Origin: Salinigranum rubrum
GTDB taxonomy: Archaea > Halobacteriota > Halobacteria > Halobacteriales > Haloferacaceae
NCBI RefSeq assembly: GCF_002906575.1
Contig: NZ_CP026309.1
Span: 3,844,001 to 3,908,000 of the forward strand
Direction of reading: 5' to 3'
Length of the DNA: 64,000 bases
This document shows, in pieces, positions 1 through 64,000 of the stretch (within the stretch, counting starts at the first letter, position 1; every line of letters starts with the position of its first letter). The position numbers and the translations under genes were made by a program. Below the pieces are notes generated by a model. It was not told the DNA's origin. It ran no database searches and saw nothing but the letters and a program-made list of their open reading frames with translations.

Positions 1-289
1 AACTGATGAACCGCGGCACCGACCGCGTTCGGGTCACTCTGCGTAACCCCCGAGCGAGGTGCCCGACATCGCCGCCGGCAACGGTCAGGTCGAGGCGGTC
101 GAACTGGTCGACTCCGACATCGTCGTCACCGCCCGCCAGGGCGGCCTGCTCGCGCCCGACCTCCTCCGCGAACTCGACCGCAAGGGGTTCGAGATAATCG
201 ACCTCGACATCTCGCGGACCTCCCTGGAGGAAGTGTTCGTCGAGATGACCCACTCCCAGGAGACGATTCCCGCGGGAGGCGTCGAGTAG
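1..289 (+). CDS. ABC transporter ATP-binding protein, C-terminal part (frameshifted)
   Basis: This is the tail of an ABC-2 type (drug/antibiotic export class) ATPase. Its 5' part, with the Walker motifs, lies outside the window. The visible end has the usual C-terminal pattern of DrrA/CcmA-like ATPases, finishing with a motif close to SLEEVFVEMT before a short tail. The reading frame changes at a run of five C (47-51). One more C would join the upstream reading (ending VTLRNP) to the downstream reading (PSEVPDIAAGNG). The stop codon directly abuts the ATG of the permease gene, so the two are translationally coupled and form one exporter. Family assignment is secure; the substrate is unknown. 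Confidence 0.8.
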
Positions 290-1090
290 ATGTCCGTCCT
301 CTCGACCGTTCTCGCGCTCGTCTCACAGCTGTCGTCGGTGGGCTTCCGGACCGTGGCTCGCCGCGAGATAGAGCGGTTCCTCCGCCGGCCGAAGAACACC
401 TTCGCCCCGCCGCTCATCACGAACGTCCTCTACTTCTCGGTGTTCGGCGTCATCCTCGGCCAGCGAATCAACACGGTCAACGACATCCCGTACATCCTCT
501 TCATCCTCCCCGGACTGGTCGTCCTGGGGGCCATCTCGAACGCGTTCGAGAACGCCTCCTTCTCCATCTTCCACGGCCGGTGGAACCGCTACATCGAGGA
601 GGCGCTGACCTCTCCGCTCTCGTATTCGACGATGGTCGCCGGCTACACCGTCGCCGGCGTCGTCCGGGGACTGCTCGTCGGGTTCCTCATCGCCGTGGTC
701 GGCGCAGTCTTCACCAGCGTCGGCGTCGCCCGACCGTTCTACCTCGTCGCGTTCGGTCTCGTCATCACGTTCCTCTTCGCCTCCATCGGCATCGTCGGCG
801 GCCTCTGGGCCGACGACTGGGACGACCTGACGATGATGAACCAGTTCATCGTCCGCCCGCTGGTCTTTTTCGGCGGCGTCTTCTACTCGCTGGCCGAACT
901 CCCGCCCCTCTTGCGGGACCTCTCGCTCCTCAACCCGATGGTGTACATGGTCAACGGCGTCCGGTACGGCTTCCTCGGCCAGAGCGAGGTCGACCCGAAC
1001 GTCTCGCTCGTCGTCCTCGCGGGGCTGACGGTCGCGCTCGTCGGCCTGAACATCACGCTGTTCAAGCGCGGCTACGGCCTGACCGAATAA
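290..1090 (+). CDS. ABC-2 type permease
   Basis: Integral membrane half of the exporter whose ATPase ends one base upstream. The 266-residue protein has an N-terminal amphipathic stretch rich in Arg (RREIERFLRRP), then about six hydrophobic segments, as in DrrB/NodJ-type ABC-2 permeases. The loop with PLSYSTMVAGY and the late NPMVYMVNGVRYGFLG motif are typical of the family. It would pair with the ATPase as a homodimer to export a lipid, glycan or small hydrophobic compound. The start is fixed by the stop-ATG junction at 287-292. Confidence 0.9.
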   Translation: MSVLSTVLALVSQLSSVGFRTVARREIERFLRRPKNTFAPPLITNVLYFSVFGVILGQRINTVNDIPYILFILPGLVVLGAISNAFENASFSIFHGRWNRYIEEALTSPLSYSTMVAGYTVAGVVRGLLVGFLIAVVGAVFTSVGVARPFYLVAFGLVITFLFASIGIVGGLWADDWDDLTMMNQFIVRPLVFFGGVFYSLAELPPLLRDLSLLNPMVYMVNGVRYGFLGQSEVDPNVSLVVLAGLTVALVGLNITLFKRGYGLTE

Positions 1091-1137
1091 GGAGGGCAGC
1101 CAACACAGCTTTCTCCTCGCCACCTGTCGACCGCCGT

Positions 1138-1983
1138 ATGTCGACCGTGTTCGTCACCGGCGCCGCCTCCGGCATCGGCCGCGCCACCGCGCTTCGTCTC
1201 GCCGGCCGCGGCCACCGCGTCGTCGCCTTCGACGTCGACGCCGACGGCCTCGCCTCGCTTCCCTCCGCCATCGAAACGCACGTCGGCGACGTCACCGACG
1301 AGGAGCGCGTCCGCGAGACGCTCCCGTCGGACCTCGACGCGCTCGTCAACTGCGCGGCGACGTACGAACTCGGAGCCGTCGAAGACGCGGACTGGGAGGT
1401 CGTCGAGAGACAGTTTCGCGTCAACGTGTTCGGCACGCTCGCAGTCACGCGAGCGGCGCTGCCCCTCCTGCGGGCGAACGGTGGTCGCGTCGTCACCCTC
1501 TCGTCCGTGCTGGGTCGAGCCTCACTCCCCTTGCACGGCGTCTACGCCGGGACGAAACACGCCGTCGAGGGCGTCTTCGACGCGCTCCGCGCCGAGCAGG
1601 ACGACGTCGACGTCGTGCTCGTCGAACCCGGGGCCGTTCGGACGGGCTTCACCGAGCGGGCGAAGGCCGGCCTCGACGGCGACTCGGTCCATCGTGACCT
1701 CTCCGACCGCGTGGCCCGCCACTACGACCCCGGCGGCGTCCCGCCCGAGCGGGTTGCCCGCGTCGTCGTCAGGGCGGTCGAATCGTCGGCACCGAAGGCG
1801 CGTTACCTCGTCACCGGCCAGGCGCGGTTGCTCCTTTTCTGCCGCGCACTCCTCCCCGAACCGCTCTACGACCGGGTCGCGCTCGCTCGGGTGCGGAACC
1901 GCAGCGTCCCCCGGGCCTCGCTGGAGTTGATCGGAGACGCGCTCTCCGCGGGCGTCACCCGTGTCCTCGGCCGTCACGGCTAG
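1138..1983 (+). CDS. SDR family NAD(P)-dependent oxidoreductase
   Basis: Classical short-chain dehydrogenase of 281 residues. The nucleotide-binding TGAASGIG motif lies at residues 7-14. NCAA, at 71-74, stands for the usual NNAG. The catalytic triad is complete: Ser122/123, Tyr136 and Lys140 (YAGTK). Asp32 and Asp34 after beta-strand 2 favour NAD over NADP. The C-terminal extension is longer and hydrophobic, as in SDRs acting on steroids, retinol-like compounds or fatty-acyl substrates, but the substrate cannot be read from sequence. The ATG at 1138 is chosen because the family begins directly with the Rossmann strand; the open frame runs further upstream through the permease gene. Confidence 0.88.
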   Translation: MSTVFVTGAASGIGRATALRLAGRGHRVVAFDVDADGLASLPSAIETHVGDVTDEERVRETLPSDLDALVNCAATYELGAVEDADWEVVERQFRVNVFGTLAVTRAALPLLRANGGRVVTLSSVLGRASLPLHGVYAGTKHAVEGVFDALRAEQDDVDVVLVEPGAVRTGFTERAKAGLDGDSVHRDLSDRVARHYDPGGVPPERVARVVVRAVESSAPKARYLVTGQARLLLFCRALLPEPLYDRVALARVRNRSVPRASLELIGDALSAGVTRVLGRHG

Positions 1984-2064
1984 CGGTCGCGTCCCCTCGC
2001 CGACACTCACGACCGGCCCGAGAAGGCGTTCGGGCTTTTTCCCACTCGCCGTCCAACGGGTGGT

Positions 2065-3662
2065 ATGCCAGCGCCCGACCTCGACCGCTTCACCTCCCGC
2101 CGCTCGACCGTCTACGGCTCGCAGGGGGTGGTCGCGACCAGCCAGCCGCTCGCTGCCGAGGCAGGCGTCGAACTCCTCCGCCAGGGTGGGAACGCCTTCG
2201 ACGCGGCCGTCGCGGCCGCCGCCGCGCTCAACGTCGTCGAACCGACGAGTACGGGGTTGGGGGGTGACGTCTTCGCGCTCTACCGAACCGCGGATGGGGA
2301 GGTCGGCGCGCTCCGCTCGTGCGGCGGCGCGCCGGCCGCGGCGACCATCGACGCGGTGCGCGAGTCGCTCGGAGACGACGACGCGCGAATGCCGGAGGCC
2401 GGCCCCCACACCGTCACCGTCCCCGGGACGGCGCGGGGCTGGGAGACGACCGTCGAGGAACTCGGGCTGCTGACGCTCGCCGACTGTCTCGGTCCGGCGA
2501 TTCGGTACGCCACCGACGGCTACCCCGTGAGCGAAGTCGTCGCCGCGCAGTGGGAACACGGCGAGGAACTGTTCGAGGCCGAGAACGCCCGCGACGCGTA
2601 CCTCTTCGACGGGCGCGCCCCCGAGGTGGGCCAGTACGTCACCCTGCCGCTCCTCGGCCGCACGCTCGAACGCCTCGGTGACGAGGGGGCCGACCTGGTG
2701 TACGAGGGGGCGGTTGGCGAGGCCATCGTCGACACGGTCCGGTCGGCCGGGGGCTTCCTCTCGATGGACGACCTCTCGGGGTTCGAGCCAGAGTTCGTCG
2801 ACCCGCTGTCGACTCGGTACGGCGGCTGTGAAGTGTACGAACTCCCGCCGAACAACCAGGGGCTCGTCGCGCTGGAGGCGCTGAACGTCGCCCGCGAGGC
2901 CGGTGCCCGCGAGGCGACGGGCACGGAACGGATCCACCTGCTCGCCGAGGCGACGAAGCGGGCGTTCCACGACGGTCACCGCTACATCACCGACCCCGCG
3001 TTCGAGGAGGCACCCCCGCTGAACTCCCGCGAGTGGGCGCGGACGCGGGCGGCCGACATCGGGCCCGAAGCCTCCAACGACGTCTCCTTTCTCCCGGACA
3101 CGAACGCCGAGGACGCCGACACGGTCCTCGTCTGCGTCGCCGACGCCGAGGGAAACGTCGTCTCCTACATCAACTCCCGCTTCGCGGGCTTCGGCTCCGG
3201 CCTCGTCGCCGCCGACACGGGTATCGCGCTCCAGAACCGCGGCGCGTCGTTCTCGCTCGACCCCACGCACCCGAACCGGCTCGAAGGGGGAAGAAGCCGT
3301 TCCACACCCTCATCCCGGGCCTGCTGGACTTCTCCCCCGACGGAGGAGACGACTGGGCCGCCTTCGGGGTCATGGGCGGATTCATGCAGCCGCAGGGACA
3401 CGTCCAGGTGGTCTCGAACCTCGCTGACCGCGACTTCCCGATTCAGCGCGCGCTCGACGAACCGCGGTGGCGCTACCGCGAGGACGGGTCCCTCGCCGTC
3501 GAGGAACGGCTGGAGGGCAAAACGAAGCTCGCCCGCCGCGGCCACGAGGTCTGCGTGCTTCCATCGTCTATGTTCGGCGGGGCACAGCTCGTCCGCCGCT
3601 CGGGCCAGGTCCTCTCGGGAGCGACCGAGCCCCGAAAGGACGGCACCGTCGCGGCGTACTAA
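2065..3662 (+). CDS. ggt: Gamma-glutamyltransferase family protein (frameshifted)
   Basis: Ntn-hydrolase of the GGT family, which cleaves or transfers gamma-glutamyl groups from glutathione-like peptides or gamma-glutamylcysteine. The N-terminal large-subunit signature QGGNAFDAAVA (residues 40-50) and the STGLGGD motif (62-68) are present. The likely autoprocessing and catalytic residue is Thr353 in ADTVLVCVADAEGN. No signal peptide is seen, which suggests a cytoplasmic enzyme. The frame breaks at five G (3286-3290). With a sixth G the product continues EGGKKPFHTLIPGLL and ends at 3662, giving about 532 residues, normal for the group. Haloarchaea use gamma-glutamylcysteine as their main thiol, so a role in its turnover is plausible but inferred. 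Confidence 0.85.
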
Positions 3663-3676
3663 GGGGGAAAGCGAGG

Positions 3677-4246
3677 CTATCGGGCCCGGAACGCGACGGC
3701 GTCGGACGCCGTTTCGAGTCCGGTTACTCGGTCGACGACGCGGGCCGTCGCGGCGTACCGCCCCGGACTGAGCCCGGGCTCGCCGAACCGCACGGGGAGT
3801 TCGCCGAGCGTCGCGTCGGGGTCGAGGACGAACCGGACCTCACGGGCGTTCCGTGCCACCCGCCGACCGTCGGCGTCGGTCAACTCGACGGTGAGCGAGA
3901 CGTCGACTCGACCGCTCGACCGGATCGGATAGGTGAAGCTCACCGCGACGGCCAGCGGGTCGCCCGCGCTGACCTCGTCCGTCCCCCGGACGACCACGTC
4001 GCCGATGCGTTCCCACCTTTCGACCACCGAGACGGCGTTGATTCGTGGGCCCGCGAGCCGCCGCCGCAACCGCGCGACCTCCCGTTCGAGCGCCGCGATG
4101 CGCTCCTCCCGGGCCTCGACGGTCGCTTCGAGTTCCGCGAGGCGCACCCGGCGGTCGGCGACCGTCTCGCGCTCGACGACGTCGTAGCCGAGACAACCAC
4201 CGAGGCCGGCGAGCCCACAGAGCGCGAGCAGTTCCCGTCTGTCCAT
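3677..4246 (-). CDS. Coiled-coil lipoprotein (paralogue of 5435-6070)
   Basis: 189 residues. The N-terminus MDRRELLALCGLAGLGGC combines a charged RR pair, a hydrophobic stretch and a lipobox ending at Cys18, so it should be an exported, lipid-anchored protein. Residues about 25-70 form a heptad-rich coiled coil with the block RLAELEATVEAREERIAALE. The rest is a predicted beta-rich domain with no enzyme motif. The same block recurs almost unchanged in the protein at 5435-6070, on the other side of the dehydrogenase gene, so the two are paralogues. Function is not recognised. Confidence 0.75.
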   Translation of the reverse strand: MDRRELLALCGLAGLGGCLGYDVVERETVADRRVRLAELEATVEAREERIAALEREVARLRRRLAGPRINAVSVVERWERIGDVVVRGTDEVSAGDPLAVAVSFTYPIRSSGRVDVSLTVELTDADGRRVARNAREVRFVLDPDATLGELPVRFGEPGLSPGRYAATARVVDRVTGLETASDAVAFRAR

Positions 4247-4298
4247 GTCGTGTCGAGAGAGGGCACCTCACCGTCATGAACCCTGTCCCCGTGCACGT

Positions 4299-5354
4299 TC
4301 AGCCGAGTCTCTCGGTCCCTGCGGGGAGCGAGCCTTCGAGTCCGTACGTCTCGGCGACCCGCTGGAGTTCGGCGACGGTCCCGGGGCCGAGTTCGAGCCC
4401 GTGTTCGTCGGTCTCGCGCATCGCCCGGTACTCCGGTTCGCCGGGCAACAGCCCCGTGCCCTCGATGTACGTCGCGTTCCGGACGAGCGACGCGAGCGCC
4501 TCGACTCGCGCCTCGATCTCCTCGACCGGAAGGAAGACCGTCGGGTCGACAGCGACGAACGCCGCGGCGCTCCCCGTGGCCTGGCCGATGACCGGCGACG
4601 TCCCGAGGATGGCGGCGAAGAGTTCGGCGGCGACACAGAGGCCGTACCCCTTGTGTCCGGCGACCGTTCCCCCCAGCGGGAGGATGGCACCCCTCCCCTC
4701 GGCGAACGCCCGCGCGTCGAGGAGCGGTTCGCCGTCCTCGTCGATCGCCCACCCCTCGGGAATTGGCTCTCCGTCCGCCGCTTTCGTCCGTATCTTGCCG
4801 TGGGCGACCTGGCTCGTCGCCATGTCGATGACGATGGAGAACGAAAGCGCGTCGAACGTGGGCACCCCGAACACGACCGGGTTCGTCGAGAAGCACCGGT
4901 CCGCGCTGTTCGGCGGTGCGACCGACTGGGTCGACCCCCTGACCAGCGCGACGAACAGGTATCCCCGCTCCGTGGCACGCTGTGCCCACTCGCCGATGCG
5001 ACCCAGGTGGCCGACGTTGGTGATGCCGACGGCCCCCACACCACCCTCCGCTTGCGCCGTCACCTCGTCCGTCGCGACCCGTCCGACGGCCTGTCCGAAC
5101 GCGCGGTTTCCGTCGACGAGTGCGGTACCCGCTCCCGTTCGTTCGACCGTCGGAGTCGCCGTCGCGTCGACCGCACCCCGCTCCACGCGGTCGGCGTACT
5201 GGCCGATGCGGAAGACGCCGTGGGAGGCGTGTCCCTGTCGATCCGAGAGAACGAGCGATGTCGCGACGGCGTCCGCCGTCTCCTCGTCGCATCCCAGCGC
5301 GCAGCAGACGTCTTCGACGAACGGTTCGACCTCGGACGGGGCGACTGTGACCAT
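4299..5354 (-). CDS. Ldh2-family malate/L-lactate-type dehydrogenase
   Basis: 351-residue NAD(P)-dependent 2-hydroxyacid dehydrogenase of the Ldh2/YlbC/ComC family, unrelated in fold to Rossmann lactate dehydrogenases. The catalytic-region motif DRQGHASHGVFRIGQY (around residue 35) has the conserved SHG. The DMATSQVAHGKI block and the GHKGYGLCVAAELFA block near the C-terminus are also family hallmarks. The family covers malate, L-sulfolactate, ureidoglycolate and delta-1-piperideine-2-carboxylate substrates, which cannot be told apart here. The ATG at 5354 is preferred over upstream in-frame codons because the protein then begins at the family start. Confidence 0.87.
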   Translation of the reverse strand: MVTVAPSEVEPFVEDVCCALGCDEETADAVATSLVLSDRQGHASHGVFRIGQYADRVERGAVDATATPTVERTGAGTALVDGNRAFGQAVGRVATDEVTAQAEGGVGAVGITNVGHLGRIGEWAQRATERGYLFVALVRGSTQSVAPPNSADRCFSTNPVVFGVPTFDALSFSIVIDMATSQVAHGKIRTKAADGEPIPEGWAIDEDGEPLLDARAFAEGRGAILPLGGTVAGHKGYGLCVAAELFAAILGTSPVIGQATGSAAAFVAVDPTVFLPVEEIEARVEALASLVRNATYIEGTGLLPGEPEYRAMRETDEHGLELGPGTVAELQRVAETYGLEGSLPAGTERLG

Positions 5355-5434
5355 TGCTGTCCGTCTCGCGCTCGTCGATAAAGCGTTACCTGCGAGCACA
5401 GGACTCCTGAGACGTCGCCCCGGCGGGGCGGATA

Positions 5435-6070
5435 TCAGGTCACGGCGAACCGCGTCGCGACCGGTCGCGAGTCGACCCCGGCGACCACGTCCCGGACGCG
5501 GGCTTCGGCGACGTACTCGCCAGGAGTCAGCCCCCCGGTGTCGAACAGAACCGGCGTCTCACCCAACCGCCCCGTCTCGACGAAGTAGCGCAACTCGCGC
5601 TCGCGTGTCTCGACGACCCCCTCCTCGTCCGAGAGCGTCACCGAGACGGCCGTCAGCCGCTGTGCGGCCTCCTCCTGCCTCCCGCGCTCACTGTCGAAGT
5701 CGACGCTCGGGGTCGTGAAGTTCACCGCGATAGTCGCGAGCACGCCGCGGTCGACGCTCGTCGTCGCCCGATGGGCGACGTCGCCGAGGCGGTCCCACGC
5801 GGAGACGAGCGCGACGTCGTTCACCCGGGGGCCGTCGACCCGGCGTTCGAGCGCCTCGCGGCTCGATTCGGAGGCAGCGAGAACGCCTTCTAACTCGTCG
5901 ATGCGGGCCTCCAATGCCGCGATGCGTTCCTCTCGCGCCTCGACGGTCGCTTCGAGTTCCGCGAGGCGTACCCGGCGGTCGGCGACCCGCTCCGTCTCCT
6001 GGAGTTCGTAGCCGAGACAGCCTGAGAGCGCCGCCAGCGCACCCACCGCGAGCAGGTCGCGTCTGTTCAT
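5435..6070 (-). CDS. Coiled-coil lipoprotein (paralogue of 3677-4246)
   Basis: 211 residues from the ATG at 6070. The leader MNRRDLLAVGALAALSGC carries RR and a lipobox Cys18, so it is predicted to be a secreted lipoprotein. A coiled-coil region (about 25-85) contains the same RRVRLAELEATVEAREERI block as the paralogue, followed by further heptads and a beta-rich C-terminal domain. The C-terminal domains also match in plan (GLTPGEYVAEARVRDVV here, GLSPGRYAATARVVDRV there). Both genes point the same way as the dehydrogenase between them. Unknown function. Confidence 0.75.
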   Translation of the reverse strand: MNRRDLLAVGALAALSGCLGYELQETERVADRRVRLAELEATVEAREERIAALEARIDELEGVLAASESSREALERRVDGPRVNDVALVSAWDRLGDVAHRATTSVDRGVLATIAVNFTTPSVDFDSERGRQEEAAQRLTAVSVTLSDEEGVVETRERELRYFVETGRLGETPVLFDTGGLTPGEYVAEARVRDVVAGVDSRPVATRFAVT

Positions 6071-6150
6071 GCCGCGGGGAGGGACGCCGTCGTAATCAAC
6101 CGCTCCCCCGTACCGACACACCGAAACCGCCGACGCCCGTACGACGGCCG

Positions 6151-6642
6151 ATGGGAGTCGCTGGTGACGACGACCGCCTCGGCTTCGACGAGAACCGCAA
6201 CGTCCTCACCGAGACGCTCGGCAGACTCGTCCCGCAGTCGGTCGCCCGGCGGGCGCTGTCCGTCGACGTCGAGACGGACCGCGCGAGCTACGCTCCGGGC
6301 GACGACATCGCCTTCCGCGTCACCTTCGAGAACAGACTCCCGCTCCCGGTCGTGGTCGAGACGCCCGACCGACGGCTCTGGGGGTGGACGGTCGACGGCG
6401 AACTGGAGGCGTCGGACGAGTCGCGGTTCGACGACCCGACGCGCGAGACGCCCGGGAGCTTCGCCTTCCGCGGCGGGGAGCGCAGAGTCGTCTCGCGGAC
6501 GTGGCACGGGCGCGTCCGCCGCGTGAACGAGGGGGAGTCGAACCGGTGGGTCGACCTCGACCCGGGGCGACACGAACTCGGCGTCTTCCTCGCGTACGAG
6601 GGCGGCGCGCGCGCCACGACGACGTTCGAGGTCCGAGGGTGA
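6151..6642 (+). CDS. Uncharacterised haloarchaeal protein
   Basis: 163 residues, no signal peptide or membrane segment. The central part reads like an Ig-like beta-sandwich (SYAPGDDIAFRVTFENRLPLPVVVETP), the pattern seen in proteins that modify or carry surface ligands, but no family is recognised. It is transcribed away from the lipoprotein gene at 5435-6070. The ATG at 6151 is the first start that gives typical acidic haloarchaeal composition; upstream in-frame sequence is proline/arginine-rich noncoding translation. Confidence 0.6.
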   Translation: MGVAGDDDRLGFDENRNVLTETLGRLVPQSVARRALSVDVETDRASYAPGDDIAFRVTFENRLPLPVVVETPDRRLWGWTVDGELEASDESRFDDPTRETPGSFAFRGGERRVVSRTWHGRVRRVNEGESNRWVDLDPGRHELGVFLAYEGGARATTTFEVRG

Positions 6643-6645
6643 GTA

Positions 6646-6918
6646 TCAGACCCAGAGCCAGACGCTCTCGCCGTGGCCGACTGCGGGGAGGCCGACGTCG
6701 ACGTTGGCACCGACGAACCAGATGGGCTCCGAGAGGTGCACCCCCGCGGTGTTGATGACGACGCGCTCGACGGCGTGTGTGTGGGTCGTCCCGTCGGCTT
6801 CCCGGACGGTCACGGCGTAGTGGTCGGGGCCTTCCGGCGTGACGACCGTCTGGACGTCCTCGTAGCTCGTCGTCCCGTCTGCGAACCGCGAGGGCGTCGT
6901 CGGGGTGGTGTCGGGCAT
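6646..6918 (-). CDS. Small uncharacterised protein
   Basis: 90 residues with acidic, coding-like composition and no transmembrane segment. It is convergent with the gene ending at 6642, leaving only three bases between the stops. The C-terminal half (VERVVINTAGVHLSEPIWFVGANV) suggests a compact beta domain. Not recognised. Confidence 0.55.
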   Translation of the reverse strand: MPDTTPTTPSRFADGTTSYEDVQTVVTPEGPDHYAVTVREADGTTHTHAVERVVINTAGVHLSEPIWFVGANVDVGLPAVGHGESVWLWV

Positions 6919-7102
6919 CGTGTCACCTCTTCACACACCCTTGGCGCCGCGTCCACTTTAGCACGCGCCGCCTATACCCGCGGTAATCGGTGATTTAGCG
7001 GCCGATATCGACGCGCGGGTCGAGTATCTATCCCCTCGCCGTCTGTCGATAATTATCCGTTATCGACTCCCTATCGAACCGGGGTCGACGGTCGTGGTCG
7101 AC

Positions 7103-8377
7103 TCACCGGTGGAGGTGACAGGCCGAGAAGTGCCGCCCGGTGCCGACCTCCGGTTCGACCTCGTACGCCGGTTCCTCGCGGGCACAGATGCTCCGCTCGG
7201 CGAACGTCTCGGTCAACACCGTCTCCGCGCGGTCGACGTCGTCGGCGAGGAGCGCGTCGATGGCCTCCGCGACGGCGTCACCCGCCTCGCCCGATGGCGT
7301 TCCGTTCGGGAAGAACTCCGAGCGGACGGCTTGCTCGCCCGTGTCGTCGACCACGAGGGTGCGGCGGGAGACCGCCCGCATGAATCGCCGGACGCGCTCC
7401 CACTCCGCGTCCGTCATCCCGATGTCCGGTGCGATGAGCTTCGGACACCTCGTTCTGAATCGACAGCCCGAGGGAGGCTCGATGGGGGAGGGGACGTCCC
7501 CTTCGAGGACGCCGCGCGCCCCCGTCGCCCGGGGGTCCGGCACCGGAATCGACTGCAAGAGGGCGTCGGTGTAGGGGTGTTGGGGGTTCTCGAACAGTTC
7601 GTCCGTCCCGGCGAGTTCGACCAGTTGTCCCAGGTACATCACGGCGACCCGGTCGGAGATGTGTCTGATGACGCTCAGGTCGTGACTGATGAACAGGTAC
7701 GTGAGGCCGAACTCGCGCTGGAGCTCCCGCATGGTGTTGAGCACCTGCGCCTGGATGGAGGCGTCGAGCGCGCTCGTCGGCTCGTCACAGACGATGAAGT
7801 CGGGGTTCACCGCGAGCGCCCGCGCGAGGTTCACCCGCTGGCGCTGCCCGCCCGAGAACTGGTGGGGGTAGCGGTTGTAGTGCTGGGGGTCCAGCCCCAC
7901 CTTGTTCAGGAGCATCCGCGCGCGCTCCTCGCGTTCGCCCTCGTACAGGCCGTGTGCGCGCATCGGCTCCTCGACGATGGGGCCGACTTTCATCCGCGGG
8001 TCCAGCGACGACTGGGGGTCCTGAAAGATCATCTGCATGTCCTGGCGCTGCCGGCGGAGCCGTTCGCCCGACATCGCCGCGAGGTCCGCCCCCTTGAAGT
8101 ACACCGACCCGTCGGTCGGGTCCAAGAGGCGGAGCACGGTCCGCGCGAGCGTCGATTTCCCACAGCCGGACTCGCCCACCAGCCCCAGCGTCTCCCCGCG
8201 CTCGATGTCGAAGCTCACGTCCTCGACGGCCTTCACCGTCTCCGTCCCGAAGAGGCTGGAGAGGAAGCCGTCCCCCTGCGTGAAGTGCTTCGTGAGTCCC
8301 TCGACGCGCAGGAGCGGTTCGTCCCGCTCGTCGGTGTCGACGCCGGCGTCCGACGACCGTTCGACCGCCCCGCTCAT
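7103..8377 (-). CDS. Oligopeptide/dipeptide ABC transporter ATP-binding protein (OppF/DppF type)
   Basis: Last gene of the peptide importer operon, 424 residues. Walker [10 protein letters not shown], signature [15 protein letters not shown] and Walker [13 protein letters not shown] are intact. The oligopeptide-transporter C-terminal domain (CRFRTRCP) follows. The C-terminus is longer than usual by roughly 80 residues, with an acidic tail that again contains a Cys/His pair near the end ([11 protein letters not shown]...HFSACHLHR). That is the split remainder of the usual cysteine motif, so an insert may interrupt it. Its ATG overlaps the preceding gene by four bases, so translation is coupled. 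Confidence 0.93.
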
Positions 8378-9489
8378 CGGCTCCCTCCGTCGGTTTCGGC
8401 CTCTTCGTCGAGCATACCGCTCGCCGCGAAGGCGTTCGTCGCCTCGGTGTCGAGCGGTGGCGACTCGTCGTAGCCGACGTCCTCGTACTTGACGCAGGAG
8501 ACGTGGTGGCCGTCCGCGACTTCCTGGTACGCCGGCTCGACGCGGGGACAGACCTCGCGCGCCTCGGGACATCGGGTGTGGAACCGACAGCCCGAAGGGG
8601 GATCGATGGCCTCGGGCATCACGCCCGTGATGGGTTCGAGTTCGTCGACGCGCTGGTCGGGTCGCGGAATCGACCGCAGGAGCGCCTCCGTGTAGGGGTG
8701 TTTCGTCTCGTAGAAGAGGTCGTCCACGGGGGCCTGTTCGATAATCTCGCCGAGGTACATCACGTTGACGCGGTCGCACACCTCGGCGACGACGCCCATG
8801 TCGTGGGTCACCCAGATGAACGAGGTGTCGTACTTCGCCTGGAGGTCGTCGACGAGGTCGAGGATCTGCCCCTCGACGGTGACGTCGAGCGCCGTCGTCG
8901 GTTCGTCGGCGATGATGAGCGACGGCTCGCACGACAGCGCCATGGCGATGAGGACGCGCTGGCGCATCCCGCCGGAGAACTGGTGTGGGTAGCTGTCGTA
9001 CCGGCTCTCCGGTTCGGGGATGCCGACCTCGTGGAGCATCTCGATGGCGGTCTCTTTCGCTTCTTGCTTCGAGACGTCGCGGTTGATCTCGATGAACTCC
9101 CGCAGCTGAGAGCCCACCGTGAACACGGGGTTGAGCGCCTCCATCGGGTCCTGGAAGATGATGGCGATTTCGCGGCCGCGGATGCGCGTGCGCATCTCGC
9201 GGTTCGAGAGCATCTCGTCGGAACGGCGTCTCTTCCCCCCGTCCTCGACGATATCGACGATGGGTTCGCCCTTGAACTCGACGCGCCCGCCGACGATTTC
9301 GCCGGGTTCCTCGACGAGTCGCATGATGGACGTGGTGGCGACGGACTTGCCGGCGCCGGACTCCCCGACGAGACCGACGATTTCGCCCTCGTAGACGTCG
9401 AAGCTCACGCCGTCGACGGCGCGGACGACGCCTTCTTCGGTGTAGAAGCGGGTCTGTAAGTTCTCGACGCTGAGTAGTGGTTCGGTCAT
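8374..9489 (-). CDS. Oligopeptide/dipeptide ABC transporter ATP-binding protein (OppD/DppD type)
   Basis: 371-residue ATPase of the importer. It has Walker [10 protein letters not shown], signature [15 protein letters not shown], Walker [13 protein letters not shown] and the peptide-transporter C-terminal box with [20 protein letters not shown]. It forms the heteromeric ATPase pair with the OppF-type protein. The run of six C at 9235-9240 is in frame here (GG of DGGKRRRSD), which shows that not every long G/C run in the window has lost a base. Confidence 0.94.
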
Positions 9490-9492
9490 GGA

Positions 9493-10560
9493 TCAGTTGT
9501 TGATTCGGGGGTCGAGTGCGTCTCGCAGGCCGTCGCCGAGGAGGTTGAACCCCACCACGGTGACGAGGATAGCGATACCGGGCCAGATGCTGAACCAGGG
9601 ATTGGGAAGCATGTAGTTGCGTGACGACGAGAGCATCTGCCCCCACGACGGCGTCGGCGGTTGCGCGCCGTAGCCGAGGAACGAGAGACCGGCGATGATG
9701 AGGATGTTGATGCCGACCTGCAGCGTCGCCTGCACCAGCACGGGGGCGAAACTGTTCGGGATGACGTGTCTGAGGATGATGTTTCGGTCTCTCACTCCCG
9801 CGGCGCGGGCGGCCTCGACGAAGTCCTCTTCTCGCACACTCAGTACGCGCGAGCGGATGAGCCGCGCGAACGTCGGAATCGTCGCGATGCCGACGCCGAC
9901 CATCGCGAAGGTGAGGTTGCGGCCGAACGCCGTCATGAACGCGATGACGAGCACCAGGAAGGGGATAGCGAACAGCACTTCGGCACCGCGCATGAGCGCG
10001 TCGTCGATGCGGCCGCCGTAGTACCCCGCCACGCTCCCGACGAGCGTCCCCAGAATCATCGCGATGCCCGTCGAAACGATGCCGACGGTGATGGCGATTC
10101 TGGTGCCGTAAAAGAGGCGCGCGAGGATGTCGCGGCCGCGGTCGTCCGTTCCCAGCGGGTGTGCGAGCGTCCCCGGCTGGTTCGGGTAGAGTTCGTTCGT
10201 CATGCCGACCGGCGGCAGGAGCGCCTCGACGTTGTCCGGGTCGTTCACCGGGTTGTACCAGACCGCCTCCGCGAGCATGTACTGCCTGACTCCCAGGTCG
10301 GCGAAGAACGCGACGTCCGCGAGGACGTCGAAGACGATGCTGTCGACGAACGCGACGAGGGCGACGGCCGTCATGACGCCGATGATGCCGAGGCCCAACA
10401 GCGCGGTGGGGTCGCGGCGGACCTGCGAGAGCGTGTACCGGAGACCGACGCGCGCTTCGGGTTGGCTCTCTTCGGAGGTGTCGAAGCCGTCCTCGCTCAC
10501 GGTGCTCTGCCACGACTGCTGGCTGCGGTTCGAGGTCGATGATGAGGTGTCCTGTGCCAT
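9493..10560 (-). CDS. Peptide ABC transporter permease (DppC type)
   Basis: 355 residues from the ATG at 10560; an in-frame GTG at 10569 would overlap the upstream gene. The N-terminal cytoplasmic segment is Ser/Gln-rich. It is followed by a first transmembrane helix, a long extracytoplasmic loop with [16 protein letters not shown], and then five more helices. The binding-protein-dependent transport signature [21 protein letters not shown] lies in the last cytoplasmic loop. Second permease subunit, pairing with the DppB-type protein encoded one base upstream. Confidence 0.93.
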
Positions 10561-10561
10561 G

Positions 10562-11560
10562 TTACTCACTCTCGTCGAACGACACGCGCGGGTCGACGTA
10601 CGCGTACGACAGGTCGGTGATGATGACGCCGATGACGAACACGAGGCCGAACACGAGCGTCGTCCCCATCACGAGCTGAAAGTCCTGGTTCTGGATGGCC
10701 GTGATGATGAGCCGGCCCATCCCGCTGATGGAGAAGACCGTCTCGGTCAACACGGCACCGCCGAGCGCCTGGGTCAACTGGAGCCCGACGATGGTGATGA
10801 GGGGGAGCTGTGCGTTGCGGAACGCGTGTTTCCGGACGATGGTCGACTCCTTGACGCCGTACGCCCGCGCGAGCTTGACGTACTCCTGATTCAGCACTTC
10901 GAGCATCGACGACCGTTCGATACGCGTGAACGCGGCCATCTGGAGCGTCCCGAGGGTGATGGTCGGGAGGATGAGGTGCTCGACGGCGGTCGCGACGACG
11001 CCGAGTCGGGTCTCTGCCCCCTCGACGTTCTCGGGGGCGGCCCACGGCATGACGAGGTTCGTCGCCGGGAGGAGGTCTAGCTGGAACGCGAAGACGATGA
11101 TGAGCATCAGCCCGATCCAGAAAGAGGGCGTTGAGACGCCGAGCAGGGCCACGACGCGCGAGACGTGGTCGGTCGGCTTGTTCCGCCGTCGGGCCGAGAT
11201 GATGCCGAGCGGGACCGCCGTCACGAGCGCGAACGCGAAGCTCGACGCGAGCAGGAGGAGCGTCACCGGGAGCCGCTCCATGATCTTCTCGGTGACCGGA
11301 ACCCCGTAGTAGATGCTCGTCCCGAGGTCCCCGCGGACGACGTCGAGCAGGTAGTTGAGGTATCGAATGTGCAGCGGCTGGTCGAGGCCGAACTTCGCCC
11401 GGATGGCCGCGGCCTGCTGGGCGCTGGGCGACGGCCCCAGCATGATCTGGACGGGGTCGCCCGGGATGGCGTCGGTCAGCAAGAACGTGATGGTGATGAT
11501 ACCGACGACGACCGGAATCGCCTGCAGGAGCCGATTGATCGTGTAGCGGAGTCTGCTCAC
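10562..11560 (-). CDS. Peptide ABC transporter permease (DppB type)
   Basis: 332 residues with six predicted transmembrane helices. The typical N-terminus (RYTINRLLQAIPVVVGIITITFLL) is followed by the family motif DAIPGDPVQIMLG. The EAA loop reads YVKLARAYGVKESTIVRKHAFRNA, which contacts the ATPase. First of four tightly spaced genes (dppB-C-oppD-oppF); the binding-protein gene lies 96 bases upstream. Confidence 0.93.
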   Translation of the reverse strand: MSRLRYTINRLLQAIPVVVGIITITFLLTDAIPGDPVQIMLGPSPSAQQAAAIRAKFGLDQPLHIRYLNYLLDVVRGDLGTSIYYGVPVTEKIMERLPVTLLLLASSFAFALVTAVPLGIISARRRNKPTDHVSRVVALLGVSTPSFWIGLMLIIVFAFQLDLLPATNLVMPWAAPENVEGAETRLGVVATAVEHLILPTITLGTLQMAAFTRIERSSMLEVLNQEYVKLARAYGVKESTIVRKHAFRNAQLPLITIVGLQLTQALGGAVLTETVFSISGMGRLIITAIQNQDFQLVMGTTLVFGLVFVIGVIITDLSYAYVDPRVSFDESE

Positions 11561-11603
11561 GGTCTAGCCCTCCGACGATGTCGCTGTCGGTTCATACGTC
11601 TCT

Positions 11604-11619
11604 GTCGCGCGTGTGCGAC
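11604..11619 (-). other. Short hairpin between binding-protein and permease genes
   Basis: A five-base inverted repeat (GTCGC, six-base loop, GCGAC) sits in the 96-base gap between the dppA-type stop and the dppB-type start. Such stems after a solute-binding-protein gene are known in bacterial operons to protect or attenuate mRNA so that binding protein exceeds permease. That role here is inference. No T-run follows on the minus strand. Confidence 0.3.
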
Positions 11620-11656
11620 CGTCGTGTACATAAATGTGGATGGGGGTCTCGTCCGA

Positions 11657-13357
11657 CTACTTGTCGACCGAGACGTTGTTGTGGTTGGTCGCGATGTGGA
11701 ACTGGTCGACCGGGTGCGACGCGAAGCCCTCGACGTAGTTCTTCACGCCGAAGCTGTTCTTGAGGTTGTACGCGGGGATGTGCGCGCGCTCTTCGAGCGC
11801 ACTCGTGATGCCCTCGATGTACAGTTGCCGCCGCTGTTCGCGGTCGGCGAGCTGTCGGGCCTGAACGAACTTCTCGGCGGCTTGCTTGCCGACGTCGCTG
11901 TTCGCACCCCAGTAGGTGCCGTTGGTGACACCGAGCGTGTCCTCGGTCCGCCCGAGGAGGAAGTACGTGAACGCGTCGGGGTCGGGGTCGCCGGACCAGC
12001 CGAGCGTGTACATGTTGTAGTCGTCCTCGCTCCCGCTGACGTACTGGTCGAGGAACGCCCCCCAGTCGAGCCGCTGGACCGAGACGTTGTCGAAACCGGC
12101 CTCCTTGAGGCCGTTCGACACCGTGACACCGATCTGTTCGCGCTTGTCGTCCGGCGGGACGATGATCCGCCACTGGTAGTCCATCGGGACGCCGGCCTCT
12201 TCGAACAGGGCCGTCGCTTCGTCGATGTTCTTGTCGTGGGGAATCTGTGACCACTCGTCGACGGGCATGTTCCAGTCTTCGGCGACCGAGGCCGGGAGGG
12301 GGCTGTACTGTCGGATGCCGGTCGGCTCGACGTAGTTGGAGACGGCCTGGTCCATGCTGAAACAGTAGTCGATGGCCTCCCGGACCATCGGGTCCGCCGT
12401 CGGCCCCTCGTTGCAGTTGAACGCGAGGTAGAAGTAGCCGATGCCCGGCACCTCGTCGATACTCGCGTCGGAGATTCCGCGAACGGTCGAGTACAGCTTC
12501 GGCGGGATTTCCTTGATGACGTCGTTCTCGCCGTTCCGTAGCGTCGTGACCCGCGTGGTCGCCTCCTCGACGGGAACGAACTCGACCTCGGCGAGGTTGG
12601 GCACGGGGTCGCCCCAGTAATCGTCGTTGCGCTGGAGGCGGACGAAGTTGCCCTCCTGCCACTCGACGAACTCGAAGGGACCCGAGCCGACGGGCTGTTG
12701 AGTGTTGAACGCCTCCTTGTCCTCCTCACGGACGGACATCGGAACGATACCGAGGTCGAGCAGGTGCCTGAACGGGCCGTAGGGGAACTTGAGATCGAAC
12801 TGAACCGTGGTCTCGTCGACCACGCTGATCGTGTCGATCATGTTGTACTCGCTCGCGTTCTCCGTCTCCTCGGCCACCGGCGCCTCGTACGTGTACTTGA
12901 CGTCCTCGGCGGTGAGGGGGTCGCCGTTGGTGAACGTCGCGTCGCCGGTCATCTCGACGACCCAGCGCGTCCCGTCGTTCGATATCTCGGGCTCTCCGGT
13001 CGCCAGTTGCGGGACGAGTTCGGTCCCCTCGTTGTACTCGTAGAGACCGTCGAAGATGTGCTGAGAGACTTCCAGCGACGGGACGTCGTTCAGGACGATC
13101 GGGTCGAACTCCAGCGGGCTCTTGACCTGCGCGAGGCGGAGCCTTCCGCCGGACATCTCGCTCGACGAACCGGATTCGGTCCCGGTCCCGGATCCGGATC
13201 CGGACTCGGTCGAGTCCGACCCGCCGCTTCCCTCGTTCGAACCGGATGAGTCGCCGTCACCGCTGGTACACCCGGCGAGGCCTGCCAGGCTGGCCGCACC
13301 GAGCCCGAGGACTCGCCGCCGATTCAGTACGCTCCAATCAGGGCTGTCGCCTTGCAT
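11657..13357 (-). CDS. Peptide-type ABC transporter substrate-binding lipoprotein (DppA type)
   Basis: 566-residue extracytoplasmic binding protein of SBP family 5. The leader is twin-arginine-like (NRRRVLGLGAASLAGLAGC), consistent with Tat export of a folded lipoprotein. The mature protein begins with a Ser/Gly/Glu linker (about residues 33-68), a common haloarchaeal tether. A match to the family motif lies at YEYNEGTELVPQLATGEPEI. The ATG at 13357 has an AGGAG box eight bases upstream, which favours it over the in-frame GTG at 13366. Substrate may be di/oligopeptides or other small cargo. Confidence 0.93.
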   Translation of the reverse strand: MQGDSPDWSVLNRRRVLGLGAASLAGLAGCTSGDGDSSGSNEGSGGSDSTESGSGSGTGTESGSSSEMSGGRLRLAQVKSPLEFDPIVLNDVPSLEVSQHIFDGLYEYNEGTELVPQLATGEPEISNDGTRWVVEMTGDATFTNGDPLTAEDVKYTYEAPVAEETENASEYNMIDTISVVDETTVQFDLKFPYGPFRHLLDLGIVPMSVREEDKEAFNTQQPVGSGPFEFVEWQEGNFVRLQRNDDYWGDPVPNLAEVEFVPVEEATTRVTTLRNGENDVIKEIPPKLYSTVRGISDASIDEVPGIGYFYLAFNCNEGPTADPMVREAIDYCFSMDQAVSNYVEPTGIRQYSPLPASVAEDWNMPVDEWSQIPHDKNIDEATALFEEAGVPMDYQWRIIVPPDDKREQIGVTVSNGLKEAGFDNVSVQRLDWGAFLDQYVSGSEDDYNMYTLGWSGDPDPDAFTYFLLGRTEDTLGVTNGTYWGANSDVGKQAAEKFVQARQLADREQRRQLYIEGITSALEERAHIPAYNLKNSFGVKNYVEGFASHPVDQFHIATNHNNVSVDK

Positions 13358-13410
13358 TTGACTCACTCCTCGTGTCGGAGGATAGTCGAATCAATGTCGG
13401 GCGATGTAAA

Positions 13411-13439
13411 TACCTGACGAAAAGGCACCCTTTCAGGTA
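13411..13439. promoter_or_regulatory. Inverted repeat upstream of peptide importer operon
   Basis: TACCTGA (13411-13417) and TCAGGTA (13433-13439) form a perfect seven-base inverted repeat, with centres 22 bp apart, about two helical turns. It lies 54-82 bases upstream of the binding-protein ATG at 13357, in an AT-rich patch that also holds TATA-like TATTTAC elements on the minus strand. A dimeric repressor or activator site is the natural reading; the regulator is unknown. The rest of 13358-13715 has no gene that I can support. Confidence 0.45.
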
Positions 13440-13715
13440 AATATGGCCTACAGACGCTGTCAACGCCGATATAGCCAATTTACACACAGTAAACTCGCGC
13501 ATGATTCATCGTATGAGACAACTTTTCACACCGGTCTAAAGACGCTTGCGCACTGAACGTTCACATTCGCGTACGTATGAACAGTTATGACATCTCTCGT
13601 CGATTCTTAGTTCACTCGTGTAATATAATGTTCGTTCACAAGAGTTCTGGGAGGGGAGAGAGGCGGGAGGTCGACGAGTGGACAGAACAAAGGCCGCAGA
13701 ACGGGAGAGGGGGGT

Positions 13716-14312
13716 ATGCGACAGTTCGTGGTCACGGGACACGACGCCCCCACGACCCCCGATTTCAGCCTCGATGACCTCCCGAGCGGTGCCGGCCGGT
13801 TGGACGTCCTCTGTCGGTGTGTCAACTCGGCGTTCTTCCTCTCGCACGCCATCAGAGAGGACGTCCGTGCGTACCTCGTGCTCGCCGACTCGTTCACCAT
13901 CGAGTTCGACGGCCGTGAGGTTCGAAGGCTGAACCCCGACGAACGGAGCACCGCCGCCCGGATTCGTGGCGCCCTCGAACAGCGCGAGGAGGCCATCGGT
14001 CACATCCCCGCCGAGACGAGTCCGGGCGTGTCGATTCGGCGGGTGGGGTTCGAGCAGACGCTCCGGGATGTAGCGGAAGAATCGACTATCGTCGAACTCC
14101 ACGAAGCGGGCACTCCGGTGGTCGACGTCGACCCGCCGGAGGACCCGACGTTCGTCCTCTCGGACCACCGCGACTTCACCGACGAGGAAGCCGCTCTACT
14201 GGATGAACTGTCCGACCAGCGCGTCAGGCTCGGTCCGCACGCCATGCACGCCGACCACGCCATCACCGTCGCGCACAACTACCTCGATACGGCGGGGTAC
14301 ACGGCGTACTGA
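13716..14312 (+). CDS. trmY: tRNA (pseudouridine(54)-N(1))-methyltransferase TrmY
   Basis: 198-residue SPOUT-class methyltransferase that methylates N1 of pseudouridine 54 in archaeal tRNA, giving the m1-psi54 that replaces ribothymidine. The start MRQFVVTGHDAPTTPDF and the cofactor-knot segments FVLSDHRDFTDEE and VRLGPHAMHADHAITVAHNYLD match TrmY. The ATG is preceded by a purine-rich GGGAGAGGGGGG stretch that could act as a ribosome-binding site. It sits directly upstream of a tRNA-Pro gene. Confidence 0.93.
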   Translation: MRQFVVTGHDAPTTPDFSLDDLPSGAGRLDVLCRCVNSAFFLSHAIREDVRAYLVLADSFTIEFDGREVRRLNPDERSTAARIRGALEQREEAIGHIPAETSPGVSIRRVGFEQTLRDVAEESTIVELHEAGTPVVDVDPPEDPTFVLSDHRDFTDEEAALLDELSDQRVRLGPHAMHADHAITVAHNYLDTAGYTAY

Positions 14313-14340
14313 CAACGGCGAGAGGCCGCTAATCACAACT

Positions 14341-14347
14341 GTTAAAC
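14341..14347 (+). promoter_or_regulatory. TATA-like box for tRNA-Pro
   Basis: GTTAAAC centred about 30 bases before the first base of the tRNA, the normal distance for an archaeal TATA element at a stable RNA gene. Confidence 0.4.
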
Positions 14348-14373
14348 ACGGGTACGCCATGAGTCAGAGGTGC

Positions 14374-14446
14374 GGGCCGGTGGGGTAGCTTGGTATCCTT
14401 CGGCCTTCGGGTGGCCGTAACCGCAGTTCGAATCTGCGCCGGCCCA
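14374..14446 (+). tRNA. tRNA-Pro (anticodon CGG)
   Basis: Cloverleaf read by eye. The acceptor stem is GGGCCGG (14374-14380) paired with CCGGCCC (14439-14445). The anticodon stem is CGGCC/GGCCG (14401-14405, 14413-14417) with loop TTCGGGT, so positions 34-36 are CGG and the tRNA decodes CCG (Pro). The T arm is CGCAG-TTCGAAT-CTGCG (14422-14438). Discriminator base A at 14446. The 3' CCA is not encoded. No intron. Confidence 0.93.
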
Positions 14447-14940
14447 CTTCTCCCGCATTTCTCCAGACGAGCATAGCGAGGCGGGAAAACGCGAGCGCAG
14501 CGAGCGGCAAACCGCCTGTGTGCGAACGGACGAAGTCCGTGAGCACCGCGAAGCGTTCGCGAGTCACGACGAAATGCGGGTGTGGGGGAACAAGTAGATT
14601 CGAATCAGGGAGTGAAGCGAACGCAGTGAGCGGAACGACCGTGGTTCGAATCTGCGCCGGCCCATTTTCACCCCACTCCGCAACAGCGAGCGTAGCGAGT
14701 CGTCCTGCCATCGTCTCAACTCGAACCCTGCGGGACTCACCTCGCGTACACCGAGTCGAGACGTGGCCTCTCGGTCGGGAGTACGCTGGCGGCGACGGGT
14801 GCCGTGGTGGCCCTTGGGGCGGCCGCTCGTGTCCCGTGAAGCGGGGGGCCTCACCCCGTCGTGACATCGACCTAGTCTCTCATCAACGACGAGACGTGCT
14901 GTCTCACAATCAGGGATGGGCGACGTCACGGCGAATCCAC
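14447..14940. other. Non-coding region with tRNA fragment and low-complexity repeats
   Basis: No gene is supported here. The stretch contains low-complexity words of the type GCGAGCGCAGCGAGCGG, common in haloarchaeal spacers next to tRNA genes, and a second copy of the tRNA-Pro 3' end at 14644-14664. A small sub-window (14595-14620) also holds an ATTCGAATCAGGG element resembling a T arm, but no further tRNA can be folded. Confidence 0.6.
14644..14664 (+). repeat. Direct duplicate of the tRNA-Pro 3' end (attachment-site-like)
   Basis: These 21 bases are identical to 14426-14446 of the tRNA, covering the T loop, the T-stem 3' strand, the acceptor 3' strand and the discriminator. The copies are 218 bases apart. 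Haloarchaeal integrases commonly recombine at tRNA 3' ends and leave such repeats as attL/attR. Here the DNA between them codes for nothing, so at most a remnant or an empty, collapsed element is present. Confidence 0.6.
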
Positions 14941-16653
14941 TCACGAGACGAGGGGCAGGTGAGAGTCCACACCCGTAAACTCGAATCGCGCGCCGCCGTT
15001 GCGACCCTCGACGAGACGCACCGACCAGCCGTGAGCCTGCGCGATCGTCTGGACGATCGCCAGACCGAACCCGGTTCCCGACGACAACGAGGAGTACCCA
15101 CGCTCGAAGACGCGCTCGCGCTCTGCGGCTGGAACGCCTGGCCCGTCGTCTTCGACGTAGAAGTCGCCGTCTTCACGTCCGACGCGGATCGCCACGTCCG
15201 GCCCGGCGTGTTCGATCGCGTTCCGAAAGAGGTTCTCGAACAGTTGCTGGAGACGCTTGGCGTCGGCTTTCACGACCCCCTCAGCCTCGTTGACCAGCGT
15301 GGCCTCCTCGCCGCCGTCGACGTTCTGCCACGCCGCGTCGACGACCGACGCCAACGGAACCCGTTCGACCTCGTCCACCGACTGCCCCTCGCGGGCCAGC
15401 GTCAGGAGGTCCTCGATGAGCGCGTTCATCCGACCGATCGCATTGGCCGCCCGGTCGAGGTGGGCCGTGTCGTCCTCCTCACGCGCGAGGGCGACGTACC
15501 CCTCCACGACGGATAGCGGGTTCCGCAGGTCGTGGCTGACCACGCTCGTGAACTCGTCGAGACGTTCGTTCTGTCGTTCCAGTTCCGCCTGCCGACGCAC
15601 CTGTTCAGTGATGTCACGCAGGACGAGCAGCGTTCCCCGCCGAATGCCGAACTGGTCGTGGATCGACGTCACGCTCGGATCTAACTTCAGCGAGTGGCCG
15701 ACCTCGTCCGTCGTGTGGACGAAGAGGTCACCGCCGTCCACCGCCTCCGCGAGCGACGGCGAGACGGCCGGCAGTGACCGCCCGACGAGGTCTCCCTTCG
15801 ACTTCGAGACCGAGTCCTGCACCGAACCGTCTCGCGTCGAGGCGAACAGCCTCTCGGCCGCTCTGTTGGCGTCGAGAATCTCCCCCGCTCGTCCGGTCAC
15901 GAGGACCGCATCCTCCATCTCCTCGATGAGCAGGTCGGCCGCCAGTGGCGTGACGTCGAGGAAGTCGTACCGGAAGAGCGCGACCCAGACGACGATGCTG
16001 TTGACCACGAGCGCGAAGGGAGTCAGATCGATAGGGGTCACGTCCCCGCTGTAGAGAAACGCACCAATCGGGATGAGAAGACCGCCGAGAAAGATCAGGC
16101 CCGTCTGCTTGCGGTAGACGTTGCGCGTCCGGAGGTAAAAGCGCGCCAGGAGAGCGTAGCCAGCCGTCGTCAGGAGTAGCGTGTACAGAATCTGGAAATT
16201 CGAGAGCACCGTGGCCCGACCCTGCATCGTGGTCAACCCTTCGAACTGGACAGTGTAGACGTCAGCCAGCATCAGACCGTGGAACGGGTTCGTGGCCACC
16301 AGAAGGACGTACACCACCGGCTCGGCCACGAGGAGTCCGACCCGTCGGGGGGTGAGCCAGTGACGGTTCCCCGTGTACACGATTACGAACAGGACGAACA
16401 CCACGGCGGTGCCCAGGATGGAGCCGAGGTAGGTCACGTGGGCTGCGAAAGCGAGCGGTAGAGTCGGACTGAGATACATCGCTATCAGTGCGACACAGAC
16501 CATTGCACATACGAGATTGAGCCACCGGTACGTGCGGGCGACCGGCGCGTCTCGCCTGGTGGCGACCGCTGCGAGCCAGAAGCTGACGCCGGCGCCGAGC
16601 GCGACACCGATCAAGATTACGAGACCTGTCCAGGTTATCTCGCCCAGAGCCAT
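14941..16653 (-). CDS. Sensor histidine kinase with N-terminal 7TM domain and PAS
   Basis: 570 residues. About seven transmembrane helices occupy residues 8-230, matching the HisKA-associated 7TM region. A PAS-like domain follows at about 238-350. The HisKA dimerisation helix carries the phospho-acceptor His374 in VVSHDLRNPLS. The HATPase domain follows, with N box LFENLFRNAIEH (about 471-482), G1 VEDDGPGVP and G2 GTGFGLAIV. All kinase motifs are intact, so it should autophosphorylate. No response regulator gene is adjacent. Signal unknown; the membrane domain may sense a ligand or membrane state. Confidence 0.92.
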   Translation of the reverse strand: MALGEITWTGLVILIGVALGAGVSFWLAAVATRRDAPVARTYRWLNLVCAMVCVALIAMYLSPTLPLAFAAHVTYLGSILGTAVVFVLFVIVYTGNRHWLTPRRVGLLVAEPVVYVLLVATNPFHGLMLADVYTVQFEGLTTMQGRATVLSNFQILYTLLLTTAGYALLARFYLRTRNVYRKQTGLIFLGGLLIPIGAFLYSGDVTPIDLTPFALVVNSIVVWVALFRYDFLDVTPLAADLLIEEMEDAVLVTGRAGEILDANRAAERLFASTRDGSVQDSVSKSKGDLVGRSLPAVSPSLAEAVDGGDLFVHTTDEVGHSLKLDPSVTSIHDQFGIRRGTLLVLRDITEQVRRQAELERQNERLDEFTSVVSHDLRNPLSVVEGYVALAREEDDTAHLDRAANAIGRMNALIEDLLTLAREGQSVDEVERVPLASVVDAAWQNVDGGEEATLVNEAEGVVKADAKRLQQLFENLFRNAIEHAGPDVAIRVGREDGDFYVEDDGPGVPAAERERVFERGYSSLSSGTGFGLAIVQTIAQAHGWSVRLVEGRNGGARFEFTGVDSHLPLVS

Positions 16654-16881
16654 TGATTAGAGCCGTGTGTCGGTCAGATAATGAAGACAGTGGCGCGATT
16701 ACCGAGTTTGATACGCCAGTATGCGAGTACGTTACCAGAACCTACAGCGCGAGTATAACATCACGACCGAACACGACCGTCGGTCGCGCACCCAACGCCG
16801 TCGACGTCGGTCCCAGTGGCTCCAGAGGGGCTCAACGCTCGAGACAGCCCTCAGTCGACCGACTCGGCGCAGCCACCGCGC

Positions 16882-17277
16882 TCAGGACATCTCCTCCGCA
16901 GTCTCGACCCCGACCACGATACCGACGTCGCTATCGTCGAACCGCACGTCGCTCACGGCAGCATCCACCAGCAACCGCGCTTGCTCCGTGTGCGCGCGTC
17001 TCGCTGTGTCGACGAGCGCCGAATCGAGGTCGAACCCCTCGACGACCGCCTCCCACGCCTCCCTGTCGACGACGTACGCGCGTCGTCCCTCGACGGTGAC
17101 GTAGTCGTGCTCGCGCTCGAACTCGGAGTGCAGCCCTCGTAGTTCGGCGTCGAGCACGGTCAGCACGTCGGCGAGGTCGTCGATGGAGACGCCGGCGTCT
17201 TCGACGACGCGTTCGGCGACGGCCGCGTCGACCGGCACATCGGCTCGCTCCAGCGCGGACGGTGTGTCGTCGCTCAT
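16882..17277 (-). CDS. Uncharacterised acidic protein
   Basis: 131 residues, strongly acidic and mostly helical, without membrane segments or cysteines. VSIDDLADVLTVLDAELRGLHSEFEREHDYV looks like paired helices. Transcribed divergently from the gene at 17468. Conserved-looking composition suggests a real gene but I do not recognise a family. Confidence 0.6.
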   Translation of the reverse strand: MSDDTPSALERADVPVDAAVAERVVEDAGVSIDDLADVLTVLDAELRGLHSEFEREHDYVTVEGRRAYVVDREAWEAVVEGFDLDSALVDTARRAHTEQARLLVDAAVSDVRFDDSDVGIVVGVETAEEMS

Positions 17278-17467
17278 ACCGCTCGGCCTACACTTCAGAG
17301 ACGGGTCGGCGTTTGGGTCGAGGCGACATCATCCGGTCCCGACTCCTCGTCGCCCGTCCGGGCGCGGACCGACCGTGGACCTCGCTCGGGGCCGTTTCGG
17401 TGCCGTTCTCACCCCGTCGAGCGCCCGCTTTCGGAGCCGTTATTCCCCCGCGTCCCCTAGTCCAAAA

Positions 17468-18187
17468 GTGTCCGACAGCATCGACTTCTCCCTCCTCACG
17501 ACGGCCGATGTCGCCGCCAGACGTGACGAACTCGTCGCCCAGACCGAAGAACACGCCGGCCGCATCGCCCGCGAACTCGCCGTGCTCCAGGGCGGCGACT
17601 ACGGTTCCCGCGAGTTCGACACCGACTCGGGGACGTGGACGGTCAAGTACGAGGGGGGTGCGATCCAGTACCTCCGGTACGACGGCGGCCGCGAGGAGGT
17701 GTACGTCGTCTCGGCGCACAGTCCGCCCGAACCCGAAGAACTGGCCGAGGCCCTCCGGGACTACGGGGCGTTCGTCGCGGCGTACAACGCGTACGTCGAG
17801 AGCCTCGCGGGCGTTCTCGACGGTGTGGAGGTCGACTTCCCGGACGTCGCCTCGACCGAGTCGGTCGTCGCCGAACGGGACCGCGTCCTCGACCGGATTC
17901 GGGAGGTCTGTGCGGCGATGGCGGGCCAACTCCATCGCGTCGAGGGGACGGACTACGGAACCTTCTCGACCCGAATCGACGGGACGCGGTGGGAACTCAA
18001 GCGCGAACGCGACCGGGTGTCGTACCTCCGCGTCGGCGGCGACGGTGGCGTCTACCTCCTCTCGCAGTACCAACACCCCGCCGCCTCGGACGTGCGCGAA
18101 CTCGCCGGGGACGTGTCGGCGTTCGTCACGGCGTTCAACGACCACGTCGCAGCCATCAGCTCGGAACTGTCTGGCGTCGACGTGTGA
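17468..18187 (+). CDS. Uncharacterised protein with internal duplication
   Basis: 239 residues from a GTG at 17468. Two copies of one roughly 110-residue unit are visible. The first has GGDYGSREFDTDSGTWTVKY, then IQYLRYDGG, YVVSAHSPPEP and FVAAYNAYVESL. The second has GTDYGTFSTRIDGTRWELKR, then VSYLRVGGD, YLLSQYQHPA and FVTAFNDHVAAI. Each copy is a beta-rich half followed by helices. No signal peptide or catalytic motif. The start is preceded by TCCAAAA and a gap from the opposite-strand gene, consistent with a leaderless message. Function unknown. Confidence 0.65.
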   Translation: MSDSIDFSLLTTADVAARRDELVAQTEEHAGRIARELAVLQGGDYGSREFDTDSGTWTVKYEGGAIQYLRYDGGREEVYVVSAHSPPEPEELAEALRDYGAFVAAYNAYVESLAGVLDGVEVDFPDVASTESVVAERDRVLDRIREVCAAMAGQLHRVEGTDYGTFSTRIDGTRWELKRERDRVSYLRVGGDGGVYLLSQYQHPAASDVRELAGDVSAFVTAFNDHVAAISSELSGVDV

Positions 18188-18318
18188 GGCATCTATCGTC
18201 CGCCCGGCGAGTAGGTGTCCCTCGTCACCAGCCTCGTTCGCACCGTTCTCGCGCACGAGAAACAGGCACCGAACACCGTGGCCGAAGCCAGTTGGTCGTC
18301 CCCGTCCTTCGCTCACGC

Positions 18319-18483
18319 ATGGTCACCGAAGACATCGACGACATCCCTCCTCGGTGGTGCCCCGACTGCGGCGACGAACTCGCGCTCGCCGGCCTCCAGC
18401 GGGCCGGCATCGGCCAGTACTTCTGTGAGACGTGTCGTCGTCGACACGACCGCTACGTCGGACAGTCCGACGCGAGCGCGTAG
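18319..18483 (+). CDS. Small zinc-ribbon protein
   Basis: 54 residues with two CxxC knuckles, WCPDCGD and FCETCRR, spaced 20 residues apart, a classic four-cysteine zinc ribbon. It starts at the ATG at 18319. Small zinc-ribbon proteins are abundant in haloarchaea and mostly unstudied; a nucleic-acid or protein-binding role is only a guess. Confidence 0.6.
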   Translation: MVTEDIDDIPPRWCPDCGDELALAGLQRAGIGQYFCETCRRRHDRYVGQSDASA

Positions 18484-18642
18484 CGCACCGACCGCCTCAC
18501 CGCCGCGGTCGAGAACGCCGGCCTCGTCGACCACCGCGACGACTCCTCGCGGTGCACATCGTACCAGGGTCGCGCGACCTGGGCACGGTCGCTCGGTTCT
18601 CACCCGCCGTTCTCAGTTCGGGAGAGTCGGCGAAGTCCTCAT

Positions 18643-18660
18643 TATCCACCTGGGTGAATA
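18643..18660. promoter_or_regulatory. Imperfect palindrome at the stress-protein promoter
   Basis: TATCCACC (18643-18650), two bases, GGTGAATA (18653-18660): an eight-base inverted repeat with one mismatch. It overlaps the TTATCC stretch lying 24-30 bases before the ATG at 18671, the expected TATA position for a leaderless gene. A repressor bound here would block TBP. Confidence 0.4.
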
Positions 18661-18670
18661 CACACTCGTA

Positions 18671-19096
18671 ATGACACGTATCCTCATCGCCATCGACGGC
18701 TCCGAGCCCTCCGAGAAAGCACTGGACTTCGCGCTCGACCGCCACGCCGACGCCGACCTCGTCGCCGTCGCGGTGCTGGACCCGACGGCGTACGTCCAGG
18801 GCTCGGCGGACCTCATCCTCCCCGACACCGAGTCCTGGCGCGAGGACGCCGAGGAGGGGGTCAAGGCAGTGCTCGAATCCGCCGCCGACAGGGCCGGAAC
18901 GCACGGCATCGACCTAGAGACCGAGATGGTGTACGGCGCGCCCGCACGCTCCATCGTCGAGTACGCCGACGACCACGACGTCGACCAGATCATCGTCGGC
19001 AGCCACGGTCGAGACGGCGTCTCGCGCGTCCTCCTCGGGAGCGTCGCCGAGACGGTGGTTCGGCGGTCGTCCGTCCCGGTGACGGTCGTTCGGTAA
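18671..19096 (+). CDS. Universal stress protein (UspA family)
   Basis: 141-residue single-domain Usp. It begins MTRILIAIDGSEPSEKALDFAL and ends with the nucleotide-binding motif GSHGRDGVSRVLLGSVAETV, followed by SVPVTVVR. The ATP-binding type G-2x-G-9x-G(S/T) pattern is complete. Cytoplasmic. Likely stand-alone transcription from the promoter just upstream. Confidence 0.93.
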   Translation: MTRILIAIDGSEPSEKALDFALDRHADADLVAVAVLDPTAYVQGSADLILPDTESWREDAEEGVKAVLESAADRAGTHGIDLETEMVYGAPARSIVEYADDHDVDQIIVGSHGRDGVSRVLLGSVAETVVRRSSVPVTVVR

Positions 19097-19284
19097 ACCG
19101 ATAGTGGCCTTCCTGTCCGGCCGAGACGTTCCTCGGTTCGGTCGGTGCGTTTCGCAGCGCAACGGACAGAGCGCGTGAGTCACGCGCCATCACGTGTCTC
19201 GCCGTCTCTGTCGCCCCGCCTCGTGCCGATGGGGTGTCTACAGAGATTCGAGGCGAGTGCCTCGGGGCTCGACCTCGAGGCGGT

Positions 19285-19644
19285 TCACACCGGAACGACG
19301 AACCGGATCACCCACAGCGCCGCCAGCCCCACCAGAATCGTCGCCGTGACGTCCTCCGTGTACCAGGCGACGAGCGCGGCGACCACGCCCGCGAGGAACC
19401 GGTCGGCGGTGAGCGTCTCCCCCAGCGAGGGCTCGATGGAGACGATGGCCGGCACGACGAGCGCGGCGAGCACCGCCGCGGGGACGTACCGGAGCGCCTG
19501 GGTCACCCGCGGCGGGACGGCGTCGACGTGGCCGAACAGGTAGATGAACGACAGGCGGATGCCGAAGGTACAGACGCCGACCGCGACGATGACCGCCCAC
19601 ACGCTCGCCGGGCCGTAGGTGGTCTGTGCGATCGGTGATGTCAC
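19285..19644 (-). CDS. azlD: AzlD family branched-chain amino acid export subunit
   Basis: 119 residues with four hydrophobic helices. The N-terminal GVCTFGIRLSFIYLFGHVDAVPP and the following ALRYVPAAVLAALV match AzlD. Together with AzlC it forms a two-component permease that exports branched-chain amino acids or analogues. The start is the GTG at 19644, giving a four-base GTGA overlap with the azlC stop, which is strong support for the choice. Confidence 0.85.
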   Translation of the reverse strand: MTSPIAQTTYGPASVWAVIVAVGVCTFGIRLSFIYLFGHVDAVPPRVTQALRYVPAAVLAALVVPAIVSIEPSLGETLTADRFLAGVVAALVAWYTEDVTATILVGLAALWVIRFVVPV

Positions 19645-20348
19645 CGACCGCGCACCTCCTCGGCGACGAGGCCGACGCCGACGCCGACCGCCGCGGCGAG
19701 CGGGAGGCCGAGTTCGTACGGAAGCCCGCTCCCGAACAGGGCGACGAGACCGGCGACGACCCCGGCGGCGGCGGTCGTGCCGTCCTCGATGCGCGGGACG
19801 AGCAGCGCGAGGAAGATGAGCGGAACGGCGAAGTCGAGGCCCCACGAGTCGGGGAGGCCGCGGCCGAGACCGACCCCGACCGCCGTCGTGACGACCCACC
19901 CCACCCAGAGGCTCGCCCCGACGCCGAGGTAGAACCAGTCGCCCCGCTCCCCGCTGGCGTCGCGCTCCTCGCCGTCACGCGCTTCGAACCGCGCGATGCT
20001 GACCGCGTACGCCTGGTCCGTGAGGAAAAAGGCCAGGAACGCCTTCCAGCGCGCGCGGTACCGCTGGAAGTACGGCGCGATGGAGGCCGAGTACATCATC
20101 ATCCGGAGGTTGACGACGACGCCGGTGACCACCGCCACGACGAGCGACGCGTCCCGTCCGAGCAGGTCGATGACGGCGAGTTGGGCGGCCCCGGCGAAGA
20201 CGACGACGGACATCCCGAGCGCGGCGACGGGCGAGAGGCCGGCGTCGACCGCGGCGACCCCCGCGACGAGGCCGAAGGGGACGATGCTGACGACGAGCGG
20301 GAGCGACGTGCGCACCCCCTCGCGGGCGGCCGGTGGAAGGCGTGACAT
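19641..20348 (-). CDS. azlC: AzlC family branched-chain amino acid export subunit
   Basis: 235 residues, about five to six helices. PLVVSIVPFGLVAGVAAVDAGL near the start and LRMMMYSASIAPYFQRY in the middle are the AzlC signatures, as is FFLTDQAYAVSIARFE. It is the large subunit of the AzlCD exporter and precedes azlD with a four-base overlap. A central hydrophilic loop (EARDGEERDASGERGDWFYLGV) is typical. Confidence 0.9.
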   Translation of the reverse strand: MSRLPPAAREGVRTSLPLVVSIVPFGLVAGVAAVDAGLSPVAALGMSVVVFAGAAQLAVIDLLGRDASLVVAVVTGVVVNLRMMMYSASIAPYFQRYRARWKAFLAFFLTDQAYAVSIARFEARDGEERDASGERGDWFYLGVGASLWVGWVVTTAVGVGLGRGLPDSWGLDFAVPLIFLALLVPRIEDGTTAAAGVVAGLVALFGSGLPYELGLPLAAAVGVGVGLVAEEVRGR

Positions 20349-20405
20349 GCTGTACTCACTGGACGACCGGCGGGGGAGAAACCGCTTTCCGTTCCGCCCC
20401 GTCCC

Positions 20406-20771
20406 TCAGTTCTCGACGCCGACGACGACCACGCTTCTGATCTCCAGCGCGCTCTCGAACTCCTCGCGCCGCTCCGTCTCGCTCCCGACGCGTCTGAGTT
20501 GTTCCTCGTGCGCTCGTCGAACGGCCTCCCGCTCGCGGGGCGCGAGGCCGACGCGGTCTCCCACCGCGTCCCAGTGGTCGGGCGGGACGAGGAACACCCA
20601 CCGCTCGGGCGACTCGTAGACGGCCTCGTACGTCCGACGGTAGGTCTCGAACCGCGGGCCGAGGTCGGACTGCACCCGGTCGACCAGGTCGGGCAGACGC
20701 TCGGCGGGGACGCTCGCCTTCGCGGCCGCCAGAATCAACACCTGTCCGTCGAGCGGGTCGCCGCGCGCCAC
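20406..20771 (-). CDS. Uncharacterised protein
   Basis: 121 residues, charged, predicted mainly helical with a C-terminal hydrophobic strand (IRSVVVVGVEN). No cysteines or membrane segments. It lies four bases downstream of the unknown small protein at 20776-21035 on the same strand and is likely co-transcribed with it and the MoaD-like gene, so a link to sulfur transfer or cofactor synthesis is possible. Not recognised. Confidence 0.6.
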   Translation of the reverse strand: MARGDPLDGQVLILAAAKASVPAERLPDLVDRVQSDLGPRFETYRRTYEAVYESPERWVFLVPPDHWDAVGDRVGLAPREREAVRRAHEEQLRRVGSETERREEFESALEIRSVVVVGVEN

Positions 20772-20775
20772 GCTG

Positions 20776-21035
20776 TCAGCCTCCGGCGCGCATCGCCTTC
20801 TGGGCGAAGCGCTCGACGAGCGGTTCGAGCGTTTCTTCTGCGCCTTCGAAGACCACCTCGACCTCGTTGAGCGTCAGCGTCGGCCCGACCGTCGTCTTCG
20901 ACTCCGACAGCGACGCCTCCCAGTCGTCGCCGACGACCCGCCCCGGTTCGACCTCGCTCCCCCGAGGTTGGTCAGGTAGTGCGTCGCGAGGCGCTGGGAG
21001 ATGCCGCGGAACGACCGTTCGATCCGCACGCTCAT
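20776..21035 (-). CDS. Small unknown protein after MoaD-like gene, ending Gly-Gly (frameshifted)
   Basis: With one C restored to the five-C run at 20959-20963, a continuous 86-residue protein appears. It starts MSVRIERSFRGISQRLATHY, continues through LTNLGGSEVEPGRVVGDDW and ends ERFAQKAMRAGG. It starts inside the MoaD-like stop codon (four-base ATGA overlap), so the two are translated together. It is not beta-grasp-like by eye and has no cysteine. The exact Gly-Gly C-terminus is notable because ubiquitin-like modifiers and sulfur carriers end this way. Family not identified. Confidence 0.6.
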
Positions 21036-21316
21036 CGACAGCCGCCGGCGACCGGTGGGAAGACGCTCAGCGTGTCGCCGTCTTCGAGTCGCGTCTCGAT
21101 GCCCTCCATGTGGAGCACCTCGCGGCCGTTCTTCAGGACGTTGATCTGCGGCTTGAGGTCGCCGTCGACGAGGAGTTCGCCCACGAGGTCGTCGTACTCC
21201 GATTCGAGGGCCGAGAGCACCTCGCCGACCGTCACTCCCTCCTCGAACTCGCGGTCGACCGTCTTCGAGCCGACGATCTCCCGGAAAGTGGCGAAGAACT
21301 TCAGCGTCACGTGCAT
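21032..21316 (-). CDS. MoaD/ThiS family sulfur carrier (SAMP-like)
   Basis: 94-residue beta-grasp protein. It begins MHVTLKFFATFREIVGSKTV and ends LSVFPPVAGG plus two extra residues, Cys-Arg. MoaD proteins accept sulfur on a C-terminal Gly-Gly for molybdopterin synthesis. In haloarchaea, relatives (SAMPs) are also conjugated to proteins. The Cys-Arg tail is unusual, since adenylation by the E1-like enzyme needs a free Gly carboxyl; removal of the tail or loss of conjugation must be considered. The ATG at 21316 lies about 25-30 bases from a TTTTTAC box, fitting a leaderless message. Confidence 0.85.
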   Translation of the reverse strand: MHVTLKFFATFREIVGSKTVDREFEEGVTVGEVLSALESEYDDLVGELLVDGDLKPQINVLKNGREVLHMEGIETRLEDGDTLSVFPPVAGGCR

Positions 21317-21338
21317 GCTCGGTGGTTCGCTCCCACGG

Positions 21339-21348
21339 GTAAAAACGT
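21339..21348. promoter_or_regulatory. Shared AT-rich promoter patch between divergent genes
   Basis: A TAAAAAC stretch lies about 20 bases before the GTG start of the MFS gene on the plus strand. Its complement lies 25-30 bases before the MoaD-like ATG on the minus strand. It could serve as TATA for both. Confidence 0.35.
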
Positions 21349-21363
21349 ACGCCGCTCCGGTGT

Positions 21364-22746
21364 GTGCGTTCCGCCCGAGCGCCACGCCGACGAACCACGG
21401 GGGATTTCACGGTCCGGGACGAACCGCGGTCGAACTTGGCACGAATCGGACGGTCTATCGGCCTCCTCCGCAACCGCGAGTTCGTCGCCCTCGCCGGGAC
21501 GGCGTTCGCCCGCAGTCAGGCGTACTCGACGATTCTCATCGCGCTCGCACTGTACGCCGACCTGTTCGGGACGACCGGCGTCGTCGAGGGACTGTTCGGG
21601 ACCGCCTTCGCGTTCGTCCAGTTGCTGATCGTGCTCCCGCTCGGCCGGCAGGTCGACACCGGGAACGCGAAGCGGTGGCTCCTCGCCGGTCTCGTCCTCA
21701 ACGTCTGCGTCTTCGTCGGCTTCGTCTTCGTCGACTCGCCGACGCACGTCATCCTGATGCGCCTCGTCCAGGGCGTCGGCGCAATCGTCCTCTGGATCAC
21801 GGGGTCGACCGTCGTCGGGACCATCGCACCCGACGACGAGCACGGCCGCTGGCTCGGGGCGTACAACCAGGTCGGCGCGATTTCGAGCCTCGCGGGCGAC
21901 GTCGTCGGGGGCTACCTGCTGTACACGCGAGGGTTCACCGACACGTATCTGGTCCTCTCGGGCGTGACGCTGCTCGCGTTCGTCACGGTGTTTCTCTACC
22001 TCCGCGACGACCCCGGCGGCGGGACCGAACGCGACGACGCGACGCTGGCCGAGAGCGTCGACACCATCCGGACGCTGCTCGCCCGGCCGCTCGTCAGGGC
22101 GCTCGTCGTGTTCCGCCTCTCCTTCTCGGTCGGCAAGATGGCCGTGCTGATCTTCCTCCCGATCCTCGCGCGGACGGAGTTCGGCATCACCGCATTCGCC
22201 ATCGGGTGGATCCTGGCGGGCGGAAAGCTGACCAAGGCGCTCACCCAGGGGTACGTCGGGGACCTGTCCGACCGGGTCGGTCGCAAGCCGCTGTTCGTCG
22301 TCTGCGGCGCGGTGTGTTACGGCCTCGGGACCGCGCTCATCCCCCTCTCGTACGCCTTCGAGGGGCGGATCACCCCGGTCCGGATCGACCTGTTCGGCGA
22401 CCCGCAGGTCCTCGGCGGGGCGTTCTTCGCGCTGTTCGGCGCGTACATGATCCTCGGCGTCGCCGACAGCATCCGGCTTCCGGCCAGCATGGCGCTGTTC
22501 GTCGAAGAGGGAGAGCGCCAGGACGCGGTCGCCTCCGCCTTCTCGCTGCGCTCGATATCGTGGAAGATCGGACAGGTGTCCGGTCCGCTCCTGGTCGGTG
22601 CGATCATCGATCTCGTCTCCGTGTCGGTCGCGTTCTACACCGCCGCCGGGTTCATCGTCGTCGCCTCGGTCGCCTTCTGGGTACTGGTTCGACGGGCCGG
22701 TCTCTCGCGCGGAGCGGACGACGCGCTCGCCGTCGGCGACGACTGA
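21364..22746 (+). CDS. MFS transporter
   Basis: 460 residues, twelve predicted helices. After helix 2-3 comes the motif-A-like QVDTGNAKRWLLAG, repeated after helix 8 as DLSDRVGRKPLFVV, the hallmark of the major facilitator fold. The N-terminal 30 residues are hydrophilic. The start is uncertain: GTG at 21364 gives the longest frame and fits the promoter patch, but a later TTG would also work. Substrate unknown. Confidence 0.85.
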   Translation: MRSARAPRRRTTGDFTVRDEPRSNLARIGRSIGLLRNREFVALAGTAFARSQAYSTILIALALYADLFGTTGVVEGLFGTAFAFVQLLIVLPLGRQVDTGNAKRWLLAGLVLNVCVFVGFVFVDSPTHVILMRLVQGVGAIVLWITGSTVVGTIAPDDEHGRWLGAYNQVGAISSLAGDVVGGYLLYTRGFTDTYLVLSGVTLLAFVTVFLYLRDDPGGGTERDDATLAESVDTIRTLLARPLVRALVVFRLSFSVGKMAVLIFLPILARTEFGITAFAIGWILAGGKLTKALTQGYVGDLSDRVGRKPLFVVCGAVCYGLGTALIPLSYAFEGRITPVRIDLFGDPQVLGGAFFALFGAYMILGVADSIRLPASMALFVEEGERQDAVASAFSLRSISWKIGQVSGPLLVGAIIDLVSVSVAFYTAAGFIVVASVAFWVLVRRAGLSRGADDALAVGDD

Positions 22747-22766
22747 GTGGCGTGGCGGCCGCCGGG

Positions 22767-23159
22767 TCAGCGCTTCCCGAAGCGGATGCCGTCCTCGACG
22801 AGGCGGTGGTTGCGCTCGCGGTCGATGTGGCCCGAGAGCCAGTCGTGCTCGTGTATCTGGAGGATGAGGTCGGCCTGGAGGTTGCGCCAGGCGATGGCGT
22901 AGATGGGCGACTGTCCCCACGCCCGCAGTTCGGGGACGAACTCGTCGTACCGTTCGAGGTCGTCCTCCAACCGTTCGAGGACGTCGACGGCGTACCCCGC
23001 GGCCTCGGACTCCGACTCGGCCGAGTCGATGGCCCGGTTCAGCCGCGTCTCCAGCCCCGCGACCGCCTGCTTCATGTCCTGTGCGGCGTCCCCCTCGCTG
23101 TCGGGCAGCGAGTCGAGTATCTGCTGGGGGACCCCGATTTCGACGTGGTGGTCGACCAT
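22767..23159 (-). CDS. Uncharacterised helical protein
   Basis: 130 residues beginning MVDHHVEIGVPQQILDSLPD. Highly helical and acidic, ending in RNHRLVEDGIRFGKR. LRAWGQSPIYAIAWRNLQADLILQ could be a buried helix pair but not a membrane segment. The ATG at 23159 is preferred over the open frame upstream. Family not recognised; the first part of the operon may be the zinc-ribbon gene at 23206. Confidence 0.6.
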   Translation of the reverse strand: MVDHHVEIGVPQQILDSLPDSEGDAAQDMKQAVAGLETRLNRAIDSAESESEAAGYAVDVLERLEDDLERYDEFVPELRAWGQSPIYAIAWRNLQADLILQIHEHDWLSGHIDRERNHRLVEDGIRFGKR

Positions 23160-23205
23160 GTCCGTCGAAGGGTCGAGAGCGACAAAAAGGTGGGTATCCC
23201 GTCCC

Positions 23206-23391
23206 TCACTCGGGGTCGGTCTCACGCTCGCCGTCGCCGCCCGCGACGAACGCCCGGAGGTCGGTACCGCACTCCCGACAGAGGAGTTCGCGGAGCCGTC
23301 CCTCGGCGTCGAGGACGTCGACCGCGCTGTAGACGTCGCCGGGATCGATGGCCGCGCCGCAGCGTCGACAGTAGTGAGTCCGACGGACCAC
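23206..23391 (-). CDS. Small zinc-ribbon protein
   Basis: 61 residues from a GTG at 23391. Two knuckles, YCRRCGA and LCRECGT, frame a short beta region, giving a four-cysteine zinc site. An alternative GTG at 23427 adds twelve residues without clear support. Function unknown. Confidence 0.5.
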   Translation of the reverse strand: MVRRTHYCRRCGAAIDPGDVYSAVDVLDAEGRLRELLCRECGTDLRAFVAGGDGERETDPE

Positions 23392-23459
23392 GCCGACGGG
23401 AGGGGCGCGGCCGTGAAAAAGAACCACCCCGTTTGCCCCTCGCGCGCGCGTCTACGACG

Positions 23460-25182
23460 TCAGTCGAGCAGGTCGAGCGCAGCCTCGACGAGGTCGGCTC
23501 CGTACTGCGACCGCGCGGCGGATTCGGTCACCTTCCCGAATCTGAGATCGGCCGCCAGCGCAGCCGGGTCGCGCGCGCGCGGCGGGCCGTACCCGCCCGC
23601 CCCGGGCGTCCGGAGGCTCACGGTCGTCCCCGGCGAGAGGTCGTGGGTCGACTTCCCCGGCAGGCGCGTCTCCTCGCGCTCGCCGTCGTCCGGGTCGATC
23701 CGGTAGGCGGAGCCCGGGTCGCCGCCCCCGCCGCCGGCGAGGCCGTACGGCGCGTGTCGCTGGCGGTCGGCCAGCAGCGAGAACGTCGCCGTGTGGTCCC
23801 GTACCGAGATGTCGCGCCGAAGACCGAGACCGCCGCGGAACTGCCCCGCGCCTCCGGAGTCGGGGCGGAGTTCGTACCGCTCCACTCTGAGGGGGTAGGC
23901 GGTCTCCAGCACCTCGACGGGCGTGTTCATCGTGTTCGACATGTGGACGTGGACGCCGTCCATCCCGTCCTTTCCCTCCCGCCCGCCGAACCCGCCGCCC
24001 TGCGTCTCGTAGAAGGCGTACGGCGAGCCGTCACGGGGGTCCGTCCCCCGAACGTGACGTTGTTCATCGTCCCCTGCGACCCGCGAGGACGCGGGAGACG
24101 TCCGCCTCCGCCAGCGCTCCGAGGACGACGTCGGTCACCCGCTGGGAGGTTTCGAGGTTGCCGCCGACGACCGCCGCCGGCGGGTCGGGGTTGACGATGC
24201 TCCCCTCGGGCGCCTCGATGGTGATGGGGCGGTAACAGCCGTGATTCGGGGGAATCGAGGGGTCGGTGACGCAGCGGACGGCGTAGTACGTCGCCGATGC
24301 GGTGACGGCGAAGACGGCGTTGATGGGGCCGGCGGTTTGGGGGGCAGTTCCCGAGAAATCGACGGTGACCGCGTCGCCGTCGACCGTCACCGCTGCCTTC
24401 ACCGGGAGGTCCTCGTTCCCCTTCCCGTCGTCGTCGAGGACGTCCTCGAATCTGTACTCCCCATCGGGAAGCGCCTCTATTTCGGCGCGCATCCGCCGCT
24501 CGGAGTAGTCTTTGATCTCTTCGAGCGCCGGGCCGAGCGTGGCGCCGTACTTCTCGGCCAGCGCAGCGAAGCGACGGCGGCCGGTCGCGTTGGCCGCCTC
24601 CTGCGCGCGGAGGTCGCCGCGGCGCTCGTCGGGGGTCCGGACGTTCGCGAGGATCATCGAGAGGACGTCCTCGTCGACTGTGCCACCCTCCGAAAACTTC
24701 ACCGGCGGGATGCGGAGGCCCTCCTGGTAGATTTCGGTCGAATCCGCCGCCACGCTTCCCGCACGGGAGCCGCCGATGTCGGCGTGGTGGGCGCGGTTGG
24801 CGGCGTACGCGACCACCTCGCCGTCGACGAACACCGGGGAGACGAGCGTGAGGTCCGGGAGGTGTGCGCCTCCCCTGAACGGGTCGTTCAGGAGGACCGA
24901 GTCGCCCGGTTCGAGCGTCTCCGGCGGGTAGCGGTCGACCGCCGCCGCCACCGAAAAGGGCATCGCGCCGAGGTGGACGGGCATGTTCTCCGCCTGCGAT
25001 ATCATCTCCCCCTTCGCGTCGAACAGCGCGCACGAGCAGTCGCGCCGCTCCTTGATATTCGGGGAGTAGCCGGTCCGAACGAGGTTGGCGTTCATCTCCT
25101 CGGCGACGGCGATGCAGGCGTTGCGGATGACTTCGAGCGTGACCGAATCGACTCCCTCGCTCCCCTCCGAGTGCTCACGCAT
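23460..25182 (-). CDS. Hydantoinase B / oxoprolinase family protein (two frameshifts)
   Basis: HyuB-type subunit of the N-methylhydantoinase/5-oxoprolinase/acetone-carboxylase superfamily. Intact blocks include ERRDCSCALFDAKGEMISQA, NDPFRGGAHLPD, ANRAHHADIGG and PPNHGCYRPI. The frame breaks twice: at CCC 24080-24082 and at five C (24045-24049). Restoring one base at each gives SQGTMNNVTFGG joined to DPRDGSPYAFYETQGGG, both family hallmarks, and a protein of about 574 residues. The gene starts eight bases inside the end of hyuA, so the two subunits are coupled. Works with HyuA in ATP-dependent ring opening; true substrate unknown. Confidence 0.85.
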
Positions 25183-27220
25183 CGGGCGTCACCTCCACGA
25201 CGAGGTTGGCGTCGGCGTCCACCTGCACGCGCTGGCCGGGGTGGACGACCGTGGTCGACTCCCGGCCCTCGACGACGGCCGGTCCGTCGAAGCCCGATTC
25301 GGGCGGGAGGCGCGTCCGGTCGTAGACGGGGGTGTCGTGTGGCTCCCCGTCGTACACCACGCGCCGTGTCTCGACGCGGGCCTCCGCGACCGACCCCGCC
25401 GCGTGCTCGGGTCGGAGGTCGGGCGTCTCGACGACGCCGCGGGCCCGAAGTCGAAGCGTGACGAGTTCGACCGGTTCCTCCCGATAGGCGTGGCCGTACC
25501 GCTGTCGGTGCTGGTCGTGAAATCGCTCCCTGACGGTCTCGAGGGCCGCGTCGTCCACGTCGACGGGCGCGGGCACCGAGAGTTCGAACGACTGGCCCGC
25601 GTAGCGGAGGTCCATCGACGGCTCGAACTGCATCCGGTCGGGCGAGAGCCCTTCTGCGTCCAGTTGCGCGCGCCCCTCGTCGACGAACGACGCGAACGTC
25701 GAGGCGATCTCCTCGGGGTCGACCGTGTCGAGGCGGCGGACCCGCGAGGTCGAGTGGTCGTAGAGGGTGTCGCTGATGAGCAGTCCCAGCGCGGAGAGGA
25801 CGCCCGCGGTCCGCGGCACCAGGACTCGAGGGATGTCCAGTTCGGCCGCGAGTTTCGGCGCGTGCAACGGGCCCGCACCGCCGAAGGCGACGAGGCCGAA
25901 CTCCCGGGGGTCGTAGCCGCGCTCGACCGAGACCACCCGGAGCGCGCGTTCCATGTTCGCGTTGGCGACGTCCAGAATCCCCTGTGCGGCCGTCTCGACG
26001 TCGACGCCGAGGCCCTCGGCGACGTGGGTCTCGACGGCGCGCTCGACGGCTTCGGACTCGGTGTCGAGTTCGTTCGCGACGAACGCCCCGGGGTCGATCC
26101 GGCCGAGGACGGCGTGGGCGTCCGTGATGGTCGGACGCGTGCCGCCGCGGCCGTAACAGACCGGACCGGGGTCCGCCCCGGCCGACGCGGGACCGACGCG
26201 GAGCGCTCCACCCGAATCGATCCAGGCGAGAGAGCCGCCGCCGGAGCCGACGGTGTGGATGTCGATGGTCGGCACCGAGACGGGGTACTCGCCCACCTCG
26301 ACGTCGGTCGAGACGACGGGGTCGCCCCCCTCGACGAGCGAGACGTCGCAGGACGTCCCGCCCATGTCCATCGTGATGACGTCGTCGTCTCCGAGACGAG
26401 AGGCGACGTAGGTCGCGCCCTGGACGCCCGCCGCCGGTCCCGACAGGAGCGTGTTCACCGGGCGCTCGCGGGCGGCGTCGGCCGTGATGATGCCGCCGTT
26501 CGACTGCATCACCTTCAGCGGGGCCGCGACCCCCTCCGCCCCGATTCGGTCCTCCAGTCGGCCGATGTAGCGGTCCATCACCGGCTTCAGCGCGGCGTTC
26601 AGCGCCGTCGTCAGGGTGCGCTCGTACTCGCGAATCTCGGGGAGGACCTTCGACGAGAGCGAGAAGGAGGCGTCGACGCCTTCCTCGCGGAGCAGGTCGC
26701 GCACCCGCCGCTCGTGGGTGTCGTCCTCGAACGGGTACAGCAGCGAGACGGCCACGCTGTCGACGTCGGAGAGGTCGGACGCGAGCCGTCGGACGACCGC
26801 TTCGTCGAGCGGTTTCACCACGTCGCCTCGCTCGTCGAGACGCTCGGGCACCTCGAACCGCCGGTGGCGCTCGACGATGGGCGTGGGCTTCTCCGCCTGG
26901 AAGTCGTAGATGTCCGGACGGGCCTGCCGGCCGATTTCGAGGACGTCGCGGAACCCCTCGGTGGTGACGAGGGCGGTGTCGGCCCACTCCTCCTCCAGGA
27001 CGGCGTTCGTCGCCACGGTCGTCCCGTGGCCGAAGTAGGTGACCTGCTCGGGAGTGAGGCCGTCGCGCGCCTCGATCTTTCGGAGCCCGTCGATGACGCC
27101 TTCCTCGGGCGCGTCCGGCGTCGACGGCGTCTTCGAGACGCGGATTCGCCCGCCCTGGATGGTGACCAGGTCGGTGAACGTCCCGCCGATGTCGACGCCG
27201 ACGCGAACGTCACCGCTCAT
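25175..27220 (-). CDS. Hydantoinase A / oxoprolinase family protein
   Basis: 681-residue HyuA-type subunit. It starts with the actin-like ATPase phosphate loop (VGVDIGGTFTDLV), followed by GHGTTVATNAVLE. The second half carries MDMGGTSCDVSL and GSGGGSLAWID, the adenosine-site motifs of the hydantoinase/oxoprolinase family. It supplies ATP-dependent activation of a cyclic amide (hydantoin or 5-oxoproline type) with HyuB. No N-terminal signal, so cytoplasmic. Its own upstream region holds a strong palindrome and TATA-like box. Confidence 0.92.
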   Translation of the reverse strand: MSGDVRVGVDIGGTFTDLVTIQGGRIRVSKTPSTPDAPEEGVIDGLRKIEARDGLTPEQVTYFGHGTTVATNAVLEEEWADTALVTTEGFRDVLEIGRQARPDIYDFQAEKPTPIVERHRRFEVPERLDERGDVVKPLDEAVVRRLASDLSDVDSVAVSLLYPFEDDTHERRVRDLLREEGVDASFSLSSKVLPEIREYERTLTTALNAALKPVMDRYIGRLEDRIGAEGVAAPLKVMQSNGGIITADAARERPVNTLLSGPAAGVQGATYVASRLGDDDVITMDMGGTSCDVSLVEGGDPVVSTDVEVGEYPVSVPTIDIHTVGSGGGSLAWIDSGGALRVGPASAGADPGPVCYGRGGTRPTITDAHAVLGRIDPGAFVANELDTESEAVERAVETHVAEGLGVDVETAAQGILDVANANMERALRVVSVERGYDPREFGLVAFGGAGPLHAPKLAAELDIPRVLVPRTAGVLSALGLLISDTLYDHSTSRVRRLDTVDPEEIASTFASFVDEGRAQLDAEGLSPDRMQFEPSMDLRYAGQSFELSVPAPVDVDDAALETVRERFHDQHRQRYGHAYREEPVELVTLRLRARGVVETPDLRPEHAAGSVAEARVETRRVVYDGEPHDTPVYDRTRLPPESGFDGPAVVEGRESTTVVHPGQRVQVDADANLVVEVTPDA

Positions 27221-27300
27221 CGCCAGGCCCCCGTCTGTCGGCCCGTTCAGTCCGGTACGCCACCCGTCCGACCCCGCAGACCGTGGCGACCGCGCCCACG

Positions 27301-27365
27301 CGTTCGTGACGAACGATAATCCGCTCGGTTGTCATAGGTTGACAACCGCTGACGCATGTAAATAG
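27301..27365 (-). promoter_or_regulatory. hyuAB promoter with two inverted repeats
   Basis: Reading the minus strand, CTATTTACA (27357-27365) is a good TATA box. About 25 bases further lies a perfect nine-base inverted repeat, CGGTTGTCA (27326-27334) and TGACAACCG (27340-27348) with a five-base centre, placed over the expected transcription start. A second perfect repeat, CGTTCG-TGA-CGAACG, occupies 27301-27315. Position over the start site suggests repressor control. The 5' leader to the hyuA ATG would be about 110 bases, unusually long for a haloarchaeon. Confidence 0.55.
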
Positions 27366-27387
27366 TTCACGTCCCCGGTCGGTACGC

Positions 27388-28569
27388 TCACCTCCTCAGT
27401 CGGCGTCGGAAGAGCAGCCCTCCGACGAACGCGAGGACGTTCAACACGCCGAGCGCGAGGAAGCCAACCCCGTAGCCGCCGGTGGCGTCGCGCGCGGCAC
27501 CCGTCGCCGCGGGGAGGACGATGGAGCCGACGTTGCCGGCGGCGACGACGACAGCGAGGGCGGCCCCGTCGCGCGGTGTCGCTCTGGCCGCCACGGCGTA
27601 CACCGCGCCGAACGGGAGCGACACCGCGAGCATCGCGACCACGGGAAGCGCGACGACCAGGGACGGGGGGAGCGGCGCCGCGAGCGCGACGAACCCGGCG
27701 GCCGCGACGGCCGTCCCCCCGAGGATGACCGTCGCGTCCGTCAGCCACTCGTCCGCGGCGGCCCTCCCGCCGAGCCACCGCCCGAGGGTCGCGACGAGGA
27801 GCACCAGCGCGCTCAGCGGGCCGGCGACCCCGAGGTCGGTGTAGTACGCCGTCACGAACGTCGACAGCGTCACGAACGAGCCGATGATGGCGACGTAGAC
27901 GAACGCCGCGATGAGGACGACCGGGTGGGTGAGCACCGAACTCCGGTCCCCGTCGCCGTCGGACGAGGGCGACCCACCTCCCTCCCGCACGGGCGGCCGC
28001 GTCTCCTCGTCGTTCCGACCGCGAGTCAGGAGCGCGAGCGCGGGCAGCGCGAGCAGCGCGCCGGGGGCGTGAATCGGGCCGATACCCGGCGTCGTCGTGG
28101 CGACGTCGACCAGTCGGGGCGTGACGAGGAATCCGACGGCACCGCCGAGCGTGAGGAGCCCGCCGTAGAGGCCCTGCTGTCGCGTCGTCGCCGTGCCGGC
28201 GTGGAGTCGCGCGAGTTGGGTCGCGCCGACGCTGAGGACGAACCCGCCGACGACGCCCCACACCCCGCGGAGGACGACGAGCGCCGGAAACGAGGAGACG
28301 AGGTCGAGACCGACCGCGAAGACGACGTGCAGGACGAGCGCCCACCGGAGCAGCGACGCCGTCGTGTGGGTGTCAGTGAGCCGCGAGGCGAGCGGCTGGG
28401 CGACGACGAACGCGCCGAGCGCGGCGCTGGTCAGGAGTCCGAACGAGGCGAAGTCGATTTCCAGTCGGGTGGTGAGCGACACGGGCACCGCGGCGTACGC
28501 GAAGATGACGTACCCGAGCGAGACGGCCGCGGCGTGCGGGGCGAGTTCGAGTCGACGCGTCGGCGTCAC
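27388..28569 (-). CDS. MFS transporter
   Basis: 393 residues with twelve hydrophobic segments, Ala/Val-rich. SRLTDTHTTASLLRWAL after helix 2 is a degenerate motif A. A hydrophilic central loop, GRNDEETRPPVREGGGSPSS, separates the two halves. It lies upstream of hyuAB on the same strand but is separated from it by a promoter region of 167 bases, so it may be expressed alone. A role in supplying the HyuAB substrate is possible but unproven. Confidence 0.85.
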   Translation of the reverse strand: MTPTRRLELAPHAAAVSLGYVIFAYAAVPVSLTTRLEIDFASFGLLTSAALGAFVVAQPLASRLTDTHTTASLLRWALVLHVVFAVGLDLVSSFPALVVLRGVWGVVGGFVLSVGATQLARLHAGTATTRQQGLYGGLLTLGGAVGFLVTPRLVDVATTTPGIGPIHAPGALLALPALALLTRGRNDEETRPPVREGGGSPSSDGDGDRSSVLTHPVVLIAAFVYVAIIGSFVTLSTFVTAYYTDLGVAGPLSALVLLVATLGRWLGGRAAADEWLTDATVILGGTAVAAAGFVALAAPLPPSLVVALPVVAMLAVSLPFGAVYAVAARATPRDGAALAVVVAAGNVGSIVLPAATGAARDATGGYGVGFLALGVLNVLAFVGGLLFRRRLRR

Positions 28570-28631
28570 TCTCGGTCCGTTCCCGTCGTCGGCTTCGTGA
28601 GGGCCGAGCCACCGGCAGACGGACGGCGCAC

Positions 28632-30389
28632 CTACGTCTCCTCGACGTGGCGGACCTCGACGGCGATGCCGCGCGTGGAGTCACACATCTCGGGGCCGGA
28701 CATCTCCGCGCGACCCACGCCGAACGCCTTCGGCCCGCTGACGACGACTTCGTCGCCGACGCGTATCTCGTCGGAGGCGTCGACCACACCGGGCGCGAGC
28801 ACCGACCCGTGGGGGACGAAGCCGTCGATCTCGACGGTTTTAGTGGGGGCGTCGCTCTCGACCCAGCGCCGCGCGCCCGCGAGCGTGAACGCGAGCATCC
28901 CGTACTGCGGGACCATCGTCGCCCACTGCTCGCCGTCGGTGTCCCTGACCTGTAACTTGGGGTAGCGCGCCGTCGTCCGGAACGTCCCCGCTTCGAAGAG
29001 TTCGTCGCCGGCACCGTCGCCGAACATGTAATCCGCGATGGCCCGGACGGTGTTGTGCTCCCGCGTCCGCTTCCGGTAGCTCATCTCGCCGTCGAGCGCG
29101 TCGCGGAGGTTCGCCAGGGACTCGGTGGTGGTCGGGTGGTCGACGACGGTGTACGTGAAGTCGAGGTCGAGCGCGTCTTCGACGCGTTCGCAGACCGCCC
29201 GGTAGCCTTCGTCGGGGACGTGTGCGATTATTTTCGGGTAGGCGTTCCGTTCGAGGTACCGTTCGAGAACCCTGGCGACGAAGCCGATTTCGTCCTCGCT
29301 CCACCGTCCCGTCACCACGGAGTCGTAGTGCTGGGCGGGGTAGGTGAGTTCCAGTTCCTGGGGGACGACGCCGATGGGCGACGTCATCGACACCAGGTGC
29401 GCGCGGAAGTTGATGGCGTCGTGGAACTGCGCGTGCGACTGGGACTCGCTGTAGGGTTTGCGCGCCGAGCACGGCACCAAGACGAGCGGGCGGTCGAACC
29501 GGTTTACATAGCGCGAGGTCACGCGGTCGGCGAAGCGCTGAATCTCGACGCGCCGGAGGGTGTCTTCGGTCGCCGACAGGAGTTCGGCGTCGCGGATGAC
29601 GGGGGTGTGCTCCTCGACGAAGCCGTACTGCTGATCCAGAAGTCGAAAGGCGGCCGTACACCACGCCTCGTGGCGCGCCTGCCCCTCGACGTAGTCGCGC
29701 AGGCGGCCGTCGTGGATTCGGCGGCGGACCCGCGCGAGTTCGGCGGCGAGCGCGTTGACGTTGTGCGTCGCGCAGTCCCCTCTCGTGAACGACTCGCGGC
29801 CCCCCTGACAGGCCGGACAGGAGCAGGGGAGTTCGTCGAGGTCTTCGAGGAAGTACTCGTCGTCGGTCGTCAGGTACCGGCCTTGCCGACCCTTGACTCG
29901 GGCGAGTTTGCCGTCGACGAGGTCTACACCCGCGTACACTAAGGCCGCGACGTTCGCGGGCGTGGCGACGCCGGCGAGGTAGAGGGCGGTGTCGGCGGGC
30001 GTGGCCTCTTTGACCGCGCGAACCGCGTCGACGAACGCCGACGCGTGGCCGACGACGCCAGTCGCGTCGGCGAGAACGTACGCGTCCGCGCCGTAGTCCG
30101 CGGCCGTCTCGCTCGTGACGACGGCCGCGCTCGGGAAGTCGACGTCGGGGTAGTCGACGGCGAACGACTCCTGGACCTCCCCCCTGGTGCCGGCGGGGAA
30201 CGCCCGGTGGGGGAGCACGGTGAGCGCGTCCTCGCTCCCCTCGGGCGTCGTGCGGGCCTCGTTCCAGAGGCTCCCGGCGTCCTCGATCGTATCGTCGGCG
30301 AGCGTCGGGGTCGTCACGGGCGTAGAGAGACGGAGTTCGCCGACGCGCGCGGCCCCGTCGCGCGCGTGAACCTCGAAGTAGTCGGTCAT
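28632..30389 (-). CDS. arcS: Archaeosine synthase alpha subunit ArcS
   Basis: 585-residue TGT paralogue that converts preQ0 at position 15 of archaeal tRNA to archaeosine. The N-terminal TGT-like domain is followed by a Cys cluster (LPCSCPACQGG) typical of the zinc site. The ArcS-specific block LVPCSARKPYSESQSH, which distinguishes it from TgtA, lies near the middle. A C-terminal PUA domain (about 505-585) includes VVSGPKAFGVGRAEMSG. It acts after TgtA, encoded 3.5 kb away at 33856-35334. Family length and all diagnostic blocks agree. Confidence 0.95.
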   Translation of the reverse strand: MTDYFEVHARDGAARVGELRLSTPVTTPTLADDTIEDAGSLWNEARTTPEGSEDALTVLPHRAFPAGTRGEVQESFAVDYPDVDFPSAAVVTSETAADYGADAYVLADATGVVGHASAFVDAVRAVKEATPADTALYLAGVATPANVAALVYAGVDLVDGKLARVKGRQGRYLTTDDEYFLEDLDELPCSCPACQGGRESFTRGDCATHNVNALAAELARVRRRIHDGRLRDYVEGQARHEAWCTAAFRLLDQQYGFVEEHTPVIRDAELLSATEDTLRRVEIQRFADRVTSRYVNRFDRPLVLVPCSARKPYSESQSHAQFHDAINFRAHLVSMTSPIGVVPQELELTYPAQHYDSVVTGRWSEDEIGFVARVLERYLERNAYPKIIAHVPDEGYRAVCERVEDALDLDFTYTVVDHPTTTESLANLRDALDGEMSYRKRTREHNTVRAIADYMFGDGAGDELFEAGTFRTTARYPKLQVRDTDGEQWATMVPQYGMLAFTLAGARRWVESDAPTKTVEIDGFVPHGSVLAPGVVDASDEIRVGDEVVVSGPKAFGVGRAEMSGPEMCDSTRGIAVEVRHVEET

Positions 30390-30523
30390 AGTCGCCGTCG
30401 GATGTGGAGGGAGAACTATCTTTTCTTCTGGTCGTCCGAGGTCGTGGCTCGGCTCTCTGGAGGCCGCGTGGAGACGGTACTGTGATGACGCCGACGGTGT
30501 TCACCGCGAACGAGGCCGCGGAG

Positions 30524-30650
30524 TCGCCAGGGCGGTGAACCCACAGCCTCCCATCGGATTCCTTCGTGACCTCGCTTCGCTCGTTCGGTCCACTCGGTCG
30601 TCCCTCGCGCGTTCGCTCGCTCTCACGCGCCACCGCTCACCCGTTCGACG
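30524..30650. repeat. Dispersed spacer repeat, copy 1 (divergent)
   Basis: The core GGCGGTGAACCCACAGCCTC (30531-30550) is a weaker match to the cores at 32951-33000 and 60911-60960. It is followed by low-complexity words of CGCTTCGCTCG type up to the next gene. No coding potential is seen in 30390-30653. Confidence 0.35.
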
Positions 30651-30653
30651 CCA

Positions 30654-31022
30654 TTACGCCGCCTGCCCGCGGTTGAGTTCGACGGTTCCATCCCCCGCGA
30701 CGAACACGTCCAGTTGGTTGAACCACGTCTCGGGGCGGAACTCCCGCGCGAGTGCCACCTCGCCGTCGACCTGTACCGTCACCCGATACGGGTCGCCGCT
30801 CCCGCCGTCGGGTGAGAGGTCGGCCACGCGCTCGAACTCCCCGGCAGCGACGTCGACAGTCTCGGCGACGCGGAGTCGCTCACCGCGCACGACCCACACC
30901 GTGACCGTGTGCGAGACGTCGTGTTCGTTGACGGCGAGCATCGTCACCGCGTCGCCAGGGCCGCCGGTACAGCCCGCTGTCGTGACGAGGGCGCAGGCGG
31001 CGAGGAATCGTCGGCGGTTCAC
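30654..31022 (-). CDS. Small Tat-type lipoprotein
   Basis: 122 residues from a GTG at 31022. The leader VNRRRFLAACALVTTAGC contains a twin arginine and lipobox cysteine, so it should be exported and lipid anchored. The mature domain alternates beta strands (HTVTVWVVRGERLRVAETV, YRVTVQVDGEVALAREF) and resembles a single Ig-like or cupredoxin-like fold, but copper ligands are absent. Function unknown. Upstream in-frame codons were rejected because they would bury the leader. Confidence 0.65.
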   Translation of the reverse strand: MNRRRFLAACALVTTAGCTGGPGDAVTMLAVNEHDVSHTVTVWVVRGERLRVAETVDVAAGEFERVADLSPDGGSGDPYRVTVQVDGEVALAREFRPETWFNQLDVFVAGDGTVELNRGQAA

Positions 31023-31134
31023 ACCCACACGGTGGTCGCTCGCGGGAGAAAAAATCGGCTCCATCGGGACGCTCCGTGGGGGACGGACGCCGCGGACGCC
31101 CACCTCTTTAGGCCCGGAGCGAAACGTACGCCCG

Positions 31135-31428
31135 ATGCCCTCCACAGTCAGCGACGTGCTGTTCAGCGAACCGTCCGGCCGCCGCCACGCAGCAGTCATG
31201 TTCTCCGGCGCGCTCGTCTTGCTGAGCCTCTACGTGTATTACACTCTGTTCGGCGAGTCCGCCTCGCTCGGCGGGGTCTTTCTGATGGTCGGCTGTGCGC
31301 TGTCCGGCCTCGCCGAGTCGCTGCCGAAGGAACGACGGCGGACCGCCGGCGTCCTCCGACTGACGGCGATGTTCGTGCTGGTGTGTCTGCTCGGTGCCGT
31401 CGTCTTCGCTCCCGAACTCGTCGTCTGA
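31135..31428 (+). CDS. Small membrane protein
   Basis: 97 residues with three hydrophobic helices: roughly residues 20-40, 46-60 and 73-92. The loop ESLPKERRRTAGVLR is basic and so probably cytoplasmic. The ATG at 31135 is about 25-30 bases from a TCTTTAG patch. Unknown family. Confidence 0.55.
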   Translation: MPSTVSDVLFSEPSGRRHAAVMFSGALVLLSLYVYYTLFGESASLGGVFLMVGCALSGLAESLPKERRRTAGVLRLTAMFVLVCLLGAVVFAPELVV

Positions 31429-31512
31429 AGCCGGGAGGAGATTCACCGAGAGGTACCGTGGTGCGACGAGCGGACCTGTCGAGCGAGGCGCTCGGTTCGT
31501 CGGCACCAGAGA

Positions 31513-31746
31513 CTACCCGAGCGCGACCCACCCGAAGTAGAGACCGAATCCGAGCATCGTCCCGCCGAGCGCCTGCACGAGCCGCCGGGTGGGAAGCGAG
31601 ACGCCCGCGTCGTCGCCGTACTCGCCTCCCCTGTCGGAGGGGAGCCGCCCCGCGGTGTGCACGCGAATCACGCTCTCGGGCGCGGCGACGAGGACGAGGC
31701 CGAGTCCGACGCCGAGGACGGCCGCGAGCAGGGTACGGAGGTCCAT
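31513..31746 (-). CDS. Small membrane protein next to htpX
   Basis: 77 residues with two transmembrane helices (about 5-22 and 58-76) joined by a hydrophilic loop, GRLPSDRGGEYGDDAG. It ends the htpX transcript, with nine bases between the two genes, so a role in membrane quality control with HtpX is possible. Not recognised. Confidence 0.55.
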   Translation of the reverse strand: MDLRTLLAAVLGVGLGLVLVAAPESVIRVHTAGRLPSDRGGEYGDDAGVSLPTRRLVQALGGTMLGFGLYFGWVALG

Positions 31747-31755
31747 CGCCGTGTT

Positions 31756-32580
31756 TCAGGTGCGCAGTCGTTCGATGCGCTTCTCGACCGGGGGGTGCGT
31801 CGCGAACAGTTTCGCGAGGCCGCGCCCCTCGCCGAAGATGCAGAGGGCGTTCACCTTCGCGTCGACCGCGCTCTCGTCCACTCGCTCGTTCCGTCGGCTG
31901 ATCTTCTCCAGCGCCGTCGCCAGCGGTTCGCCGCTGCCGACCTCCTCGGCGGCGTCGGCGTCGGCGACGTACTCCCGATACCGGGAGATGGCGAAGACGA
32001 ACAGCATCACGAGCAACTGCGTGATCTGACCGACGACGATGGCCAGGAAGAAGTCCGCGAGGTCGTTGTCTCCCGTGAGGAGGACGGCCCACTGAGCGAC
32101 GATGGCGACGATGGAGGCGACGCCCTGTCCGAGCACCATCATCACGACGTCGCGGTTGCGAATGTGCGCGAGTTCGTGTGCGAGGACCGCCTCGACCTCG
32201 TCGGGTTCGAGCCGACGGAGGAGTTCCTCGCTCACGACGACCGTTCCGTTCCCTTTCCGCCCGACTGCGAAGGCGTTCGGGACGCCCATCCGCGCGATCA
32301 TCAGCCGCGGCTTGTCGATGCCCATCTCCCGCGAGAGCGAGTCGACGCGGCGGTGGATGTCGGAGTAGCGGTCCTCCGGCAGGTCCTCGGCGCCGACGCT
32401 CCGCAGCGCCATCCACTTCCCGAGTTTGTACTGGACGGCGACGAAGCCGACGCTCCCGAGGAGGACGAGCCAGACCGGGAACCCGAACGCGCCCATCGCG
32501 ACGACGGCTGCGACGGCGTAGAACGCGAACAACGCCGAGCCGACGACTGCCATCCGCGCTTTGAGACCGAGGTGTCGCAT
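31756..32580 (-). CDS. htpX: Zinc metalloprotease HtpX
   Basis: 274-residue M48 membrane protease that degrades misfolded membrane proteins. It has two N-terminal helices (12-30, 36-52). The zinc motif HELAH covers residues 135-139 after VEAVLAHE, two more helices follow, and the third ligand region REYVADADAAEE is present. The C-terminal THPPVEKRIERL is diagnostic. The ATG at 32580 is chosen; the frame stays open far upstream only because it crosses the repeat region. Confidence 0.94.
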   Translation of the reverse strand: MRHLGLKARMAVVGSALFAFYAVAAVVAMGAFGFPVWLVLLGSVGFVAVQYKLGKWMALRSVGAEDLPEDRYSDIHRRVDSLSREMGIDKPRLMIARMGVPNAFAVGRKGNGTVVVSEELLRRLEPDEVEAVLAHELAHIRNRDVVMMVLGQGVASIVAIVAQWAVLLTGDNDLADFFLAIVVGQITQLLVMLFVFAISRYREYVADADAAEEVGSGEPLATALEKISRRNERVDESAVDAKVNALCIFGEGRGLAKLFATHPPVEKRIERLRT

Positions 32581-32698
32581 CTGTGTTCGCCCCTCGCCGA
32601 TTGTGACACTAAGGTTCGGCGGTCTCTCCCGAGCAGGGATGTCGCGAGAGTGCGCGTCGGAGCGTGGACTCTTGTCGGTCGACGCCCTCTCTCCACCT

Positions 32699-32842
32699 AT
32701 GATGCCCCCGCTCCTCCGCCGGTGTCCCGACTGCGGGTTCGTCGGCCTGTCCCGGCGGTTCGTACGGTCTGAACCCGAAGTCGTCACCTGTCCCGTCTGC
32801 GGATTCCGGTTCGAGACGGTCGACCGGCCGTGGCTGCAGTGA
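32699..32842 (+). CDS. Small zinc-ribbon protein
   Basis: 47 residues starting MMPPLLRRCPDCGFVGLSRR. Two CxxC knuckles (CPDC and CPVC) about 22 residues apart make a zinc ribbon. Too short for a confident family assignment. It is transcribed away from htpX. Confidence 0.5.
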   Translation: MMPPLLRRCPDCGFVGLSRRFVRSEPEVVTCPVCGFRFETVDRPWLQ

Positions 32843-33180
32843 GTGCGTGGGCGGGTGTGTCGTGTCGCCGTGTGGGAGTGCAGGTGAGGGACGTCGCCAG
32901 GAGTTTGTTGGCTGGCGTCCTCGGTCGGTGTGAGGAGAGCGAACACGCCGCACAGTACACGGGCGCGGTGAACCGCAGCCTCGACCCACCCCAACGAGGT
33001 ACTCGCGCACAGAGGCGCTCGCGACCGCTCGCGCGAGGTCTGCGCGAGAGAACCGAACGAACGGCTCGAAGCGACGCAGTCGCTTCGGTGGACGAGTGAG
33101 CGAGTAGCGCGGGACGCGGAGCGTCCCGCTGGCCATGCGGCGCGGGCGCGGCCGCACCGCAGACGCTCACGCCAGTCGAT
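32843..33180. repeat. Spacer with dispersed repeat copy 2 and low-complexity sequence
   Basis: No gene is supported. The block 32951-33000 closely matches 60911-60960: both contain CACGGGCGCGGTG followed by ACCGCAGCCTCG, and both read EAAVHRARV in one reverse frame. Downstream are imperfect short repeats of CGCGAG and CGAAGCGAC type. A dispersed haloarchaeal spacer repeat is the best description. Confidence 0.5.
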
Positions 33181-33221
33181 CCTCGACCGCCTCTCGTCCC
33201 CCTCGACACGGTCGAGACCCC

Positions 33222-33335
33222 CACACTGAACACCGGGACCCACACTGAACACCGGGACCCACACTGAACACCGGGACCCACACTGAACACCGGGACCCAC
33301 ACTGAACACCGGGACCCACACTGAACACCGAGACC
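33222..33335. repeat. Six tandem copies of a 19-bp unit
   Basis: Unit CACACTGAACACCGGGACC begins at 33222, 33241, 33260, 33279, 33298 and 33317. The first five copies are identical and the sixth has one change (GGG to GAG). There are no spacers, so this is not a CRISPR array. The unit is not a multiple of three, and no gene with a supported start crosses it. It lies upstream of the PPOX-like gene at 33387. Possible roles are protein-binding array or slippage-prone satellite. Confidence 0.9.
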
Positions 33336-33340
33336 ACCCC

Positions 33341-33362
33341 CACCGGCGCCCCCGGTGTTTTT
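33341..33362 (+). terminator. Hairpin followed by T-run
   Basis: CACCGG (33341-33346), five bases, CCGGTG (33352-33357), then five T. This resembles a terminator for the transcript of the zinc-ribbon gene. Alternatively, the T-run lies 25-29 bases before the ATG at 33387 and could serve as that gene's TATA element. The two readings are not exclusive. Confidence 0.45.
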
Positions 33363-33386
33363 GCGCTTCCCACCCAACCACGGGGT

Positions 33387-33827
33387 ATGAAGCTCACGGG
33401 GACCTGGGACCGGGAAGCGGTCGACGACTTCCTGACGACGACGGTCCCCGTCCGCCTCTCCTGTCGCACACCCGAGGACCGCCTCTGGATGCTCTCTTTG
33501 TGGTATCTCTGGGAGGACGACGCGCTGTGGTGCGCTACCGGGCGGTCGGCGGACGTGGTCCGCTATCTCGAACACCGTGACGAAGTCGCGTTCGAGGTGT
33601 CGACGAACGACCCGCCCTATCGTGGCGTTCGGGGGCGAGGCCACGCCACCGTCGACGCCGACGAGGACAAGACGCTCCTCCGTCGTCTCCTCCAGCGGTA
33701 TCTCGGCGGGACCGACTCGGCGCTCGCAGCGCGACTGCTCGACCCCGAACGCGACGAGGTCCGTATCAGAGTCGACCCTGTCAGGATGCACAGCTGGGAC
33801 TACTCGGCGCGAATGGACGACCGCTGA
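33387..33827 (+). CDS. Pyridoxamine 5'-phosphate oxidase-like (split-barrel) protein
   Basis: 146 residues. The FMN-binding split-barrel pattern is visible: VPVRLSCRTPEDRLWMLSLWYLWEDDALWCATGRSADVVRYLEH, then VAFEVSTNDPPYRGVRGRGHATV. Proteins of this class bind FMN, F420 or heme; the cofactor cannot be decided. The C-terminal VRIRVDPVRMHSWDYSARM is common in haloarchaeal members. Cytoplasmic. Confidence 0.8.
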   Translation: MKLTGTWDREAVDDFLTTTVPVRLSCRTPEDRLWMLSLWYLWEDDALWCATGRSADVVRYLEHRDEVAFEVSTNDPPYRGVRGRGHATVDADEDKTLLRRLLQRYLGGTDSALAARLLDPERDEVRIRVDPVRMHSWDYSARMDDR

Positions 33828-33855
33828 CACGCCCGGGCCCGCACTCGTCTCGTGC

Positions 33856-35334
33856 TCACTCGGTGTCGACGACGCGGTTTCGAAGCGTCACGGAGTCGGG
33901 AACGAGCACGAGCGCCGCCGCGTCCCAGTCGTCGTGGGCGAGCGTGAACGCGGCGTCGGGGTTCCCCTCGACGAGCCGCGTCACGCCCCGTGCCGCCGCC
34001 TCCTGGGCCGCGCTATCCACTCGTTCGGGCGTCTCGGCGGTGAGGGGGTACACGTCGGAGAGTTCCCGCGGGAACGGGCCGAAGGGAGGGAGGACGCGCC
34101 AGACGTGGTCGTACGCCTCGGAGCCGCCCTTGCCCTCCGTGAGAAGTACCTCACCGGTCACGGGGAGTCGGTCGAGCCGCGCGTGGTGACGGCGGACCTC
34201 GGGTCGGCGGGCACTCTCGGTCGAGAGGTAGAAGAAGGCATCCTTCGAGACGTGGTCCTCTCGCTCTAACTGGTCGGCGTGGGTCAGAAGCGCCCGGTAG
34301 CCGTCGAGCATCGCGGGGTGGCCGCGAGCACGCGCCTCGACGAGTTCGAGGAGGTTGCCTCCCCTGATGGCCTGTTTCACCCGTCGCAGTTCGCCGAAGG
34401 AGACGTGGAGGTTGTGCTCAGCGAGGAGGCGCTCGCGCTCGGCGTCGTCGCGGGCGCGCAGGTCGGCGGGCGCGTGGGTCGCACAGACCGGACACTCACA
34501 CGGGAGGTAGTCCAGGTCGGCCAGGTGCTCCGTCCCCCGAACCGTCAGGTAGCGGTCGTCGCGGGCGTAGAGGGCGTACGCCGCGGAGTCGAACAGATCA
34601 CAGCCCATCGCCGCGGCGAGCGCGAACATCATCGGGTGGCCCGCGCCGAAGAGGTGAACCGGCGCGTCGACGCCGAGGCCGCGCTTCGCGGCGGCGACGA
34701 CGTCGATCATCTCCGCGTATCTGTAGGAGTTCATCAGCGGCACCACCGCCCCGACGGGGAAGACGTCGAGGTCGGTCGCGTAGGCGTTCCGTGCCGCCTC
34801 CTCGCGGAGGTCGGGGTGGGTCGACCCCTGGACGGGCGCGTTGACGAGCATCTCGCCCACGTCGACCGCCTCCGCGTCGGCGAGCGCCTGCTCCGTCTCT
34901 CGGAGTTCGCGTTCGGCCTGCTCGCGGGAGACGTCCGGCGGCGTCGGGATGTCGACCGGAGTCCCGATATCCGAGCCGATATCGCGCTGGAACTCGACGA
35001 TCTCTCGGGTGGTGACGTCGATTTCGCCGTACTCGGCGAGCTGGAACGAGCCCGAATCGGTGACGATGGCACCCGAAAAGTCCAGCATCTCGTGGAGCCC
35101 CTCGTCGAGCGCGCGCTCGCGGAGTCCCTCCGTGGAGCGGATGATGTAGGAGTTGGTGATGAGCACCTGCGCGTCGAACTCCTCCTCCAGCCGCGCGGGA
35201 GCGACGGTCTCGATGTTCGGGTTGATGACCGGCATGAGCGCCGGCGTCTCGACCGTCACGCCCGCGCGGGGGACGGTCAGTTCGCCGATACGCCCCGCGA
35301 CGTCGGTGTGGCGGAGTTCGAAGTGCTCGCGCAT
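33856..35334 (-). CDS. tgtA: Archaeal tRNA-guanine(15) transglycosylase TgtA
   Basis: 492-residue enzyme that exchanges guanine 15 in tRNA for preQ0, the first tRNA step of archaeosine synthesis. The catalytic domain carries [16 protein letters not shown] with Asp93, and [17 protein letters not shown]. The zinc site is CECPVC (around 279-284) with a downstream His. The C-terminal extension is shorter than in non-halophilic enzymes with a full PUA domain, but [14 protein letters not shown] marks the usual C1 domain. Partner of ArcS at 28632-30389. Confidence 0.95.
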
Positions 35335-35419
35335 CTGGTCTCCGGTGGGGTACTGGTGGGTGTAAGGGTTGTGTTTGGCCGGTTCCCCACCCCCTCGACG
35401 GCCACCGAGATACCCACGG

Positions 35420-36283
35420 CTACTCCTCGCGGAGGTCGGTGTACGTGTTCCGGACGGTCACGGGCGTGACGTCGGCGACCGCGGCGGCCTCCGCCTGCGT
35501 CACGTCGTCCCCGCGGTCGCGCGCGGCCGTGTACAGACAGGCCGCAGCGACGCCGCTGGGGTTGCGACCCGAATCGAGCCCGCGATTGCGGCACGACGCG
35601 GCGTACTCGCGGGCGCGGCGTTCGGTCGCCTGATCGACCCCGAGCGACGTCGCGTACCGCGGGATGTACTCGGCCGGGTCGATCGGTCCGGTCGGCAGGC
35701 CGAGTTCGCGATTCAGCGCGTCGTACGCCGCGCGCAACTCGTCGCGTTCTGCCCGTGCCTCGGCGACGATTTCCTCGACCGTCCGAGAGACGCGCTGGGT
35801 CCGGCAGGCCGCATAGACGCACGCCGCCGCGAACCCTTCGAGCGACCGCCCGCGGACGATGTCTTCGCCCTGCGCCGAACGGAAGAGCGTCGACGACATC
35901 TCGCGGATGTGCGTCGGGAGCGAGAGCCGCGACGTCAGTCGACGGATCTCGGTGAAGACGTACACCTGGTTTCGCTCGCGCTTCGTCGATATCTGCGCCC
36001 GGTTGTGCTGGACGCGCATCCGCGCGAGTCGACGCCGCTTGCGTCCCTTGACGCGCGTCGACCGCCCGATTTCGGTCGAGAGGCCGCGGTCGTGCCGCGA
36101 GCGCGTCAACGGTGCGCCGGTCCGCTCGCGCGATGGACCGTCCGCGAACGACCGCCACTCCGGCCCGTGATCGATGTGGTCCGCGGCCACGACCAGCCCA
36201 CACTCCGCACAGACCGTCTCGGTCGCGTCCGTGTTCAGTCGTCCGTCGCACTCGGGGCAGCCCGCCTGGTTTCTCGTGCTCAT
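35420..36283 (-). CDS. tfb: Transcription initiation factor IIB (TFB), divergent short form
   Basis: 287-residue archaeal TFB. The zinc ribbon uses C9, C12, C25 and C28. The B-finger region [29 protein letters not shown] is present. Two cyclin repeats follow, with [13 protein letters not shown] and [15 protein letters not shown] as their hallmark helices. The linker after GLSTEIGRS is shorter and more basic than in standard TFBs ([14 protein letters not shown]), and the protein stops soon after the last helix ([11 protein letters not shown]), about 30 residues short of usual. Haloarchaea carry several TFBs that control gene subsets; this one is probably a specialised paralogue. Confidence 0.93.
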
Positions 36284-36316
36284 ATTCGAATATCGGGGGC
36301 GATCGAATATTTAAAC
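36282..36316 (-). promoter_or_regulatory. tfb promoter: TATA box and AT palindrome
   Basis: Minus-strand TTTAAATA (36309-36316) lies 26-33 bases before the ATG at 36283, which fits a leaderless message. The start codon region overlaps a perfect 12-base palindrome ATATTCGAATAT (36282-36293). TCGAATAT recurs at 36303-36310 next to the TATA. Auto-regulation or a gene-specific repressor is plausible. Confidence 0.5.
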
Positions 36317-36358
36317 ACGGGAGGAAACGCCGTTAAATCCGCTCTGCGCGCCGTTTCA

Positions 36359-36379
36359 ACGTACCGGTGACCGGTACGT
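36359..36379. promoter_or_regulatory. 21-bp near-perfect palindrome between tfb and the downstream gene
   Basis: ACGTACCGGT (36359-36368), a central G, ACCGGTACGT (36370-36379): ten-base arms match perfectly. It lies midway in the 158-base divergent spacer, 63 bases before the plus-strand start at 36442 and 76 bases before the tfb start. Size and symmetry fit a dimeric DNA-binding protein. Confidence 0.6.
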
Positions 36380-36441
36380 ACCCTCCAGATTTGAGTATCG
36401 AATACGAGAATTTAATACTGGTGCCGAGAGAGAAGGCTCAC

Positions 36442-36957
36442 ATGACGTTGTCGGACATCGCGGCCGGCATCGAGGTCACGACGAAACAGCGCGAGCGCGG
36501 CGTGCCGACCGTCGACGGGACGGAGACGGACCTCGACGACCGACTCGCGACGTACGCGGACGCCCTTCCCTGCACGCCGGAGGCGGCGGCGACGGTCCTC
36601 GAACGGTACGCGAGCGGAACGAGCGTCGGTGACCTCGCCCGCGCGGCGGGCGTCGCCCCGATGACGGCTGCGAAGACGCTCCATCTCTGTGGCGAGGTGG
36701 GAATATCGCCGCTCGGCCCGGTCGGGCGAGAGGTCGTGCGCGACTGGCTCGCGGGCGACCTTACACGCGCGGACGCGGTGACTCTCACCGGCGCGACACC
36801 GACGGAGTTCGCCCTCACCGCGTACGTCGAGGCACACGACCCCGTCCCCGGACTCGTCGAGGCGGCCGAGGCGGCGCTCTCTCCTGTGACGAACGCGAGC
36901 GTCACGAAACGCGAGACGCTCGCCGAGACGATGACTGACGCCGCCGACCTCGTCTGA
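36442..36957 (+). CDS. HTH-like uncharacterised protein
   Basis: 171 residues starting MTLSDIAAGIEVTTKQRERG. GTSVGDLARAAGVAPMTAAKTLHL (about residues 62-85) reads like a helix-turn-helix in which the second helix begins APMTAAK. Further helices follow. Divergent from tfb, sharing the palindrome-bearing spacer, so it may regulate itself or tfb (inference). The ATG at 36442 lies 26-31 bases after ATTTAATA, a good TATA spacing; the longer open frame from 36367 would start within that promoter. Confidence 0.65.
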   Translation: MTLSDIAAGIEVTTKQRERGVPTVDGTETDLDDRLATYADALPCTPEAAATVLERYASGTSVGDLARAAGVAPMTAAKTLHLCGEVGISPLGPVGREVVRDWLAGDLTRADAVTLTGATPTEFALTAYVEAHDPVPGLVEAAEAALSPVTNASVTKRETLAETMTDAADLV

Positions 36958-37020
36958 CCCGTCTTCGACGTCGGTCGACCCCGCTTCATCCTCTCTTCGA
37001 CCTCTCTTCTGCGCCCCCAG

Positions 37021-37755
37021 TTACCGCCGCACTCGCTCCGTGACCCCGCTGAAGAGGCCGCCCGAGCCGCCGACGCCGGTCACGTCGCGGTCGAGGAGGC
37101 GAGAGACGAGCGAGGCGACCGCCCGTCCGTACCGCTCGTCCGAAAGCGCGCCGGGGAGCGGCCGCTCCGTCGACGGGACGAGGATGTCAGCCGCGTTCCG
37201 TTCGTCGCTCCCTTCGACGACCGCGACAGTGTCGACCGTCGCGCCGACGTCGGCGACTCGCTCGCGGAGTCGGTTCGTCGCGTCGGCGCCGCGGTCACCA
37301 CCGGGCGAGACGAGACAGACGCGCTCGCAGGCGGTCGTCGCCGCGACGGCCTGGTTCGCCGCGAGGGGAGGCACGTCGACGAGCACGTGATCGGCAGCCG
37401 CCACCGCCTCCTCGATTCGGCGCTCGAACGCCTGTGCGGCCTCGACGCGCTTCGCGCGGGCGAGTCGCTCGAACGGCGCGTCGACGGGACAGCAGGCGAC
37501 CTCACCGGGTGCATCCACGTCCAGTTCGACCAGTCCGACGTCCAAGGGGCCGTCCGTCCGATCGGTCACCAGCGTCGTGAGGTCGGGGTCGAGCCGTCCC
37601 GAGAGGTAGTCGCCGAGCCCCTGCGTCGCGTAGGCCGCGTCGAGAACGATCACGTCCGCGCCGTCGGCCGCGAGCACGACGGCGGCTTCGAGGGTCGTCC
37701 GGGTCGTCCCTGCGCCGCCGGTCGCGCCGACGAACGCGGCAGTCGCGTAGGTCAT
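37021..37755 (-). CDS. ParA/MinD-like ATPase with atypical Walker A
   Basis: 244 residues of SIMIBI-class fold. The P-loop reads GATGGAGTTRTT (residues 10-21), where classical ParA/MinD have KGGxGKTT. Both the signature lysine and the Walker lysine are replaced by Thr, so nucleotide binding is in doubt. VIVLDAAYATQGLGDYL is the switch-like segment, and VLVDVPPLAANQAV the Walker B-like strand. The ATG at 37755 starts exactly at the fold. No ParB or segregation partner is nearby. Confidence 0.75.
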   Translation of the reverse strand: MTYATAAFVGATGGAGTTRTTLEAAVVLAADGADVIVLDAAYATQGLGDYLSGRLDPDLTTLVTDRTDGPLDVGLVELDVDAPGEVACCPVDAPFERLARAKRVEAAQAFERRIEEAVAAADHVLVDVPPLAANQAVAATTACERVCLVSPGGDRGADATNRLRERVADVGATVDTVAVVEGSDERNAADILVPSTERPLPGALSDERYGRAVASLVSRLLDRDVTGVGGSGGLFSGVTERVRR

Positions 37756-37896
37756 ACCGGCGGTGTCGTGGCCGTGGTAAAAAGCGCTCCCTCGCGACTC
37801 TCGGCGTTGATATCGGCTCGCGCTCGTGAGCATCTCCCGGACGGGGCGACGCCCTGATACCGGTTCGGCGTGACTCACTCATCAGAGACCGGACCG

Positions 37897-38631
37897 ATGC
37901 CTACGACACACGCCGTCACGACCGACACTGGGGAGAGACTCGCGGCCGTCCACCACGCGCCCGAAACGGCCGGAACAGAGACGTGGCTCGTCTTCTGTCA
38001 CGGCTTCGTCAGCGACAAGTCCGGGAGCTACGAGGGGCGCTGTGCGCGCGCCGCGGAGGAGGGATACCACGCGGTTCGCTTCGACTTCCGCGGCTGTGGG
38101 GAGTCGGCGGGCGAGTTCGTCGACCAGACCCTGCGTTCGAAAGTCGCGGACCTCCGGGCCGTCCTCGCGCACTTCGACGCGCCCTCGTACGCGCTGGTCG
38201 GGTCGAGTTTCGGGGCGAAAACGGCGTTCCACGCCGCGGTCGACTCCGACCGGCGGATACGGGCCGTCGCGGGCCGCGCGCCGCTGACGTACAACCGCAC
38301 GTTCGACGGGATGCGGGCCGTCGTCGAACGCGAGGGGGAGTTCACGTACGACACCGGGCACACCGTGGACGAGCGGTTCTTCGCGGACTTCGAGCGGTAC
38401 GCGTTCGACGACGTGACCGACGAACTAACGGTCCCGGTCGCGCTCTTTCACGGGGCCGACGACGAGTCGGTCGCGCCCGGGGACAGCCTCGACGCGACGG
38501 CGGCGTTCGACGTCAGCGTGTTGCTCCAGGTCCTCGCGGGGGAGGGCCACCGCTTCTCGCGCCCGGCGGAGGTACGGTTCCGACGGCAACTGTTCGACTG
38601 GCTCGCGCTCACACTCGCGGAGCGTGAGTGA
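37897..38631 (+). CDS. Alpha/beta hydrolase
   Basis: 244 residues. The oxyanion-side HGF motif (VFCHGFVSDKSG), nucleophile elbow GSSFGA (Ser about 106), Asp in HGADDESV and His in GEGHRFS make a complete triad. RFDFRGCGES is typical of the YqhB/serine aminopeptidase-like branch. A GTG at 37870 would add nine residues; the ATG at 37897 is preferred. Cytoplasmic esterase or peptidase of unknown substrate. Confidence 0.88.
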   Translation: MPTTHAVTTDTGERLAAVHHAPETAGTETWLVFCHGFVSDKSGSYEGRCARAAEEGYHAVRFDFRGCGESAGEFVDQTLRSKVADLRAVLAHFDAPSYALVGSSFGAKTAFHAAVDSDRRIRAVAGRAPLTYNRTFDGMRAVVEREGEFTYDTGHTVDERFFADFERYAFDDVTDELTVPVALFHGADDESVAPGDSLDATAAFDVSVLLQVLAGEGHRFSRPAEVRFRRQLFDWLALTLAERE

Positions 38632-38671
38632 GACCGCAACGCCCATCCGTCCGCTCGCGGAAGCGCCGACA

Positions 38672-39121
38672 GTGAGCGTCGCGACGCAACTCGGCTACAT
38701 GCTCGGTCTCCTGACGCTCGGTGCCGGCGCGCGGGCGGTCGGACTCTGACGCGGCGTCGGCGCGACGTGCTCACCTCGGCCGCCTTCTACGTCGCGCTCC
38801 CCGCGCTCGTCTTCGAGTCGACCATGGGTCGAGAGCTCTCGGACGTGCTCGGCTGGCGACTCGTCGGTACGGTCGCGGGGGTGAAGCTGCTGCTCGCGCC
38901 GGTCGTCGCGTGGGCGGTGTTCCTCGCGCTCGCCGCCTCGCCGACGACGCTCCGTGCCGTCGTGCTGATGCTCGCGATGCCGCGGCCGTCTCGACGTACA
39001 TCTGCTCGAGCGAACTCGGCGGTGACGCCGACCTCGCCTCCGCGACCGTTCTCGTGACCACGGTCGCCGCGGTGGCGACGCTCCTGGGTGTGGTGCGGCT
39101 GCTGGGCGTGGTGACTCCGTG
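38672..39121 (+). pseudogene. AEC (auxin efflux carrier) family transporter remnant
   Basis: The N-terminal end reads MLGLLTLGAGARAVGL and, after a one-base shift near 38745-38747, SAAFYVALPALVFESTMGREL. Another shift near 38980-38984 leads to AVSTYICSSELGGDADLASATVLVTTV, the classic C-terminal AEC block. The two shifts are not in long G/C runs. The total is only about 150 residues where AEC carriers have about 300, and the middle helices are missing, so an internal deletion joined the two ends. A true pseudogene rather than a sequencing error. Confidence 0.75.
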
Positions 39122-39170
39122 ACCGTGCGGGCTCGCGTCGGTCCGCAGCGCTCGTGGCGGCGCCGTCCCC

Positions 39171-39491
39171 TCAGTTCTCGACGAGCGGCGTGAACTGTTC
39201 GAGCTGTCGCAGTATCTCGGTGAACGCCACGCCGGTCTCGGTGAGTTCGTACCGGGTCCGCGGCGGCGAGTCCGGTATCAGCTCCCTGTTGACCAGCCCG
39301 TACTCGGTCAACTGCGTCAGTCGCCGCGACAGCATCGTCGGCGTCAGGCCGTCGAGTTCGCGCTGAATCTCGTTGAACCCGTACGAGTCGGTCGAGAGGA
39401 GCCTGAGTACGTGGAGCGTCCACTTGCAGCCGAGGAGCGACCGGAGTTCGTGCCACTCACGGTGCCACTCGGGGGCGTCGGTGTCACTCAT
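39171..39491 (-). CDS. HxlR-family transcriptional regulator
   Basis: 106-residue winged helix protein. LGCKWTLHVLRLLSTDSYGFNEIQREL and GLTPTMLSRRLTQLTEYGLVNRE are the recognition and wing segments of HxlR regulators, which often sense redox or electrophilic stress through Cys. The single Cys at about residue 22 occupies the common first-helix position. It sits next to the transporter remnant. Confidence 0.88.
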   Translation of the reverse strand: MSDTDAPEWHREWHELRSLLGCKWTLHVLRLLSTDSYGFNEIQRELDGLTPTMLSRRLTQLTEYGLVNRELIPDSPPRTRYELTETGVAFTEILRQLEQFTPLVEN

Positions 39492-39570
39492 GGCTGGTGG
39501 GACCGTTCGACCCGGAAGGAAGGGCTCGCTCGCCGAGTGACGACGCTCGTGTCGGTGGACAGCGGTCGTC

Positions 39571-40338
39571 TCAGTGCTCGAACACCCCGTCGCCGTGGCG
39601 GCCTTCGCCGTCGACGAACCGCTTCGCCCCCTCGCGACCGGTCTCCATCGAGTGCGTCCCCCACCACGATTCGATAGCCAGCCCCGCTCGAAGCGACTCG
39701 CCGAGTCCCTCGAAGACGGCCCGCCTGTCCGTGCGGACGGTCTGCTGTGGGAAGGCCGTAATCCCCGACGCCATCTCGACGGCGGCCTCGAGCGCGGTCC
39801 CGTCCTCGACGACCCGGTTTACCAGTCCCCAGTCGTGCGCCTCCTCGGCGTCGACCGCGCGCCCGGTGTGAATCATCTCCAACGCTCGGCCGAGACCGAC
39901 GATGCGTGGCAGGCGCTGCGTCCCGCCGTCGGTCAGCGGAATCCCGAACCGACGCTGGAACAGCCCGAACACCGCACCGTCTCCGGCGACCCGCAGGTCA
40001 CAGAAGAGCGCGAGTTCGAGGCCGCCGGCCACGCAGTGCCCCTCGACGGCCGCAATCAGGGGCTTGCGGACCTCCAGGTGAGAGTAGCCCATGAACCCGG
40101 TGTCGCGGCCTTCGAGCGACGCGCCGGCCGCCAGGTCGTGGAGGTCGACGCCCGCACAGAACGTGCCTCCACTCCCGGTAATGACGCCGACGGCGGCGGC
40201 GGCGTCGGCGTCGAACCGCACGAGCGCGTCGCGGAGTTGCTCCCCGGTCTCGCGGTCGACCGCGTTGCGACGCTCGTGGCGGTCGATGGTGAGAACTGCG
40301 ACCGAGTCGGTGACGTCGTACCGAACGTTCGTTGACAT
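39571..40338 (-). CDS. Enoyl-CoA hydratase/isomerase family protein
   Basis: 255-residue crotonase fold. The oxyanion segment GTFCAGVDLHDLAAGASLEG and the acyl-CoA site HCVAGGLELALFCDLRVAGDGAVFG are typical. The first catalytic Glu of true hydratases is replaced by Gly/Leu (VAGGLELALF), and GLGRALEMIHTGRAVDAEEA is present, so hydratase, isomerase or dehalogenase activity cannot be told apart. Confidence 0.88.
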   Translation of the reverse strand: MSTNVRYDVTDSVAVLTIDRHERRNAVDRETGEQLRDALVRFDADAAAAVGVITGSGGTFCAGVDLHDLAAGASLEGRDTGFMGYSHLEVRKPLIAAVEGHCVAGGLELALFCDLRVAGDGAVFGLFQRRFGIPLTDGGTQRLPRIVGLGRALEMIHTGRAVDAEEAHDWGLVNRVVEDGTALEAAVEMASGITAFPQQTVRTDRRAVFEGLGESLRAGLAIESWWGTHSMETGREGAKRFVDGEGRHGDGVFEH

Positions 40339-40745
40339 CGGCTCTACTCCGTTGGGCGGGCCGATAACTGAGGGGCCCGACTCACGCCAGCGATACCACG
40401 TACCGGTACTCGCACCGACCCGGCCGTCGGTCTCCGGCGTCGGGGCACACGCTCGTTCTCGTGTATCGCCACCTGCGCGTATGCGAGCGTACGGAGTCTA
40501 GTGTTCGCCGTCCACACGCCGAGAGAGGGACGTCGAGTGGTCAGCTATCGAACGGTGCGTCGGGGGTGAGGTGCGATGGCAGGCGATAGTCGGTTATCGG
40601 TCCGGGTTCCGTCCGGTTTCGCCGTCGATACTCCTCGCTCCGACGCGACTGCATCCGAATCGACGAGGGGCCGGGCGCCCTCAGGAAGTACACGCCAGCA
40701 CCGCCGGGCAAGCGTTTTGCTCGTCCGGGTCGAGCCTCCCGGACG
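40339..40745. other. Non-coding spacer with inverted repeat abutting the cupin start
   Basis: No gene is supported in this 407-base gap. Its 3' edge holds CGTCCGGG (40722-40729), eight bases, CCCGGACG (40738-40745): a perfect eight-base inverted repeat that ends on the base before the ATG at 40746. It could be an operator over the transcription start or a translational hairpin. A TTTTGC patch at 40714-40719 is a possible TATA. Confidence 0.5.
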
Positions 40746-41054
40746 ATGCAACGCATCGACACGGCTTCCATGCGCGGCTTCTTCGACGTCGTCGGCGGCA
40801 CCGACCGCTCGCAGGCGGCGACGATGGTCCTCGCCCCCGGACAATCGACCGGCGGCCCGGAGAACGCCCACGCCGCGAGCGACCAGTGGCTCTACGTCGT
40901 CTCGGGGAGCGGCACGGCCACCGTCGAGGACGAGTCGATCACCCTCGAACCGGGCGCGCTGCTCCTCATCGAACCGGGTGAGACGCACGAAATAACGAAT
41001 ACGGGGTCGGCGCCGCTGGAGACGGTCAACGTGTACGCGCCGCCGGATTACTGA
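40746..41054 (+). CDS. Cupin domain protein
   Basis: 102-residue single cupin. Motif 1 PENAHAASDQWLYVVSGSGT keeps a His (HAAS) but not the usual His-x-His. Motif 2 LLLIEPGETHEI has a His. Metal binding by one His in motif 1 and one in motif 2 is likely. Role may be small-molecule binding, isomerase or dioxygenase; undecided. Confidence 0.85.
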   Translation: MQRIDTASMRGFFDVVGGTDRSQAATMVLAPGQSTGGPENAHAASDQWLYVVSGSGTATVEDESITLEPGALLLIEPGETHEITNTGSAPLETVNVYAPPDY

Positions 41055-41108
41055 CCGGGAAACCGTCCGTCAGCGTCGCCGGTCGGCGCGGTCGAACAGG
41101 TCGAGCGA

Positions 41109-41348
41109 TCAGTGCTGGCGCAGGTAGATGTGGTCCTCGTCGGACCGGTCGACGTGTTCGTCGCGAATCTCGTTGGCGTCGTCGTCGTCCCAGCCGAGCA
41201 TCCCCTTGATCTTGTCGGTGAGACTGTCGCTCTCGCTTCGGTCGACCCGTGCGCGGGCACCGTCGATCGTCTGGACCGACCCGACGTGGTGGCCCTCGGC
41301 GGTAACGACTCGCTTGTTACGGTCGTCTTCTGTGAACTGATATGCCAT
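41109..41348 (-). CDS. PRC-barrel-like small protein
   Basis: 79 residues: MAYQFTEDDRNKRVVTAEGHHVGSVQTIDGARARV, then DSLTDKIKGMLGWDDDDANEI and HVDRSDEDHIYLRQH. The strand pattern and the VTAEGHHVGSV motif fit the PRC-barrel or DUF2171-type family, widespread in haloarchaea. Acidic and cytoplasmic. It is a neighbour of, and partly overlapped by the possible C-terminal extension of, the HTH-10 regulator. Confidence 0.7.
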   Translation of the reverse strand: MAYQFTEDDRNKRVVTAEGHHVGSVQTIDGARARVDRSESDSLTDKIKGMLGWDDDDANEIRDEHVDRSDEDHIYLRQH

Positions 41349-41446
41349 TGCACACGTGACAACGGCCCGTTCGGAGGAGTCGCTGATGCTTGCTCGTGCG
41401 TGCCGACCCTCGCTGGAGGACCCACGGCGCATCCAGGGTGCCGACC

Positions 41447-42107
41447 TCAGTGGAGGTCGGGGGGACACCGACCAGAAGCGTGTCCTCGATCAACGACTTG
41501 GTCCCCCGTCGAAGGCGTTCCGAGAGGGCCTGGTGAGAGACGTCGAGGTCCGCGGCGATTTCCTTGAGCGTCTCCCCCGCGGGACGTCGTAGTACCCCCG
41601 TCGGACCGCCTCCACGAGCGCCCGATACTGCGCGTCGGTGAGGCCGTACCGTCCGGAGGGTTCGCCCTCCATGTCGCGGATCGACTCGATGTCGAACGTG
41701 AGTCCGTGTTCGTGACAGAAGTCGTGGGTGCCCGAGAAGCTATCGCGGGTGGGAAACAGCACCCGCAGTCGCCACGCTCCGTCCCGTCCGTACGCTTCGA
41801 GGATGGTGGCGTCCGAGTGGGTGAGCATCTGCAGGAGGAGGCGAACGTGTCGAATCCAGTCCATCCGGTAGAGGCGCTCGTCTTCGAACGCGGCGAGTTG
41901 CGTGACGGCGCCGACGCTCGGGTCCTCCTCGAAGGCCTGTTCGAGCAGGTCCTCGTCCGCGTTTCGCACCCACAGCAACGGCATGATCGCGTCGTCACCG
42001 CTCTCGATGATGCGCTCGCACTCGAAACTCACCTCCGGAACCGACTCCAGCGTGTGGTTCAAAGCGAACTCTTCGGCCGGAATCGAGCCGATGACGATAG
42101 TTGTCAT
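41447..42107 (-). CDS. Bat/HTH-10 family transcriptional regulator (frameshifted)
   Basis: The protein begins MTTIVIGSIPAEEFALNHTL. A central region of about 150 residues resembles the GAF-like sensor domain of Bat-type regulators. The five C at 41574-41578 (five G in coding sense) break the frame. With one more base the protein continues GETLKEIAADLDVSHQALSERLRRGTKSL, an HTH-10 recognition region. The end is uncertain: 41447 needs one further shift in the six-base run after GVPP, otherwise the frame runs on to about 41322 across the PRC gene start. It lies divergent from the sugar importer, which it may control. Confidence 0.75.
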
Positions 42108-42392
42108 GGACTGGCTGGTCGACAAGCGTGGCGGTAGCTCTTTCGGTCGGGGGAGCGTCGTCGCACGCCCCCGTCGCGTACGCCGTGCTCGCGGTGTCGA
42201 ACGGCGTCGCGTCCGATCTCCGCGCGAGCGGTCCTCGTGTCTCCCCGAGCGTCTCTGGCGTCGAGCCTGGCTTTGCAAGCAGAGAGGATAGACGGCGCGA
42301 CTGTCGTTGATACGGTGAGTCACGAACGAACATGTCATACGCAACAGGGACTTCCGGTCGGGGCGGTAGACCCCGACGCGGGTGGATCACTC

Positions 42393-43904
42393 ATGCCCGA
42401 GCGTGAGGGTCACTCGGCTGACCGGGGCCGATCGGTCGACCGCCGACAGGTGCTGAAGGCGGTCGGTTCGGCCGGTGCCGCCGTCGGCGGCAGCCTCACG
42501 GGCTGTCTGGCGCGCGGGCAGACCCCGCCGAGTACGGTTCAGATCGCGGCGAACACCGACGTGAAGAACAACCTCGACGCGATCCAGTCGAAACTGCACG
42601 AGGTCGGACTCTCGAAGGACGTCGAACTGAGTGCCATCGCGGGCGCCGCCTCGACTGGCGCTCGCAAGCAGCAGTACAACCGGTGGCTGTCCGCGAACCT
42701 CGAACAGCCCTCGCTGTTCATGATGGACAGCGGGTGGACGATTCCGTTCATCGTCCGGAACCAACTCGCGAACGTCTCGGAACTCAGACCCGACCTGGCG
42801 AAGACCGTCCAGGACGAGTACTTCGAGACGTTCGTCCAGTCGCTGGAGGACCGTAACGGCGACGTCTACGGCGTTCCGCTCTTTCCGACGACCGGTTCCA
42901 TCCTCTACCGGAAGGACCTCGTAGAGGAGGCCGGGTTCGCCCCCGAAGACGAAGAGTGGGCGACCACGCCCATGTCGTGGGAACGGTTCTCGAAGGTGAC
43001 GAAGCGGACCCAAGAGCAGACGGACACGACGTACGGGTTCACCTTTCAGGCGAAAGCCTACGAGGGACTCTCCTGCTGTGACTTCAAGGAGTTCATCGGG
43101 ACCTGGGGCGGGTCGTACTTCGGGCCGAAGGAGAACCTCTTCGGCCCGGTCGACGGGCGGCCCGTGACGGTGAACAGCGACCCCGTCATCAAGGCGACGA
43201 AGATGGTCCGCTCGTTCATCCACGGAGACGCGCCAAACACGCTCGACGCCATCGCCGGGAACATCGCACCCCGGGCCGTCCTCCAGTGGACGGAGGAACC
43301 CTCGCGGAAGCCGTTCACGGGCGGTCGCGCCGTGATGCACCGCAACTGGCCGTACGCCATCGCCATCAACGGTGCCGAGGGGGAGTTCGGCGAGGACCTC
43401 GGCGTCATGCCCATTCCCTACGGCGTCCGGGAGGACGAGGCGGAAATCGAGGGGTACGGCGGCACCATGTCCTCCCTCGGCGGGTGGCACGTCTGTCTCA
43501 ATCCGAAGGCACAGAACAAACAACGGGCGCTGGAGGTCATGGAGGCGATGGTCAGCGAGGAGTTCCAGCTGTTCCTCTTCGAGACGCTGGGCTGGCTCCC
43601 GCCGCGGCCCGACCTGTTCGAGTCCGAACGCGCGAAGCAGGTGCCGGTCGTCGGGCGGTATCTCGACACGCTGCGGCTGACCGTCGAGAACGCCGTCCCC
43701 CGTCCCGTGACCGTCGCCTGGCCGCAGGAGTCGACGAAGATCGCACAGCAAGCGAACGCCGCGTTCAGCGGCGACGCCACGCCGACGCAGGCAATGAAGA
43801 CGCTCGAACGACAGCTCAACGTCATCGAGGCGGCATCGGACCGGACGAACACGGCTGGGCAGGGCGGGACGTCCCAGAACGGCACCGCCGGCGGAGGGTC
43901 GTGA
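42393..43904 (+). CDS. Sugar-type ABC transporter substrate-binding lipoprotein
   Basis: 503 residues. Tat-like leader RRQVLKAVGSAGAAVGG precedes the lipobox region LTGC (Cys about 38). The mature protein is a family 1 extracellular binding protein with FGFTFQAKAYEGLSCC-like central motifs, a hinge-region GGRAVMHRNWPYAIAI, and QKRALEVMEAM-like C-terminal helices. First gene of the importer operon with two permeases and an ATPase. Substrate could be an oligosaccharide, glycerol-phosphate or similar. The ATG at 42393 follows a GGTGG patch. Confidence 0.9.
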   Translation: MPEREGHSADRGRSVDRRQVLKAVGSAGAAVGGSLTGCLARGQTPPSTVQIAANTDVKNNLDAIQSKLHEVGLSKDVELSAIAGAASTGARKQQYNRWLSANLEQPSLFMMDSGWTIPFIVRNQLANVSELRPDLAKTVQDEYFETFVQSLEDRNGDVYGVPLFPTTGSILYRKDLVEEAGFAPEDEEWATTPMSWERFSKVTKRTQEQTDTTYGFTFQAKAYEGLSCCDFKEFIGTWGGSYFGPKENLFGPVDGRPVTVNSDPVIKATKMVRSFIHGDAPNTLDAIAGNIAPRAVLQWTEEPSRKPFTGGRAVMHRNWPYAIAINGAEGEFGEDLGVMPIPYGVREDEAEIEGYGGTMSSLGGWHVCLNPKAQNKQRALEVMEAMVSEEFQLFLFETLGWLPPRPDLFESERAKQVPVVGRYLDTLRLTVENAVPRPVTVAWPQESTKIAQQANAAFSGDATPTQAMKTLERQLNVIEAASDRTNTAGQGGTSQNGTAGGGS

Positions 43905-43905
43905 G

Positions 43906-44883
43906 ATGTCGACCGACACCGGCAGCCGTTTCTCGGGGTCGCTCCCCAGTCCGCGGCGGTGGGTCGAGAACCTGAGCGACACGCAGTTCGCGTACCTCCT
44001 CCTCCTGCCGGGACTCGTCGTCTTCGGTATCGTCGCGTTCTGGCCGCTGTTCCGGACGTTCCAGATGTCGCTGCACGCGGACGTCCTCTACGGCTCCGAG
44101 CGTCTCGGCGCGTTCGTCGGCCTCCAGAACTACGTCGACCTGCTGTTGGGGAACCGCAACGCCGCCCTCCCCCGGCCCTTCTTCGACCTGAGCCAGCCCT
44201 TTACGAGCGCGGTGACCGTGACGGTGCTCTTCACCGTCGTCAGCGTCCTCTTCGAGACGCTGCTCGGGTTCGGACAGGCGCTCGTGCTGAATCAGGAGTT
44301 CAGGGGGCGCCGCTGGGCGCGCGTGGCCATCATCCTCCCGTGGGCGGTGCCCATCGCCATCCAGGGGATGATCTTCTACCTCCTGTTCCAGCCGACGGTC
44401 GGCTTCCTCGTCGAACCGCTGCACCAACTCGGCCTCTTCTCGGCGACGCCACAGTCGAGTAGCTTCGACTCGCTCGTCATCGTCATCGTCGCCGACGTCT
44501 GGAAGACCTCCGCGTTCATGGCGCTCATCATCCTCGCGGGCCTGCAGAGCATCGACCGGTCGCTGTACGACGTCGCGGACGTCGCGGGCGCGTCGAAGAT
44601 AGAACGCTTCCGGACGGTCACGCTCCCGCTCGTGCTCCCGTCGGTCCTGGTCGCGATGCTGTTCCGGACCATCGGCGCGATGCGGGTCTACGGACTCATC
44701 GACACCGTCTCGTCGTGTAGCACGGTCCCGTCGCTGTCGTGTCTGGTCGTCCAGTCGTTCAGCGCGAGTCGGTACGCCTCCGCGGCGACCGTCGCGTTCG
44801 TCACCGCCGGCATCATCGCCGTCGTGGTGTCCATCTACATCGTCAAGTTCGCCGACGTCGAGGGCGGCGGAGGTGGGTTCTGA
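43906..44883 (+). CDS. Sugar-type ABC transporter permease (MalF type)
   Basis: 325 residues with six helices. The EAA loop is LYDVADVAGASKIERFRTVTLPLVLP. GLVVFGIVAFWPLFRTFQMSLH is the usual first helix. The gene overlaps its successor by one base (TGATG) and follows the binding protein by one base, so the operon is translationally coupled. Confidence 0.9.
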   Translation: MSTDTGSRFSGSLPSPRRWVENLSDTQFAYLLLLPGLVVFGIVAFWPLFRTFQMSLHADVLYGSERLGAFVGLQNYVDLLLGNRNAALPRPFFDLSQPFTSAVTVTVLFTVVSVLFETLLGFGQALVLNQEFRGRRWARVAIILPWAVPIAIQGMIFYLLFQPTVGFLVEPLHQLGLFSATPQSSSFDSLVIVIVADVWKTSAFMALIILAGLQSIDRSLYDVADVAGASKIERFRTVTLPLVLPSVLVAMLFRTIGAMRVYGLIDTVSSCSTVPSLSCLVVQSFSASRYASAATVAFVTAGIIAVVVSIYIVKFADVEGGGGGF

Positions 44884-45820
44884 TGGCGACGAGCGACGCC
44901 GAGAACGACCGGAACGCCCTCCAGCGGTGGGCGAGCGGGGCGATGCAGAACCCCGATCGAACCTACCGGGCGCTGTTCTACGTCGTCACCCTCTCGTTCC
45001 TGGTGACGACGCTGTTCCCCTTCTACTGGCTTCTCGTCCTGGCGTTGACGCCGAGCAGTCGACTCACCGACGTCGGTCTGCTGCCGAACGGGTTCAACCC
45101 CGAGGCGTTCGTGACGGTGTTCACGAAGGTGCCGTTCCACCTCTACATGTTCAACAGCATCGTCATCGGGCTGTTCACCACCGCGCTCGTGCTGGTGCTC
45201 GCGAGCCTCGCCGGCTACGCGTTCGGCCGGTTCGACTTCCCCGGCCGGACGCCGCTGATGCTCATTTTCCTCGCCATCAGCTACTTCCCGCCGGCGGCGT
45301 TCCTCCTCCCGCTGTTCCAGCTGTTCACGGCGAACATCACGTTCTTCACCCTCCCCGGGGGTCGACCGTGACCAGTCCGATGCTGTTCAACGGGCCGGGG
45401 TCGATGGTGCTCCCGTACACCGCGCTGTTCCTCCCGCTGTCGATATTCATCCTCACCACCTTTTACAGCCAGATTCCCGACGGGCTGGAGGACGCCGCGC
45501 GCGTCGAGGGGAACTCGCGGCTCGGGGCGCTGGTCAAGGTCATCATGCCCCTGTCGGCACCGGGGGTCGCGACCGCGGGCGTGCTGACGTTCATCGCGGT
45601 GTACAACGAGTACTTCTTCGCGTTCTTGATGACCGACGGTCGGGTGCAGAACTGGGCGACAATCGTCTGGGGCCTCCTCAGCTACCAGGGGCGGTTCCAG
45701 ACCTCGTACAACCTCATGGCGGCCGCGAGCCTCGTCGGGGTCATCCCCATCGCGATCATCGTGGTCGTCGCGCAGGAGAAGATCGTCAGCGGGCTCACCG
45801 CCGGCGGACTCAAGGAGTGA
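44883..45820 (+). CDS. Sugar-type ABC transporter permease (MalG type, frameshifted)
   Basis: Second permease, about 312 residues when one G is added to the five-G run at 45357-45361. The N-terminal half ([13 protein letters not shown], six-helix plan) and the C-terminal EAA loop ([26 protein letters not shown]) then join through [18 protein letters not shown]. Partner of MalF. The frame break cuts between helices 4 and 5. Confidence 0.88.
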
Positions 45821-45824
45821 CACC

Positions 45825-47146
45825 ATGGGAGACGTAACATACGACGACATCACGAAAGAGTACGGAGACGAAACGGCAGTCAGAAACCTGAACCTCGACA
45901 TCGAGGACGGCGAGTTCGTCACGCTCGTCGGTCCATCGGGCTGTGGGAAGTCCACGTCGCTGGAGATGGTCGCCGGGCTCACCGACCCGACGTCCGGTTC
46001 CGTCTACATCGACGACGAGGACGTCACGGACCTCCCCCGAAGGAACGGGACATCGCGATGGTGTTCCAGAACATCGCGCTGTTCCCGCACATGGACGTCT
46101 ACGACAACATCAGCTACGGGCTCCGCCTCCGCAACGTCGACAAAGACGAGGTCGACCGCCGGGTCGACGAGGCCGCGGAGATGGTCCAGATGGGCGGCAT
46201 GCTCGACCGGATGCCCGACGAGATGAGCGGCGGGCAGCAACAGCGCGTCGCCATCGCGCGGGCCATCATCCGCGACCCCGCGGTGTTCCTGATGGACGAG
46301 CCGCTGGCGAACCTCGACGCCAAACTCCGGGTCCACATGCGGACACAGCTCCAGCAACTCCACCGCGAACTCGACGCGACCATCGTCTACGTCACGCACA
46401 ACCAGGAGGAGGCGATGACGATGTCGAACCGCATCGCGGTGATGGACGAGGGGGAACTCCAGCAGTTCGCCGAGCCGTTGACGTGTTACTATCGCCCGAC
46501 GAACCGGTTCGTCGCCGGCTTCATCGGGTCGCCCTCGATGAACTTCGTCGAGGGGACGCTCACCGACTCCGGCGTCGAGACGGCGTATTTCACGCTCGAC
46601 GTCGAGCGGGACCTCCCGGACACGGAACCGGGACAGGACGTGACGGTCGGCGTCCGTCCGGAGGACGTCACCATCGCCGCGGACGCCACGTTCGAGACCG
46701 ACTCCGGGCCCGTCGGTGCCGCGGACGCGTCGGACATGGACGGCACTCCCTCCCGGTCCATCCCGGTCGAGACGGACGTGCTCGAACCCGTCGGCGACGA
46801 CATCTACGTCTACACCGTGCTGGTCGACGAGCGCCCCACCGCGACGTCCGGGCAGTCGCGCGCCACCGCCGACGGCGGGACGGCCACCGATCAGTCCGGC
46901 ATGGAGGACGTCGAGTCGAACGACGACGCCGAGGCGGGCGCGATGGAGTCCGAAGAGCGCCTGCTGATGAGCATCCCGCCCATGCCCGACATGGACACCT
47001 ACGAGGCGGCGGGCCAGCGGACGGAGATCGTCCTGAACCGCGAGATGGTCCACCTGTTCGACGCCGAGACGGGCGAGGCAATCACTCACGACCTCACCGC
47101 CTCGGGCGAGAGCGGCGACGACACGGACGAGAGCCGCTCACGGTAG
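45825..47146 (+). CDS. Sugar-type ABC transporter ATP-binding protein (MalK/MsmX type, frameshifted)
   Basis: About 440 residues once the five-C run at 46034-46038 is made six. Walker [10 protein letters not shown], signature [15 protein letters not shown] and Walker [13 protein letters not shown] are intact. The regulatory TOBE-like C-terminal part is interrupted by an acidic, Met/Ser-rich stretch of about 60 residues ([20 protein letters not shown]), absent from standard MalK proteins of roughly 370 residues. Last gene of the importer. Confidence 0.88.
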
Positions 47147-47209
47147 CGCAACGACGACCCGGCAGTCGCAGGGCCTCGGCTGAAGCCTGTTCGTCGCCAA
47201 TAAATCGTT

Positions 47210-48688
47210 ATGGATACGCGACAGCTGGCGTCGCGGGTCGAAGCGATCTGCGCGCGTGACCCGGCACCGTTCGACGCGCGGGTGCGCGAGGAAAGCGAGT
47301 GGTTGCTCGACGCGGTGTCCGAGGGGGAGTTCGACAGCGACGTCCGCACCGTCGGGCTGGAGCACGAGTGTTACGCCGTCGACGAGGCCGGCGCGCTCAC
47401 GACGGTCTCGTCGCCCCCCGACGACCTCCCGGGCTGTGAGGAGGAGATCGGTCGCCACCAGCTGGAGTTTCAGGTCAGCCCACAGCCGCTCTCCGACAAC
47501 GGACTCGACGCAGTCGAGGCGGAACTGCGGGCGCGGTTCGAGGCGGCGAGCGACCGTCTCCTCGGGTCGGGCGAGCGGCTGGTGAGCGACGGGATGTGGA
47601 CGATTCCCGCCGACCAAGGCTCCGTCGCGTACCTCACCGACTGCGAGCGGAACGACACGACGGCGCTGGCGACGAACATGGTCGACGCCGCCCGCTACCA
47701 CGCACAGGGGCGGGCGGCGGACACGAAACTCGACGCGCCACACGTCACCTATCACGGCGAGACGGCGCTGTTGAACAGCCTCACGACGTCGATCCAGCCG
47801 CACTGCGTCGTCCCGACGGCGACCGACCTCCCCGAGTACTTCGGGTACGCGCTGCGGGTCGCGGGGCCGCTGCTCGCGCTCGGCGTCAACTCCCCGCTGT
47901 TCCCCCCGGACCTCTACGACGACGCGGACGCGGAGACGATTCTCGCCGACTGTCGCATGGAGAACCGCATCGGCGTCTTCGAGAGCGTCATGAACAGCGA
48001 GGGCGCGCCGCCGAAAGTCGCCTTCCCCGAGGACGTCGACTCGGTCGCGGACGCGGTCGACGCCATCGTCGACGACCCGACGCTCCTCCCGGTCCAGTCC
48101 GACGACGCCGGCCGGCTCACGCACTTCACCCACAAACACGGCTGCTACTGGCGCTGGGTTCGTCCCGTCTTCGACGAGGGAGGCGACGGAACCGCGAACG
48201 TCCGCATCGAGTTTCGGCCGTTACCGGGACAGCCGACAATCCGCGACGGCGTCGCGTTTCTCGGGCTGTTCGCCGGCCTCATGACCGACCTGCCGTCCCG
48301 GGACCACCCGGTCGCGGCGCTCGACTGGACCGACGCGCGCGACAACTTCTACGCGGCCGCGGCCGACGGTCTGGCGGCCGACCTCCGGTGGATCGACCGC
48401 ACGGGCGAGCGAACGACCTCGACCGAAGAGCTGTTCGACGACCTGTTCGCGTGTGCACGCGACGGACTGGAGGCGGCCGGGTTCGAAGCCGGCCGCGCGA
48501 CCGAGATCCTCGCGCCGCTCACTGCACGCGTCGCGCGTGAGCGGACGCCCGCGCGGTGGACGCTCGACCGGGTCCACGACCGTCTCGACGGCGGAGCCTC
48601 GTTCGAGCGCGCCGTCTCCGCCACGCAGCGTGAGTACCTGCGTCTGCAGCGTGTGACGTTCGACCACGGACGGTTCGACTCGTGGTAG
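47210..48688 (+). CDS. GCS2-like glutamate-cysteine ligase family protein
   Basis: 492 residues. TVGLEHECYAVDEAG and RHQLEFQVSPQ are the glutamate/metal ligand blocks of the GCS2 fold. NVRIEFRPLPGQPT near the middle provides the third region. The family includes the haloarchaeal enzyme that makes gamma-glutamylcysteine and carboxylate-amine ligases in general. This member is longer than the usual 360-420 residue forms, so the exact amine substrate is uncertain. Cytoplasmic. Confidence 0.6.
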   Translation: MDTRQLASRVEAICARDPAPFDARVREESEWLLDAVSEGEFDSDVRTVGLEHECYAVDEAGALTTVSSPPDDLPGCEEEIGRHQLEFQVSPQPLSDNGLDAVEAELRARFEAASDRLLGSGERLVSDGMWTIPADQGSVAYLTDCERNDTTALATNMVDAARYHAQGRAADTKLDAPHVTYHGETALLNSLTTSIQPHCVVPTATDLPEYFGYALRVAGPLLALGVNSPLFPPDLYDDADAETILADCRMENRIGVFESVMNSEGAPPKVAFPEDVDSVADAVDAIVDDPTLLPVQSDDAGRLTHFTHKHGCYWRWVRPVFDEGGDGTANVRIEFRPLPGQPTIRDGVAFLGLFAGLMTDLPSRDHPVAALDWTDARDNFYAAAADGLAADLRWIDRTGERTTSTEELFDDLFACARDGLEAAGFEAGRATEILAPLTARVARERTPARWTLDRVHDRLDGGASFERAVSATQREYLRLQRVTFDHGRFDSW

Positions 48689-48907
48689 AGACGGTCCACG
48701 CCTCGGGAGCAGGACGGCGCTGAGCCGCCCGACCCACCGGAGGGGAGAACGTCGGCGTCGAGCCACCTCCGCCCCGTCGGTGGTCGACCGGGATGTCGCG
48801 GGACGTGTCTCGTTCGAGCGGCGGTGACAGAGGGTCGGCAGAAGGAGTCGGCGAGTCGGGAGCGAGTGGTCCGGCCCACCGCACACGGACGTTCTCGCCC
48901 AAACGGG

Positions 48908-50155
48908 TCAGTCGTCGGCCGTCTCGCTCTGTCTGGGGACGTCCCCGACGGGTTCGCCCCGGTCGGGGACGTCTTCGACGTCCTCACCCTGGTCGGGAAC
49001 GTCCTCGCGCTCCTCTCGGGGGTTCGTCCCCGGGTCGGTGTCGACCAACACCGACGGGCGGGGTCGATCGCCGCGCAGCAGTTCCGGCAGGACGAGACGG
49101 ACCGCTTCGAGCAGGAGAATCATCAGAATCGGCAGGAGGAAGAAGCCGTACCAGCCGAACACCATCGGCCCGATGATGAACGAGAAGAGGAGAAGCGTCG
49201 TGTCGAGGCGACGCCCCGAGAGGTACGGCTGGACGAGCGCCTGCGGAACGAGGTCGAGAACGAGGACGTACACGACGCCGACGGCACCGACGAACGCGAG
49301 TTCCGTGCCCCCCGACCGGAGCGCCTGGACGCCGAGATACGCGAGGACGGGGACGTAGACGAGTTTGCCCACGACGATCGGGACGAGGCTCGCGATGCCC
49401 GTCAAGAGTCCGAGCGCGAGTACCATCGGGACGGCCATCTCGTCCGGGGCGAGGAGGTTCGTCGCCCAGTAGACGACCACCGCGACGACCGCCATGAGCA
49501 TCGCGAACAGGAAGTTACCGAAGAACACCGACTCGAGGTCCTCGTCGACGGCGGCGGCGTACGCGTACACCGTCGTGTCGCGCCCGCCGACGAGGTCGAC
49601 GAACGTCGACGACAGCCCGTGGTCTCTGGCGAGCAAGACGTACGAGAGCGTCACGGCGAGCGCAAGCAGCATCAAGAGCCCGGTGACCGCCCCCACGACC
49701 TGGGTGACGAGGTCGACGTTCGAGAACAGCGCGCCTCCCGACCCACTGAGCACCGCCGTCGGGTCGGAGAGGAGCGTCTGCACCTGCTGGCGCTGTTCGG
49801 GTGTGAGCGAGCCGAGGACGTTCAGTCGGTCGACTAACGAAGCGGGCGTGAGCGGGTGAGACATCCGCTGGAGCCGACTGAGGGCCCGGACGCCCAGGTA
49901 GAACACGAGCAGGACGACCGGAACGAGCACGGCCAAGACCGTCGCGACGGCCGCGACCTGCCGCGACTCCACGACGGACTCGACCCGGTCGCGGATCGGC
50001 CGCATCGCGTAGTACCCGAACACGCCGAGGACGACCATTCCGACGACGTGCCAGGCGACGAACGCGGCGCTCGCGACGAGACCGACGACGAACAGCAACC
50101 ATCCGAGGTGGGCGTACGTCGTCGAGGAGTCTCGGAGTCGGTCTGAGTCAGGCAT
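48908..50155 (-). CDS. AI-2E/PerM family transporter
   Basis: 415 residues with eight helices. VVVGKLVYVPVLAYLGVQAL and IIGPMVFGWYGFFLLPILMILL in the second half are diagnostic. The cytoplasmic C-terminal tail is acidic and repeats DVPD-x-GE-like units (EDVPDQGEDVEDVPDRGEPVGDVPRQ), unusual for the family. Substrates range from autoinducer-2 to ions and purines, unresolved here. Confidence 0.9.
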   Translation of the reverse strand: MPDSDRLRDSSTTYAHLGWLLFVVGLVASAAFVAWHVVGMVVLGVFGYYAMRPIRDRVESVVESRQVAAVATVLAVLVPVVLLVFYLGVRALSRLQRMSHPLTPASLVDRLNVLGSLTPEQRQQVQTLLSDPTAVLSGSGGALFSNVDLVTQVVGAVTGLLMLLALAVTLSYVLLARDHGLSSTFVDLVGGRDTTVYAYAAAVDEDLESVFFGNFLFAMLMAVVAVVVYWATNLLAPDEMAVPMVLALGLLTGIASLVPIVVGKLVYVPVLAYLGVQALRSGGTELAFVGAVGVVYVLVLDLVPQALVQPYLSGRRLDTTLLLFSFIIGPMVFGWYGFFLLPILMILLLEAVRLVLPELLRGDRPRPSVLVDTDPGTNPREEREDVPDQGEDVEDVPDRGEPVGDVPRQSETADD

Positions 50156-50349
50156 TGTGGGCGACGCGGAGGACCAGCGCAGGGCGCGAGAGCACAGTCG
50201 GACTCGGTGTCAGCCACTGTGTCCTCTTAGTCGGCAGCGCTCGGTCTTGGTTTCGAGCGCGTCGTGTCACGTTCAACACGACTTGGTCAGTAAGGCGTTC
50301 CGCCTTCAGGTGCAGGGTTGACCCGGGCGGCCGCGCCCCACCACGCGCG

Positions 50350-50829
50350 TCACCCGGTCCGCTGGTCTTCGAACCCAGGGGGGAGTCCGAGGTGTTTCAG
50401 CCCCGTTCGCTCCTCGATATCGAAGCAGTACAGGCGGGTCGCCTCGACCCGACTGGCGCGCTCGAACACGTCGGGGCGCCACGCGTCGGTCAGGACTTCT
50501 TCGGCGCGTTCGACGTCCGCCTCGGGCACCTCGGTCAGTCGACCGGTGAGGAGGACGCTCCGCCAGTTGAACGGCGTCTCGGCGCTGTAGACGAGAAAGC
50601 GCGCGTACTCGGCCGCCGCGCTCAGTTCGGCTTTGCGGCTCTCCTCCCCGAGGACGTACAGGAGGTACAGCCGCGAGTCGCCGTCGAACCCGAAGGACAT
50701 CGGACGCAGACTCGGCGCGCGCTCGGCGGGGAGACCGAGCACGCCGACGCGCTGGCTCGCGAGGTAGCCCGCGACCTCCTCGTCCGTCATCCGAACCATC
50801 CCGTAGTCGTCGAGTTCGTCGAGTGTCAT
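50350..50829 (-). CDS. Pyridoxamine 5'-phosphate oxidase family protein
   Basis: 159 residues beginning MTLDELDDYGMVRMTDEEVAG. The split-barrel region contains RMSFGFDG-like LRPMSFGFDGDSRLYLLYVLGE and AETPFNWRSVLLTGRLTEV. The HTH-like N-terminal start at 50829 is common to haloarchaeal members. An in-frame ATG at 50856 adds nine residues. FMN or F420 binding likely. Confidence 0.85.
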   Translation of the reverse strand: MTLDELDDYGMVRMTDEEVAGYLASQRVGVLGLPAERAPSLRPMSFGFDGDSRLYLLYVLGEESRKAELSAAAEYARFLVYSAETPFNWRSVLLTGRLTEVPEADVERAEEVLTDAWRPDVFERASRVEATRLYCFDIEERTGLKHLGLPPGFEDQRTG

Positions 50830-50962
50830 GGGTGCAGAGAGGTCGGCGAGCGTCATAGGTTCACCCGGCGATTCTCCGCGTGCGGGAACCGGGGCCGGAT
50901 GAGCGTGGACCGCCCGGCGACCGCGTCGCTCGGACGACGGTATCACTCGGGCGGCGACCGCC

Positions 50963-51385
50963 TCACACCTCCACGTCTCGAATCGCGGCCGCGATATCGT
51001 CCAGTTCCGCGTCGGAGAGCGACGGACGCGCGGAGAACAGCCGATGGATCGGTCCGTTGCCGTCGCCTTCGAACCGTGGGACGACGTGGACGTGCGTGTG
51101 GGGGACCTCCTGTCCCGCGGCCTCGCCGTTGTTCACCGCGACGGTCGTGGCGTCGGCGTCGACCGCCGCCTCGACCCGGGGCGTGACGGCGCTGACCGCC
51201 TCGAACACCGCGCCCGCCGCCTCGGGTGGGAGGTCGCCGACCGTCTCGTAGTGGTCTTTCGGAACGACGAGCGTGTGTCCCTTCGTGAGCGGGTTCGCGT
51301 CGAGGAACGCGAGCGCCTCGCTGCTCTCGTACACCGTTCGACTCGGGAGGTCGCCGTCGACGATGCGACAGAAGATACAGCTCAT
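50963..51385 (-). CDS. HIT family protein
   Basis: 140-residue nucleotide hydrolase/transferase fold. The N-terminal CIFCRIVDGDLPSRTVYES carries the first metal-binding Cys pair. The catalytic histidine triad is PHTHVHVVPR with H96, H98 and H100. Hint-branch proteins usually hydrolyse purine nucleotide phosphoramidates such as AMP-lysine. Cytoplasmic. Confidence 0.92.
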   Translation of the reverse strand: MSCIFCRIVDGDLPSRTVYESSEALAFLDANPLTKGHTLVVPKDHYETVGDLPPEAAGAVFEAVSAVTPRVEAAVDADATTVAVNNGEAAGQEVPHTHVHVVPRFEGDGNGPIHRLFSARPSLSDAELDDIAAAIRDVEV

Positions 51386-51499
51386 GGTTCGAAGGCCGGG
51401 TGCGTGGTGGAAAAATCCCCACGCTCTCTCGTCCCCGGACCGGAGACACCCGCCGACGGCCGCGAGCGCGAAGTCACCGCGACGCGTTCGCTCCCGTCG

Positions 51500-52390
51500 T
51501 CAGCGGCTTGCGGTCGACCCCGCAGCGGGGTCACCGTTCGTCCCGTACACCGTCGTCGCGAGGCGCTCCCGACCCAGGTACCGGCGGCCGACCGTGACGG
51601 CGACGAGGAGCGAGACGAGGACGAACACGACGTCCTGCGCGAGCGGCACGGTCGTCGTCGACTCCCAGGGGTACGCGAGGTTCGTCAACCAGTGAAAGCC
51701 CACGGCGAGCGGGACGCTCCCCTCCGAGCCGTTGTAGACGACGGTGACGACGACGGAGGTGGCGACGAGCGTGACGAAGAGGCGGACCAGACCCGGGAGG
51801 AGCGGCCCGCCGCGGGCGAACTCCGCCGTCGCGATGACGAGCGCGGGCGCGTGCCACAGCGCCCAGACCAGCCCCAGGAGGACGCCCGCGACGAGGCCGC
51901 TGTAGCGTCGTTGCAGGAGCGGGAGCGCGAACCCGCGCCAACCGAGTTCCTCGACGGGGCCCTGGGTCAGTCGGAGGAACGACACGGTCACGAACGCCCC
52001 GAGCCACCCGGGTTCGAGTCGCAACGGCGGGCCGCCGGTCGCACTCGCGACGACGGCCGCGAGGAGGTACGTCAGGGGGACGCCGACGAGGACGGCACCG
52101 TACCACCGTCGTCCGCCTCGAACCTCGGTGACACGACGGGCGTACGCCCGGACGCCCGCCCGGCCGTCAACGAGGCCGACGACGACGAACGCCGAGATGG
52201 CCGGCGACCAGACGGCGAGGAACGCGAGCGGGGAGTAGCCCGAGACGGTCGCCTCCCTGCCCACGAGCGGGGCGATGGCGAGGACGAGGAGGGGAACACC
52301 CCACGAGAGTGCGAACGTCAGGAGAAAGAAGCCCGCGAGGCGGTGTCGACGGAGCCAGGCGGCGGCGCGGGTCCGACCGGACGTGGCCAT
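51500..52390 (-). CDS. CPBP family intramembrane metalloprotease
   Basis: 296 residues with about eight helices. Active-site motifs are EELGWRGF (EExxxR) and FARGG...HAP, the second His in WALWHAP, and HWLTN at the third motif. Such CAAX-type proteases cleave inside membranes; the substrate is unknown. The ATG at 52390 is preferred over the longer open frame upstream, which has no membrane character. Confidence 0.9.
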   Translation of the reverse strand: MATSGRTRAAAWLRRHRLAGFFLLTFALSWGVPLLVLAIAPLVGREATVSGYSPLAFLAVWSPAISAFVVVGLVDGRAGVRAYARRVTEVRGGRRWYGAVLVGVPLTYLLAAVVASATGGPPLRLEPGWLGAFVTVSFLRLTQGPVEELGWRGFALPLLQRRYSGLVAGVLLGLVWALWHAPALVIATAEFARGGPLLPGLVRLFVTLVATSVVVTVVYNGSEGSVPLAVGFHWLTNLAYPWESTTTVPLAQDVVFVLVSLLVAVTVGRRYLGRERLATTVYGTNGDPAAGSTASR

Positions 52391-53601
52391 ACCCGGTGTA
52401 CGGCGCGGACCGCACAAAAACCGGTGGTCGTTCTCACCGGTCGAGCGCGACCGGCAAGCCGATAGTCGACCGACCAGCACGCTGGCGGCGCTGAGCAGCG
52501 CCGCCAAGAGGAGTGGACCAAACGTCCGTGTCCGCTCGACGGGCCACGGCTGTTCACCCCCAGGAAACTGCCGGAGTCGCCTCCGCTGTCAGTCGAGTCA
52601 TACGAGGCCAGAGTTGGTTCACGATCACGGGGAGATTCTCTCGGAATACCTCGTTATAACACCTAATATACTGAGTACAGCGTAACACAGAAATTTTAAC
52701 ACACATCACCCATCCATTCGACACGATGACCGAGTTCGGAAGGAGGTGGTGGACGAACTGCCGCTGAACGTCCCGCCAGCCGTCTCCACACCACCCTGTC
52801 AGCCATGTGTGGTGCCGTGTCGGTTCACGGCACCGTCCGTTGTTCCTGTTCCTCTCGCTGTCGGACGTCTCTCGTCCCGTCGGTCACGCTTTCGTATAGG
52901 TACCAGGTACGCTACGACGTAACACCGACGTGCCGGCGTCGAATCGTCCGCAGAGACACGGGCGACGAACCACACCGACTCCTTCGGTGCGTCCGCGGCA
53001 CCGACGATACCGGCGCTCTGATCGTCCGCCTGTCGAACCGGATAGAGGGTCTGATGAGGCCTCCGTCGGCCGTACTGACGTTCGTCTCAACCAGAACGTA
53101 TTTTCGGAACAGCGCAGACACGGCAGTCCTACCGCAGAGTCGACCAGGCCTCCATGCGTACCACATCCACCGCGGTGGTCGTTGCGTTGCTCGTCTTCGC
53201 GCCCAGCCTCGCGCCTGCTACGCCCGACGCGCCGACTGACCACGCCGACCAGTTCACACCGGTCGTCTCTGACCGAGCGAACGACCTGACCGAACGACGC
53301 TGAGTCGCTGCGTCGTCGGATCGCTTCACCCGGCCGTGAACCCCCTGTTCCGGCGTTTAATCCGATGTTAACACCACCCACGCCGGACACCCTCCCTTCG
53401 AAACAGTTCCGTTTCCCGTTCGAAACGGTCGACACGGTTGAGACGAACGCCCCGGTTTTTGGGGCTCTCGGCCCTCCGAGTCGACAGCGAAGGGAGACCG
53501 GACGGCGCTCGCACGACCCTCACCGCCGACGGTGGAATAATCGGTGATTAGCGCAGCGGCTGACTCGGGCAGTGCCGACGCCGCCGATCGAGGTTCAACT
53601 C
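52391..53601. other. 1.2-kb region with no clear gene except a tiny one
   Basis: No gene longer than about 60 codons is supported. At 52691-52700 the AAATTTTAAC stretch is a good TATA, and an ATG lies at 52726 at the right distance. The frame from that ATG stops after 13 codons, but with one base added after MTEFG it would continue KEVVDELPLNVPPAVSTPP, possibly a decayed gene. A tiny exported peptide lies at 53154-53303. The remainder is GC-rich spacer. Confidence 0.4.
53154..53303 (+). CDS. Tiny protein with Sec-type signal peptide
   Basis: 49 residues starting MRTTSTAVVVALLVFAPSLA, a clear n/h/c-region leader with a likely cleavage site after APA, then a hydrophilic acidic tail TPDAPTDHADQFTPVVSDRA. 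Either a small secreted peptide or the N-terminus of a decayed gene. The short length makes it hard to prove. Confidence 0.35.
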   Translation: MRTTSTAVVVALLVFAPSLAPATPDAPTDHADQFTPVVSDRANDLTERR

Positions 53602-54105
53602 ATGAACGCGAACGCACGACCCGCCGACATCACGCACGAGACGCGAGCATCGCTCTACGATCACCTTCGGGCGAAACCCGGGACGTACCTCGCGGCACTG
53701 AGCGACGTCGCGGCGATCGACGCCCCGAGGCCGACGGTTCGGTACCACCTCAAGGTACTCGAACGCCGGGGACTGGTCACGTCCGAGAAACGGCGGGGGA
53801 AGCGTCGCTTCTTTCCGGTCGGTACCGCCCCGGATGCGCTGGAACTCGCCATGGAATCAGCGCCGGCACGGGCCGTACTGGAGGCACTCGCGGAGTCGGC
53901 CGACACCGTGTCCGGCCTCGCCGAACGCGTCGACCGTGACCCGAGTACGGTCACGTACCACCTCTCCAGGCTGGAGGACGACGGCCTGGTCAACCGAGAG
54001 CGGCAGGGACAGGCGGTCGTCAATCGACTCACGCCGGGGGCTCGGACTGTTCTCGGACAGGGGCCGCTCACGTCCGCCGAGGAGCGGGCGGCGGCCAGCA
54101 ACTGA
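53602..54105 (+). CDS. Transcriptional regulator with two winged-helix domains
   Basis: 167 residues. The first winged helix includes HETRASLYDHLRAKPGTYLA and PTVRYHLKVLERRGLVTSEK. The second contains SGLAERVDRDPSTVTYHLSRLEDDGLVNRER. The arrangement resembles ArsR/MarR-type regulators fused in tandem. The ATG at 53602 lies in-frame after the shorter upstream frame. Upstream of the galT-like gene by 117 bases, so it may regulate it. Confidence 0.8.
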   Translation: MNANARPADITHETRASLYDHLRAKPGTYLAALSDVAAIDAPRPTVRYHLKVLERRGLVTSEKRRGKRRFFPVGTAPDALELAMESAPARAVLEALAESADTVSGLAERVDRDPSTVTYHLSRLEDDGLVNRERQGQAVVNRLTPGARTVLGQGPLTSAEERAAASN

Positions 54106-54222
54106 TCCCGCGCGGGTCGAGCGACACCCGTCCACGCCGGTGTCGAGGGATGGGAGGAGAACCGAACGACGGAGTCGTCCCGTGGGGCTACGCTTTTCAC
54201 CCGACCCGTCGAAGCCCCGTTC

Positions 54223-55233
54223 ATGTCAATCGAATTCGAGCGCTCGGTACAGGAGGCGACGTTCTACAGTCCGCTCGCGGACTTCGAGCAGACGACCGTC
54301 GAGACCGAAGTCCGAGTGGACCCGCTGACGGGTCGCACGGCACGAGTCGTCACGGACAACTTCCTCATGCCCGAGTCGCCCCACATCGACGACTCGGTGA
54401 CCGACAGCGAGGGCTGTTTCTTCTGCCCCGGCACCGTCGAGGAGGCCACCCCGAAGTACCCCGACTGGGTCGGTCCCGAACGGGGAAAGAGCGGCGAGGC
54501 GACGTCGTTCCCGAACCTGAACCCCTACGGCGCGTACTCGAACGTGGTGGCGCTCACCGAGGAGCACTTCGTCCCCATCGACGAGTTCACCACGGAGCAG
54601 TTCGCCGACGGCCTCTGTGCGGCGTTCCAGTACGTCCGTGACGTCTTCGAGCACGACGACGACGCGCGCTACGCCTCGGTGAACATGAACTACCTCCGAC
54701 CGGCGGGGTCGAGCCTCATCCACCCGCACATGCAGACGCTCGTCGACGACCGCGGGACGAACGAACAGCGACGAGTCGCGGAGGCCGCCCGCGACTTTCA
54801 TCGGGAGAACGACGAGGTGTACTGGTCCGACCTCGCGATCCAAGAGCGCGGCGGCGACCGCTACGTCGCCGAAATCGGCAACGTCCACTGGCTCGCCCCG
54901 TTCGCCCCGAAACACCATCGCCACCTCGTCGGCGTCGCCGCCCAGATTCACTCCGGCGTTCCGGAGCCCCGGGGCGACGTGACCCACGACTTCGCCGAGG
55001 GACTCGTGAACGTGCTCTCGTACTACGCCTCGCTCGGCCTGAACAGCTTCAACGTCGCGCTCTTCGTCGAGCGCGACGACCCCGCGCTCCCGCCCCTGCT
55101 GAACGTCACCGCCCGGTCGGTGTTCGACGAGTACTACTGGAGCGACGCGACGTTCTTCACGTCGCTCCACGACGAGGGTGTCGTCGACGTCGCGCCCGAG
55201 GTGTACGGCGACGAGGCCCACGACTTCTTCTGA
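54223..55233 (+). CDS. GalT-like galactose-1-phosphate uridylyltransferase
   Basis: 336 residues of the HIT superfamily. The catalytic HPH motif is LIHPHM (H167-P-H169), and metal ligands are C65 and C68 in EGCFFCPG. Typical GalT transfers UMP between UDP-glucose and galactose-1-phosphate; haloarchaeal relatives may use other sugars. The upstream neighbour is a double winged-helix regulator. No signal peptide. Confidence 0.85.
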   Translation: MSIEFERSVQEATFYSPLADFEQTTVETEVRVDPLTGRTARVVTDNFLMPESPHIDDSVTDSEGCFFCPGTVEEATPKYPDWVGPERGKSGEATSFPNLNPYGAYSNVVALTEEHFVPIDEFTTEQFADGLCAAFQYVRDVFEHDDDARYASVNMNYLRPAGSSLIHPHMQTLVDDRGTNEQRRVAEAARDFHRENDEVYWSDLAIQERGGDRYVAEIGNVHWLAPFAPKHHRHLVGVAAQIHSGVPEPRGDVTHDFAEGLVNVLSYYASLGLNSFNVALFVERDDPALPPLLNVTARSVFDEYYWSDATFFTSLHDEGVVDVAPEVYGDEAHDFF

Positions 55234-55259
55234 GCGAGCCACGACCGACCCCGACCGTC

Positions 55260-56054
55260 CTATTCGCGTTCGTCCGCGGCGTAGAACGCGACGACGGCTC
55301 CCTCGACCCCTCCCGCGTCGTCCCACAGCGGCGAGCCGTAGACGACGACCCGACGCTCCCGACCGTCGCTCGTCCGCAGTCGGTACCGTTCGCGGTCGAG
55401 TTGCGACCCCGTGTCGACGACGCGGCGATACGGCAACTCCGCCCGCGGTACCGGCGTGCCGTCCTCCGTCAGGAGCGTCCATCCGGCGTCGGGGTACGCG
55501 CGCCCGTCGAGTTCCTCGACCGACGCGGCGAGAATTTCGGCCGCGCGGTCGTTCGAGAACCGGACGTCACCGGAGCGGTCGTGACCGACGATGCCGAACG
55601 GGGCGGCCTCGACGATCCAGTCGCGGATGCGGCGTTCGCGTTCGGCCTCCTGCTTCGCCCGGTGGCTCTCGACCGCGTTCCGCACCCGGTTCACCAGGAG
55701 GTCGTACCGGTCGGGCCCGCGTTTCTGGAGGTAGTCGGTGACGCCCGCGGAGATCGCGTCGCTCGCGATGGCTTCGCTCCCCTGCCCGGTGAAGAGGACG
55801 AACGGGAGGTCCGGATGCGACTCGCGGACGCGTTCGAGGAGTTCGAGTCCGTCCATGTCGGGCATCCGGTAGTCGCTGACCACCGCGTCGACTGCGGGCG
55901 TTCCCGCGCGGAGCGTCGACAGCGCCTCGCGTGGGTCGGTCTCGGCGGAGACCGCGAACCCGTCGACCCTCGACAGCCACGCCCGTGTCAGGTCGAGGAA
56001 CGCCGAGTCGTCGTCGACACAGAGGACGCGAATCCGAGACGGACCATCGTTCAC
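55260..56054 (-). CDS. Response regulator with receiver and PAS domains
   Basis: 264 residues. The receiver domain begins RIRVLCVDDDSAFLDLTRAW with the acidic pocket at residues 14-16, the phospho-acceptor Asp61 in VVSDYRMPDMDG, and Lys about 114 in YLQKRGP. A PAS domain follows (about 150-260), including GIVGHDRSGDVRFSNDRAAEIL. No DNA-binding domain, so it is probably a relay protein. Start is a GTG at 56054, 29 bases after TTATATC, which fits a leaderless message. Confidence 0.88.
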   Translation of the reverse strand: MNDGPSRIRVLCVDDDSAFLDLTRAWLSRVDGFAVSAETDPREALSTLRAGTPAVDAVVSDYRMPDMDGLELLERVRESHPDLPFVLFTGQGSEAIASDAISAGVTDYLQKRGPDRYDLLVNRVRNAVESHRAKQEAERERRIRDWIVEAAPFGIVGHDRSGDVRFSNDRAAEILAASVEELDGRAYPDAGWTLLTEDGTPVPRAELPYRRVVDTGSQLDRERYRLRTSDGRERRVVVYGSPLWDDAGGVEGAVVAFYAADERE

Positions 56055-56081
56055 GATACCGACGTTCAGAGACGTTCGGTC

Positions 56082-56090
56082 GATATAAGA
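56082..56090 (-). promoter_or_regulatory. TATA box for the response-regulator gene
   Basis: Minus-strand CTTATATCG, centred about 31 bases before the GTG at 56054. It supports that GTG, rather than the upstream ATG at 56123, as the start. Confidence 0.45.
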
Positions 56091-56260
56091 GACGTGTGTG
56101 TCACCCGTGACTGGGTCCGTCACTCTCGACGTGAATCACCGGTTTCGGGCCGATACGCACCCGTGCCGACCGAAGGGACGTGCTCGTCGCGGAGTGGACG
56201 TGTTCGGCACGGTGTGGCGTGTCCGACGCGGAAGTCGTGGTAACGACCGTCGCGTCCCGC

Positions 56261-56884
56261 TCACCCCGAGACGAGCGACGAGAGCGCCTCACCGATCGCC
56301 GCTTCGTACTCGTCGAGGTCGTATCCGAGCCGTGAGAGCCACACCTCCTGGTACGACGGATGCAGGAGAGGGAGCACGCTGACGTCGTACGCCGACAGCC
56401 GAACCGGGTCGAGCACGCGGTCGAGAAAGCTTTCGACGACCCTCCCGTCGAGCGCGAGCACCGTCGTCGTCGCGTGCTTGCCCGTCGTGACGACGACGCT
56501 GGGGTCGACCTGCTGGAGTTCGCGTTCGAGGTGGCTCCGGCAGTTCGACCGCTCCTCGGCGGTGGGTTCTCGGTTCGTTCCCCCCTCCTCGGGGAAGCAC
56601 TTCACCGCGTTCGTGTAGTATGGGTCGTACCCTAGTCGGGCGAACAGCCCTCTGATGCGACGGCCCGAGTGTCGCGTGGTGTAGGCCATGCCGGTGTGGT
56701 TGCCGCCCTGCCACCGGTCGGCGGAGGGGTCGCCCGCGCCCGGTGCCTCGCCCACCACGACGACGTCGGCGTCGGTCGGGCCGGTGCCCCACGAGATTTC
56801 GGTCCGCGAGTCGACGAGCGCCGGACAGCGTCGGCAGTCGGGGTCGAGGACGTTCCGACTCGACGGGAAGTGCGAGTCGGCCAC
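56261..56884 (-). CDS. Family 4-like uracil-DNA glycosylase
   Basis: 207 residues. The cluster ligands C17, C20, C96 and C115 match the 4Fe-4S pattern of family 4 enzymes (CRRC, then KCFPEEGGTNREPTAEERSNC). The active-site motif VVVVGEAPGAGD and the second motif LLHPSYQ are both present. It removes uracil from DNA during base-excision repair, an important function at high temperature and under UV. Starts with GTG at 56884. Confidence 0.9.
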   Translation of the reverse strand: MADSHFPSSRNVLDPDCRRCPALVDSRTEISWGTGPTDADVVVVGEAPGAGDPSADRWQGGNHTGMAYTTRHSGRRIRGLFARLGYDPYYTNAVKCFPEEGGTNREPTAEERSNCRSHLERELQQVDPSVVVTTGKHATTTVLALDGRVVESFLDRVLDPVRLSAYDVSVLPLLHPSYQEVWLSRLGYDLDEYEAAIGEALSSLVSG

Positions 56885-56891
56885 GGCGGCG

Positions 56892-57122
56892 TTACTCCGT
56901 CAGCGGCAGCGCGATGCCGAAGACGAACGGCACCAGGAGTAAGAGCACGATGCCGAGCGCCTCCAGGTCGAAGAAGAGGGTGTGTTCCCACGCGGGGAGC
57001 GGGCCGAACAGCGCCGAGCCGACGACCTCGCCGAGCACGCCGAGCGCGAACAGCGTCGCGCCGAGGAGCATCCCGCGTTTCGTCGTCCGTGGGTAGTCGA
57101 TGTCTCCGTAACGTCCAGGCAT
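56892..57122 (-). CDS. Small membrane protein
   Basis: 76 residues with two helices: MLLGATLFALGVLGEVVGSALFG and LEALGIVLLLLVPFVFGIAL. The loop PAWEHTLFF is short. Seven bases upstream of the udg gene on the same strand, so possibly co-transcribed. Not recognised. Confidence 0.55.
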   Translation of the reverse strand: MPGRYGDIDYPRTTKRGMLLGATLFALGVLGEVVGSALFGPLPAWEHTLFFDLEALGIVLLLLVPFVFGIALPLTE

Positions 57123-57227
57123 ACTCGATACGTCCTGTATCGACCGTCATAACCTTTCTCGTCCGTTCGCAGTCGTGATAGTCGGTGCCGAACGTTTATT
57201 CTCCCCTCTCGCATCGGACCACGCCAG

Positions 57228-58810
57228 ATGCTCGGCCGAGTGAACTACAGCGGCCTCGTCGTCGCCGGCGTCGGGTTCTTCCTCACGCGCTTCACCGTGA
57301 CGCTCGCGGTGTACGACGACCCCGTCCAGTTCTACCTGGCGGGCGTCGTCCCGCTCGCGCTCGGACTCGGGTTGGCCGCGTTCGGCGTGGCGCTCACCGT
57401 CGCCGACGTCGAGCCGTCGCTGGTCCGGACGACGGCCCGCTGGTGTGTCGTCGGGGCCGGCGCGATGTTCGTCCTCGTCGTGCTCACGCTCTTGGGGTCG
57501 ACGGGGGGCGACGTCGACCTCGCGTCGGCGGGGTCGCAAACCTACTTCGCGAACTTCCTCATCGGCGGGAGCGTCGGCGGCACGTTCACCGGCCTCTACG
57601 CCGCGCGAACACACGGACACCGCGACGAACTCGTCCGCCAGACGAACCGGCTCGAACTGCTGAATCGGCTCCTCCGACACGAGGTGCTCAACGCCGTAGC
57701 CGTCATCCGGGGGTACGCGACGCTCCAGGGGGACGACCACCCGACCGCCGGAGCGGTGATCGAGCGGCGCTCCGACGCCATCGAACGCACCATCAGGGAG
57801 GTGAAGTACCTCACCCGGACCGAGACGCGGGGTCGGGCGGCGGACGGGTCGGTCGCGCTCGAACCGTGTCTGACGGCGAGCGTCGACGGGGTCCGAACGC
57901 GACATCCGCACGCCGATATCTCGGTCACGGCGGACGACGAGGCGCTCGCCGCGCGCGTCCGTGCGGGCGACCGACTGCAACACGTCTTCGACAACCTCGT
58001 CGAGAACGCCGTCGTCCACACGTCGCGGGAGGCACCGACCGTCGAGGTGTCCGTCTCCGTGACGGGCACGGCCGTCCGCGTGAGCGTCGCGGACGACGGT
58101 CCCGGCCTCCCCGAACGCCAGCGAGAACTCGTCGAGACCGGCGATATCGGCGAGTTCGACGACCCCCGCTCGGGGTTCGGCCTGACCGTCTCGCGCTTTC
58201 TCGTCGAGAGCTACGGCGGGACCATGGGGGTCGACGTCGATAGAGAGGGAACGACGATCACGGTCGTGTTGCGCCGTGTCGACGTCGACGAGACTGGACT
58301 GGGCGCGCTCCAGGCCGACGCGGGCGTCCGACCGGCAATCCCACATCTGGTCGTCACGCTCGTCGCCGCGCTCGTCGCGGGCGGGCTCTACGGAGTCGCG
58401 GCGGAACTCCTCGGGGGTCGGTCGCCGCAATCGGCGTGTTCTACGGCATCACCGACCCGGTCGTGGGGTGGTACACCCACCAGTTCCACAGCGTCGTGTT
58501 CGCGTTCGGGTTCGCCGGCCTCGTCTCGGTGCTCCCGGCGCGCGTTCGCAACCACGTCCCGACGTACGCCGCGGTCGGTGTCGCGTGGGGCGTGGTCATC
58601 TGGCTGGTCGCCGCGGGCGTCGTCGCGCCCGTCTGGCTCCGCCTCATCGGCGTCCCGGCACCCGTCCCGAACCTCTCCGTCACGACTCTCGCGACACACC
58701 TCGTCTGGGGCGCGTCGCTCGGCGTGTGCACCGCGTGGGGCTACGCGAACCTCACGTCCCGGCTGGCCCGACTCGGTCGGTGGGCGTCCGACCTCCCGGG
58801 ACGGGCGTAG
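57228..58810 (+). CDS. Histidine kinase flanked by N- and C-terminal membrane domains (frameshifted)
   Basis: About 527 residues once a G is added to the five-G run at 58413-58417. Four N-terminal helices (8-125) precede a HisKA with His151 in LLRHEVLNAVAVIRGY. The HATPase holds VFDNLVENAVVH, VADDGPGLP and GFGLTVSRFLVESYGG. After it, from about residue 360, a second membrane region with four helices begins AIPHLVVTLVAALVAGG, continues FYGITDPVVGWYTHQFHSVVF, and ends near LASLTSRL. A kinase core placed between two membrane domains is rare. A TTTATT box is suitably spaced upstream. Confidence 0.75.
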
Positions 58811-58812
58811 GT

Positions 58813-59679
58813 CTACAGCACGCTCGCGACGACGGGGGCGGCGCTGACCGCGCTCACGTCGCGTTCGAGCGTGTCGGTCCCGTACACTCGCTCGACGCCG
58901 GCCGCTTCGAGTTTCGTCCGGGCGGCGCGCGCCAAGAGCGGGTGGACGCAGGCGGTGAAGATGCGCTCGGCGTCGCGTTCGCGGAGGACGGCGACGGACT
59001 CGGCCATCGTCGACCCCGTCGCGATGATGTCGTCGGTGATGACGACGTCCCTCCCTTCGACGGGGGCGTCGGACGGTTCGACGCTCACTTCGGTGCCCGA
59101 GTGTCGCGTCTTCTCGAAGTAGTCGGTGTCGCCCTCGCCGTACGCGTCGCGGACAGTGCGTGCGATGTCGACTGCGCCCTCGTCGGGCGAGAGGAAGAGC
59201 GGCTCTCTCAGTCGTGTTTCGAGCCCAGCGAGGGGCACCGCGAGCCTGCCGGCGGCGTCGACGACGTCGACGGGCACGTCGAAGAACTCCCGAACCGCGG
59301 CTTCGTGCGGCGTGACGAGGACGACCCGGTCGGTGCCGGTCGAGACCGCCCGCGCCATCGCGCGCGCAGAGACGGGGTCACCCGACTCGAACGCCCGGTC
59401 CTGCCGTGCGTACCCCATGTAGGGGACGACGGTCACGACCTCTCCGACCCCCGCCTCGCGGAGGGCGTCCTGAAGCTGGAGCAGTTCGACGTAGGCGTCG
59501 TTCGAGGGTGTCGCGGCGACGACCACCGCGCGCTCGGGCGCGTCCGCGCCGGCCGCGGGGACGGCCGCGAACGTCTCCCCGTCGGGGAACCGGTCGAACT
59601 CGGGGATAGCGAGGGTGTCGTCACACTCCCCCGCGAGCGACGACGCCAGCGCCTGCGACCCCGAACCTGGCACTATCAT
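58813..59679 (-). CDS. prs: Ribose-phosphate pyrophosphokinase
   Basis: 288 residues. Makes PRPP from ribose-5-phosphate and ATP for purine, pyrimidine and histidine synthesis. YMGYARQDRAFESGDPVSARAMA carries the ATP flag region. VVITDDIIATGSTMAESV is the PRPP-binding loop. The archaeal length is shorter than in bacteria, as usual. Convergent with the histidine kinase gene, with only two bases between stops. Confidence 0.94.
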   Translation of the reverse strand: MIVPGSGSQALASSLAGECDDTLAIPEFDRFPDGETFAAVPAAGADAPERAVVVAATPSNDAYVELLQLQDALREAGVGEVVTVVPYMGYARQDRAFESGDPVSARAMARAVSTGTDRVVLVTPHEAAVREFFDVPVDVVDAAGRLAVPLAGLETRLREPLFLSPDEGAVDIARTVRDAYGEGDTDYFEKTRHSGTEVSVEPSDAPVEGRDVVITDDIIATGSTMAESVAVLRERDAERIFTACVHPLLARAARTKLEAAGVERVYGTDTLERDVSAVSAAPVVASVL

Positions 59680-59700
59680 ACCCGACGGTCACTCCGCGGT

Positions 59701-59711
59701 GGGTTAAACCC
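59701..59711 (-). promoter_or_regulatory. Palindromic TATA region for prs
   Basis: GGGTTAAACCC, centred about 27 bases before the prs start. The TTTAACC of the minus strand is a plausible TATA; the symmetry may be accidental. Confidence 0.3.
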
Positions 59712-59936
59712 GTTTTCGTCTCCCCGCCTGGACAGCGTCGCTCGGACGCACTGTGGGTCCGGGGCGTCGGAGTCGACGAGGCACGTCACCCGTCGACACG
59801 CGGTCACGGCTCGTACGGACCGTGACACTGGTGCTCGCCACCGGTTGCGTGTCGCTGACGAAGCGAGTCGCCCGGGCTTCGTGGGGTCGCTACACGCAGC
59901 CAATCCCTCCGTCGCCGTGGCGCAGCGGTGTCCGCA

Positions 59937-60755
59937 TCAGGGAATCGCGACGCCGCCGACGTCCCGAAGGCCGAGCGTCTGCGTCCGAAGCCCGTCGCCC
60001 GCGTCGACGAGGAACGTCCCCTCGTCGGTGACGGCGCAGACGACGTCCTCGCCGTACGCGAACTCGACGAACGCCTCGTCGTCGGCGAGGTCGTCGGCGC
60101 GGTCGACGGCGCGCCACGTCCCCCCGTCCGTCTCGGTTCGCCGTCTGATGCCCGCCGCCCCCACGGCGTGGGCGCGCCCGTCGGGTGCCGCGTCGACGAC
60201 GTCCCACTCCCCGTCTTCGATCTCCATCCAGCCGTTCCCGAGGTAGAACAGCCCCGACCCGGTCGCCGCGAACGGTCCGGCCGCGGCGACGTCCCGGACG
60301 TCGTCGAGTCCCGCGTGCCGGAGGTCCCTATCGGTGACGCGAAAGACGCCCTCCTCGGCCGCGACGAGTCGCCCGTCGACCGCCCGCGGCCCGTCGACGC
60401 CGCCGACGGTCCGCCACCCATTCCCGGCGTCGAACGCGAGTCTGCCGATGGAACCGTCCTCCCCGACGGCGACGACTTCGTCTTCGGTGAGACCGACCGC
60501 CATCGCGGGACCGAACCCCAGCGCCTCGTATCCCGGCGCGAGCAGGACGTCCTCGTCGGTTGCGACGACGATTCTCCCGCCCCGTCCGGCGACGTCGCGG
60601 GCGGTACAGTGGTGGTCGACGCGGAAGCCACCGACCCGGTCGCCCGAGACGTCGACCACGACGCAGCCGACGCCCGCAGCGACGAACACCTCGGTCTTGC
60701 CGGCCTTCGACGAGAAGACGCGCTTTTCCTCGATGGAGAGGTCGTCGTCGGTCAT
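59937..60755 (-). CDS. Beta-propeller protein of the HVO_0234 type
   Basis: 272 residues. Repeating VFVAAGVGCVVVDVSGDRVGG, IVVATDEDVLLAPG and VCAVTDEGTFLVDAGDG units form WD-like blades without WD dipeptides. MTDDDLSIEEKRVFSSKAGKTEVFVAA begins the protein. The family name is recalled from annotation of haloarchaeal genomes, where it often lies close to prs. No enzyme motif. Likely scaffolding. Confidence 0.7.
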   Translation of the reverse strand: MTDDDLSIEEKRVFSSKAGKTEVFVAAGVGCVVVDVSGDRVGGFRVDHHCTARDVAGRGGRIVVATDEDVLLAPGYEALGFGPAMAVGLTEDEVVAVGEDGSIGRLAFDAGNGWRTVGGVDGPRAVDGRLVAAEEGVFRVTDRDLRHAGLDDVRDVAAAGPFAATGSGLFYLGNGWMEIEDGEWDVVDAAPDGRAHAVGAAGIRRRTETDGGTWRAVDRADDLADDEAFVEFAYGEDVVCAVTDEGTFLVDAGDGLRTQTLGLRDVGGVAIP

Positions 60756-61140
60756 AGCTCTACGTGGCAGTCGCTTGTCGGGGGTCAAAGCGCTTCCGCC
60801 CGTCTCTTCGGTGAATCGTCGTCGAGTCGCGTGGCGAGGACAGCGGATGCGTATCGGTGGGAGCGGTGTCCGAGAGAGCGTCGAGAGGAGCAACGACGAG
60901 CGGTGACCGCACGACACACGGGCGCGGTGGACCGCAGCCTCGTCCCTCCCCACCCGGATACTCGTGCGAGGGATGAGCGAGTGAGCGAAGCGAATCGGCT
61001 GGGGAGGCTGTGGCCTCACCCTCCTGGCGTTCGCGCGGTTCTCGTGCTGTCGGCTCTACCCGTATCGCTCGTGCACATCTCCGTTCGATAGTCCGTCACC
61101 TGACCTCGCCAGAGCGGAAAGCCCACGACTGAACACGGTA
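60756..61140. repeat. Spacer with dispersed repeat copy 3
   Basis: No gene is supported. 60911-60960 resembles 32951-33000 in sequence and in flanking low-complexity words (GAGCGAGTGAGCGAAGCG). The same reverse-frame EAAVHRARV reading appears. Adjacent is GAGGCTGTGGCCTC, a short symmetrical element at 61006-61019. Confidence 0.5.
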
Positions 61141-61635
61141 TCACAGGAACTCCCTGACCTCCGAGTACCACATGTCGTGGTAGTCGATTTCGCCCAACGC
61201 CTCGGCGATGTCGACCGCCAGCGAGTGCCAGCAGCGCTCGGTGGGGTCGGACTGGTCGAGGTTGTACTCGGCGTCCTTGCAGGTGCACTGACCCTCCTCG
61301 ACGATGTACTCGTCGTCGTACCCCACCACCACGGTGAAGTCGCGGTAGCGTTTCACCCGGCCCTCGGAGACGGCCTCGATGGCTCGTTGCCCCCGCTTTC
61401 GGTGCGTCGAGACGATGGCGTCGACGATGGCCGGCGTGAGTCGTCCCGCGGCCGCGAGCGCCGCTCGCCAGTCCTCCGCCGGGTCGGCCGCCGCGTCGGG
61501 GGCAGGGTCGCGAGTAGAGTCGCGGTCCGCCCCGGTGGCGTCGCTCGCGTCGGACGACGACGGCGAGACGGACGCGCCGGCGGCGTCGCTTGCCTCGCTC
61601 TCGCCCTCGCTCTCGTCGTCGTCGACGCCAGTCAC
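61141..61635 (-). CDS. SWIM zinc-finger protein
   Basis: 164 residues from a GTG at 61635; a TTG nine codons upstream is possible. The SWIM motif CTCKDAEYNLDQSDPTERCWH gives C-x-C and C-x-H ligands. A Ser/Asp/Ala-rich N-terminal tail of about 60 residues precedes helical AGRLTPAIVDAIVSTHRKRGQRAIEAV. SWIM domains bind DNA or proteins, and in archaea occur with recombination proteins. No partner is obvious nearby. Confidence 0.8.
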   Translation of the reverse strand: MTGVDDDESEGESEASDAAGASVSPSSSDASDATGADRDSTRDPAPDAAADPAEDWRAALAAAGRLTPAIVDAIVSTHRKRGQRAIEAVSEGRVKRYRDFTVVVGYDDEYIVEEGQCTCKDAEYNLDQSDPTERCWHSLAVDIAEALGEIDYHDMWYSEVREFL

Positions 61636-61743
61636 GGCACGCGGTTTGCCCGATGCGGACAAAAGGTGTTCGGTCGTCCCGGTTCTCTCCCGCCGGGGGA
61701 ACAGAGCCGAAACCCTCTCTCCTTGCCCCGCGAAGCGCCGGGT

Positions 61744-62262
61744 ATGGAGTCACGCGGGCCCGTTCGGGGGCGGGGCGACGCTGACCTCGCAGTCGAGACG
61801 AGCGAGGACGACGAGACGGTCGAGTATCTCGCTGACGAGGACGTCGTTCGGTACGTCGCCGGATGGGTCGCACCCGACGCCTCCTCCCGCGGTCAGGACG
61901 GACCACGCGAGCGGGTCCCGCGATACGAGACGACCCCGCGTGAGCGGTGGGTCGAGACCCAGTGTCTCACCGCCGCGGCACGCGCGGCGGCGGAGCACGT
62001 GAGCGCCGAACTGGAACAGAGCGGCGAGACGATTTCCGGTGGCATGACCGCGGACGTCGAGGGCGTCGAGCGGGCGGCGGTCGTCGCGCGCGAGACGGTG
62101 CTGGACCGGTCTGGCAGGGTCGTCTCGGAGCCGTCGGCCGGGTTCTCGGCGCTCGTCGAGGAGACGCCCGCGACTGTGTCGGTGTGCTATCGACTCGGCG
62201 GTAGCGTGTACGAACGGCGGGTCCCGGTCTACGCGCGGTCGGACGTCGTCCGGTTGGAATGA
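61744..62262 (+). CDS. Uncharacterised protein
   Basis: 172 residues starting [20 protein letters not shown]. Charged, mostly helical ([25 protein letters not shown]), with a beta-rich C-terminal end [22 protein letters not shown]. No membrane segment or known motif. The ATG at 61744 is 48 bases into a clear spacer. Stands alone between divergent and unidirectional neighbours. Confidence 0.55.
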
Positions 62263-62350
62263 CAGGACCGACGCGACACCCCACTGGCGCACCGGCGGGC
62301 GGTCGCAGGCGTACCAGAACCGATTTGGCCGACGCTCGGGGAGAGGTGAT

Positions 62351-63472
62351 ATGCTCGTCAGTGAAGGCGGCGCCGAGATAGAGGTGCCCGAGGCCCGCGA
62401 CGGAGCGAGCGACGGCAGCGGCGACGGCGTCTTCTTCAACCCGACGCAGGAACTCAACCGCGACGTCACCGTCGCGGTCCTCCGCGCGTACCGAGACCGT
62501 GACCCGCGCGCGTCGTCGTACCTCGACGCGATGGCGGCCTCGGGCATCAGGGGCGTCCGCGCGGGCCTCGACGGCTACGACGTGACCTGCGCGGACGTGG
62601 ACAGCGAGGCGGTCGACCTCGCGCGGGAGAACCTCGCGCGCAACGACGTCGCGGGCGAGGCGGTCCACCGGGACGTCAACGCCCTCCTCCACGACGAGGG
62701 GCCGTTCGACGTCGTCGACGTCGACCCGTTCGGGACGCCCATACCCTTCGTCGACAGCGCCTTCGCCAACACCCGCGACCTCGTCTGCGTGACGGCGACG
62801 GACACCGCGCCGCTCTGTGGCGCGCACCTCAACTCGGGGGTGAGAAAGTACGCGACGGTGCCGCAGAACACCGAGTACCACGCCGAGATGGGCCTCCGGG
62901 TGCTCGTCTCGGCGCTCGTCCGAACCGCGGCCCGGTACGACACCGCCGCCGTGCCGATACTGTCGCACGTCACCCGCCACTACGCGCGGACGTACCTCGA
63001 ACTCGACCACCGCGCGACCAGCGCCGACGCCGCCGTCGACGAGTTGGGCTACGTCCACCACTGCGACGACTGCCTCCATCGGGTTTCGGAACGGGGCCTC
63101 GTCGCCCACCCTCCCGAGGAGTGCCCGCACTGCGGGGCCTCCCTTCGAACGGCCGGCCCCATCTGGCTGGGACCCGTCCGCGACGCCGAGTTCGCCCGCG
63201 CCGTGCGCGAGGAGGTCACGGACGACATGGGCGAGGCGAAGGCCGCGCGGTCGCTCCTGGAGACGCTGGAGCACGAGATCGAGGCCCCGACCCACTACGA
63301 CCAGCACAAACTCTGCAAGCGGTGGGGCGTCCCGGCACCGGGCATGGACGACTTCGTCGCGGCGCTCGAAGACGCCGGGTACGAGGCCGCTCGGGCGCAC
63401 TACCACGGTACCGCGCTCAAGACGAGCGCGACGGTCGCGGAGATGCGGACGGCGACCGAGGACCTGTTCTGA
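62351..63472 (+). CDS. trm1: tRNA (guanine(26)-N(2))-dimethyltransferase Trm1
   Basis: 373 residues. Archaeal Trm1 makes m2-2G at position 26. The SAM motif [15 protein letters not shown] and catalytic [11 protein letters not shown] are characteristic. Zinc ligands in CDDC...CPHC (around residues 236-265) form the C-terminal zinc site. [10 protein letters not shown] matches the TDxxxLCG block. Single copy; ATG follows GGTGAT. Confidence 0.94.
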
Positions 63473-63519
63473 GTTCGCATCCCTCGTCTTCTTGTATCGG
63501 CAGGCTGAAACCTCCCGCG

Positions 63520-64000
63520 ATGGCCACACGTTCTTCGATGGGCACTGCCCGCACCGTCCTGAACACGGTTCGTGAGAAGGAGGTGACGTTCCTCGCCGCG
63601 AGCATCTCGTACTACATCCTCGTCTCGCTCGTCCCGCTGCTCGTGTTGGCGCTCGTCGCCGCCGTCCTCGTCGGGGGCGACCCGCTCCGAGCGCAGATCA
63701 TGGAACAGGTGAACGCCAGCCTGCCCGCCGGGGAAGCGCTCGTCGGACAGGCGCTCGCGGACCGAACCTCCCAGGGCGGTCTCGGCGTCGTGAGCCTGCT
63801 CCTGACCGTCTGGGGGCGCTGAAGGTGTTCCGCGGCCTCGACACGGCGTTCGGTCGGATCTACTCCGTCCCCGGGCGCGGCATCGTAGACCAGCTAAAGG
63901 ACGGCACCGCGGCGCTCGTCTCCATCGGCGTCGGCGTCGCCGGCGTCGTCATCCTCGGGAGTGTCATCGCCGTCGTCGGCTCGACGCTCGTCGCCCTCGC
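63520..64000 (+). CDS. YihY/BrkB family membrane protein, N-terminal part (frameshifted)
   Basis: MATRSSMGTARTVLNTVREKEVTFLAASISYYILVSLVPL begins the helical region. EKEVTFLAASISYY is a diagnostic amphipathic motif. The frame breaks at five G (63812-63816), then with a sixth continues WGALKVFRGLDTAFGRIY, also diagnostic. The window cuts it near residue 161 of roughly 280. ATGs at 63520 and 63538 are both possible. Function unknown; no nuclease role shown despite old naming. Confidence 0.8.

Follow-up and report, generated by a model that had tools for sequence, protein, structure and literature searches.

Haloarchaea carry many TFBs that serve overlapping sets of genes, and we know of no switch for most of them. 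Archaeal activators such as GvpE use a palindromic site upstream of the BRE and TATA box. Haloarchaeal TFBs have been divided into four families, TfbA, B/D/F, C/G and E, and each of five haloarchaea has just one TFB of the TfbA family (PMC2121645, excerpt). Deletion of tfbA in Halobacterium NRC-1 resulted in heat-sensitive growth and changed the expression of 482 genes (PMC2121645, excerpt). Proper tfbA expression under oxidative stress depends on RosR (PMC3443676, excerpt), and the action of RosR on tfbB is one known case of TFB control (PMC4287449, excerpt). The excerpted texts of PMC2121645 and PMC4230888 describe neither an operator nor a partner of TfbA. In Sulfolobus, the activating paralogue TFB3 has a special role and is unable to replace the canonical TFB (PMC7289017, excerpt).

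We analysed a 64,000-nt stretch of Salinigranum rubrum (contig NZ_CP026309.1, positions 3,844,001 to 3,908,000), hereafter the window. It contains a tfb gene of an already known class, a divergent neighbour of the Pfam family DUF7858 and, between them, a palindrome (Table 1). In the open-licence literature, we found no description of such an operator, of its fixed spacing or of a link between DUF7858 and a TFB, and the word DUF7858 occurred in no paper of the literature searched. The locus offers a concrete candidate switch for an order-wide TFB class, namely DUF7858 together with a 21-bp site of defined sequence and constant placement, for which natural losses of DUF7858 and the palindrome serve as controls.

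Table 1. Features of the tfb-DUF7858 locus, numbered from the first nucleotide of the window
Feature	Position	Strand	Basis
tfb gene, 287 aa, ATG start, probable TfbA class	35420..36283	-	ORF, Pfam, orthologues, tree
TATA box of tfb, TTTAAATA, 32 nt before the ATG	36308..36315	-	sequence; palindrome spacing same in relatives
21-bp palindrome ACGTACCGGT-G-ACCGGTACGT (whole, ACGTACCGGTGACCGGTACGT), proposed operator, centre 36369	36359..36379	.	sequence and relatives
Probable TATA box of DUF7858, TTTAATA, 31 nt before the ATG	36411..36417	+	read from sequence
DUF7858 gene, 171 aa from the conserved ATG, proposed regulator	36442..36957	+	Pfam, orthologues, structure model
MinD/ParA-like gene (by reading), convergent with DUF7858 and close to the pair in many relatives	37021..37878	-	sequence

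The tfb product matches the TFIIB zinc ribbon (PF08271, 47.9 bits, cut-off 29) and two TFIIB repeats (PF00382, 124.6 bits, cut-off 23.6). Both the B-reader, with the motif HDRGLSTEI, and the B-linker, a basic helix that follows it, were found, so the zinc ribbon, B-finger and cyclin repeats named in the preliminary description are all recognisable. The four ribbon cysteines are invariant across the 29 orthologues of alignment A1, which comprises 29 of 30 loci (L032 was dropped for an in-frame stop). The product is a complete TFB carrying all the parts of a working one, and because the ribbon, the B-reader and both repeats are retained it should act as a true TFB. A special role, such as the paralogue TFB3 plays in Sulfolobus (PMC7289017, excerpt), may also fall to this TFB paralogue; unlike TFB3, it retains the zinc ribbon, B-reader and both repeats. 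AlphaFold2 confidence is low at residues 35–78, the B-reader region. The matches in the same-genus genome G001 and in Salinigranum salinum (L051) have the same coordinates, at 83% identity.

The segment after the B-finger had been described as shorter and basic, and it is. Only 15 residues separate HDRGLSTEI from the RxR of the B-linker helix, compared with 19–21 (4–6 more) in the 11 paralogues of the same genome; two plasmid-borne TFBs of Halobacterium NRC-1 have 20 and 21. The short segment is a feature of the clade defined below, with 14–17 residues in 15 of its 19 members, 23 in two and a length that could not be measured in the remaining two. The basic sequence GRKR is invariant in the 29 A1 orthologues and missing from some distant ones (L157, L162 and L168). 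As the B-linker enters the polymerase and steadies the template strand (PMC7289017, excerpt), a shortened segment could alter TFB function. The last helix had been called truncated; the protein does stop a few residues before most of its paralogues, but a C-terminal helix is predicted by AlphaFold2 at residues 274–285, and the VTxR of the recognition helix is retained.

The host genome (4.97 Mb, 98% complete) yielded 26 TFIIB-repeat matches, which by our manual grouping represent 12 TFBs with two repeats and two partial matches; the window's TFB is therefore not the only one in its genome, and it does not group with the housekeeping TFB. In a tree of 52 TFBs, it forms one clade with 18 orthologues (19 rows, support 98/98). 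Beside it stands a clade that includes the 307-kb TFB of pNRC200; the pNRC200 TFB at 282 kb and a large multi-copy clade lie apart. From gene order, we take the 307-kb TFB to be probably TfbE and the 282-kb TFB to be probably TfbC; the remaining TFBs of the tree are provisionally assigned to B/D/F by elimination. The clade of the probable TfbE shares RTGAPLT and HDRGLST with the window's TFB, whereas the 307-kb TFB has a linker segment of 20 residues rather than 15.

Orthologues (E <= 1e-112) are present in 350 of the 392 genomes of the order, 335 of which carry one copy by manual reading of the rows. This occurrence excludes a local or recent variant, and the gene is not a local divergent copy. 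We identify the clade, by elimination, as probably the TfbA class (Halobacterium NRC-1 TfbA, VNG2184G), since it is separate from the other clades and since both are of a single-member type (PMC2121645, excerpt) and widespread, tfbA having been found in 74 of 80 isolates (PMC4230888, excerpt). Among 13 genomes of the probable genus Halobacterium, eight score above the orthologue threshold; a partial tfb occurs in G197, none is listed for G102, and G138, G174 and G202 are not positive. The gene thus encodes an old, widespread and mostly single-copy haloarchaeal type of TFB and not the housekeeping TFB. It may serve a gene set of its own, as the preliminary description proposed.

The divergent neighbour matches PF25257 (DUF7858) with 266.4 bits against a cut-off of 27. 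Its mechanically called ORF starts at a GTG at 36367, upstream of the conserved ATG used here. DUF7858 adjoins tfb in 26 of 30 loci, and in named haloarchaeal genomes (the best 80 of 286) it lies within 5 kb of tfb in 75 of 80 loci, six of the 75 not being directly adjacent. The family was detected in 233 of the 392 genomes of the order and also in the laboratory species Haloferax volcanii, which served as a control genome. When 294 genomes of the phylum were scanned, the 35 that proved positive all belonged to this same order. By comparison of lists, the tfb threshold is passed by 226 of the 233 DUF7858-positive genomes and by 124 of the 159 genomes lacking DUF7858. Among the other seven positives, three have weak DUF7858 matches (G187, G255 and G396), G197, G283 and G347 have partial tfb matches beside DUF7858 and a palindrome, and in the seventh, G332, no tfb was found.

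DUF7858 is predicted to be a helix-turn-helix-like protein of a family without a studied function. Its model is all-helical (mean pLDDT 78.4), and its matches among solved structures are mostly DNA-binding helix-turn-helix domains, at weak scores (VIA Z about 5; best Foldseek E 0.27). Pfam helix-turn-helix matches all fall below their cut-offs, and a search by sequence found no solved relative. An alignment of 18 of the 26 adjacent DUF7858 genes (A2) was prepared. Cys44 is present in 97 of 98 members, a count that covers 98 of 101 hits, three having been dropped by length, and that includes seven rows identical to others.

The intergenic region holds one strong palindrome, in keeping with the palindrome-rich locus of the preliminary description, and it is perfect except for the odd central base. 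Its centre lies 86 bp from the tfb ATG and 73 bp from the DUF7858 ATG. Because the TATA box of tfb is so close to the ATG (Table 1), the tfb mRNA is probably leaderless. In the 101 relatives' loci where the distance could be measured (10 more had no TATA box by the pattern used), the palindrome centre is 54 bp upstream of the tfb TATA box in 85, 53 bp in nine and 55 bp in seven. The sequence around the palindrome varies, while the palindrome and its distance from the TATA box are conserved.

On the other side, distances from the centre to the DUF7858 ATG (93 loci) cluster near 63, 74, 85, 97 and 106 bp. The resultant length of these distances peaks at periods of 10.5–11.5 bp (0.77–0.79) and is 0.70–0.73 at 10 and 12 bp, values that carry no significance estimate. 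The centre lies 28–78 bp upstream of the DUF7858 TATA box, most commonly 42–45 or 52–55 bp, the latter range accounting for 28 of the 93 loci. The palindrome therefore keeps a fixed distance from tfb and may be in helical phase with DUF7858.

We then scored a palindrome as present when a sequence with at most 3 mismatches to TACCGGTNACCGGTA occurred within 330 bp upstream of tfb. By this rule, 111 of the 113 loci in DUF7858-positive genomes carry it, or 105 of 107 distinct ones, since six loci repeat genomes reached by two tools. In loci from DUF7858-negative genomes, it was present in 2 of 47, and in coding control windows in 0 of 160. The 330-bp window supersedes a count from a fixed start (91 of 113 positive loci), which was low because many members have longer N-termini. 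With an ATG-based start, the core with 0–3 mismatches was found upstream of tfb in 100 of 110 relatives, 80 of which are the best 80 of 286.

Positive loci were sampled by similarity to the window's TFB and negative loci were picked from lists. Of 35 DUF7858-negative genomes, the 20 with an orthologue were counted; the other 15 lack one by score, and ten paralogue loci from them were kept out. From another set of 31 genomes, G137, without a locus, was left out. A second HMM gave no match at E <= 1 for 39 of the 47 negatives and matches at E 0.025–0.58 for eight. Among these negatives, G047, G049, G074 and G076 are less than 80% complete, and the completeness of G060–G064 is not stated. Fisher's test gives p = 8e-35, a value that overstates the association because the loci are related and were not randomly drawn. 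On the tfb tree, the DUF7858-negative label requires 6 changes, 4 of them forced by supported branches, and the palindrome-negative label requires 10, of which 7 are forced.

The exceptions are few. Two positive loci have more distant sites (L077 with 5 mismatches and L105 with 4), and two negative genomes, G239 (3 mismatches) and G302 (2), keep sites without DUF7858. The latter sites are less symmetric than those of positives with equal numbers of mismatches, and we read them as decaying. Two genomes counted as positive have DUF7858 in two pieces: G011, whose palindrome has 3 mismatches, and G023, in which one piece has a stop and the palindrome has 2 mismatches. Both states occur within one genus, G324 having DUF7858 and the palindrome and G012 neither. 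In G039, G012 and G060–G064, tfb is kept and both the palindrome and DUF7858 are gone, so the palindrome does not follow tfb alone.

Where DUF7858 has moved, the site stays with tfb. At six loci with a displaced DUF7858, the palindrome remains at tfb, away from the start of DUF7858. In G044, DUF7858 is 334 kb away, the palindrome is at tfb and no site lies within 1.5 kb of DUF7858. In G097, where DUF7858 is 1.8 Mb from tfb by contig coordinates, the sole exact site is at tfb.

The window's genome has one place at 0–1 mismatches and nine further places at 2 mismatches, compared to 3 for the control pattern. The exact palindrome occurs in 87 of 392 genomes, as a single site in 84 of them, and 85 of the 87 are DUF7858-positive by manual reading of the lists; a reversed control pattern has an exact match in 1 of 392. 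We fetched 11 exact-site regions, chosen partly because they seemed off-target (the set does not extend to G188 or to the additional sites in G056 and G100). Six are at tfb, one is an orphan and four are near neither gene: those of G140, G181 and G289, the last DUF7858-negative, and the second site of G144. A genome-wide palindrome regulon is not supported by these counts.

Among the genomes checked, the palindrome occurs almost only where DUF7858 is present, which suggests that DUF7858 is the switch for that TFB. From orthology, gene order, the palindrome and its fixed spacing, the co-occurrence and the persistence of the site at tfb, all directly observed, we infer binding, a direction of control and a signal. 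We consider it likely that DUF7858 binds the palindromic operator and controls the class of TFB encoded beside it, activation being the likelier mode. The DUF7858 product would bind the palindrome, most likely as a dimer via its helix-turn-helix, about five helical turns upstream of the tfb TATA box. Once bound, it would set the level of a single TFB, probably by activating tfb, and would thereby set the genes which that TFB serves. Judged by the position of the site, upstream of both core promoters and at a fixed distance from one, activation seems more likely than blocking.

The palindrome thus appears to matter more than the preliminary description assumed, although as a means of regulating tfb itself and not of regulation by its product. 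GvpE-type activators likewise have a palindromic site upstream of the core promoter; DUF7858 differs in its Pfam family, in having a TFB gene as the proposed target and in the location of its site, which is farther upstream. We give about even weight to the more specific proposal that DUF7858 is a dedicated, essentially single-target regulator of one alternative TFB across haloarchaea, possibly thiol- or redox-responsive via Cys44. If so, the TFB and DUF7858 would be the archaeal equivalent of a sigma factor and a switch dedicated to it.

The evidence for binding would apply equally if DUF7858, as part of an autorepressor pair, repressed both tfb and itself until a signal relieved the repression. 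Autoregulated pairs of divergent regulator and target genes are common, and the near-invariant Cys44 could serve as the sensor. However, known archaeal repressors usually block the core promoter, whereas this site overlaps neither a TATA box nor a start, its centre being 53–55 bp upstream of the tfb TATA box and 28–78 bp upstream of that of DUF7858. Nor does the palindrome stay with a displaced DUF7858 in any of the seven cases checked. We regard repression of the pair as possible but doubtful.

The co-occurrence is in itself an association, and the palindrome might instead be recognised by another regulator, or by the TFB itself, with DUF7858 co-kept for other reasons, for example as a TFB modulator. 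The palindromes of G023 and G011, which persist despite a broken-looking DUF7858, would fit such an arrangement. It is made unlikely by the genomes that keep tfb and have lost palindrome and DUF7858 together (G039, G012 and G060–G064), and by the identity of the gene at the site, which is mostly DUF7858 and predicted to be helix-turn-helix-like. It is very improbable that the gene is an ordinary TFB paralogue whose gene order and intergenic likeness were kept by descent without function. The haloarchaeal TFB families are indeed known and old (PMC2121645 and PMC4230888, excerpts), but what is conserved here is a palindrome that keeps its distance from the TATA box in varying surroundings, and it is mostly lost together with DUF7858.

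Several minor observations were made alongside. At two of the sites away from tfb and DUF7858 (L239 1539 and L240 1478, in G140 and G181), the same inner palindrome has other flanks, AGCAATACCGGTAACCGGTATTGCA. The orphaned palindrome is in G332 (L248), where no tfb was found and a TnpB-like gene, by reading, lies just downstream; it looks as if a transposon replaced tfb. Two further TFBs of the window's own genome, on contig C1 of G000, are unusual: that at 933 kb (L001, C/G clade) has lost the zinc-ribbon cysteines and kept the B-reader and both repeats, and that at 2120 kb (L003) is an open frame without a readable N-terminal zinc ribbon, perhaps owing to a frameshift. A link of tfb to the downstream tgtA was set aside, as tgtA is beside tfb only here among 110 loci and about 4 kb away in L108. 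For the product of the gene convergent with DUF7858, neither Pfam nor NCBIfam gave a family match at E <= 0.001. The P-loop region of this protein, GATGGAGTTRTT, lacks the usual lysine. Elsewhere in the window, positions 33220–33335 hold a 19-bp unit repeated in tandem (6.1 copies, 98% matches) between an HtpX-like and an F420-dependent PPOX-like gene, both named from matches below cut-off.
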